Shown here: positions 1 to 35,031 of the stretch, in pieces
Layout: every line of letters starts with the position of its first letter
How positions within the stretch are numbered: the first letter of the stretch is position 1
NCBI GenBank assembly: GCA_007118295.1
Contig: SKRW01000198.1
Location: 1 to 35,031 of the forward strand
DNA from: Paracoccaceae bacterium
GTDB lineage: Bacteria > Pseudomonadota > Alphaproteobacteria > Rhodobacterales > Rhodobacteraceae
Reading direction: 5' to 3'
DNA length: 35,031 bases
The notes under the pieces: generated by a model
What the model was told of the DNA's origin: nothing
Database searches by the model: none
What the model saw: only the letters and a program-made list of their open reading frames with translations
Translations under genes and position numbers: made by a program

Positions 1-800
1 AATGGCAGGAGGGAGAGTTGCACGGGCAGGGCGTGCTGACGCAGGCCAATGGCGATGTCTACACGGGCGGCTTCCGGGCCGGGCTGCGCGAAGGCACGGC
101 GCGGGTCGAGCAAGCGGACGGGCTGGTGTTCGAGGGGAGTTTCGCCAATGACATGCGCGAGGGCGAGGGCGTCCTGACCGGCCCTGACGGGTATCTCTAT
201 GAAGGAACCTGGGTCGCGGGCCGGATCGAGGGCGAGGGGCGGCTGGTGCAGCCTGACGGGTCCGAATATGTGGGCCAGTTCCGCAACGGGTTGCCGGATG
301 GCACAGGCACGATCACCTATGCCGATGGCTCGACCTATGAGGGCGAATGGGCCGACGGGCAGTTTCATGGGCAGGGCAGCGCGGTGTTTGCAGACGGGGC
401 CGTCTATGAGGGCAGTTTCGTGCAGGGGCTACCCGATGGCGAGGGCGTCATGACCTTTGCCGATGGGCGCACCTATACGGGCGAGGTCGCGGGTGGCGAG
501 TTGCATGGGCAGGGTGAGATGACCTATCCTGATGGGTCGGTCTATGCCGGTCAGTTTTCGGAAGGCGCGCGCGAAGGGCAGGGCCGGATCGAACTTGCAG
601 ACGGGTTTGTCTATGAAGGCGACTGGGCCAGCGGCCAGATTACCGGGCAGGGCATTGCAACCTATGCCACGGGCGATGTCTATGAGGGCAGTTTCCTGAA
701 CGGCCAGCGTCACGGGCAGGGCGTGCTGCGCTATGCGACCGGCGAGACACTCTCGGGCGACTGGGAAGACGGGCGCATGACCGTGCGTGACAGCGACTAG
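1..800 (+). CDS. MORN-repeat protein, 5' end missing
   Basis: The reading frame is open from the left edge: codons at 3-20 read WQEGEL and continue the repeat, so the true start lies outside the window and the TTG at 18 is not a start. About 265 residues are visible and consist almost entirely of 11 tandem MORN units of 23 residues. Each has the core Y-x-G-x-(F/W) followed by G-x-x-x-G-x-G (YTGGF, FEGSF, YEGTW, YVGQF, YEGEW, YEGSF, YTGEV, YAGQF, YEGDW, YEGSF, LSGDW). MORN repeats form an elongated beta-hairpin solenoid. In bacteria they occur in secreted, membrane-attached or scaffold proteins, and no catalytic domain is visible here. The C-terminus is short and polar (MTVRDSD). An N-terminal signal or other domain cannot be judged from this window. 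The stop lies 8 nt before the DUF2256 gene. Confidence 0.9.
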   Translation, partial: WQEGELHGQGVLTQANGDVYTGGFRAGLREGTARVEQADGLVFEGSFANDMREGEGVLTGPDGYLYEGTWVAGRIEGEGRLVQPDGSEYVGQFRNGLPDGTGTITYADGSTYEGEWADGQFHGQGSAVFADGAVYEGSFVQGLPDGEGVMTFADGRTYTGEVAGGELHGQGEMTYPDGSVYAGQFSEGAREGQGRIELADGFVYEGDWASGQITGQGIATYATGDVYEGSFLNGQRHGQGVLRYATGETLSGDWEDGRMTVRDSD

Positions 801-808
801 CGCCACAC

Positions 809-979
809 ATGGCAAAGATGCGCCGCAAGGCCGACTTGCCGATGAAGGATTGTGCGCAATGCGGTCGGCCCTTTGCATGGCGTCGCAAATGGGCACAGGT
901 CTGGGATCAGGTGCGCTTTTGCTCGGACCGCTGCCGGGGCGATGCGCGCCGCGCAGGGCGTGGTCGCGACACCGGGTAG
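809..979 (+). CDS. DUF2256 zinc-ribbon-like small protein
   Basis: This 56-aa ORF begins with ATG 8 nt after the MORN gene stop. It has the features of DUF2256: a basic N-terminus (MAKMRRKADLP), a C-x-x-C pair (CAQC), the core GRPFAWRRKWAQVWDQVRFC, and a second C-x3-C pair (CSDRC) near residues 42-46. The four cysteines could bind zinc, which is inference from the spacing. The tail is Arg-rich (RRAGRGRD). The function is unknown. DUF2256 genes are often found near photolyase/cryptochrome genes, but no photolyase is present here. ATGs at 818 and 842 are alternative starts. There is no strong ribosome binding site, so translation may be coupled to the upstream gene. Confidence 0.85.
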   Translation: MAKMRRKADLPMKDCAQCGRPFAWRRKWAQVWDQVRFCSDRCRGDARRAGRGRDTG

Positions 980-1075
980 CGGCTGGATGCCTGTCTGGTG
1001 TCCGATTTTGCGGGCGTGATGCGGAAACCCGGCATCGGTATTCTTGACCTGACGCAGTCCGGGTGGGTGAATCAC

Positions 1076-1174
1076 CTACCCTACGATGGCGTTGCGCAAT
1101 TGGCGCGGGGCCCCGCGCATGTATGTCAGGTCAAAGATGGCGAAGGCCGATACCCTGCCGCTGGCCCGGCGCAC
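1076..1174 (-). other. Coding-like orphan 3' tail or tiny ORF
   Basis: The minus-strand frame ending at a TAG (1076-1078) reads GLIEGPVRRASGRVSAFAIF and then DLTYMRGAPRQLRNAIVG. It has a balanced amino-acid composition and mostly G/C third positions, as real genes here do. The only plausible start is the GTG at 1172-1174, preceded by GAAGG, giving 32 aa. The frame stays open upstream into the 3' end of the AraC gene, in a different frame from it. It may be the remnant of a longer gene displaced by the AraC gene, or a short ORF. I do not recognise the family. The rest of 980-1202 shows nothing else convincing. Confidence 0.25.
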
Positions 1175-1202
1175 AGGCCCTTCAATCAGGCCATAACCTT
1201 GC

Positions 1203-2036
1203 TCAGCGCAGACGCGACGGGTCCGCGCCGGATTTGCGATAGGCCGAGGGTGGCTTGCCGATCCGCTGGGTAAAGGCCCGCGAGAAATAGCCGGGTGTGG
1301 AAAAGCCCAGCCTGTGCGCGATTTCCTGCACGGGCAGGCTGGTATCCAGCAACATGCGCCGCGCCTCGAACAGGCGCCGTTCCTGCATCAACTCCAGCGC
1401 TGTGCGCCCGCAACTTGCGCGGCAGGCGCGCGACAGATGGGTGGGGGTCACGCCCAGTGCCGTGGCGTAATCGGTGACATTCAGCGACGATCCGAATTCG
1501 CGTTCCAGCAAGGCCGAGAATCGCGCCGTCAGGCGTTCGTTCGCATTCAGCGAGGGCGTGGCGCGTGTGCTCTCGTCCTCGCCATCCTGACTGTGCCGGT
1601 CAAGCCAGATGGCCAGCAGGCCAAGCTGGTGGCGTGCGGCCTGCTGCGCCTTGGGCCGTCCGCCATCCAGTTCGCGCTGTACCGCGTCGATCAGATGCGC
1701 GACCTCGGCATGGCGCGTGGCATCGCGCAGGCGCAGATGCAGCGGCATCTGGGGTAGGTCCAGCCCGTGTGCCTGCCCGAAATAGACGATTGTTCCCTGA
1801 ACGCGGGTCATCGCCTGAAAGCCGTGCATCGTGCCGGCAGGCAGGAAGATGGCATTATGCGGGTGAAAGCCGCGCGTCGAGCCACCGATATTGATCCGGC
1901 CTTGTCCATGGGTCACCCACAGAAAGGCGGGCTCTCGAAGGGCGCGCATTGTCTCGTGTTGCCATTTCGGAGCAGCGGCCAGCTTGGCGAGCGGCATCAG
2001 GCGCAGACGCGCGGATTCGTCAGGTATGATTTTCAT
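1203..2036 (-). CDS. AraC-family transcriptional regulator
   Basis: This 277-aa protein has an N-terminal cupin-like sensing domain (roughly residues 20-130, including FLPAGTMHGFQ) and a C-terminal pair of helix-turn-helix motifs (roughly 175-270). The second helix set carries the AraC signature: LDTSLPVQEIAHRLGFSTPG, then YFSRAFTQRIGKPPSAYR. I chose the ATG at 2034-2036 over an upstream start at 2087 because a G-rich Shine-Dalgarno (AGGGGGA) lies about 11 nt before it. That Shine-Dalgarno sits in the loop of a perfect inverted repeat (2043-2061). The gene follows miaA in the same orientation after 136 bp. The ligand and targets cannot be read from the sequence. AraC proteins with this cupin layout usually sense a small metabolite and regulate neighbouring or dispersed genes. 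Confidence 0.9.
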   Translation of the reverse strand: MKIIPDESARLRLMPLAKLAAAPKWQHETMRALREPAFLWVTHGQGRINIGGSTRGFHPHNAIFLPAGTMHGFQAMTRVQGTIVYFGQAHGLDLPQMPLHLRLRDATRHAEVAHLIDAVQRELDGGRPKAQQAARHQLGLLAIWLDRHSQDGEDESTRATPSLNANERLTARFSALLEREFGSSLNVTDYATALGVTPTHLSRACRASCGRTALELMQERRLFEARRMLLDTSLPVQEIAHRLGFSTPGYFSRAFTQRIGKPPSAYRKSGADPSRLR

Positions 2037-2042
2037 TCTTGT

Positions 2043-2061
2043 CGTGTTCCCCCTGAACACG
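2043..2061 (-). promoter_or_regulatory. Inverted repeat enclosing the AraC-gene ribosome binding site
   Basis: A perfect 7-bp inverted repeat, CGTGTTC-(5 nt)-GAACACG on either strand, lies 6 nt upstream of the AraC ATG. On the minus strand the 5-nt loop is AGGGG, which is the core of the ribosome binding site. It could act as an RNA hairpin presenting or masking the Shine-Dalgarno, or as a DNA dyad for autoregulation. Its role is inferred. Confidence 0.4.
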
Positions 2062-2172
2062 GCAAGATTACGACCTCTCCGGGTCAAGAAAAGACAAGAA
2101 CTTCACGCGACCGTGATTTTGCCGTGAGTTCTGGGCAAGGCGTTGCAAAAGGGTGACTCTGCGACAGGGGTG

Positions 2173-3096
2173 TCATGGCAGGGAATCCCACCCTGCCAAA
2201 CGATTGCGAAACCATGTGCGCTGGCGTTTTGCATATTGCCTGGTGGCAAGTGTAGCGGCACTGACAGCATCCTCCCACGAGATATGGCCTTGCAGATGGG
2301 CGATCAACTCGGGCGCGCCGATAGCGCGGGCCCAAGGGGCACGGGCTTGCCAGTGGGGCAGCATGGCGCGCACCTCGTCCAGCGCCCCTTGCGTCAGCAT
2401 TACGCGAAAGCGCGAATCGATTCGCGCGTTCAGCCAGTCGACTGGTGGACGCAGCACCAGCGCGCTTGCCTGTGCGCGCGGCAGCAGGGGTGGGGGGGTG
2501 TCCGCCTGCCAGTCGGTCAGCCCGCGCCCGGTGGCCCGCAGCACCTCCCATGCACGCTGGATGCGGGCGGGGTTCAGCGGGTCGATCCGGGCCAGCGTGG
2601 CCGCGTCCAGATCCGCGCGCAGCGCGGCGATTCCCGTGCGCGCCATCAGGGTATCGGCCTCGGCGCGGATGGTTGCCGGGATGGGCGGTATCTCGACCAG
2701 CCCTTCGGTCAGGGCGCGGAAATACAACCCCGTGCCGCCCACGATCACGGCATTGGGGTGCTGTTGCAGCACGGGTGCCACAGCGCGCAGCCAGTGGCCG
2801 ACAGACCAGTCCTGCCCTCGTTCGACCATGCCATACAGCAGATGCGGCACGCGTACGCAGTCCTGTGGGTTGGGGCGGGCTGTCAGTACATGCCACATCG
2901 CATGCACCTGCAAGGCATCGGCATTGACGATGACGCGCCCTTGCTGTTCGGCCAGCCACAGCGCCAGATCGGACTTGCCGCTGGCGGTGGGTCCGGCCAG
3001 CAGAACAGGGCGTGCCGGGTCTGGCGGCTGCATGCGCAAGCGCGCAACCGCCGCCTCGAAAGCGCACGCCCCGGCAGTGTCGGAAGTCTTGGCCAT
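2173..3096 (-). CDS. miaA: tRNA dimethylallyltransferase MiaA
   Basis: MiaA transfers a dimethylallyl group from DMAPP to the N6 of A37 in tRNAs that read UNN codons. The 307-aa protein has the P-loop GPTASGKS at residues 35-42, the NADALQVH segment (the family usually has NADSxQVY), VGGTGLYFRAL for substrate binding, and the C-terminal RQYAKRQRTWFRNR motif. I chose the ATG at 3096 because it has an AGGCAGG-type ribosome binding site; an internal ATG at 3033 would give 286 aa and also fits the family. It is divergent from pyrH, with 111 bp between them. The last codons form a perfect 8-bp hairpin (2176-2198). No strong terminator follows. Confidence 0.95.
   Translation of the reverse strand: MAKTSDTAGACAFEAAVARLRMQPPDPARPVLLAGPTASGKSDLALWLAEQQGRVIVNADALQVHAMWHVLTARPNPQDCVRVPHLLYGMVERGQDWSVGHWLRAVAPVLQQHPNAVIVGGTGLYFRALTEGLVEIPPIPATIRAEADTLMARTGIAALRADLDAATLARIDPLNPARIQRAWEVLRATGRGLTDWQADTPPPLLPRAQASALVLRPPVDWLNARIDSRFRVMLTQGALDEVRAMLPHWQARAPWARAIGAPELIAHLQGHISWEDAVSAATLATRQYAKRQRTWFRNRLAGWDSLP
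2176..2198 (-). repeat. Hairpin at the 3' end of miaA
   Basis: TGGCAGGG and its exact complement CCCTGCCA are separated by 7 nt, and the stem ends right beside the miaA stop codon (2173-2175). There is no T-run after it on the minus strand, so it is not a classical intrinsic terminator. It could stabilise the 3' end of the miaA transcript or be a chance product of the final codons. Confidence 0.35.
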
Positions 3097-3207
3097 CGCC
3101 TGCCTGCTTTCAGATTGAACCCGGCGCGGTTTTCCGACATTTTGCCGCAACATGAAAGCACCCTTGCCTAATAGACCATGAGCTGCACCAGCCAGGAAGG
3201 ATTCCCC

Positions 3208-3951
3208 ATGCCCGATGCCGTCCCCCCAGATACCGCCCAGGGCGCCGCCTACAAGCGAGTCATGCTGAAAATCTCGGGCGAGGCGCTGATGGGCGATCAG
3301 GGTTTCGGACTGCACCCCCCCACGGTGCAGCGCATCGCCCGAGAGGTGAAGTCGGTCCACGATATGGGGGTCGAGATCTGCATGGTCATCGGGGGTGGCA
3401 ACATCTTTCGCGGTCTGCAAGGGTCCGCGCAGGGGATGGAGCGCACGCAAGCCGACTACATGGGCATGCTGGCCACGGTGATGAATGCGCTGGCGATGCA
3501 GACCGCGCTGGAAGAGGCGGGCGTTTTCACCCGCGTCGTCAGCGCGATTCCCATGGATCAGGTCTGCGAACCCTATATCCGCCGCCGCGCCGTGCGCCAT
3601 CTGGAGAAAAAGCGCGTCTGCATCTTTGCCGCAGGCACTGGCAACCCGTATTTCACGACCGACACGGCTGCGGCCTTGCGGGCGTCGGAGATGGCGTGCG
3701 AGGCGATCTTCATGGGCAAGCAGGTTGATGGCATCTATGACAGCGACCCCAAGACCAACCCCGATGCGAAACGCTACGACAATATCAGCTATGACGAGGT
3801 GCTGCGCAGCAATCTCAAGGTCATGGACGCCTCGGCGATTGCGCTGTGTCGCGACAACCGCATGCCGCTGATCGTGTTCTCGCTGGACGAACCCGGTGGG
3901 TTCAGCGGTATCCTGCGCGGCGAGGGAACCTATACCCGCGTGCATCCCTGA
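3208..3951 (+). CDS. pyrH: UMP kinase PyrH
   Basis: PyrH phosphorylates UMP to UDP with ATP, feeding pyrimidine nucleotide and sugar-nucleotide synthesis. The 247-aa length is normal for the bacterial hexameric enzyme of the amino-acid-kinase fold. Visible motifs are KISGEAL (residues 21-27), GGGNIFRG (62-69, phosphate/UMP binding), GNPYFTTD (145-152) and the DGIYDSDPK segment (nucleotide binding). I chose the ATG at 3208 because GGAAGGA lies 7 nt upstream; an in-frame ATG at 3178 lacks this. The usual partners rpsB and tsf are not upstream, and miaA is divergent instead. A weak promoter-like TTGAAC (3115-3120), 17 nt, CATTTT (3138-3143) lies upstream. frr follows after 95 bp. Confidence 0.97.
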
Positions 3952-4046
3952 GGCGCGCGCGAAGGCTTACAATCTGCGCAGGTGCGCGCTAGAACAGATC
4001 CGGGCGTCGGCACAGGCGCATCAGGCTAGAGACGGGGGATGAGAGC

Positions 4047-4610
4047 ATGTCGGAAGAGGTCGAGATTGATCTGGACGATCTGAAGCGCCGTATGGACGGC
4101 GCGATTGCAGCTTTGCGCACCGAATTCGGGTCCTTGCGCACCGGGCGGGCATCTGCGTCGATGCTGGAGCCAGTGATGGTCGATGCGTATGGCCAGATGA
4201 CGCCCATCAATCAGGTGGGCACCGTGAATGTGCCAGAGCCGCGCATGGTCACGATCAATGTCTGGGACAAGAGCATGGTCGGCAAGGTCGAAAAGGCCAT
4301 CCGCGAATCCGGACTGGGGATCAACCCGCAACTGAATGGCACGATCATCATGTTGCCGATCCCGGAACTGAACGAGGAACGCCGCCGCGAGTTGACCAAG
4401 GTCGCCGCGCAATATGCCGAACATGCGCGCGTGGCCATCCGCAACCTGCGGCGTGACGGCATGGATCAGATCAAGAAGGCCAAGTCAGCCGGCATGAGCG
4501 AGGACGAGCAGAAGCTCTGGTCCGAGGAAATTCAGGAATTAACCGATGATTTCATCTCTCTGGTGGATAAGCAACTGGAGACCAAGCAAGCCGAAATCAT
4601 GCAGGTATGA
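4047..4610 (+). CDS. frr: Ribosome recycling factor
   Basis: RRF works with EF-G to split the post-termination ribosome. The 187-aa protein matches the family length (about 185). It shows the RRF pattern of a [20 protein letters not shown] helix, RTGRAS near residues 35-40, [31 protein letters not shown] and the C-terminal helices ending [20 protein letters not shown]. The ATG at 4047 is preceded by the purine-rich GGGGGATGAG. It lies between pyrH and uppS in the conserved pyrH-frr-uppS order. In the 95-bp pyrH-frr gap I see only a GC-rich self-complementary patch and no convincing promoter. Confidence 0.97.
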
Positions 4611-4634
4611 CCCTGCACCCATAACCGATTGTAT

Positions 4635-5381
4635 ATGATGACCTTTGACAGCCCACATTCGGAGCCCGACCCTGAATCTGCCACGGATTTGCATGTGGCA
4701 GTCATCATGGATGGCAACGGGCGCTGGGCCACGAACCGGGGCTGGCCCCGGCTGGTGGGCCATCGCAAGGGGGCTGAACGCGTGCGCGAAATGACGGCAG
4801 CCTGCCCATCCCTCGGGATCCGTTATCTGACGCTCTACGCCTTCTCGACTGAAAACTGGAAACGCTCGACCGAGGAAGTGCTTGGGTTGATGTCGCTGTT
4901 CGCGCGCTACATCAAACGCGAGGCCGGGCGCATGAACCGCGAGGGCGTGCGCCTGCGCTTTATCGGTGATCGGTCCCGGCTGGATCGCAAGTTGCGCGAT
5001 CTGTGCGACTGGGTCGAGGCCGAGACAGCGCAGAACACCCGTGTTTTCCTGTCGGTTGCCATCAATTACGGTGGCCGCGACGAGATCGCGCGCGCCACGC
5101 GCGCACTGGCCCGCGACGTGGCCGAGGGTACGCTTTCCCCCGAGGATGTGACAGACGGGGTGATCTCGCGCTATCTGGATACATCCTTTTTGCCCGATCC
5201 CGACCTTGTCGTGCGCACATCGGGCGAAACGCGGGTTTCGAACTTCCTGCTGTGGCAGGCGGCATATTCCGAATATGTTTTCACCCCCGTCCTGTGGCCC
5301 GATTTCACGCCAGAGACGATGCAGACCATCCTTGCGTCGTTCAAGGCGCGCGAGCGCCGATTCGGTGGCGTCGTGACATGA
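4635..5381 (+). CDS. uppS: Undecaprenyl diphosphate synthase (cis-prenyltransferase)
   Basis: UppS makes the C55 lipid carrier for peptidoglycan and other envelope polymers by adding isopentenyl units to farnesyl diphosphate. The 248-aa protein has the signature HVAVIMDGNGRW (residues 20-31, catalytic Asp26), GHRKGAE, YAFSTENWKRS and the C-terminal RTSGE...NFLLWQAAYSEYVF block. The start is uncertain: ATG codons at 4635 and 4638 and a TTG at 4629 are adjacent and none has a good ribosome binding site, so translation may be coupled to frr, which ends 24 nt upstream. The stop overlaps the cdsA start as ATGA. Its substrate is made through the pathway that includes Dxr, encoded two genes downstream. 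Confidence 0.96.
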   Translation: MMTFDSPHSEPDPESATDLHVAVIMDGNGRWATNRGWPRLVGHRKGAERVREMTAACPSLGIRYLTLYAFSTENWKRSTEEVLGLMSLFARYIKREAGRMNREGVRLRFIGDRSRLDRKLRDLCDWVEAETAQNTRVFLSVAINYGGRDEIARATRALARDVAEGTLSPEDVTDGVISRYLDTSFLPDPDLVVRTSGETRVSNFLLWQAAYSEYVFTPVLWPDFTPETMQTILASFKARERRFGGVVT

Positions 5382-6196
5382 GTGCCCCTGGCGGCAGTTT
5401 CGGTGACTTGCGCGACCGCACGCTGTCGGGCCTGGCGATGGCGGTTCTGGGCATCGGGGCCGTCTGGGCCGGGGGGCTGGTCTTCACGGTTCTTGTCTGC
5501 GCGCTGTGTGGTGTGATGGTGTGGGAACTGGCGCGGATGCTCGACCGCGACGCCCCGTTCGGCAAGGCCGAGGCGTCGGGTTTTTCGGCGGCGGTGGCGC
5601 TGCTGGTCTTTACCCTGCAACTCAGTGGTGGCTGGCTCTTGGGTGCGGTTGCGCTGGCGGTTGCGCTGTTGGCATGGCGCTTCCCGCGCGACCGCTGGCT
5701 GGCGGCGGCCTATCTGGCGCTGATCCTGTTCGCGGGGTTGGGGCTGATCGCGCTGCGGGGCGTCTATGGCTGGGACTGGGTCTTGTGGCTGGTGCTGATT
5801 GTCATCGGCTCGGACGTGGCGGGCTATTTCGCGGGCCGCATCATGGGTGGGCCGAAACTCTGGCCCCGCGTCAGCCCCAAGAAGACGTGGTCGGGCACTG
5901 TGGCGGGCTGGGTTGTGGCCGTGGGAATCGGCTGGGGATTCATGGGCGTGCTGGGGGCGAGTGCAGGGCTGATCGCGCTGTCCGTTCTGGTGGCCATGGC
6001 AGGGCAGGCGGGTGATATCGCCGAAAGCGCGATCAAGCGGCATGCCGGTGTCAAGGACAGCTCGAACCTCATTCCCGGTCACGGCGGCTTCATGGACAGG
6101 TTCGACGCGATGATCGCCGCTGCGCTGATGGTTCTGGTGTTGACCGAGCTTGGCCTGATGGGGCTGGTGATCGACTGTCACGGGACCGGGTGCTAA
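5378..6196 (+). CDS. cdsA: Phosphatidate cytidylyltransferase CdsA
   Basis: CdsA converts phosphatidic acid and CTP to CDP-diacylglycerol, the precursor of bacterial phospholipids, in the inner membrane. The 272-aa protein has several hydrophobic transmembrane segments from about residue 20 onward (for example the stretches around GLAMAVLGIGAVWAGG and VALLVFTLQLSGGWLLGAVA). The C-terminal family signature is present: IKRHAGVKDSSNLIPGHGG followed by FMDRFDAMIAA. The frame is open for a long way upstream inside uppS, but the ATG at 5378 overlapping the uppS stop (ATGA) is the natural start and gives the usual family length. dxr starts 3 nt after the stop. Confidence 0.96.
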   Translation: MSAPGGSFGDLRDRTLSGLAMAVLGIGAVWAGGLVFTVLVCALCGVMVWELARMLDRDAPFGKAEASGFSAAVALLVFTLQLSGGWLLGAVALAVALLAWRFPRDRWLAAAYLALILFAGLGLIALRGVYGWDWVLWLVLIVIGSDVAGYFAGRIMGGPKLWPRVSPKKTWSGTVAGWVVAVGIGWGFMGVLGASAGLIALSVLVAMAGQAGDIAESAIKRHAGVKDSSNLIPGHGGFMDRFDAMIAAALMVLVLTELGLMGLVIDCHGTGC

Positions 6197-6199
6197 GCG

Positions 6200-7363
6200 A
6201 TGCGGGTTTCGGTTTTCGGCGCGACAGGCTCGATTGGTGAGAGCACGTTTGATCTGCTGGCACGGCGCGACGATATCGAGACTGTGGCTCTGACTGGCGG
6301 GCGCAATGTCGAACGACTGGCCGCGCAGGCGCGCACGCTGCGTGCACAGATTGTGGTCACGGCCCATGACGCGTGTTACGCGGCGCTGAAAGACGCGCTA
6401 GCGGGCAGCGGGATCGAGGTGGCGGCAGGCACGCAGGCGCTGATCGACGCGGCAGAACGCCGCGCCGATTGGGTCATGTCGGCGATTGTCGGCGCGGCAG
6501 GGCTTGCACCGGGGTTCCGCGCACTGGCACAGGGCGCGACACTGGCGCTGGCCAACAAGGAATCGCTGGTGACGGCGGGCCCCTTGCTGATGCGCGAGGC
6601 CGCGCGCCATGGTGCGCGTATCCTGCCTGTGGACAGCGAACACTCGGCAGTGTTTCAGGCGCTGGTGGGCGAGGATGCTGCAGCGGTAGAGCGGGTCATC
6701 ATCACGGCCTCTGGCGGGCCGTTCCGGGACTGGACGCTGGCGCAACTAGCGCGCGCGACGCTGGCGCAGGCGCAGACGCACCCCAACTGGGCGATGGGTC
6801 AGCGGATCACCATCGACTCGGCGACCTTGTTCAACAAGGCACTTGAAGTGATTGAAACGCGGGAATATTTCGGCTTTGAACCAGCGCAGATCGAGGTCGT
6901 GGTTCACCCGCAATCCATCATTCATGCGCTGGTGGGCTTTCGCGACGGGGCGCTGATGGCGCATCTGGGCCCGCCCGACATGCGCCACGCCATCGGCTAT
7001 GCGCTGAACTGGCCCGACCGTGCCGACCTGCCTGTAGCGCGGCTGGATCTGGCGCAACTGGCGGAACTGACATTCGAGGCACCGGACCCGGTGCGCTTTC
7101 CGGCCCTGCGCCTTGCGCGTGAGGTGATGGAAATGCGCGGGCACGCAGGCGCTGCGTTCAATGCCGCCAAGGAGGTCGCGCTGGACGAATTCATCGCGGG
7201 CCGATTGCGGTTTCTGGACATGGCGCAACTGGTGGAACGAACAATTGACCAGCTTTCGACCGACTCCTGCCTCACTGATCCGGTAGAAGCGCTTGAAACA
7301 GTAGAGGCCATGGACCAAATGGCCAGAGAATGTGCGCGCGCCATCGCGTCGCGCGTGGCCTGA
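6200..7363 (+). CDS. dxr: 1-deoxy-D-xylulose 5-phosphate reductoisomerase
   Basis: Dxr (IspC) converts DXP to 2-C-methyl-D-erythritol 4-phosphate with NADPH, the committed step of the MEP isoprenoid pathway. The 387-aa protein has the NADPH motif GATGSIG (7-13), ANKESLV (118-124), the metal ligands in PVDSEHSAVFQ (Asp145, Glu147), ASGGPFR, HPNWAMGQRITIDSAT and NKALEVIE (Glu216, third metal ligand), and HPQSIIHALV. The start is 3 nt after the cdsA stop. The gene ends about 23 nt before rseP. Its position beside uppS is functionally coherent because MEP-derived isoprenoids feed UppS. Confidence 0.97.
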   Translation: MRVSVFGATGSIGESTFDLLARRDDIETVALTGGRNVERLAAQARTLRAQIVVTAHDACYAALKDALAGSGIEVAAGTQALIDAAERRADWVMSAIVGAAGLAPGFRALAQGATLALANKESLVTAGPLLMREAARHGARILPVDSEHSAVFQALVGEDAAAVERVIITASGGPFRDWTLAQLARATLAQAQTHPNWAMGQRITIDSATLFNKALEVIETREYFGFEPAQIEVVVHPQSIIHALVGFRDGALMAHLGPPDMRHAIGYALNWPDRADLPVARLDLAQLAELTFEAPDPVRFPALRLAREVMEMRGHAGAAFNAAKEVALDEFIAGRLRFLDMAQLVERTIDQLSTDSCLTDPVEALETVEAMDQMARECARAIASRVA

Positions 7364-7386
7364 GAACGGGCACAAGACATAGGGGA

Positions 7387-8727
7387 ATGAGTTTGGACCT
7401 GATCGGGCTGCTGCCGAGTTTCGGAAATTTCTTTTACACGATCGCGGCCTTTGTCGTTGTCCTGTCGATCATCGTGGCGGTGCATGAATACGGCCACTAC
7501 ATCGTCGGGCGCTGGTCGGGGATTCATGCGGATGTGTTTTCCATCGGGTTTGGCCCGGTTCTGGCCAGCGGCACCGACAAGCGCGGGACTGTCTGGCAGA
7601 TCGCGGCGATTCCGCTTGGTGGCTATGTGAAATTCGCGGGCGATTCGAGCGCGGCATCCAGCAAGGATGCCGAGGGCATGTCGCAGATGAGTGACGCAGA
7701 ACGCAGGCGCACGATGCACGGCGCGCCGCTCTGGGCGCGCTCTGCAACAGTCGCGGCGGGGCCAATGTTCAACTTCATCTTTGCGTTCTTCGTCTTTGCG
7801 GGACTGCTGATGTATGAAGGTGTGGCAGTTGACGAACCGGTCGTGGGCGAAATAACGCCTTTGCCCGCCCAGCCGTTTGAACTGGCCTCGGGTGACCGGA
7901 TTCTGGCCGTTGAAGGGATCGAGACCGAAACCCTTGGCGATTTCCTGCGCAGCGCCGAAGATTTGCCCGCGCAGGCCGTGCTGCGCTACACAGTCGAACG
8001 CGAAGGCAGGGTCATCGACGTGACTGGCCCGCACCCGCAACCGCCCCTTGCGGGCAGTGTGGCGATTCAGTCTGCCGCGCGCGAGGCGCGCATGGTGCCG
8101 GGCGATGTCATCACGGCGATCAACGGCACCGAGATCGCAACCTTTCGGGAATTGCGCGAACTTGTCGCCGAATCCGGGGGCGGACCGCTGGAATTGCGCG
8201 TCTGGCGCGATGGGCGCGAACTGGATCTGACACTGGTGCCGCGCAGCACGGACCTGCCGCTGCCCGGCGGCGGATTCGAAACGCGCTTTCTGATTGGTCT
8301 GACATCGGGCGCGGTGTTTGAATACGGCACCCGCAGCCCCGGTTTGGTCGAGGCGTCGGGCATCGCTGCGGCCCAGATATGGCAGGTCATCCGCACCTCG
8401 CTCGAAGGGCTGTATTACATGATCGTCGGGCAGATCAGCACCTGCAACCTGTCCAGCCCCATCGGGATCGCAGAGGCTTCGGTCGCCAAGGCCGGCGACG
8501 GGCTGATCGAATTCGTGTGGTTCATCGCGATCCTGTCGGTTGCCATTGGCCTGCTGAACCTGTTTCCCATTCCGCCACTGGATGGCGGACATCTGGTGTT
8601 TCACGCCTATGAGGCCGTGATGCGCCGCCCGGCGGGGGACAAGGCGATGCAGATCCTGATCACCATCGGGCTGGCGCTGGTGCTGACGCTGTTTGCCTTT
8701 GCGCTGTTCAACGATCTGACCTGCTGA
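7387..8727 (+). CDS. rseP: RIP metalloprotease RseP (site-2 protease)
   Basis: RseP is an inner-membrane zinc protease that cleaves transmembrane segments, typically of anti-sigma factors and signal-peptide remnants. The 446-aa protein has HEYGH (33-37) inside the first hydrophobic segment, two PDZ-like regions in the periplasmic part (roughly 120-200 and 205-285), and the second metal-site motif LDGG (398-401, ligand Asp399) before the last transmembrane helix. NLSSPIGIAEAS precedes it, as in relatives. The start is ambiguous: the ATG at 7387 sits directly against AGGGGA (7381-7386), while a TTG at 7393 has ideal 6-nt spacing. The two proteins differ by only two residues. It follows dxr and precedes a small membrane protein and bamA. 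Confidence 0.96.
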   Translation: MSLDLIGLLPSFGNFFYTIAAFVVVLSIIVAVHEYGHYIVGRWSGIHADVFSIGFGPVLASGTDKRGTVWQIAAIPLGGYVKFAGDSSAASSKDAEGMSQMSDAERRRTMHGAPLWARSATVAAGPMFNFIFAFFVFAGLLMYEGVAVDEPVVGEITPLPAQPFELASGDRILAVEGIETETLGDFLRSAEDLPAQAVLRYTVEREGRVIDVTGPHPQPPLAGSVAIQSAAREARMVPGDVITAINGTEIATFRELRELVAESGGGPLELRVWRDGRELDLTLVPRSTDLPLPGGGFETRFLIGLTSGAVFEYGTRSPGLVEASGIAAAQIWQVIRTSLEGLYYMIVGQISTCNLSSPIGIAEASVAKAGDGLIEFVWFIAILSVAIGLLNLFPIPPLDGGHLVFHAYEAVMRRPAGDKAMQILITIGLALVLTLFAFALFNDLTC

Positions 8728-8810
8728 CGGTCGCCCACACCGCTATTTTGCCACCGGCTTGTCAAATTCCTGCCCAGATTCGCGTCTAGGTGTCAGGCAA
8801 GGAGAGCAGC

Positions 8811-8972
8811 ATGGCATATATTGATTCCGAATTGCGCAACATGCGCCTGATCTGGTCAGCAATTGCCGACCGTGTTCTGGTGGTCGCGCTGATCGTGTTG
8901 GGCATGGCCTTTGCCAGTGTTGTCGCGCTGTATCTGGGCTATGGGCCTATGGAACTGCATTTCCGCCCCTGA
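8811..8972 (+). CDS. Small single-span membrane protein, unknown
   Basis: A 53-aa ORF starts at ATG 8811 with a good ribosome binding site (AAGGAG, 7 nt before the start). It has a short N-terminal region with acidic and basic residues (MAYIDSELRNMRLIW), one hydrophobic transmembrane segment of about 22 residues (roughly 22-44, VLVVALIVLGMAFASVVALY) and a short tail ending ELHFRP. I do not recognise the family. It is inserted between rseP and bamA, which are often directly adjacent, with 83 bp before it and 212 bp after it. A TTGTCA (8759-8764) upstream may be part of a promoter, but no good -10 is visible. A role in envelope stress or outer-membrane assembly is only suggested by position. 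Confidence 0.7.
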   Translation: MAYIDSELRNMRLIWSAIADRVLVVALIVLGMAFASVVALYLGYGPMELHFRP

Positions 8973-9120
8973 CTCTGGCTGATCGCCCGACGGCAAAGGC
9001 GCGGGATGTGTCCATGCCTTGGTCCGGCCTTGCGATGCCGCCCCACTGGCAAGATCGGTCAGACCCCGAAACCGGCTGGAGCGCTTGTGGTATACGGGTA
9101 TCACCCGCCCGTCGATTGCT

Positions 9121-9149
9121 TTGACAAGCCAGCCGTTACCCGATACGCA
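9121..9149 (+). promoter_or_regulatory. Candidate promoter of bamA
   Basis: A perfect -35 hexamer TTGACA (9121-9126) is followed after 17 nt by TACGCA (9144-9149), a weak -10. It lies 36 nt upstream of the bamA start, in the 212-bp gap after the small membrane protein gene. A short dyad (CGGGT-3 nt-ACCCG, near 9095-9107) lies just upstream. This would allow bamA-lpxB to be transcribed independently of rseP. The evidence is consensus matching only. Confidence 0.4.
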
Positions 9150-9184
9150 GAGAGAAATAATAATGCGGTAAAACGGGGCCCGAC

Positions 9185-11566
9185 ATGCGCGGAATCATGA
9201 GGATGCTGCCGGCGCTCAAAGGGGGTGTGGCACGGGGTCTGCACGTCTTTTCAGCGGCGGTTTTTTGTCTGTTTACATTGGCTTTTGCAGCTTCTGTTAC
9301 GTCTGCCGACGCGCAGACATTCAGATTCAACACGATTGCAATCGACGGCAATGTGCGGGTCGATGATTCTACGATCCGCGGGCTTGCGGGAATCGCACCC
9401 GGTCAGGCAGTGTCTGCCGGGCAGGTCAATTCTGCCGTCAACAGTCTGACGGCCTCGGGTCTGTTCGAGTCTGTGGATGTCGTCCCCCAAGGCGGCACTT
9501 TGCGGATCACCGTGCGAGAATATCCCATCATCGGGATCGTGAATTATGAGGGCAACCGCCGCATCAATGACGATGCCATCGACGGGGTGGTGCAGACCCG
9601 TGCGGGTCGCGTCTTGCAGCCCGCGCAGGTCGAGGCCGACGCACGCGCCATTGCGCGCCTCTATGCCGAACGTGGGCGCACTGGTGCCGAAGTGACCCCC
9701 CAGATCATTCCGCGCGGAAACAATCGCGTCGATCTGGCCTTCGAGATTCGCGAAGGCAATGTGGTCGAGATCGAGCGTCTGTCCTTTGTCGGCAATACGG
9801 CCTACTCCAATTACCGCCTGCGTCAGGTCCTGAACACCAAGCAGGCGGGCGTGTTCCGCTGGCTGGTGCAGCGCGATACATTTGTCGCCGAGCGTATCAA
9901 CCTCGACCGCCAGTTGCTGACCGATTTCTACCTGTCGCGTGGCTATGTCGATTTCGAGGTGCTGTCGGTCACATCCGAAATGGCGCGTGAGCGTGACGGG
10001 TTCTTCCTGACCTTCAACCTGCGCGAAGGGCTGCAGTACCGCTTTGGCAACATCTCGGTCATCAGCGAAGTCGAAGGGATTGACCCCGGCGATTATGAGC
10101 GTGAGTTGCGTCTGCGTCCGGGCACGATCTTCTCGCCGAATGTGCTGGATCAGAACATCGCGCGCATCGAACAACTGGCAGAGCGTCGCGGCTTGCGGTT
10201 CATCCGCGCCGATCCGCGTTTTACCCGCAACAATCGCGACCAGACCATTGATGTGCAATTCGCCATCGTGCGCGGGGAACGCATCTTTGTCGAGCGCATC
10301 GATATTCAGGGCAACACGACCACGCTGGACCGGGTGGTGCGCCGTCAGTTCAATTCGGCCGAGGGGGATCCGCTCAACCCGCGTGAAATCCGCGAGGCGG
10401 CAGAGCGTATTCGTGCGCTGGGCTATTTCTCTGATGTCGCTGTCGAGCCGCGTCAGGGCTCTGCCCCCGATCAGGCCATTGTCGATGTCGAGGTCGAGGA
10501 AACGACCACAGGCTCGCTCGGCTTTTCGGTTAGCTATGGGGCGTCACAGGGTATCGGTTTTGGCATTACCTTTGCCGAACAGAACTTCCTTGGGCGTGGT
10601 CAGCAGATCGCGGTTGCCTTCAATACAGTCTCGGGTGCGCGCGATATCTCGCTGCAGTTCACCGAACCGGCCCTGTTGGGGCGCGATCTGTCCTATTCGC
10701 TGGGCATCGGCTACCGCGAGACCAGCAGCTTCTTTGCAGATTTCAACACGCGCGAGGCGTTCCTCAACAATTCCATCGGCTTTCCGGTCAGCGAATTCGG
10801 GCGCCTGCAACTGCGCCAGGGTCTGTTGCTGGACCGGTTGAGCGGACTTGAAGACCCGTCCGGCACCCCAGCGCCATCAGTTCTGAATTCCGCACGACTC
10901 TTTGCAGATCAGGAGGCTGGCACTGCCATCACCGGCACCCTTGGATACAGTTATACGCATGACACGCGGCGGGTCGGCATTGATCCGACCCAAGGCTGGA
11001 TCTTCAACATCGGTCAGGATCTGGGGATCGGCAACAATAGCCGTCGTTTCCTCAAGACCGAAGCGCGCGTCGGCTACGAGATGAGCATTTTTAACGAAGA
11101 TGTCACCTTGCGGGGCGATGCGCGGGCAGGTTTGTTGCACATGGTCTCTGGCCAGTCGCGCAATAACGAACGGTTCCAGCTTTCCAATATCATGCGCGGC
11201 TTTCAGCCCGGTGGGTCCGGTCCGCGTGATTTTGCGTCAACCAATAACGACGTGCTGGGCGGCAACCGCTATTTCGCTTTGCAGCTTGAGGCGCAATTCC
11301 CCCTTGGCACGCCAGAGGAATACGGTCTGAGCGGCGGCGTCTTTGCCGACGTCGGGTCGGTCTGGGGTCTTGATAATGCCGGTGGCATTGACATGAGCGA
11401 TGGCGGCACCAACTACAATCGCATGAACATCCGCGCCGCAGTCGGGGTGTCGCTGTTCTGGGACAGCCCGCTTGGGCCGTTGCGCTTCGACTTCTCGCGC
11501 CCTGTGCGCAAACTGCCGCAGGACCGGGCACAGAATTTCGACTTCTCGATCGTCTCGCAATTCTGA
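9185..11566 (+). CDS. bamA: Outer membrane protein assembly factor BamA
   Basis: BamA is the Omp85 core of the BAM complex and folds beta-barrel proteins into the outer membrane. The 793-aa protein has an N-terminal signal peptide with cleavage likely after ADA-Q (residue 43), then five POTRA-like repeats (about 45-400, each with a G-N-x-R or G-N-T element such as IDGNVRV, YEGNRRI, FVGNTAY, IQGNTTT). A C-terminal 16-strand barrel follows, ending in Phe. The barrel-loop signature is MRGF (670-673), a variant of the usual VRGF. The signal peptide is long; ATGs at 9197 and 9203 would shorten it and are possible starts. The ompH start overlaps the stop by one base (TGATG). Confidence 0.97.
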   Translation: MRGIMRMLPALKGGVARGLHVFSAAVFCLFTLAFAASVTSADAQTFRFNTIAIDGNVRVDDSTIRGLAGIAPGQAVSAGQVNSAVNSLTASGLFESVDVVPQGGTLRITVREYPIIGIVNYEGNRRINDDAIDGVVQTRAGRVLQPAQVEADARAIARLYAERGRTGAEVTPQIIPRGNNRVDLAFEIREGNVVEIERLSFVGNTAYSNYRLRQVLNTKQAGVFRWLVQRDTFVAERINLDRQLLTDFYLSRGYVDFEVLSVTSEMARERDGFFLTFNLREGLQYRFGNISVISEVEGIDPGDYERELRLRPGTIFSPNVLDQNIARIEQLAERRGLRFIRADPRFTRNNRDQTIDVQFAIVRGERIFVERIDIQGNTTTLDRVVRRQFNSAEGDPLNPREIREAAERIRALGYFSDVAVEPRQGSAPDQAIVDVEVEETTTGSLGFSVSYGASQGIGFGITFAEQNFLGRGQQIAVAFNTVSGARDISLQFTEPALLGRDLSYSLGIGYRETSSFFADFNTREAFLNNSIGFPVSEFGRLQLRQGLLLDRLSGLEDPSGTPAPSVLNSARLFADQEAGTAITGTLGYSYTHDTRRVGIDPTQGWIFNIGQDLGIGNNSRRFLKTEARVGYEMSIFNEDVTLRGDARAGLLHMVSGQSRNNERFQLSNIMRGFQPGGSGPRDFASTNNDVLGGNRYFALQLEAQFPLGTPEEYGLSGGVFADVGSVWGLDNAGGIDMSDGGTNYNRMNIRAAVGVSLFWDSPLGPLRFDFSRPVRKLPQDRAQNFDFSIVSQF

Positions 11567-12171
11567 TGCATTTCCGCGCCGTGGTATCGGTGTTCTTCGG
11601 GGCCGCCAGCATGCTGGCGGCCCCGCTTCATGCGCAACAGGGTTTCGGCTTTTCGCTGGGGCAGGCGCTGGATGACGCCGCTCCGGTTCAGACCCTTTCG
11701 CTGCGCACCATCGATGAAGAACGCCTGTTCCGGCAATCGCAGTTTGGCCAGCGCGTCTTCGCAGAGATCGAAGAGGCGTCGCGCGCGCTTGAGGCCGAGA
11801 ATGACCGCTTGTTGGAAGAGTTGACCGCGCGCGAGGCCGAACTGACCGAGTTGCGCAGCACCCTCACAGTCGAGGAGTTTCGCGCAGCCGCCGCAGATTT
11901 CGACCTGCAGGCCGAAACGATCCGCCGCTCGCAGGCCGAAAAGCGTCAGCGTCTGGTCCAGTTCGAGGAATCCGAGCGCCGCCGCTTTTTCAGCGAGAGT
12001 GGCAGCGTCCTGCAAAGCGCGCTGACGCGCGCGGGCGGCCAGATCCTGATCGATTCGCGCGCTGTCATCATTGCGGCTCCGGGTATCGACATTACCGATG
12101 ACGTGGTCGAGGCCATGAATGACACTATCGGTGATGGTGGCCCGCCGCCCTTTCCGCTCAACCTGCCCTGA
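11566..12171 (+). CDS. OmpH/Skp-family periplasmic chaperone
   Basis: Skp-like proteins are periplasmic holdase chaperones for outer-membrane proteins and form trimers with coiled-coil arms. The 201-aa protein has a signal peptide cleaved after about residue 23 (PLHA-QQ). A beta-strand region includes [19 protein letters not shown], the usual start of the mature domain. A charged, heptad-rich helical stretch follows from about 65 to 150, then a closing beta segment ([21 protein letters not shown]). This order matches OmpH/Skp. The C-terminus is Pro/Gly-rich. The start overlaps the bamA stop, so the pair is translationally coupled and functionally coherent. A GC hairpin and 106 bp separate it from fabZ. 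Confidence 0.9.
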
Positions 12172-12188
12172 GGGCATCTCGCCTCGGG

Positions 12189-12210
12189 CGGGGCTGCCTT
12201 GCCAGCCCCG
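12189..12210 (+). other. GC-rich hairpin between ompH and fabZ
   Basis: A perfect 8-bp stem (CGGGGCTG and CAGCCCCG) with a 6-nt loop lies 17 nt after the ompH stop. No T-run follows, so it is more likely an mRNA stability, processing or partial-attenuation element than a full terminator. The gene order across it is still operon-like. Confidence 0.4.
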
Positions 12211-12277
12211 GCACCACTTGCTAGACGGACGCGCGACAGGCTCTTGCGCTGCCCCGACGACCAGAAAAGGACGCCCC

Positions 12278-12748
12278 ATGACCGACCCCCAGCCCTTGCA
12301 GGCCGATCTGGCCACCATCATGCGGATCATTCCGCACCGATATCCGTTTCTGCTGGTGGACAAGGTGCACGATGTGGTGGCGCGGCAATCGGCTGTGGGC
12401 ATCAAGAATGTCACCTTCAACGAGCCGCATTTTCAGGGTCATTTCCCCGGCGCGCCGATCATGCCCGGTGTCACCATTATCGAGGCAATGGCCCAGACGG
12501 CTGCCGTGCTGGTCGGGCTGTCGGTAGGGTATGGGGACAAAGCGCCCCTGATCTATTTCATGTCGATCGACAAGGCCAAGTTTCGCCGCAAGGTCGTGCC
12601 CGGCGATGTGCTGGAGTTGCATGTAAAGGTCAGGCGCGGCTCGACCAAGATCTGGAAGTTCGAGGGCGTTGCCAAGGTCGAGGGACAGGTTGCCGCCGAG
12701 GCAGAATTTGCCGCGATGATCGACACCAGTGCCACAACAGTCTTGTGA
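12278..12748 (+). CDS. fabZ: 3-hydroxyacyl-ACP dehydratase FabZ
   Basis: FabZ dehydrates beta-hydroxyacyl-ACP in fatty-acid synthesis and shares the hydroxyacyl-ACP pool with lipid A synthesis. The 156-aa protein has the hot-dog-fold motifs [11 protein letters not shown], then [14 protein letters not shown] with catalytic His55, and IIEAMAQ with Glu69. I chose the ATG at 12278 for the AAAAGG ribosome binding site 7 nt upstream and the normal family length; the frame is open further upstream but crosses the ompH 3' end. lpxA starts 7 nt after the stop. In many bacteria lpxD lies immediately upstream, but here the upstream gene is ompH. Confidence 0.97.
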
Positions 12749-12755
12749 GACAGGG

Positions 12756-13550
12756 ATGATTGATCCATCAGCGCAGATACATCCATCGGCCATCGTGGAA
12801 GCCGGCGCATCCATCGGCGCGGGCTGCATGATTGGCCCCTTTGCCATTGTCGGACCCGAGGTGACGCTGGGCGCAGGCGTGACGGTCAAGTCGCATGCGC
12901 TGGTCACCGGCTGGACCGAGATTGGCGCGGGCAGCACGATCTTTTCCTTCGCATCAGTGGGAGAAGTGCCGCAGGATCTGAAATATGCGGGCGAACGGAC
13001 GCGGCTGATCGTCGGCGCGGGCTGCCGTATCCGCGAGAATGCAACCCTGCATGTGGGCACCGAAGGGGGTGGCGGTGTGACCCGAGTGGGCGACAATTGT
13101 CTGGTCATGGCAGGCGCGCATGTTGGCCATGATGCGCAGATCGATGACAATGTGATCCTTGCGCAAAATGCGGCTGTCGCAGGTCATGTCACAATCGAGA
13201 GGAATGTGATCGTGGGGGCCGCTGCCGGATTGCACCAGCATATCCGGGTGGGCGAGGGGTCCATCATCGGGGCACTGACCCGTGTGACGCGCGATGTGAT
13301 GCCGTTCGGGCTGGTGTCGACGACCGATGGCACGTTGCAGGGGTTGAATGTGATCGGGCTGAAACGCCGGGGCATGGGGCGCGAGGACATTGCGGCGTTG
13401 CGTGATGCCTACAAACGACTGGCCGAGGGCGAGGGGACGCTGAGCGATCTGGCACAGGCCTTGATGGTGGAAACAGACAGCGAGGTCGTGGCGCAGGTGG
13501 CGCAATTCTTCACGGCGGACTCGCACCGGAAATTCCTGCGTCCGACATGA
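12756..13550 (+). CDS. lpxA: UDP-N-acetylglucosamine acyltransferase LpxA
   Basis: LpxA transfers a 3-hydroxyacyl chain from ACP to UDP-GlcNAc, the first step of lipid A synthesis. The 264-aa protein is built of left-handed beta-helix hexapeptide repeats (for example AGASIGAGCMIGPFAIVGPE). His125 in AHVGHDAQIDDN is at the same position as the catalytic His of the E. coli enzyme. A helical C-terminus (GMGREDIAALRDAYKRLAEG) completes the fold. The ATG at 12756 lies only 7 nt after the fabZ stop. AGGG abuts it rather than being well spaced, so coupling is likely. The stop overlaps lpxI as ATGA. Confidence 0.97.
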   Translation: MIDPSAQIHPSAIVEAGASIGAGCMIGPFAIVGPEVTLGAGVTVKSHALVTGWTEIGAGSTIFSFASVGEVPQDLKYAGERTRLIVGAGCRIRENATLHVGTEGGGGVTRVGDNCLVMAGAHVGHDAQIDDNVILAQNAAVAGHVTIERNVIVGAAAGLHQHIRVGEGSIIGALTRVTRDVMPFGLVSTTDGTLQGLNVIGLKRRGMGREDIAALRDAYKRLAEGEGTLSDLAQALMVETDSEVVAQVAQFFTADSHRKFLRPT

Positions 13551-14368
13551 GCCATCTAGCACTGATCGTGGGCCGGGGGCGTTTGCCGCATCTGCTGGCT
13601 GACAGGTTGATGGCCGAGGGCCGCCCGCCTATCATGGCCGAGCTTGAAGGGTTTGAAAGCCTTAGCCGCGTGCGCGAGGGGGTCGAACGGTTCCGGCTGG
13701 AGAGACTGATCCCCTTTCTGGACCGGTTGCAGGACCTTGGCGTGACCGAGGTGGTGTTTGCGGGGGCTGTGCACCGCATCCGGCTGGATCCTGCCCTGAT
13801 CGATCCGGCGACGATGCAGGTCCTGCCGCGTATCATGGCTGCGATGCAGCAAGGCGATGACGGCACGCTGCGCGAGGTGATTGCGCTGATGGACGAATGG
13901 GGAATCACGGTTCGGGGCGTGCAGGACGTTTGCCCTGATCTGGTTGCGGACAAGGGCGTTCTGGGCACTGTCGTTCCAATGGATCAGGACAAGAAGGATG
14001 CGGCGCGCGGCTTTGCCATATTGCAGGCAATGGGCGTGGCGGATGTGGGGCAGGGCTGCATCGTGGCGCACGGGCAGTGTCTGGCCGTCGAGGCCCTGCC
14101 GGGGACTGACGCGATGCTGGCGCATCTGGCCGGATTGCGGGATGCAGGTGCCGAGTTGCCGGCAGGCGGTGTTTTCTGCAAGGCCCCCAAACCCGCGCAG
14201 GACCGGCGGATCGACCTGCCCGCGCTTGGGCCAGAGACTGTCGAGGGGGCGCATCGTGCAGGGCTGCGCGGGGTCGCGTTCGAGGCCGGGGGCGTCTTGC
14301 TGATCGACCGTGCCGAAATGGTCGCGCGCGCCGATGCGCTGGGTCTGTTTCTCTGGGCCCGCGCGTGA
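13547..14368 (+). CDS. lpxI: UDP-2,3-diacylglucosamine pyrophosphatase LpxI
   Basis: LpxI hydrolyses UDP-2,3-diacylglucosamine to lipid X in lipid A synthesis. It replaces the unrelated LpxH found in E. coli and is the typical alphaproteobacterial form. The 273-aa protein (formerly DUF1009) starts LALIVGRGRLPHLLADRL and carries the acidic QQGDDGTLRE segment with Asp104-Asp105, VQDVCPDL, KDAARGFAILQAMGVADVGQ and the C-terminal GAHRAGLRGVAFEAGGVLLI. It overlaps lpxA upstream by 4 nt, and its stop is overlapped by the lpxB GTG start. The order lpxA-lpxI-lpxB matches consecutive biochemical use, except that LpxC and LpxD are encoded elsewhere. Confidence 0.95.
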   Translation: MSHLALIVGRGRLPHLLADRLMAEGRPPIMAELEGFESLSRVREGVERFRLERLIPFLDRLQDLGVTEVVFAGAVHRIRLDPALIDPATMQVLPRIMAAMQQGDDGTLREVIALMDEWGITVRGVQDVCPDLVADKGVLGTVVPMDQDKKDAARGFAILQAMGVADVGQGCIVAHGQCLAVEALPGTDAMLAHLAGLRDAGAELPAGGVFCKAPKPAQDRRIDLPALGPETVEGAHRAGLRGVAFEAGGVLLIDRAEMVARADALGLFLWARA

Positions 14369-15522
14369 AGGTCTTTCTCATCGCGGGCGAGCCATCGGGC
14401 GACAAGTTGGGCGCGGCGCTGATGGCTGGGGTGCGCACCCTGGCACCTGATGTGGTCTTTGACGGGGTGGGCGGCGACGCGATGGCGGCGATGGGGCTTG
14501 TGTCGCGCTTTCCGATGGCCGATCTGTCAGTCATGGGGTTGGCCGAAGTATTGCCGCGCCTGAGCCTGCTGCGCCGTCGTATTCGCGAAACGGCAACGGC
14601 CATAGCCGGGGCGTGTCCTGATGTCGTCATCACCATCGACAGCCCCGATTTCTGCCTGCGGGTGCTGCGCCTGGCGCGCGCTATGCGCCCTGACCTGCCT
14701 GTCGTGCATTATGTGGCCCCTTCGGTCTGGGCGTGGCGTCCGGGGCGGGCGGCACGGATGACACCTTTGGTCGATCATGTGCTGGCGCTCTTGCCGTTCG
14801 AGCCGCCCTATATGCAGGCCGCAGGCATGACCTGCGACTTTGTGGGCCATCCGGTCGTGACCGAAGCGCGTGCAACCGGGGCTGAGATTGCGGAATTGCG
14901 CGCGCTGGTGCCGGGGCCTGCAGTGCTGGCCCTTCCAGGTTCGCGCCGCGGCGAGATCGCGCGCCTTGCTCCGCGCTTTGGCGCGGCGCTGGCACAAGCC
15001 TTGCCCGAGGGCATGACCGTGCTGGTGCCCAGTGTTGCGTCACAGGCGGATCTGATGCGCGCGCAGATCGCGCAATGGTCCGTGCCTGCGCTGGTGCTGG
15101 AGGATGCGCGCGCAAAGCGCGCAGCCTTTGCGATCGCAGACCATGCGCTTGCAGCGTCCGGGACTGTCTCGCTGGAACTGGCGGCCAATGACACGCCCAT
15201 GGTTATTGCCTATGACGTGAACCCGCTGTCGCGCCTGATCGCCGAGCGGATGATCCGGCTGGACACAGTGACACTGGTCAATCTGGTGTCCGAGACGCGC
15301 GCGGTGCCCGAATGTCTGGGACGCGCCTGCACCGTGCCAAATATCGCGCAGGCCCTGCGCAGGCTTGTCGAAGATGATGATGCCCGCGCGGCGCAGCGCG
15401 CGGCGATGGCCATCACGCTGGACCGGTTAGGGCAGGGCGGCGAGGCTCCGGGGCTACGGGCTGCGCGCTCGGTGATGGCGTTTCTTGCGGCGCGGCAAGA
15501 TCGGACCAGGACAGGCGGGTAA
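14365..15522 (+). CDS. lpxB: Lipid-A-disaccharide synthase LpxB
   Basis: LpxB condenses UDP-2,3-diacylglucosamine with lipid X to form the lipid A disaccharide at the inner membrane. The 385-aa protein has a GT19-like pattern: the N-terminal AGEPSGDKLGAALM, VVITIDSPDFCLRV, VHYVAPSVWAWRPGRA, FVGHPV and LALPGSRRGEI, then AASGTVSLELAANDTPMVIA in the UDP-binding C-terminal domain. The start is GTG at 14365, overlapping the lpxI stop (GTGA), an arrangement typical of tight coupling. The gene ends the lipid A block and is convergent with xerD, with 60 bp between the two stops and no clear intrinsic terminator there. Confidence 0.97.
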   Translation: MKVFLIAGEPSGDKLGAALMAGVRTLAPDVVFDGVGGDAMAAMGLVSRFPMADLSVMGLAEVLPRLSLLRRRIRETATAIAGACPDVVITIDSPDFCLRVLRLARAMRPDLPVVHYVAPSVWAWRPGRAARMTPLVDHVLALLPFEPPYMQAAGMTCDFVGHPVVTEARATGAEIAELRALVPGPAVLALPGSRRGEIARLAPRFGAALAQALPEGMTVLVPSVASQADLMRAQIAQWSVPALVLEDARAKRAAFAIADHALAASGTVSLELAANDTPMVIAYDVNPLSRLIAERMIRLDTVTLVNLVSETRAVPECLGRACTVPNIAQALRRLVEDDDARAAQRAAMAITLDRLGQGGEAPGLRAARSVMAFLAARQDRTRTGG

Positions 15523-15582
15523 CGTCGCCGCAGCGCAAGGGCGGGGCGCATGTTCAGCGGTACTCCCGGTCCACCTGCCCTG

Positions 15583-16518
15583 TCAGGTCTTCGCCAGCGG
15601 ATGATGGTCCAGCACCAGCGATTTCAGCCGCTCTTCCAGCACATGGGTGTAGATCTCGGTCGTGGAGACATCGGCATGCCCCAGCAATGTCTGGATCGCG
15701 CGCAGATCGGCACCACCGGCCAGAAGATGCGTGGCAAAGGCATGGCGCAGCACATGCGGGCTGATGCGTCCAGCGTCAAGACCTGCACGCAGGGCGATGT
15801 CCTTGAGCAGCAGGTAGAACCCGACTCGGCTCAGATGCCCGTCGCGCCCCCTTGACGGGAACAGGTGCCGCGGCTCGGGCTGGCGTTTGGCGCGCAGGCT
15901 CGACGCCTGCGCGTCCCAATCCGCAAGCCATGCGACAAGTGCGGCGCGTGCAGGCGCAGACAGGGGCACCATACGTTCCTTGCCGCCCTTGCCGCGCACA
16001 AGGATCATGCGCGGATCGCCCCGAACGGCGGCAACCGGCAGGCTGACCAGTTCGGTGACCCGCAGACCTGTGGCATAGAGAAGCTCCATCAGGCAGGTAT
16101 TGCGCCGCCGTTCGGCCGGGCTGCGCCCGGTCTCGCGTGCAGCGGCAAGCAACGCCTCGACCTGTGCAAGGCTCAGGGTGACGGGCAGGGATTTCGACTT
16201 GCCGGGGCCAGAGATGCGGCTGGCGGGATCATCGCTGCGCCAGCCCTCGGCATAGGCGAAGCGAAACAATTGCCGGATCGCCGACAGTCGGCGCGCGCGG
16301 GTCGATTGCGCCAGCCCCTGCGCCGCGCAATGGATCAGGTAGCGCTCGATTGCATCGCGCGTCAGCGTCGCGAAGTCCAGACCCTCGGCCACCACCCAGT
16401 CGGCGAAATCGCGCAGGTCGCGGCCATAGGCGAGTTGGGTGTTGCGCGCAGCGCCCGCTTCGGCTGCGTTGGCATCAAGGAAGGTCGAGATCCAGCGATG
16501 CGCCTCGCTCAGTGACAT
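15583..16518 (-). CDS. xerD: Tyrosine recombinase XerD
   Basis: XerD acts with XerC at the dif site to resolve chromosome dimers. The 311-aa protein has an N-terminal SAM-like core-binding domain (about 1-100) and a C-terminal catalytic domain. All catalytic residues are present: Arg153 (TGLRVTE), Lys177 (GKGGKER), His255 and Arg258 (SPHVLRHAFATH), His281 (LLGHADVS) and Tyr290 (TTEIYTHV). It is a complete chromosomal recombinase and not an obvious phage integrase. I chose the ATG at 16518 because GGCTGAGGGA lies just upstream and the length fits the family. It begins 4 nt after the stop of the upstream exported-protein gene, so it belongs to a minus-strand operon with that gene. Confidence 0.95.
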   Translation of the reverse strand: MSLSEAHRWISTFLDANAAEAGAARNTQLAYGRDLRDFADWVVAEGLDFATLTRDAIERYLIHCAAQGLAQSTRARRLSAIRQLFRFAYAEGWRSDDPASRISGPGKSKSLPVTLSLAQVEALLAAARETGRSPAERRRNTCLMELLYATGLRVTELVSLPVAAVRGDPRMILVRGKGGKERMVPLSAPARAALVAWLADWDAQASSLRAKRQPEPRHLFPSRGRDGHLSRVGFYLLLKDIALRAGLDAGRISPHVLRHAFATHLLAGGADLRAIQTLLGHADVSTTEIYTHVLEERLKSLVLDHHPLAKT

Positions 16519-16522
16519 TCCC

Positions 16523-18106
16523 TCAGCCTCGCCGTTCAAGCAGCAGCAACTCGATGCCGACCTGCCGCGCCGTCTGTTCCAGCCCCAGCGCCCGCAGGCG
16601 CTGCAGGCCACGCGTGGCCGCTTGCAGATCGCCTGCCGCTGCATCCGCGATCTGGCGCAGCCCGTCCAGCAGCACCAGCCCCGGCATACCGGCGCTGATC
16701 TGGCTCTGGGCCGTGTCGGGCAGGTCCGCGCCCTCAAAGGCAAGCGCGATCGCATTGGCCATGTCATGGGCGGTCGAGGACGGCAGGTCGTCACCCTGTG
16801 CCAGCGTCATGATGAACCGGCCCAGCGATGTCTCGGGGGCAAGCTCTGCTGCGCGCTCTGCGTGCTCTTGCGACAGCAACAGGAGTTTCCACAATGCCTC
16901 GGCACCCTCTCCGGTCAGGGGCAGGCTGGCGAGTGTCTCGGCTGTCATCTCGGCCAGAGCCTGTTCCAGTTCAACGGCTGCAAATAGGGACCACGCCTGG
17001 ACCAGCGCGGCGCTGACCCGCGCCATGTCATCCGCAGCAATCGCCTGATCCAGTGCCTGGATGATCCGCACCCGTTCCCATAGCCCGCCCGAGGCCGCGG
17101 CACGGCGTTGCGTGTAAAGCCCCAGCAAGCGGTTCGGCTGCATCACGCCTGCCCGTGTCAGGCGTTCCGCTGCATCAAGCTGCGCGCGCCAACCGCTGGT
17201 GCCGCGCAGATCCGCATGGGCAAAGGCCACGGGCAGTGTAGCGGTCGTCACAGGATCACCCAGCGCCTCCATGATCCGCCAGATCAGGGGGGTAATCCGC
17301 TGCGGCGGCGGAAGCAGGAACTCGTCTTCCTCTTCTTCCAGAAAGCGCAGCAGAAGCGTGGACTCGTCGCGATCTATCAGGCCCAGCGAGCGCGCGACAT
17401 TCAGCGCGGAATGCGCGGCCTGCCAGTTGCCACGCCGCGCCGTGCAGAAGATTTGCGCGCCGTGACCATAAGTGGTGGCGATGCGCCCGGACATCTGGTC
17501 GCAGGCGCGGTCCTCTTCGCCCAGCAAAAGCGCGATGTCGAAGGCGCGCGCGCTCAGCGCTGATGTCCGCTCGGGTGTTGCCTCGATCAACTGGCCTGCC
17601 TGTTCCAGTGCGCCAAGTCCGATCAGGGCATCGACGCGCGCCAGCAACAGTTTGCCCTGATCTTCGGCAGCAAGCTGCCAGGGCGGGGCAAACTCGGCCA
17701 TCAGCAGGCGCAGCGCAAGGCGGTTGGCCGTGGGCATCGTGTCATCGGGCAGTGACGCGATGGCGCTCAGGATCTCTGGCAGGGGTGCCGCCCCCCAGAG
17801 CGAGCGCGGCAGGCCGATTCTCTCGGCAGTGAACAGCCCGGTCGAATCGATCCCGCTTGCATCAAGCGGGGTTGTCGCGATGGGTTCGGAATCGAATGCC
17901 GGGGGTGCGAGATCGGGTCGGGGGGGGATGTCACGGGTCTCGGGGGGTGGGGGGCCGGGCACAGGGGCCGCCAGCGCCTGATCCAGCCAGCCGATGGCGC
18001 TGAGCGGTGCGCCACTATCTTGCGCGTGCAACGCAGGCGCATTCAGGCTAAGCACACTCAGGACCAGTGCAGGGGCCAGCAGGGCAAAGGGGCGCGGTGG
18101 AGTCAA
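16523..18106 (-). CDS. Exported protein of unknown function, helical repeats likely
   Basis: This 527-aa protein starts at a TTG (18104-18106) that overlaps the stop of the upstream 44-aa gene (TTGA), with GGAGG 4 nt before it; a longer in-frame reading from 18277 would run through that gene. It has a signal peptide cleaved near ALHA-QD (residue 28), a Pro-rich linker (about 48-70), and then a long alpha-helical, Ala/Leu-rich region with alternating helices that resembles TPR/HEAT-like repeats, though no named domain is certain. It is rich in acidic patches (FLEEEEDEF) and has two cysteines. It should be periplasmic. The neighbours are xerD (4 nt downstream) and the 44-aa membrane protein. 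I do not recognise the family. Confidence 0.75.
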   Translation of the reverse strand: MTPPRPFALLAPALVLSVLSLNAPALHAQDSGAPLSAIGWLDQALAAPVPGPPPPETRDIPPRPDLAPPAFDSEPIATTPLDASGIDSTGLFTAERIGLPRSLWGAAPLPEILSAIASLPDDTMPTANRLALRLLMAEFAPPWQLAAEDQGKLLLARVDALIGLGALEQAGQLIEATPERTSALSARAFDIALLLGEEDRACDQMSGRIATTYGHGAQIFCTARRGNWQAAHSALNVARSLGLIDRDESTLLLRFLEEEEDEFLLPPPQRITPLIWRIMEALGDPVTTATLPVAFAHADLRGTSGWRAQLDAAERLTRAGVMQPNRLLGLYTQRRAAASGGLWERVRIIQALDQAIAADDMARVSAALVQAWSLFAAVELEQALAEMTAETLASLPLTGEGAEALWKLLLLSQEHAERAAELAPETSLGRFIMTLAQGDDLPSSTAHDMANAIALAFEGADLPDTAQSQISAGMPGLVLLDGLRQIADAAAGDLQAATRGLQRLRALGLEQTARQVGIELLLLERRG

Positions 18107-18237
18107 TTCACCTCCAGCGTGATCGGGGTTTCCACAGGGGCACGCTGCGGCGACAGGTCGCCGATGAACGCATATGCCACGATGGCGACCGCAGCCAGCA
18201 CGGCAAGCAGAAACAGAAACCGGAAGATATAGCGCAT
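18103..18237 (-). CDS. 44-aa single-span membrane protein, unknown
   Basis: The ORF starts at ATG 18237 with AGGCAGG upstream. It begins MRYIFRFLFLLAVLAAVAIV, a basic N-terminus followed by one hydrophobic helix (about 4-27). A short Pro-rich segment follows (DLSPQRAPVETP), then the ending ITLEVN. It could be a small membrane protein or an uncleaved signal-anchor with a periplasmic tail. Its stop overlaps the TTG start of the next gene, so the two are translationally coupled. It is divergent from aroK across 150 bp. I do not recognise a family. Confidence 0.7.
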   Translation of the reverse strand: MRYIFRFLFLLAVLAAVAIVAYAFIGDLSPQRAPVETPITLEVN

Positions 18238-18387
18238 AGCCTGCCTTTCTGATCGATGACCCCTCTCTGATGCGCACAGACGGGCGCTTGGGGGTTTCCC
18301 CGACGACATTGCCGCATTATCACGACAATAGACAGGCAGGCCACGAAAACTTGAAAAGCGGCATGCAGAACGGGGCAGGGAGTCGGC

Positions 18388-18933
18388 ATGAAACTGCACA
18401 AGACCGTGGTGCTGGTCGGCATGATGGGCGCAGGCAAGACGGCGGTCGGCAAGGAACTTGCGCGAATCCTCGAGGTGCCCTTTCTTGATTCGGATGAAGC
18501 GATCGTCGCCGCTGCCCAGATGAGCATCGCCGAGATATTCGAGCGCGACGGCGAAGAGTTCTTTCGTGCGCGCGAAGCCGAGGTGATCGCGCGTCTGCTG
18601 CGCGGCGCGCCCGGTGTCTTGTCAGTCGGGGGCGGGGCCTATCTGAGTGCGGACACCCGCGCACGCATTTCAGCCGAAGGGGTGGCGGTCTGGCTGAAAG
18701 CCGATCTTGACCTGCTGTGGTCGCGGGTGCGCCACAAGACCACGCGACCGCTGTTGCGCACCGCTGATCCGCGCGCCACGCTGGCCGAATTGCTGGACGC
18801 GCGCGCGCCGCATTATGCGCATGCCGATCTGGTGGTCGAGGTAAAGTCCCGCTATGCGATAGCCGATACGGCGCGGGTCGTGATGGCTGCGCTTGCCACA
18901 CGTCCCGATGTTCTGGAAGGGGTCATGGAATGA
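18388..18933 (+). CDS. aroK: Shikimate kinase AroK
   Basis: AroK phosphorylates shikimate at the 3-hydroxyl with ATP in chorismate synthesis. The 181-aa protein has the Walker A GMMGAGKT (11-18), Asp34 and Asp36 in the shikimate-binding FLDSDEAI, Arg60 in FFRAREAE, the GGGAYL loop (81-86) and the lid arginine in RPLL (Arg120). The ATG at 18388 has CAGGGAG upstream. The stop overlaps the aroB start (ATGA). The 150-bp gap to the divergent minus-strand gene must carry both promoters, but no clear consensus hexamers stand out. Confidence 0.96.
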   Translation: MKLHKTVVLVGMMGAGKTAVGKELARILEVPFLDSDEAIVAAAQMSIAEIFERDGEEFFRAREAEVIARLLRGAPGVLSVGGGAYLSADTRARISAEGVAVWLKADLDLLWSRVRHKTTRPLLRTADPRATLAELLDARAPHYAHADLVVEVKSRYAIADTARVVMAALATRPDVLEGVME

Positions 18934-20048
18934 CGGTCGAGCGGGTGCATGTCAGCCTTGGGGCGCGGTCCTACGATGTGCTGATCGGGCAGGGGTTGCT
19001 GGCGCAGGCGGGGGCGCTGATGGCCCCCCTGCTGGCGCGGTCACGCGTGGCTGTGCTGACCGAGGCGCGTGTGGCGGCGCTGCATCTTGAGGCATTGACC
19101 GCCGGGCTGACCAATGGCGGCGTTGCAATGCAGGCCCATGCGCTGGCACCGGGCGAAAGCACCAAGGGCTGGGACGGCCTGCGCGAAGCTGTCGAGTGGC
19201 TGCTGGATGCACAGGTCGAACGCCGCGACATGGTTGTGGCGCTGGGCGGTGGCGTGATCGGGGATCTGGGCGGGTTTGCGGCGTCGGTGCTGCGGCGCGG
19301 CGTGCGTTTCGTGCAGGTGCCGACCTCGCTTCTGGCGCAGGTGGACAGTTCGGTGGGCGGCAAGACGGGCATCAACACCCGCCACGGCAAGAACCTTGTG
19401 GGCGCGTTCCACCAGCCCAGTCTGGTGCTGGCCGATATCGACCTGCTCGATACGCTGCCCGCCCGCGACTTTCTGGCCGGGTATGGCGAGGTGGTGAAAT
19501 ATGGCCTGCTGGGGGATGCTGCGTTTTTCGCATGGCTGGAACAGAATGGCCCTGCGCTTGCGCGCGGCGACAAGGACCTGCGGCAATATGCCGTGCGCCG
19601 GTCGGTCGAGATGAAGGCCGGAATCGTCGCGCGTGACGAGACCGAGCAGGGCGAGCGCGCGCTTCTCAACCTTGGCCACACATTCTGCCATGCGCTGGAG
19701 GCCGCGACCGGCTACTCGGACCGGCTGCTGCATGGCGAAGGCGTTTCAATCGGGTGCGCGCTGGCCTTTGAGGTCTCTGCCCGGATGGGCCTGTGCGCGC
19801 AGGAAACGCCAAGCCGCGTGCGGGCGCATCTGCGCGCGATGGGCATGGCGACGGATTTGCGCGACATATCCGGCGACTTGCCGCAGGCCGAGGCCCTGAT
19901 CAGGCTGATGGCGCAGGACAAGAAGGTGCAGGACGGGCGGCTGCGCTTCATCCTCGCGCGTGATATCGGGTCCAGCTTTGTGTGCGATGATGTGCCGGGC
20001 GAGATTTTGCGCGTGGTGCTGCAACAGGCGCTGGCCGGTCGGGAATGA
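18930..20048 (+). CDS. aroB: 3-dehydroquinate synthase AroB
   Basis: AroB converts DAHP to 3-dehydroquinate, the second step of the shikimate pathway, using NAD+ and a divalent metal. The 372-aa protein has the NAD-binding VALGGGVIGDLGGFAAS, VPTSLLAQVDSSVGGKTGIN, KNLVGAFHQP, the metal-ligand region AGYGEVVKYGLL, RALLNLGHTFCHALEAATGY with the metal His, and LLHGEGVSIGCA with the next His. It overlaps aroK by 4 nt. No strong terminator follows, and the gap to the fad operon (20049-20310) holds a minus-strand gene remnant and a 9-bp dyad. Confidence 0.97.
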   Translation: MTVERVHVSLGARSYDVLIGQGLLAQAGALMAPLLARSRVAVLTEARVAALHLEALTAGLTNGGVAMQAHALAPGESTKGWDGLREAVEWLLDAQVERRDMVVALGGGVIGDLGGFAASVLRRGVRFVQVPTSLLAQVDSSVGGKTGINTRHGKNLVGAFHQPSLVLADIDLLDTLPARDFLAGYGEVVKYGLLGDAAFFAWLEQNGPALARGDKDLRQYAVRRSVEMKAGIVARDETEQGERALLNLGHTFCHALEAATGYSDRLLHGEGVSIGCALAFEVSARMGLCAQETPSRVRAHLRAMGMATDLRDISGDLPQAEALIRLMAQDKKVQDGRLRFILARDIGSSFVCDDVPGEILRVVLQQALAGRE

Positions 20049-20110
20049 GTTGCCCCGGCTGAACGTGGGGGCGGCGGCCTGCCGACAAGGCCCCCTGTGC
20101 CTGTCATCGG

Positions 20111-20237
20111 TCAGCGCCACATCGGCGAACAGTCCAGCGTGATGACCTGCGAAACCGGGGCGCCGCGCGGGTTGTCGTCGGTATGCCAGCCGTCATACCG
20201 ACAGGGCGCAGACGGCCCTGAGCACAGGCAAGCGCAT
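20111..20237 (-). pseudogene. Possible frameshifted small secreted-protein gene
   Basis: On the minus strand an ATG (20235-20237) with AAAGG just upstream starts MRLPVLRAVCALSV, which resembles the beginning of a signal peptide, and stops at a TGA. In the +1-shifted frame the sequence continues with CRYDGWHTDDNPRGAPVSQV and ends ITLDCSPMWR at a TGA (20111-20113); this has good composition and two cysteines. The whole is 127 nt, one base away from a multiple of three, consistent with a single-base frameshift. It may be a decayed small exported protein, a sequencing error in an intact gene, or chance. I do not recognise the family. Confidence 0.3.
20177..20202. repeat. Perfect 9-bp inverted repeat upstream of the fad operon
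   Basis: GTCGGTATG and CATACCGAC are exact complements separated by 8 nt, located 109 bp before the fadE-type start and 129 bp after the aroB stop. It lacks a T-run, so it does not look like a standard terminator. It could be an operator dyad for the fad operon. It also lies inside the minus-strand coding-like remnant, so codon constraint could explain part of it. Confidence 0.45.
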
Positions 20238-20310
20238 GCACCTTTCCCGATCCTGGCAGGTTTGCAGGAACAATTCCCCTGCTGGTGCGTTTACCGGGCT
20301 GGAGGGCACC

Positions 20311-22571
20311 ATGTCATCATTCCGCAAAGACCGCATCACGAAACCCATCTTTCATTGGGCAAAGGGCGCGATGCCCGGTTTGTCCCAGACCGAACGAGAG
20401 GCGCTGGAAGCTGGTGAAGTCTGGTGGGACGCCGAGTTGATGTCCGGCAATCCCGACTGGAAGAAACTTCTCGCCGTGCGTGCGCCTGAACTTGGTGCTG
20501 ATGAAAGGGCGTTTCTGGACGGCCCCTGTGTCGAATTGTGCCAGATGCTGGACGATTGGGCGATCAACCGGACCGACGGCGATTTGTCCCCTGAAATCTG
20601 GGACTACATGCGCAAACACCGGTTCTTCGGCATGATCATCGCACGCAAATATGGTGGCCTCGGGTTTTCCGCCTTTGCCCATTCCGAGGTCGTCCGGCGT
20701 TTGTCGATGGTGTCGATCCCGGCGGCTGTCACGGTCATGGTGCCCAACTCGCTGGGGCCGGGCGAGTTGTTGCACCTGTTCGGGACAGATGCACAAAAAG
20801 ACCATTGGTTGCCACGTCTGGCCGATGGGCGCGAATTGCCCGCCTTCGGTCTGACCAGCGACGAGGCCGGATCAGACGCTTCTGCCATGGTCGATCATGG
20901 CGTTGTGTGTCGCGGGCAATGGCAGGGCAAGGAGGTGCTGGGCATCCGGCTGAACTGGTCCAAGCGTTACATCACGCTGGCCCCGGTCTGCACATTGCTT
21001 GGGCTGGCCTTCAAGCTGCAGGACCCGGATGGTCTGTTGGGCGATGACCCGGAACCGGGGATAACCTGCGCGCTTGTCCCCTCGGATTTGCCGGGGGTCG
21101 AGACCGGGCGCAGGCATATCGCTGCGGGCACGATGTTCCAGAACGGGCCGACAACCGGCAAGGACGTGTTCATCCCGGTGGACAACATCATCGGCGGTGC
21201 AGAGCAGGCGGGCAAGGGCTGGATGATGCTGATGAGCGCGCTTGCGGCTGGGCGGGGCGTGTCGCTGCCGTCGCTGGCCTGTGCAGCCACGACTCAGGCC
21301 GCCTATTCCAGCGGGGCCTACGCGCGGGTGCGCGAGCAGTTCAACCTGCCTATCGCGAAATTCGGGGGCATTCAGGAACCGCTCGCGCGGCTGGCGGCAA
21401 ATGCCTATGCTGTCGAGTCTGCGCGCCATCTGACCTGTGCGGGGCTGGATGAAGGGCGCGCGCTCTCGGTCATCTCGGCGCTGATGAAATACACGGCCAC
21501 GGACCGGATGCGCGCCTCGATTGATGACGCGATGGATATTCACGCTGGCAAGGCTGTGATCGACGGACCGATGAATTACCTGTCGGCCAGTTACCGAGCT
21601 GTGCCCATCGGGATTACCGTGGAAGGGGCAAATATCGTGACCCGCTCGCTCATGGTCTTCGGACAGGGCGCGATCCGGGCGCATCCGCATCTGCTTGATG
21701 AGATCCTCGCGCTGGAAAACGCGCAGCAGGACGAAGGGCTTGCTGCATTTGACACCCATTTCTGGCGGCATGTCGGCCATTCCATCCGCACTGTGGGCCG
21801 CAGCCTTGGCCGCGCGCTGACAGGGGCACGTTTCGCACCCTCGCCCCCCAAGGCCACCGAGGCGCGTGATGCGCCGCTTTACCGCGAACTCTCGCGCTGG
21901 TCGGCGGCTTATGCGATCACGGCAGATATGGCGTTCCTGACCATTGGCGGCGGGCTGAAGCGGATGGAAATGCTGTCAGGCCGGATGGCCGATATTCTGA
22001 GCGAGTTGTATATCACCTCTGCCGTGCTCAAGCACTGGCAGGACGAGGGGCGGCAGGCCGAGGATTTCGACCTTGTCGCCTATATCGCACAACGCTCTTT
22101 CGCCCGCATCAGTGTCTTGCTGGATGAAACCATCGCCAATTTTCCATCGCGCGGGGCGGCATTCATGCTGCGCGCCATCACGCGCCCGCGCGCTGTGGCG
22201 CGGCCCCCGTCCGACGCGCTGACCGCGCGCTGCGCAGCACTTGTCAGCGAAGCCGGGCCGACACGCGACAGGCTGGGCCGCGATCTGACAGGTCCGGGGC
22301 AAAGTGCGGGGATCGTTGCGCTGAATGACGCCTTTGACAAGACCATCGCGGCGGATGCCCTGCGCAAGCGCCTGCGTGCCTTGGGCATGACCCCGGCGCA
22401 AGCCCTTGATGCGGGCTTGCTCACGGAAGCCGAGAAGGCGCAGTTGGATGATCTCGCGCAGGCCGTGGCCAGCGTGATCGCAGTGGATGATTTCTCGCCC
22501 GAGGAATTTGCCGCATTGCTGCCCGCCGCTGGTGGGGCAAGGCCCAAAGACAGGACAAAGGAGGCTGCCGA

Positions 22572-22575
<4 letters not shown>
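20311..22575 (+). CDS. fadE: FadE-type acyl-CoA dehydrogenase
   Basis: This catalyses the first step of fatty-acid beta-oxidation, acyl-CoA to trans-2-enoyl-CoA, with FAD. The 754-aa length and layout match the large FadE/YafH type: an N-terminal segment with LSQTEREALEAGEVWWDAEL, the acyl-CoA dehydrogenase core (about 80-460, with FGLTSDEAGSDAS), the likely catalytic Glu438 in VEGANIVTRSLMVFGQGAIR, and a long C-terminal DUF1974-like helical domain (about 470-754). The ATG at 20311 has GGAGGG 5 nt upstream; an ATG at 20236 is less likely. The stop overlaps the thiolase gene as ATGA. It leads a four-gene operon that contains a full beta-oxidation cycle. Confidence 0.93.
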
Positions 22576-23860
<1,285 letters not shown>

Positions 23861-23861
<1 letters not shown>

Positions 23862-25939
23862 TGGACACGAGATTGAAAGACTACCTGAACGCCGCGACCC
23901 TTGAACTGGGCGGCGCGGCTGATGCGCTGGGCGACGGGCATTGGCGCTACGCGGTGGATGACGACCAGATCGGCTGGCTGGTGCTGAATTGCACGGACGC
24001 GTCGGTCAACACCATTTCGGATAAGGTGCTGCGCGAACTCGACGCTCATCTTGGCCAGATCGAGGCAGAACCACCCCGCGCGCTGATCCTGCGGTCGGCC
24101 AAGCCCGCAGGCTTTGCCGCCGGGGCCGATATTCACGGCCTTGCAGACATGGACGCAGACACCGCCGAACAGCTTTTGACCGATGCGCATGCCGTGTTGA
24201 ACCGGTTGCAGGGTCTGTCCTGCCCAACCATTGCCGTTGTGCATGGCGCTGCCCTGGGCGCAGGGTTCGAGATCGCGCTGGCCTGCGGTTACCGCATCGC
24301 CATTGACGGGGCCTCATTCGGATTGCCCGAGGTGCAACTGGGCCTGCATCCGGGTCTTGGCGGCACAATGCGCCTGCCCCAACTGATCGACCCGTTGCAA
24401 GCCATGCAGATGATGCTGACGGGCAAGACCGCGCATACAAGCCGTGCAAAGGATCTGGGCATCGCGGATCTTGTTGTCGAAGAGCGGCATCTGCGCGCCG
24501 CGATCCATGCGGTTGTGAAGGGTGAGGTCGATCAGCAGGCGCGTGGCCTGATGGGCAAGGCGTTCGGTTTGTCAGCGGCGCGGTCGCTGGCCGCAGAGAA
24601 AATGCGGCGCGAGGTGCAGAAAAAAGCCCCGAAAGACCATTACCCTGCCCCCTATGCGCTGATCGATATCTGGGCCGAACACGGCGACGCCCCGCGCGCG
24701 ATGCAGAAGGCTGAAATCGCCTCTTTCGCCAGGCTGTTGCAGTCCGAGACCAGCAAGAACCTAATCCGCGCCTTCAAGTTGCGCCAGAAGTTGAAACAGG
24801 GGGGCAAAGCGCATTGTGACATTGCCCGTGTCCATGTCGTCGGCGCAGGCGTCATGGGTGCCGAAATTGCCGCATGGGTCGCGATGCAGGGCAAGCAGGT
24901 CTCTGTCACTGACCCCGATGAGGGGGCACTTGGCAGGATGATCCGCCGCGCCACGGAAATCTGCAAGGACGCGCACAAGGACGGGCTTGCCACGCGCGAC
25001 ACGCTGGACCGGCTGATGCCAGACCCCAAGGGCTATGGGGTGCGCAACGCCGATCTGGTGATCGAGGCGGGACCGGAAAACCCCGAGGTGAAGGCCACGA
25101 TCTTTGCCGATCTTGGCCGCCAGATGAAAACGGGCGCCATTCTGGCCACCAATACCTCCAGCCTGCAACTGGAGGGGTTGACCGCGCATGTCCCGGCCAA
25201 GACCCGCTTTGCCGGGTTGCATTTCTTCAACCCGGTCAGCAAGGTTCCGTTGGTCGAGGTCGTCAGCCATGGATCGACCAGTGCCGCGACACGCACCCGC
25301 CTGATGGCGTTTTGCAACGCGATCAACCGTTTGCCGGTTGCCGTGGCAGATGCGCCTGGATTTCTGGTCAACCGCGCGCTCATGCCGTATCTGCTGGAGG
25401 CGCTCTTGATGCTGGATGAGGGCATCCCGAAAGAGCGTATCGACAAGGCGGCACTGGAATTCGGCATGCCGATGGGGCCGGTCACGCTGGCCGATCAGGT
25501 CGGGCTGGATATCTGCCTTGATGTGGCCGAAAGCCTCAATCAGTCACTGGATACCCCGATTGCGGACATCCCGTCGCTGCTGCGTGAAAAGGTCGAGGCG
25601 GGCAATCTGGGCCGCAAGACCGGGCGCGGCTTTTACGACTGGACAGACGGAACGCCCGCGCCCAGTTCCAGCGTGGCGATCCCGGCAGATCTGACGGACC
25701 GCCTGATTCTGCCCATGCTCAACGCCTGTGCGGAATGTCTGCGCAAGGGCGTGGTCGGCAGCGTGGAGGATCTGGATGCCGCCATGATCTTTGCCACGGG
25801 CTTTGCGCCGTTCCGTGGTGGCCCCATGCATTATGCGGCAGCGCGCGGTTTTGGGACTGTGCGCGCGCGCCTTGCCGAACTGGAAGCAGCGCATGGCGCA
25901 CGCTTTGCGCCAGACCCTTACTGGGCCGAACATGCCTGA
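23861..25939 (+). CDS. Enoyl-CoA hydratase/3-hydroxyacyl-CoA dehydrogenase (FadJ/FadB-type)
   Basis: This bifunctional enzyme hydrates enoyl-CoA and oxidises 3-hydroxyacyl-CoA with NAD+. The 692-aa protein has an N-terminal crotonase domain (about 25-210) with catalytic Glu137 (GAGFE) and Glu157 (LPEV), spaced 20 apart as in FadB. A dehydrogenase half follows, with the NAD motif GAGVMG (328-333), TNTSSLQ, catalytic His454 in HFFNPV, and the C-terminal 3HCDH domains (DAPGFLVNRALMPYLLEA). I chose the ATG at 23861, which overlaps the thiolase stop and has GGAGG upstream. An 8-nt overlap links it to the next gene. Whether it forms a complex with the thiolase cannot be seen here. Confidence 0.93.
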
Positions 25940-27788
25940 ACCCAAGGTGCATTTCACGTCCGAGGAACCAGTCGTGGACTGGATACTCGAAACGGTAGGC
26001 CATGACCTGCGCGTCGCCTTGCCGCTGGGGTTGGGCAAACCGGTCACGCTGGTAAACGCGCTTGTGCGCCGGGCCTGCGACGACCCCTCCATCCGGCTGC
26101 AGATTTTCACGGCCCTCACACTTGAGCGGCCCGACCCGTCCTCGGACTTTGAGCGCCGCTTTCTGGAACCGGCGCTTGACCGGCTGTTTGGCGATTATCC
26201 GCAAATCGAATATGCGCGTCTGCTGCGCGCAGGAAAACTGCCCGAGAATATTCACGTCACCGAGTTTTTCCTGCAATCGCCCAACTGGATCAAGGTGCCA
26301 CAGGCGCAGCAGAACTATGTCTCGGTGAATTACACCCATGCGCTGGATGTCTTGCTGGACAGTCAACCGAACCTTGTTCTGCAATTGCTGGCCGCCGATG
26401 AGGACCGCCTCAGCCTGTCCTGCAATACCGACATCACCGCTGACCTGTTGCGCCTGCGGCGGCAGGGCGCGGCTGATTTTACCCTTGTCGGGCAGGTGCA
26501 TGCGGATCTGCCGTTCATGGCGGGCCCTGCGGAACTGGATTTTTCGGATTGTGCCGCCTTGCTGCGGCAGGATGCGCCGCCGCATGACCTGTTCTCGGTC
26601 GTCAAGCAACCGGTCAGTCTGGCGGATCATGCCACGGCACTCCATGTCTCGCGGCTGGTGCGCGATGGTGGCACGCTTCAGATCGGGATTGGCCAGATCG
26701 GCGACGCGATTGCCCATGCCCTGACCCTGCGGCAGGATCAGAGGATCGCCCCGCTATGGGATACATGCCCCTTTCCCTGCGCGCCCCGCTTTGACGAGAC
26801 AGCCCCCTTCGAGACGGGCCTTTATGGCGTGACCGAAATGCTGGTCGATGGCCTGTTGGCGCTGTTCGAACGCGGTATTATCCGGCGCGAGGTGGATGGT
26901 GCGGCCATTCATGCCGGGTTTTTTCTGGACAGCCGTGATTTCTATGACCGGTTGAAAGCCCTGTCCCCACAGGCGCGCGCGCGCATTGCCATGGTGCCGG
27001 TGTCCTTTACCAATACGCTTCTGGGGGATGAGCCTGCCAAACGCGCGGCCCGCCAGCACGCCCGGTTCATCAACTCTGCGATGATGGTCACGCTTCTGGG
27101 CGCTGTCGTCTCTGACGGGACCGAGGACGGGCAGGTCGTCAGCGGCGTGGGCGGGCAGTTCAACTTTGTGACTCAGGCCTTTGCGCTGAAGGATGCCCGC
27201 GCCATCATCACCCTGCCTGCGACCCGCAGTGGCACATCGGGGCTGACATCCAACATCCGCTTCTCCTATGGTCATGTGACACTTCCCCGCCACCTGCGCG
27301 ACATCGTGGTCACGGAATACGGGATCGCGGACCTGCGCGGCAAAAGCGATGCGGACACCATCGCGGCACTTCTGGAAATCGCCGATAGCAGGTTTCAGTC
27401 TGAACTCGTGAGACAGGCCAAGGCGTCGGGTAAACTGCCCAAGACTTACCAAGTGCCGCCGACTGCGCGCCGCAATACCCCAGAGACGCTGCGAAAATGG
27501 CTGGAACCCCACAAGGATGCGCTGTTGCCACGTTTCCCGTTCGGGACAGATTTTTCCGAGATCGAGCAGTATCTGCTGCCCGCGCTGGCTGATCTGCGGC
27601 GGGCAAGCGCTCATGTTCCGGCGCTTGCCAGCCGGGTACTTCGCGGCGTGCAGGGCCGCCCGGCCCGGTCTGAGCATGACGCATTGGACCGCATGGCCAT
27701 GGTTCATCCTGTCGGGATCAAAGCGCGCGTGGCGCAACTGGCCCTGCGTGGCGCACTGCGGCGACAGGAAGACGCGGCGCGCGATTGA
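25932..27788 (+). CDS. Acetyl-CoA hydrolase/CoA-transferase family protein, long form
   Basis: The 618-aa protein belongs to the acetyl-CoA hydrolase/transferase family (class I CoA-transferase fold). Visible are a glycine-rich N-terminal nucleotide-like region (LPLGLGKPVTLVNALV), the likely catalytic Glu302 in GLYGVTEMLVDGLL, and the C-terminal hallmark VVSDGTEDGQVVSGVGGQFN followed by ITLPATR and VVTEYGIADLRGKSD. It is longer than the usual 430-550 aa, with an extra C-terminal part of roughly 100 residues. It overlaps the fadJ-type gene by 8 nt, so it is in the same operon. Release or transfer of CoA from beta-oxidation products is an inference; the substrate is unknown. It is convergent with the PNPOx-like gene after 53 bp. 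Confidence 0.88.
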   Translation: MPEPKVHFTSEEPVVDWILETVGHDLRVALPLGLGKPVTLVNALVRRACDDPSIRLQIFTALTLERPDPSSDFERRFLEPALDRLFGDYPQIEYARLLRAGKLPENIHVTEFFLQSPNWIKVPQAQQNYVSVNYTHALDVLLDSQPNLVLQLLAADEDRLSLSCNTDITADLLRLRRQGAADFTLVGQVHADLPFMAGPAELDFSDCAALLRQDAPPHDLFSVVKQPVSLADHATALHVSRLVRDGGTLQIGIGQIGDAIAHALTLRQDQRIAPLWDTCPFPCAPRFDETAPFETGLYGVTEMLVDGLLALFERGIIRREVDGAAIHAGFFLDSRDFYDRLKALSPQARARIAMVPVSFTNTLLGDEPAKRAARQHARFINSAMMVTLLGAVVSDGTEDGQVVSGVGGQFNFVTQAFALKDARAIITLPATRSGTSGLTSNIRFSYGHVTLPRHLRDIVVTEYGIADLRGKSDADTIAALLEIADSRFQSELVRQAKASGKLPKTYQVPPTARRNTPETLRKWLEPHKDALLPRFPFGTDFSEIEQYLLPALADLRRASAHVPALASRVLRGVQGRPARSEHDALDRMAMVHPVGIKARVAQLALRGALRRQEDAARD

Positions 27789-27841
27789 GAATGCCAGCAA
27801 TGAACTTGCGCCAACCCTGCACGACCGGTTTGTCTGGCCCG

Positions 27842-28411
27842 CTACGGGGCAAGCCACTGCCCGGACCACCCCTGCGCGCGCGAAAACCGCGCGCGGCGGT
27901 GATCAGGGCCAAGATGCAGGGCGTCAATCGCCTGCACGGTCAGGTGCAGGATGGCGAAAGCCGCCGGGTCGGGCGTTTTCTGATAGTCAAGCGCGTCGGG
28001 TACGGGCTGACCCGGCGGGGGAGTGCTGCCATAGGCCATGCGGGACGGGGGCGGGACCCGTTCCCATGTCGCTGCGGTGTCGGCTCCCGACAGGATCGCA
28101 ACATCTGCCTCCAGCCGGATTTGCAGATGCGCGTCACTGTCCCAGATATGCAGCGTGGCCCGTGGCGTCGCACGCAGGTCAGCGACCTTGGCCGAGCGCA
28201 GATCGGTATGGATGTCCAGCGTGCCTGCGGCCTTGTCAGCCGCGCGCAGGACCACGGTACGCGCTTGCGGCCAGCCCAGCGGCGAGAGCGTCGCCAGCGT
28301 CGGATGGCGCGCGGCTGCGTGGCGATCATGCACCCCGCGCGTCAGCCGTGCCCAGACCTGCCCATGCAGCCCGGCCAGTGTCTGCGCCCAGCGGTGCGGG
28401 TCGGCGCTCAT
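27842..28411 (-). CDS. Pyridoxamine 5'-phosphate oxidase-like FMN-binding protein
   Basis: This 189-aa protein resembles the pyridoxamine-phosphate-oxidase-related split-barrel flavoproteins. The N-terminal beta-strand pattern TLATLSPLGWPQARTVVLR is followed by IHTDLRSAKVADLRATPRAT and LHIWDSDAHLQIRLEADVAI, the usual FMN-binding core. The C-terminal part ends ARFSRAQGWSGQWLAP, with the Trp-rich tail often seen in this group. The actual substrate is unknown; canonical PdxH activity is possible but not proven. It overlaps the upstream DUF2805 gene (ATGA) and is convergent with the CoA-transferase family gene. Confidence 0.8.
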   Translation of the reverse strand: MSADPHRWAQTLAGLHGQVWARLTRGVHDRHAAARHPTLATLSPLGWPQARTVVLRAADKAAGTLDIHTDLRSAKVADLRATPRATLHIWDSDAHLQIRLEADVAILSGADTAATWERVPPPSRMAYGSTPPPGQPVPDALDYQKTPDPAAFAILHLTVQAIDALHLGPDHRRARFSRAQGWSGQWLAP

Positions 28412-28620
28412 TTATATGCCTCGCGCCGGTCGCCAAACTGTCGCACCCGCTTGCGCCAGGCGCGGTAACTGCCCGGTTTCAGTTCGGACCGCATCAGCGC
28501 CTTGACCTGATCCGGCCCCAGCCCGTGCTGGGCGCGGATATGATCGAAACGCGTGTGATCGCTTAGCGCCATGTCGATAATCTCGTTGATCGTGGCAGGG
28601 TCCGGGTTGTGCGCGGGCAT
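28408..28620 (-). CDS. DUF2805 (TIGR03643) family protein
   Basis: A 70-aa protein with the hallmark of this family: EIIDMALSDHTRFDHIRAQH, GLGPDQVKALMRSELKPGSY and RAWRKRVRQFGDRREAYK. It resembles a small helix-turn-helix-like fold, but no function is established. I chose the ATG at 28620 because the family normally begins near here; an ATG at 28683 would add an unconserved N-terminus. It has only a weak ribosome binding site. It is translationally coupled to the PNPOx-like gene and divergent from the renalase-like flavoprotein gene across 122 bp. Confidence 0.85.
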   Translation of the reverse strand: MPAHNPDPATINEIIDMALSDHTRFDHIRAQHGLGPDQVKALMRSELKPGSYRAWRKRVRQFGDRREAYK

Positions 28621-28678
28621 ATGTGGTCCAGACTTGGGGCAGGTATCCGGGTGACAATCTGGTGCGCTGTGACAGTTC

Positions 28679-28688
28679 GTCAATTGAC
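28679..28688. promoter_or_regulatory. Palindrome overlapping a candidate -35 box
   Basis: GTCAATTGAC is a perfect 10-bp palindrome in the divergent intergenic region. Its right half contributes to TTGACG (28684-28689), which is followed 16 nt later by TACCTG (28706-28711). Together they suggest a promoter for the 28743-31192 genes with an operator-like site. The -10 is weak and the role is inferred. Confidence 0.3.
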
Positions 28689-28742
28689 GCCCGCGCGCCG
28701 TGCCATACCTGCACCATCCGTGAGGGAATGCAGGGCAGTCAG

Positions 28743-29687
28743 ATGAGTGACGCGGCGGATGTGATTGTCATCGGGGCGGGATTGGCCGGGATCAGTTGCG
28801 CGCGCCTGCTTGCGCAGGCGGGGACTTCGGCGGTGCTGCTGGACAAGGGGCGCGGTCTCGGCGGCCGCATGGCAACGCGCCGTGTGACGCTGGATGCAGG
28901 CGAGGTGACATTTGATCATGGCGCGCAATATCTGCCCGCGACCGATGGCGACTTTGCACAGGTGTTGCGTGCGGCAGGGGCGCAGGGCTGGCACAGCGAT
29001 ACGGCACGGGTCGGCGCACCACGCATGTCCAGCCTGCCGCGCGCCCTTGCCGCGGGGTTGGATATCACCCAACAGGTAGAGATCACTGGTCTGGTGCAGG
29101 ATGCGGGCCTGTGGCATCTGACCAGCCCGACTGCAGCGCTTCGGGCGCGGCGCGTGGTGCTGACCATTCCGGCACCGCAAGCCCGCGCGCTTCTGGGCGA
29201 TGCGCAGCCATGGGCAGCGGGGCTTTCACAGGTGCGGATGGCCCCCTGCCTGACCCTGATGGCCGCCTTTCCGCCCGACAGCCCGCGCCCGTTTCGGCAT
29301 CGGCGTGATCCCGATCACCCGCTGGCATGGATCGCGCAGGACAGCAGCAAACCGGGGCGCAGAGCGGCGGCAGTGACATGGGTGGCACAGGCCGGGCCAG
29401 ACTTTTCGACCCTTCATCTGGAACAGACGCCCGAAGACATTGCAGCGCGCATGCTGCCTATGCTCTGCGATGCGATCGGGGTAGAGCCCGAGACTGCAGT
29501 TTACGCCCGCGCGCATCGCTGGCGCCATGCACAGACGGCCCGACCGCTTGGCGTGCCCTTTCTGCACAATGCGGATCGCAGCCTGTTTCTGGGCGGCGAC
29601 TGGTGCCTTGGCGCGCGCGCGGAACACGCATGGCAGAGCGGCAACGCCATTGCGCGCGATATTCTGGGCCCTGCCCATGCGGGATGA
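28743..29687 (+). CDS. Renalase-like FAD/NAD-dependent oxidoreductase (COG3380)
   Basis: The 314-aa protein starts with a Rossmann FAD motif, VIVIGAGLAGISCARLL (GxGxxG at 11-16), followed by the GG doublet GLGGRMATRR that binds the FAD pyrophosphate and FDHGAQYL. Near the C-terminus it has LFLGGDWCLGARAEHAWQSG, where the GD motif contacts the flavin. This matches small amine-oxidase-like flavoproteins related to renalase. The substrate is unknown. I chose the ATG at 28743 because AGGG lies 7 nt upstream; an ATG at 28728 is possible. The next gene overlaps its end by 11 nt. Confidence 0.85.
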   Translation: MSDAADVIVIGAGLAGISCARLLAQAGTSAVLLDKGRGLGGRMATRRVTLDAGEVTFDHGAQYLPATDGDFAQVLRAAGAQGWHSDTARVGAPRMSSLPRALAAGLDITQQVEITGLVQDAGLWHLTSPTAALRARRVVLTIPAPQARALLGDAQPWAAGLSQVRMAPCLTLMAAFPPDSPRPFRHRRDPDHPLAWIAQDSSKPGRRAAAVTWVAQAGPDFSTLHLEQTPEDIAARMLPMLCDAIGVEPETAVYARAHRWRHAQTARPLGVPFLHNADRSLFLGGDWCLGARAEHAWQSGNAIARDILGPAHAG

Positions 29688-30507
29688 TCCACGCATCGCG
29701 GGTGTGTTGCGCCTGATCACGGCAGCACTGCGCCCGCCGCCCGGTCTGGCGCGGATCGCACTGGCGCTCAGCCTTGGGATCGTGACGCATCTGGTCTTTG
29801 CAGCGGCAGTGCTGGCCATGATCGCGGCCATGTTCTTTGGGCTGAGCGAAAGTTTCGGGCGCGTGCCGCAGCCCTGGGCGTGGATCGCAAATGCCGCCCT
29901 GATCGCGCAATTCCCGCTGGCGCATTCGCTTTTCCTGACAGGGCGGGGCGGCACGGCGCTGGCCCGGCTGATCCCCGGCCCGTATGGCGCAACACTGGCA
30001 ACCACCACCTATGCGCTGATCGCGTCCTTGCAACTTCTGGCGCTGTTCGCGCTCTGGACGCCTTCAGGCATTGTCTGGTGGCACGCGGAAGGGGCGCTGT
30101 TCTGGGCCATCTGTGCGGCCTATGCGGGCGCGTGGCTGTTGCTGATAAAGGCCAGCTTCGACGCAGGCGCCGAGGTGCAATCTGGCGCACTGGGCTGGAT
30201 GTCACTGATGGCGCGGATCGCGCCCCGCTTTCCCGACATGCCAACGCGCGGCCTGTTTCGCGTGATCCGCCAGCCGATCTATGTGGCCTTTGCCCTCACG
30301 CTCTGGACGGTGCCGGTCTGGACGCCGGATCAACTGTTGCTGGCATTCAGCTACACGGCCTATTGCCTGCTCGCCCCCCGCCTGAAAGAGCGGCGCTTTG
30401 CCGCCCGCTATGGCGACCGTTTCATCCGCTACCGCGCGGCAGTGCCCTACGCCCTGCCCAAATTCACCCAAAGGACACCCGATGCGCAACGATCTGACAC
30501 TCTATGA
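29677..30507 (+). CDS. ICMT-family membrane methyltransferase, MddA/NnrU-like
   Basis: This 276-aa polytopic membrane protein has about five or six hydrophobic segments (for example LSLGIVTHLVFAAAVLAMIA, the ALIASLQLLALFAL region, and FWAICAAYAGAWLLLIKASF). Its C-terminal part resembles isoprenylcysteine methyltransferase-like proteins such as MddA: LFRVIRQPIYVAFALTLWTV, YTAYCLLAPRLKERRF and YGDRFIRYRAAVPYALP. The RHPxY motif expected in this superfamily reads RQPIY here, replacing the usual His. MddA methylates methanethiol to dimethyl sulfide, but that activity is only a candidate. It overlaps both neighbours (11 and 26 nt). A start at the ATG 29677 is supported by length and by coupling to the upstream gene. 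Confidence 0.7.
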   Translation: MRDDPRIAGVLRLITAALRPPPGLARIALALSLGIVTHLVFAAAVLAMIAAMFFGLSESFGRVPQPWAWIANAALIAQFPLAHSLFLTGRGGTALARLIPGPYGATLATTTYALIASLQLLALFALWTPSGIVWWHAEGALFWAICAAYAGAWLLLIKASFDAGAEVQSGALGWMSLMARIAPRFPDMPTRGLFRVIRQPIYVAFALTLWTVPVWTPDQLLLAFSYTAYCLLAPRLKERRFAARYGDRFIRYRAAVPYALPKFTQRTPDAQRSDTL

Positions 30508-31192
30508 CAAGGTGGCCCAAGACTGGTGGTCGGATGAAATCCGCTGGGTGCGCACGCTGAAAAACCTTGTGCCGGGGCGGTTGTCATGGATGGACCGGCA
30601 GATCGACTGGGCAGGCCGCGAGGTGCTGGATCTGGGCTGCGCGGGCGGTTTCATGGCCGAGGCATTGGCGGCGCGCGGTGCAACTGTCACCGGCATCGAC
30701 CCTGCCGCACAGGCGATTGCCGCCGCCAAGGCCCATGCGGCGCAGACCGGGCTCTGCATTCGCTATGATGTGGGCGTGGGCGAGGCGCTGCCCTATGCCG
30801 ATGCCAGTTTCGACGCTGTGGTCTGTGTCGATGTGCTGGAGCATGTGCGGGACCTGCCGCAGGTGCTGGCCGAGATTGCGCGCGTGCTGCGCCCCGGTGG
30901 GCTGTTCCTGTTCGACACGATCAACCGCAACCCGCTGGCCCGTCTGGCCACGATCACAGTGGCCGAAGACATCCTGCGCCTGCTGCCCAAGGGCACGCAT
31001 GACCCGGCCATGTTCATCAAGCCTGCCGAATTGCGCGCAGGGCTGCAATTTGCCGGGCTGGTTCCGGGGCGCTTTACCGGGCTTGGCCCGCGCGGCCTGA
31101 CCCTGCGCGGCGATCTGACCTTTGGCCGCTTGCCGCTGACCACCATCCTCTACATGGGTCTGGCCCGCAAACCCGAACTGGCCTCTGTCTGA
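30482..31192 (+). CDS. ubiG: UbiG-type SAM-dependent O-methyltransferase
   Basis: The 236-aa protein has the SAM-binding motif VLDLGCAGGFMAEALAARGA (48-67), a motif II-like FDAVVCVDVLEHV, and the UbiG-specific AEDILRLLPKGTHDPAMFIK. UbiG carries out the two O-methylations of ubiquinone synthesis. The N-terminus, however (LYDKVAQDWWSDEIRWVRTL), lacks the standard FKPLHxxNPxRL pattern of canonical UbiG, so this could be a paralogue with another polyphenol-like or lipid substrate. The ATG at 30482 has AAAGGA upstream and overlaps the preceding gene by 26 nt. It is convergent with the D-lactate dehydrogenase gene. Confidence 0.75.
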   Translation: MRNDLTLYDKVAQDWWSDEIRWVRTLKNLVPGRLSWMDRQIDWAGREVLDLGCAGGFMAEALAARGATVTGIDPAAQAIAAAKAHAAQTGLCIRYDVGVGEALPYADASFDAVVCVDVLEHVRDLPQVLAEIARVLRPGGLFLFDTINRNPLARLATITVAEDILRLLPKGTHDPAMFIKPAELRAGLQFAGLVPGRFTGLGPRGLTLRGDLTFGRLPLTTILYMGLARKPELASV

Positions 31193-31205
31193 CACCAGCC
31201 CAGAA

Positions 31206-31224
31206 GCGCGCTGACGATGCGCGC
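31206..31224. terminator. Weak hairpin between convergent genes
   Basis: GCGCGC, a 7-nt loop and GCGCGC form a 6-bp stem between the ubiG-type and D-lactate dehydrogenase-type stops, followed by GCGGTTCTT on the plus strand. It could be a weak terminator, but the T-run is poor. Confidence 0.25.
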
Positions 31225-31257
31225 GCGGTTCTTGCACCGCAGCAACGCGGGACCGGC

Positions 31258-32619
31258 TCAGACCGGGCGCACAAGTTTGCCCGGATTCATGATCCCGAGC
31301 GGGTCGAGCGCGGCTTTGACGCTGCCCATCACGTCCCAGGCAAGGCCATGTTCGGCCTCCATATATCCCAGCTTGCCCATGCCGATGCCATGTTCACCGC
31401 TGACAGTGCCACCCAGTCGCAAGGCGCGCTCTGCCATTGCATTTGCAAGCGCCTTTGCGCGCGCGATCTCGTCGGGGCGGTCGCGGTGGGGCAGCAGCAG
31501 CGCATGGAAATTGCCGTCCCCCACATGACCCAGGATCGGGCCGGGAATGCCGGAGTCTGCGATGTCGCGCGCGGTTTCCTCGACCGCTTCGGCAAGGCGC
31601 GAGATGGGCACGCAGATATCGGTCGTGATGGGGTGGGCGTCGGGGTGCAGGGCACGTGCGGCATAATAACCGTCATGGCGCATCTTCCACAGGCGGCCCC
31701 GGTCCTCGGGGCGGTCTGCCCACTGGAACGCCCCGCCGCCCATCTCTGTCACAATCTCGCCAAAACTGGCCGCCTGTTCGCGCACGCCGGTTGCACTGCC
31801 GTGAAACTCGACCATCAGATGCGGGCATTCCTGCATGCCCGTTCCGGACCATGCATTGAAGGCGCGCACATTCGCCGCATCGATGAATTCGATCCGCGCC
31901 ATCGGAATGCCGCTCTGGATGGTGGCGATGACGGTCTCCACGGCGCTGCCCATGTCGGGAAAGGCGCAGATCGCGGCTGTGATCGCTTCGGGCTGACCCT
32001 GCAGGCGCAGCGTCAGTTCGGTCATCAGGCCCAGCGTGCCCTCTGACCCGATGAACAGGGCCGTCAGGTCATACCCGGTCGAGGATTTGGGCGCGGCACT
32101 GCCAGTGCGGATGATCCGGCCATCGGCCAGCACCACCTCTAGCGCCAGCACATTGGCGCGCATCGTGCCATAGCGCACGGCGGTTGTCCCCGAGGCGCGC
32201 GTCGCCGCCATGCCCCCAAGCGAGGCATTGGCACCCGGATCGACCGGAAAGAACAGCCCGGTTGCGCGCAATTCGGTGTTCAGCGCCTCGCGGGTCACGC
32301 CGGGCTGGACCGTGGCGCGCATGTCCTCGGGCGCGACATGCAGCACCCGGTTCATGCGGCTGAAATCGACGCAAACCCCGCCATGGGGGGCGAGTGCATG
32401 CCCTTCAAGCGACGTGCCAGTTCCCCAACCGATCACCGGCACGCGATGTGCTGTGCACAGGCGCAGGATCTGGCTGACCTCTTTGGTCGTTTCTGGCCAG
32501 ACCACCGCATCGGGTGCCATTTCGGGGAAATGTGCCTCGGAACGGCCATGCAGCGCGCGATCCGATGCACCGGTGCTGAAGCGCGGTCCCAGCAGCGCCC
32601 GTAATGCGTCGAAGGGCAT
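31258..32619 (-). CDS. FAD-linked D-lactate dehydrogenase-type oxidase
   Basis: The 453-aa protein belongs to the GlcD/LDHD family of flavoproteins that oxidise D-2-hydroxyacids such as D-lactate. It shows the FAD PCMH domain (about 35-215) with GWGTGTSLEGHALAPHGGV (64-82), VDPGANASLGGMAATRASGT and FIGSEGTLGLMTELTL. The C-terminal cap domain contains the metal/substrate motif HVGDGNFH (365-372) and GEHGIGMGKLGYM (408-420), ending NPGKLVRPV. I chose the ATG at 32619 for the family-length N-terminus. It lies 4 nt after the DUF427 stop, so the two are an operon. The acid oxidised cannot be read directly; glycolate oxidase subunit GlcD is a related alternative. Confidence 0.88.
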   Translation of the reverse strand: MPFDALRALLGPRFSTGASDRALHGRSEAHFPEMAPDAVVWPETTKEVSQILRLCTAHRVPVIGWGTGTSLEGHALAPHGGVCVDFSRMNRVLHVAPEDMRATVQPGVTREALNTELRATGLFFPVDPGANASLGGMAATRASGTTAVRYGTMRANVLALEVVLADGRIIRTGSAAPKSSTGYDLTALFIGSEGTLGLMTELTLRLQGQPEAITAAICAFPDMGSAVETVIATIQSGIPMARIEFIDAANVRAFNAWSGTGMQECPHLMVEFHGSATGVREQAASFGEIVTEMGGGAFQWADRPEDRGRLWKMRHDGYYAARALHPDAHPITTDICVPISRLAEAVEETARDIADSGIPGPILGHVGDGNFHALLLPHRDRPDEIARAKALANAMAERALRLGGTVSGEHGIGMGKLGYMEAEHGLAWDVMGSVKAALDPLGIMNPGKLVRPV

Positions 32620-32623
32620 GAGG

Positions 32624-32962
32624 TCAGATCCGCTCGACAGTGACCTTGCTCGCGTCAAAGGCCAGATAATCACGCAACTGCGCGGCCTCTTCGGTCGGTT
32701 TTGTCAGGCTGTAACCTGCATTCAGGACCATGCCCTCGGGGCTGGACACATGGAAAAACACACCTTCGCCCCGGTCATCACAGATCAGCGTGCGGTCCGA
32801 CGGTTCCAGCACGGCACTCGCGATATCATCGCGGGGGAAATAGATCACGAAGGGATAATCGCGCTGGACAAGTTCCAGCGCGCGGGTGCTTTCGCCAATG
32901 ACCGCGCCATTCGCGCGGACTGTCCATGTGCCCTGTGCGGGGTAGATCCGGATATTGGTCAT
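32624..32962 (-). CDS. DUF427 domain protein
   Basis: The 112-aa protein fits DUF427, a small beta-rich fold: IRIYPAQGTWTVRANGAVIG, ESTRALELVQRDYPFVIYFP and RDDIASAVLEPSDRTLICDD in sequence, then GEGVFFHVS and a C-terminal LRDYLAFDASKVTVERI. The function is unknown. I chose the ATG at 32962, with AAGGA 9 nt upstream; the frame is open further upstream but reads poorly and crosses the gap after pepP. Two copies of a 14-bp repeat lie directly upstream of the ribosome binding site. It is followed 4 nt later by the D-lactate dehydrogenase gene. Confidence 0.85.
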   Translation of the reverse strand: MTNIRIYPAQGTWTVRANGAVIGESTRALELVQRDYPFVIYFPRDDIASAVLEPSDRTLICDDRGEGVFFHVSSPEGMVLNAGYSLTKPTEEAAQLRDYLAFDASKVTVERI

Positions 32963-32975
32963 GGTCAACTGTCCT

Positions 32976-33003
32976 TGTTCTCGGGCCGTTGTTCTCGGGC
33001 CGT
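32976..33003. repeat. 14-bp tandem duplication
   Basis: The unit TGTTCTCGGGCCGT occurs twice in perfect tandem (32976-32989 and 32990-33003). On the minus strand it lies immediately upstream of the AAGGA ribosome binding site of the DUF427 gene. It may be a recent slippage duplication affecting the leader. Confidence 0.8.
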
Positions 33004-33081
33004 ATGGTTGGGCGATAGGGTCAGGCCAGGAATTCAGGCCAAGGTTTTCGGGGTTGCCGTCACTATTGCAGGCTTTTGCTG

Positions 33082-33105
33082 CAAACGCAAAGCCGCGACG
33101 CGGCT
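33082..33105 (-). terminator. Candidate terminator after pepP
   Basis: Seven nt after the pepP stop the minus strand carries a 6-bp GC stem with a 3-nt loop (AGCCGC-GTC-GCGGCT) followed by TTGCGTTT. A second weak dyad (TTGCAG/CTGCAA, 33066-33084) follows. The short stem and interrupted T-run make it a weak intrinsic terminator. Confidence 0.4.
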
Positions 33106-33111
33106 GGCAGG

Positions 33112-34923
33112 TCAGATAGGCTCGCAGGCGGCGGCCAGCCACTCCCCGGTCTGTTCCGACACCAGAGGGCGCAGCAATGTCAGCACCCGCGCGTGATAGG
33201 CATCAAGCCATGACCGCTCATCAGGGCTGAGCAGGTCGCGCAGGATCAGGCGGCGGTCTATGGGCACAAGGGTCAGTGTCTCGAAGTCCAGCCAGTCGCG
33301 GGCATCGCCGCCGCTGGGCGCCTCACCCGCCTTCACGGCGACCAGATTCTCGATGCGGATGCCGAAATGGCCCTCGCGGTAATAGCCCGGCTCGTTCGAC
33401 AGCAGCATTCCCTCGGCCAAAGGCACGGACGAGGACCGCGCTAGCCGTTGTGGCCCTTCATGCACGGACAGAAACGCACCGACACCGTGCCCTGTGCCAT
33501 GGTCGTAATCCTGCCCGGTAAGCCAGAGCGGGTAGCGCGCCAGCGCATCCAGATGGCCACCCGCCACACCGCGCGGGAAACGCGCGCGCGACAAGGCGAT
33601 CATTCCCTGCAGCACGCGCGTGAAACACTCGGCCTCGACGGTTCCGACCGGGCCGATGGCCATTGTCCGGGTGATGTCCGTCGTGCCGTCGCGGTATTGC
33701 GCGCCTGAATCGACCAGCATCAGGTCGCCCGGAATCAGGCGGCGGTTGCTCTGCTCTGTTACGCGATAGTGGATGATCGCGCCATTGGGGCCGGACCCGG
33801 CAATCGTGTCAAAGCTCAGATCAACCATCTGGGGATCACGGGTGCGGCAGGCCTCCAGGTGGCGGGCGATATCGATCTCGGTCAGCACATGCGCGGGGTC
33901 AGCGACAAGCTGCGCGGATTGCTGGTCCAGCCAGCACAGGAACTCGACCATCGCCGCACCATCGCGCAGATGGGCTGCGCGGGTGCCCGCGAGTTCTGCC
34001 CCGGTCTTGCGGGCCTTGGGCAGTGTGCAGGGGTCCTGCATGAACTGTGTTTCGACTTGTGCCTCATGCAACAGGTCGATCACGCGCAGCGGCACAGTCA
34101 GCTTGTCCAGTCGCACCGGGCCGTTGAGCGTGCGCAGGGCGGGCTCGAAGGCTTCGGGCGGGCGCAGTTGAACGCCCTCATCCAGCGTGACATCGGTGAA
34201 TTTCGCGGCACTGGCGAAAAGATCGACACGGCCATCGTCATGGACAATGCCAAAGGCCTGCACGACCGGCAGTCGCGGCAGGTCGGCCCCGCGCAGGTTC
34301 AAGAGCCAGCACAGACTTTCGGGCTGGGTCAGCACCGCGGCGCGCTGGCCTGCATTGCTCAGCGCCTTGGCAATCTGCGCGCGCTTTGCGCCGCTTGACA
34401 GGCCCGTCAGGGTTTCGGGCTGGACAAAGACCTGACCCATCGGCGGGCCGGGCCGGTCGGTCCATAGCAGGTCGATCTGGTTGGGCAGGCGACGCAGCGT
34501 AATTGCGCTGCCCGAAAGATCCCGTTCCAGCGTTTCGATTTCGTCCGGGGTGTGCAGCCAAGGGTCAAAGCCGATCACGGCCCCATTCGGGCACGCCTCG
34601 CGCAGCCATGTGCCGGGCTTGGTGTCGGGCCAGGCAACAGGGGTGAAATCCGGCGCGCATTGCAGGCGCGCCTGCATGCGGTAGCGGCCATCCACGAACA
34701 GGCCCGCACGTTCGGGCAACACGATACAGAACCCCGCCGAACCGGTGAAACTGGTCAGCCAGGCCAGACGTTCATCACAACTTGCCACATATTCGCCCTG
34801 ATGAGCATCCGCACGGGGCACGATATAGCCTTGCACGCCAAGGCCCGCGAGGGCCGTGCGCAGGGCCTGCAGGCGCGGCGGCCCATCTTCAAGGCGGGTC
34901 GTGGCTGCAAAGGATTGAAACAT
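33112..34923 (-). CDS. pepP: Aminopeptidase P family (M24B) peptidase, long form
   Basis: This metallopeptidase removes the N-terminal residue before proline. The 603-aa length and three-part architecture match the large Xaa-Pro aminopeptidase form similar to eukaryotic XPNPEP1: two creatinase-like N-terminal domains (about 1-310) and a C-terminal pita-bread domain with all five metal ligands, Asp405 (VDSGAQY), Asp416 (TTDITRT), His479 (HGTGHGVG), Glu511 (SNEPGYY) and Glu525 (RIENL). A substrate-site His385 (IIHYR) is also visible. The ATG at 34921-34923 is the first in frame, preceded by CAGG. It is likely cytoplasmic, as no signal peptide is visible. It is separated from DUF427 by 149 bp with a possible terminator. 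Confidence 0.93.
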   Translation of the reverse strand: MFQSFAATTRLEDGPPRLQALRTALAGLGVQGYIVPRADAHQGEYVASCDERLAWLTSFTGSAGFCIVLPERAGLFVDGRYRMQARLQCAPDFTPVAWPDTKPGTWLREACPNGAVIGFDPWLHTPDEIETLERDLSGSAITLRRLPNQIDLLWTDRPGPPMGQVFVQPETLTGLSSGAKRAQIAKALSNAGQRAAVLTQPESLCWLLNLRGADLPRLPVVQAFGIVHDDGRVDLFASAAKFTDVTLDEGVQLRPPEAFEPALRTLNGPVRLDKLTVPLRVIDLLHEAQVETQFMQDPCTLPKARKTGAELAGTRAAHLRDGAAMVEFLCWLDQQSAQLVADPAHVLTEIDIARHLEACRTRDPQMVDLSFDTIAGSGPNGAIIHYRVTEQSNRRLIPGDLMLVDSGAQYRDGTTDITRTMAIGPVGTVEAECFTRVLQGMIALSRARFPRGVAGGHLDALARYPLWLTGQDYDHGTGHGVGAFLSVHEGPQRLARSSSVPLAEGMLLSNEPGYYREGHFGIRIENLVAVKAGEAPSGGDARDWLDFETLTLVPIDRRLILRDLLSPDERSWLDAYHARVLTLLRPLVSEQTGEWLAAACEPI

Positions 34924-34980
34924 GGCGGAACCTGCGATGCGGGAAAGTTGCCACAGTCGTAGGGCGGGGGCAGCATGGGG

Positions 34981-35031
34981 TCAATGGCCAGCGCCCGACA
35001 GGACCCGGTGATGCGCTGTCATGTCCGCGCG
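34981..35031 (-). other. Possible 3' tail of a minus-strand gene
   Basis: On the minus strand the last 17 codons read RADMTAHHRVLSGAGH and then TGA, which could be the end of a gene outside the window. In the opposite direction an ATG at 34975 with GGGGG upstream opens MGSMASARQDPVMRCHVRA through the right edge, which is an alternative. The evidence is too short to choose. Confidence 0.15.

Follow-up and report, generated by a model that had tools for sequence, protein, structure and literature searches.

Genes and Features at the Locus

The window, the whole 35,031-nucleotide stretch of DNA that was analyzed, contains three forward-strand genes, FLAV, MDD and UBIG, facing a DUF2805/PNPOx-like pair on the reverse strand (Table 1). 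The original prediction had described overlaps of 11 nt between FLAV and MDD and of 26 nt between MDD and UBIG, and these were found exactly as described (29677-29687 and 30482-30507, respectively). The coupled DUF2805/PNPOx pair, with an overlap of 4 nt, was likewise confirmed to face the three genes across 122 bp. All of the named genes lie where they had been placed, but the range given for the cassette, 28408-31192, omits most of the PNPOx-like gene (27842-28411).

Table 1. Features of the cassette and its divergent region
Feature	Position	Strand	Basis or location
PNPOx-like FMN flavoprotein, 189 aa	27842-28411	-	
DUF2805 (TIGR03643-like) small protein, 70 aa	28408-28620	-	
DUF2805/FLAV divergent intergenic region, 122 bp	28621-28742		
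10-bp palindrome GTCAATTGAC	28679-28688		DUF2805/FLAV divergent region; column conservation
FLAV, renalase-like FAD flavoprotein (amine-oxidase superfamily), 314 aa	28743-29687	+	Pfam Amino_oxidase, NAD_binding_8
MDD, multi-helix membrane protein, kin to MddA/PEMT-type methyltransferases, 276 aa	29677-30507	+	
UBIG, UbiG-like SAM methyltransferase paralogue, 236 aa	30482-31192	+	

The overlaps recur in relatives. In 80 named relatives, where a script took the start codon nearest the expected position as the junction start, MDD and UBIG overlapped by 4-29 nt at all 58 same-strand junctions called, most often by 11 nt (38 of 58), so that the 26 nt of the window is longer than usual; FLAV and MDD overlapped at 34 of 42 junctions. 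FLAV-MDD-UBIG is an overlapping unit and a real operon.

Identities of the Encoded Proteins

The best solved relative of FLAV is the renalase 4zcc (E 1.2e-38), to which it aligns in two stretches, followed by 3kkj (E 5.5e-36), which supports the claim that this flavoprotein is renalase-like. Matches of FLAV to TAL effectors were short (about residues 233-259) and were ignored. Renalases are described as oxidizing 1,2- and 1,6-NAD(P)H isomers (PMC7660482). No bacterial renalase paper among the matches listed described such operon partners.

The DUF2805 protein passed PF10985 (61.4 bits versus a cut-off of 22.5) and scored slightly below the cut-off of TIGR03643 (63.6 versus 66.55 bits). The PNPOx-like protein passed PF12766 (45.5 bits versus a cut-off of 26) and has the solved relative 2ou5 (E 4.3e-31); it failed as the pyridoxamine 5'-phosphate oxidase PdxH, with 35.7 bits versus the TIGR00558 cut-off of 180.

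MddA (NF045656) was the only NCBIfam model matched by MDD. It was matched by all 24 aligned MDD sequences, with a best E of 9.7e-27, and the window's MDD (P0001) covers positions 9-238 of the 238 in the profile; with its membrane helices and conserved C-terminal block, MDD resembles MddA and the PEMT/ICMT/NnrU group. However, the window's protein reached 77.7 bits, far below the equivalog cut-off of 270 that two control sequences, L023 and L024, passed (305.7 and 279.8 bits, respectively). Both controls have the motif RHP, which we take to be part of the MddA/ICMT-type SAM site, whereas RQPIY is invariant in the 24 aligned MDD sequences, so that the RHP His is Gln in every one. On score and motif, MDD is not MddA, and given RQP it is best called a putative methyltransferase. 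The predicted structure of MDD was poor (pLDDT 61) and unfit for structure search.

The window's UBIG (P0002) passed TIGR01983 with 163.5 bits (cut-off 102.95), has the SAM-binding core and is closest among solved structures to UbiG 4kdc (E 1.2e-38). In contrast to UbiG, its match spans profile positions 4-201 of 228 and leaves the end, 202-228, unmatched, and a second, better UbiG at C23 of the same genome scores 289.2 bits over the full profile (1-228). By these matches, UBIG is a paralogue of UbiG. Plain UbiG was rejected as the sole reading because this better-scoring UbiG is encoded elsewhere in the genome.

A Palindrome in the Divergent Region

The conserved divergent region is common to FLAV-MDD-UBIG and DUF2805-PNPOx. 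Within it, GTCAATTGAC is conserved in the window's genus and is flanked on either side by variable sequence. Each half of the palindrome is a TTGAC (-35-like) box, followed on the + strand by a conserved ATANNT after 16 nt; the halves look like back-to-back -35 boxes. The fetched loci, 1.30 Mb in total, contain 16 distinct copies, of which 15 lie upstream of cassette genes (24 of 25 including duplicate records). Of these 15, 12 come from the window's genus and the others from L041, L056 and L109.

Upstream regions were tested in 74 of the 80 named loci, 6 being left out with an operon start <60 bases from the locus start. The exact palindrome occurred in 11 of the 74, compared with 0.6% of random stretches, and 7 of these 11 regions are among the 9 named loci in which the immediate divergent neighbor of FLAV or MDD is DUF2805 or PNPOx. 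The window's own genome holds just one other copy, inside an 823-codon ORF, and a genome-wide regulon site was rejected on this basis. As a cassette-wide operator, the palindrome appears to qualify only partly.

MDD-UBIG as the Core of the Operon

We surveyed these genes in 295 genomes of the family Rhodobacteraceae, about one per genus, with E cut-offs for PHR (a photolyase-like neighbor found in relatives; 1e-40), FLAV (1e-30) and UBIG (1e-60) that were fixed before results; the MDD set was cut from 44 genomes with matches to 34 after a gap was seen (kept, <=9e-55; next, 4e-19). As the best 80 of 190 relatives, the named loci are biased to near relatives, and some of their neighborhoods are shortened by short contigs.

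In the survey, MDD adjoins UBIG in 16 of the 18 genomes that have both; MDD-UBIG is the stable core of the operon. FLAV adjoins MDD in 4 of 12 genomes, and DUF2805 is near MDD in 4 of 13. DUF2805 lies <=10 kb from FLAV in two of the five genomes with both, and these two belong to the window's genus. All 10 DUF2805-bearing loci among the best 80 also have FLAV; five loci with both (L040, L060, L061, L080 and L089) are labeled as other groups and have other arrangements. MDD is missing in 14 of 35 relatives of the window's genus. The unit recurs in other genera, but the expectation that the full set would be conserved with DUF2805 across Rhodobacteraceae was not supported: all three genes were present together in 7 genomes of the survey, 4 of which (G000, G028, G065 and G184) have them contiguously. 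Judged by the refuting condition of the original prediction, adjacency only in this lineage with no conserved order, FLAV and DUF2805 are limited in their adjacency and MDD-UBIG is not.

Association with Reaction-center Genes

With PufL/M (PF00124) as the marker of phototrophy, 122 of the 295 genomes scored positive. The marker was present in 32 of 34 MDD genomes (14.1 expected; odds ratio 30.4), 26 of 28 FLAV genomes, 22 of 25 UBIG genomes, 83 of 100 PHR genomes and 21 of 29 DUF2805 genomes, all counts that ignore shared ancestry. About half of the 28 FLAV matches are only 34-45% identical and many PHR matches 44-51%, and these are therefore possibly not strict orthologues. Phototrophy in Rhodobacteraceae is itself patchy and clade-bound.

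The window's own genome has PufL/M (C251). Among 50 named MDD-bearing genomes, hand-picked from the 80 to include isolates, genomes labeled outside Rhodobacteraceae and further ones that for the most part have longer contigs, and overlapping the 295 (at least L050, L063, L101 and L103 are in both), 43 have PufL/M. The 14 labeled outside Rhodobacteraceae, several of them MAGs whose labels may be wrong, include 9 with PufL/M, e.g. Rhabdaerophilum and Bradyrhizobium diazoefficiens SZCCT0138. PufL/M was not found in 7 of the 50, 5 of them labeled outside Rhodobacteraceae; the isolates Devosia psychrophila and Loktanella salsilacus have MDD, and PufL/M was not found in them. In most cases MDD does not lie close to PufL/M: G028 and G298 have seven ORFs in common in their puf regions, one of them antisense, and none of the seven was matched in the other fetched loci at >45% identity over half length. 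In this family, FLAV, MDD and UBIG occur mostly in genomes with purple-bacterial reaction-center genes. This tracking of anoxygenic photosynthesis is the strongest result of the analysis; like the link to photolyase-like genes, it lay beyond what the original prediction could draw on.

The Photolyase-like Neighbor PHR

Of the 80 named loci, 33 have PHR or a full photolyase in the flanks that were fetched. As in photolyase-bearing alphaproteobacterial gene islands, FLAV-MDD-UBIG or MDD-UBIG follows a photolyase-like gene in many relatives; the window's cassette differs in having no photolyase gene beside it. In the window's genome, PHR was not found at 1e-40, and photolyases are encoded at C136, C157 and C167. 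PHR was present in 31 of the 34 MDD genomes of the survey (11.5 expected; odds ratio 28.8), but among phototrophs alone this link was weaker (29 of 32; 21.8 expected), and MDD and PHR are <=10 kb apart in only 5 of the 31 genomes with both.

The FAD_binding_7 domain of PHR is clear (PF03441, 83.7 bits, residues 78-205), its profile also matches photolyase 1tez (E 2.2e-18), and its model superposes on 2j07 (Z 14.9, rmsd 3.7, 224 aligned). A C-terminal alpha/beta domain is predicted, with no match to the antenna domain PF00875 and a probability of 0.9% in profile comparison with four photolyase N-domains. PHR is at most a candidate rearranged photolyase, in which the C-terminal domain would stand for the antenna domain.

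Alternative Explanations

The original prediction had named a sulfur compound among the possible substrates, with dimethyl sulfide as a possible read-out; the corresponding role would be methylation of methanethiol to DMS by an MddA-type MDD. MddA is the sole NCBIfam model that MDD matches, but this role is disfavored because MDD scores 77.7 bits versus 270 and carries RQP (24 of 24 sequences) where the cut-off-passing L023 and L024 carry RHP; a DMS pathway via an MddA-type MDD was rejected on model score and motif, and we regard it as highly improbable. To our knowledge, neither UbiG nor a renalase has a use in that reaction. The compact operon could also bring together enzymes that are unrelated and take part in no common pathway, given that in the survey FLAV and DUF2805 are seldom near MDD (4 of 12 and 4 of 13 genomes, respectively). 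This is very unlikely: MDD and UBIG are adjacent in 16 of 18 genomes, overlap at 58 of 58 named junctions and occur together in 17 phototrophs versus 5.8 expected.

Quinone tailoring, in which UBIG and MDD would modify ubiquinone or a related quinone and FLAV would keep its redox state, agrees with the TIGR01983 and 4kdc matches of UBIG and with an ABC1 (UbiB-like) kinase gene in 10 of the 80 named loci, but the genome already has a full-length UbiG (C23, 289.2 bits), the UBIG paralogue is found in just 25 of 295 genomes at 1e-60, and we consider this reading quite improbable. Somewhat unlikely is a general light/UV-stress island, whose genes would travel with photolyases in surface-water bacteria, phototrophs merely being such bacteria, and would have no tie to the photosynthetic apparatus. 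PHR, full photolyase, FolB, CIA30, DUF393, DUF427 and ABC1-kinase genes do recur next to MDD, PHR is <=10 kb from DUF2805 in 5 of the 23 genomes with both and likewise from FLAV (5 of 23), and MDD occurs in D. psychrophila and L. salsilacus, in which PufL/M was not found. However, MDD follows PufL/M about as strongly as it follows PHR (32 versus 31 of 34; odds ratios 30.4 versus 28.8), and PHR is not matched in the window's genome at 1e-40.

A Possible Role in Life with Light

Our favored reading, which we put forward tentatively, is that FLAV-MDD-UBIG is a phototrophy-linked accessory operon. The distribution favors a function connected with light over one in making sulfur gas, and a light-stress setting would agree with the photolyase-like genes that neighbor the unit in relatives. 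The operon would serve bacteriochlorophyll-bearing aerobic cells facing light and photo-oxidation: MDD may hold or handle an isoprenoid or lipid of the membrane, such as a quinone or carotenoid, UBIG would methylate that compound or a related group, and FLAV could oxidize an intermediate that is damaged or reduced, much as renalase acts on aberrant NAD(P)H isomers. A bolder and unlikely proposal is that MDD and UBIG are accessory genes of aerobic phototrophy in purple bacteria, widely shared among them and so far unrecognized. The two would make a methylated compound of the membrane, be it a quinone, a carotenoid or a lipid, that the photosynthetic membrane or its photoprotection needs; the same circuit would include the renalase-like enzyme and, in many relatives, a photolyase-like protein with rearranged domains, in which the FAD domain comes first and the alpha/beta domain last. 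The cassette is not described in the titles and abstract openings of the DUF2805, MddA, renalase and photolyase literature among the matches listed.

Automatic names such as MddA-like and UbiG would place the operon in models of sulfur-gas or ubiquinone metabolism that received little support from these tests. The operon is small and easily deleted and tested. Where genes track photosynthesis between genera and yet lie outside the photosynthesis cluster, they are candidates to fill gaps in the chemistry of pigments, quinones or photoprotection.

Organization and Proteins of the Cassette

The window carries overlapping genes for FLAV (a renalase-like flavoprotein), MDD (an MddA-related membrane protein), and UBIG (a UbiG-like methyltransferase paralogue), which face a DUF2805/PNPOx-like pair across a divergent gap of 122 bp. 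The cassette coordinates and both overlaps in the original prediction matched those found here.

Features of the cassette and the divergent region (window coordinates)
Feature	Position	Strand	Remark
PNPOx-like gene	27842-28411	opposite to FLAV-MDD-UBIG	4-nt overlap with DUF2805
DUF2805 gene	28408-28620	opposite to FLAV-MDD-UBIG	overlaps PNPOx-like gene by 4 nt
Palindrome GTCAATTGAC	28679-28688		between DUF2805 and FLAV
FLAV	28743-29687	+	renalase-like flavoprotein
MDD	29677-30507	+	overlaps FLAV by 11 nt
UBIG	30482-31192	+	overlaps MDD by 26 nt

Beside the cassette, acyl-CoA dehydrogenase, thiolase, and acetyl-CoA hydrolase/transferase domain genes form a fatty-acid degradation run (20236-27788), within which a FadJ-like ORF was called by eye. 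Downstream, on the minus strand, lie a GlcD-like FAD oxidase (31258-32673) and a DUF427 protein (32624-33142); DUF427 recurs next to MDD in relatives, at ∼27% identity to the window's protein.

Each protein family of the cassette is already known individually. The closest solved relative of FLAV is renalase (4zcc, E 1.2e-38). UBIG exceeds the UbiG model cut-off (163.5 bits), and a second, full-length UbiG on contig C23 of the same genome scores higher (289.2 bits). The DUF2805 protein passes its Pfam model, and the PNPOx-like protein scores under the PdxH cut-off. The sole NCBIfam match of MDD was the MddA model, at 77.7 bits against a cut-off of 270; Pfam gave no match at 1e-3, with PEMT at E 0.027. 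RQPIY was present in 24/24 aligned MDD sequences, and two distant homologues above the MddA cut-off (L023, 305.7 bits; L024, 279.8 bits) read RHP at the RQP site. Given this motif, MDD may not be a methyltransferase.

Conservation of the Unit

We compared 80 loci retrieved via MDD (the best 80 of 190 relatives), whose flanks were frequently ended by contig ends. UBIG was found in 59, FLAV in 42, and all three genes in 36; in 34, MDD was immediately flanked by FLAV and UBIG. The MDD/UBIG junction overlapped in 58/58 cases and the FLAV/MDD junction in 34/42. DUF2805 occurred in 10 loci, every time together with FLAV: five belong to the window's genus and are divergent, and in the other five (L040, L060, L061, L080, and L089, with other taxon labels) DUF2805 lies downstream of UBIG. 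MDD of the Bradyrhizobium locus L090 is 74% identical to that of the window. Yoonia vestfoldensis DSM 16212 has the module twice, on two scaffolds (L080 and L089), one having the longest gene set seen.

Among 295 Rhodobacteraceae genomes, nearly one per genus, orthologues were present in 34 for MDD, 25 for UBIG, 28 for FLAV, and 29 for DUF2805. The original prediction had named conserved co-occurrence of the three genes with DUF2805 as what would support it. MDD and UBIG lay within 10 kb in 16/18 genomes with both; the corresponding counts were 4/12 for FLAV-MDD, 4/13 for MDD-DUF2805, and 2/5 for FLAV-DUF2805. MDD and UBIG thus form the stable core of the unit, which FLAV often joins and DUF2805-PNPOx occasionally.

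Clustering of ORFs flanking MDD in the 80 loci defined further neighbors, namely the photolyase-like PHR (32 loci), DUF4149 (26), DUF427 (16), PNPOx (12), ABC1 kinase and DUF393 (10 each, as for DUF2805), CIA30 (9), SDR and FolB (7 each), and a full photolyase (4). The N-terminal half of PHR contains the photolyase FAD domain (PF03441 at 78-205): profile comparison places positions 9-197 on photolyase 1tez (residues 209-396, E 2.2e-18), and model residues 1-241 superpose on Thermus photolyase 2j07 (residues 169-420, Z 14.9, rmsd 3.7, 224 aligned). The C terminus is a predicted alpha/beta domain (pLDDT 87), and its comparison with the photolyase antenna domain yielded no link. The same domain order is seen in the example at L054:6751-7974 and its relatives (alignment A1). 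At E 1e-40, PHR was found in 100/295 family genomes and had no match in the window's genome, where photolyases are on contigs C136, C157, and C167. On C167 (L147), a photolyase gene truncated at the contig end precedes a candidate cyclopropane-fatty-acid-synthase-type methyltransferase, judged by eye. In 5/23 genomes with both genes (G295 C31, G290 C3, G298 C34, G329 C15, and G339 C51), no more than 0.6 kb separates DUF2805 from PHR, so DUF2805 may belong with PHR as much as with FLAV.

A Palindrome in the Divergent Region

We aligned the gap from 12 records of the divergent arrangement, representing seven distinct genomic sites in the window's genus. Most of the gap is variable; the palindrome is exact at six sites (exception, L010). 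The fetched loci (1.30 Mb) contain 25 exact copies, of which 24 precede FLAV, MDD, PNPOx, or PHR and the remaining one lies where an SDR gene ends; with duplicates removed, 15/16 precede cassette-type genes. It is mainly a feature of the window's genus. A 12-nt inverted repeat (92%; 28635-28646/28705-28716) surrounds it, with no evident conservation in the alignment.

Both palindrome halves read TTGAC, a conserved ATANNT follows on the plus strand after 16 nt, and a similar block occupies the mirror position on the other strand. From this sequence pattern, we read the palindrome as a fused −35 region common to two back-to-back putative promoters; alternatively, it may be a dimeric operator.

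Co-occurrence with Anoxygenic Photosynthesis Genes

The reaction-centre proteins PufL/M (PF00124), a marker of anoxygenic photosynthesis, were found in 122/295 family genomes. In counts that ignore kinship, they were present in 32/34 MDD genomes (14.1 expected), 26/28 FLAV, 22/25 UBIG, 83/100 PHR, and 21/29 DUF2805 genomes. Within the 122 phototrophs, MDD and UBIG occurred together in 17 (5.8 expected); the MDD-PHR association was weaker there (29 together, 21.8 expected). Among 50 MDD-bearing genomes selected from the 80 loci, at least four of which also belong to the 295-genome set, 43 had PufL/M (9/14 labelled outside Rhodobacteraceae and 34/36 others). Against the link count the seven of these 50 without PufL/M, the identity of only 34-45% of about half of the FLAV matches in the 295 genomes, and the seven ORFs common to two puf regions, which had no match in other fetched loci. 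Among the matches listed in open-licence literature, we found no description of the cassette, the palindrome, or the PufL/M tie.

We give a phototrophy-linked role for FLAV-MDD-UBIG somewhat less than even confidence, and our confidence in any single substrate is much lower. In bacteriochlorophyll-bearing cells exposed to oxygen and light, MDD, as an MddA/PEMT-type membrane protein, and UBIG would act in sequence on one shared membrane compound, and FLAV would clear a form in the wrong redox state.
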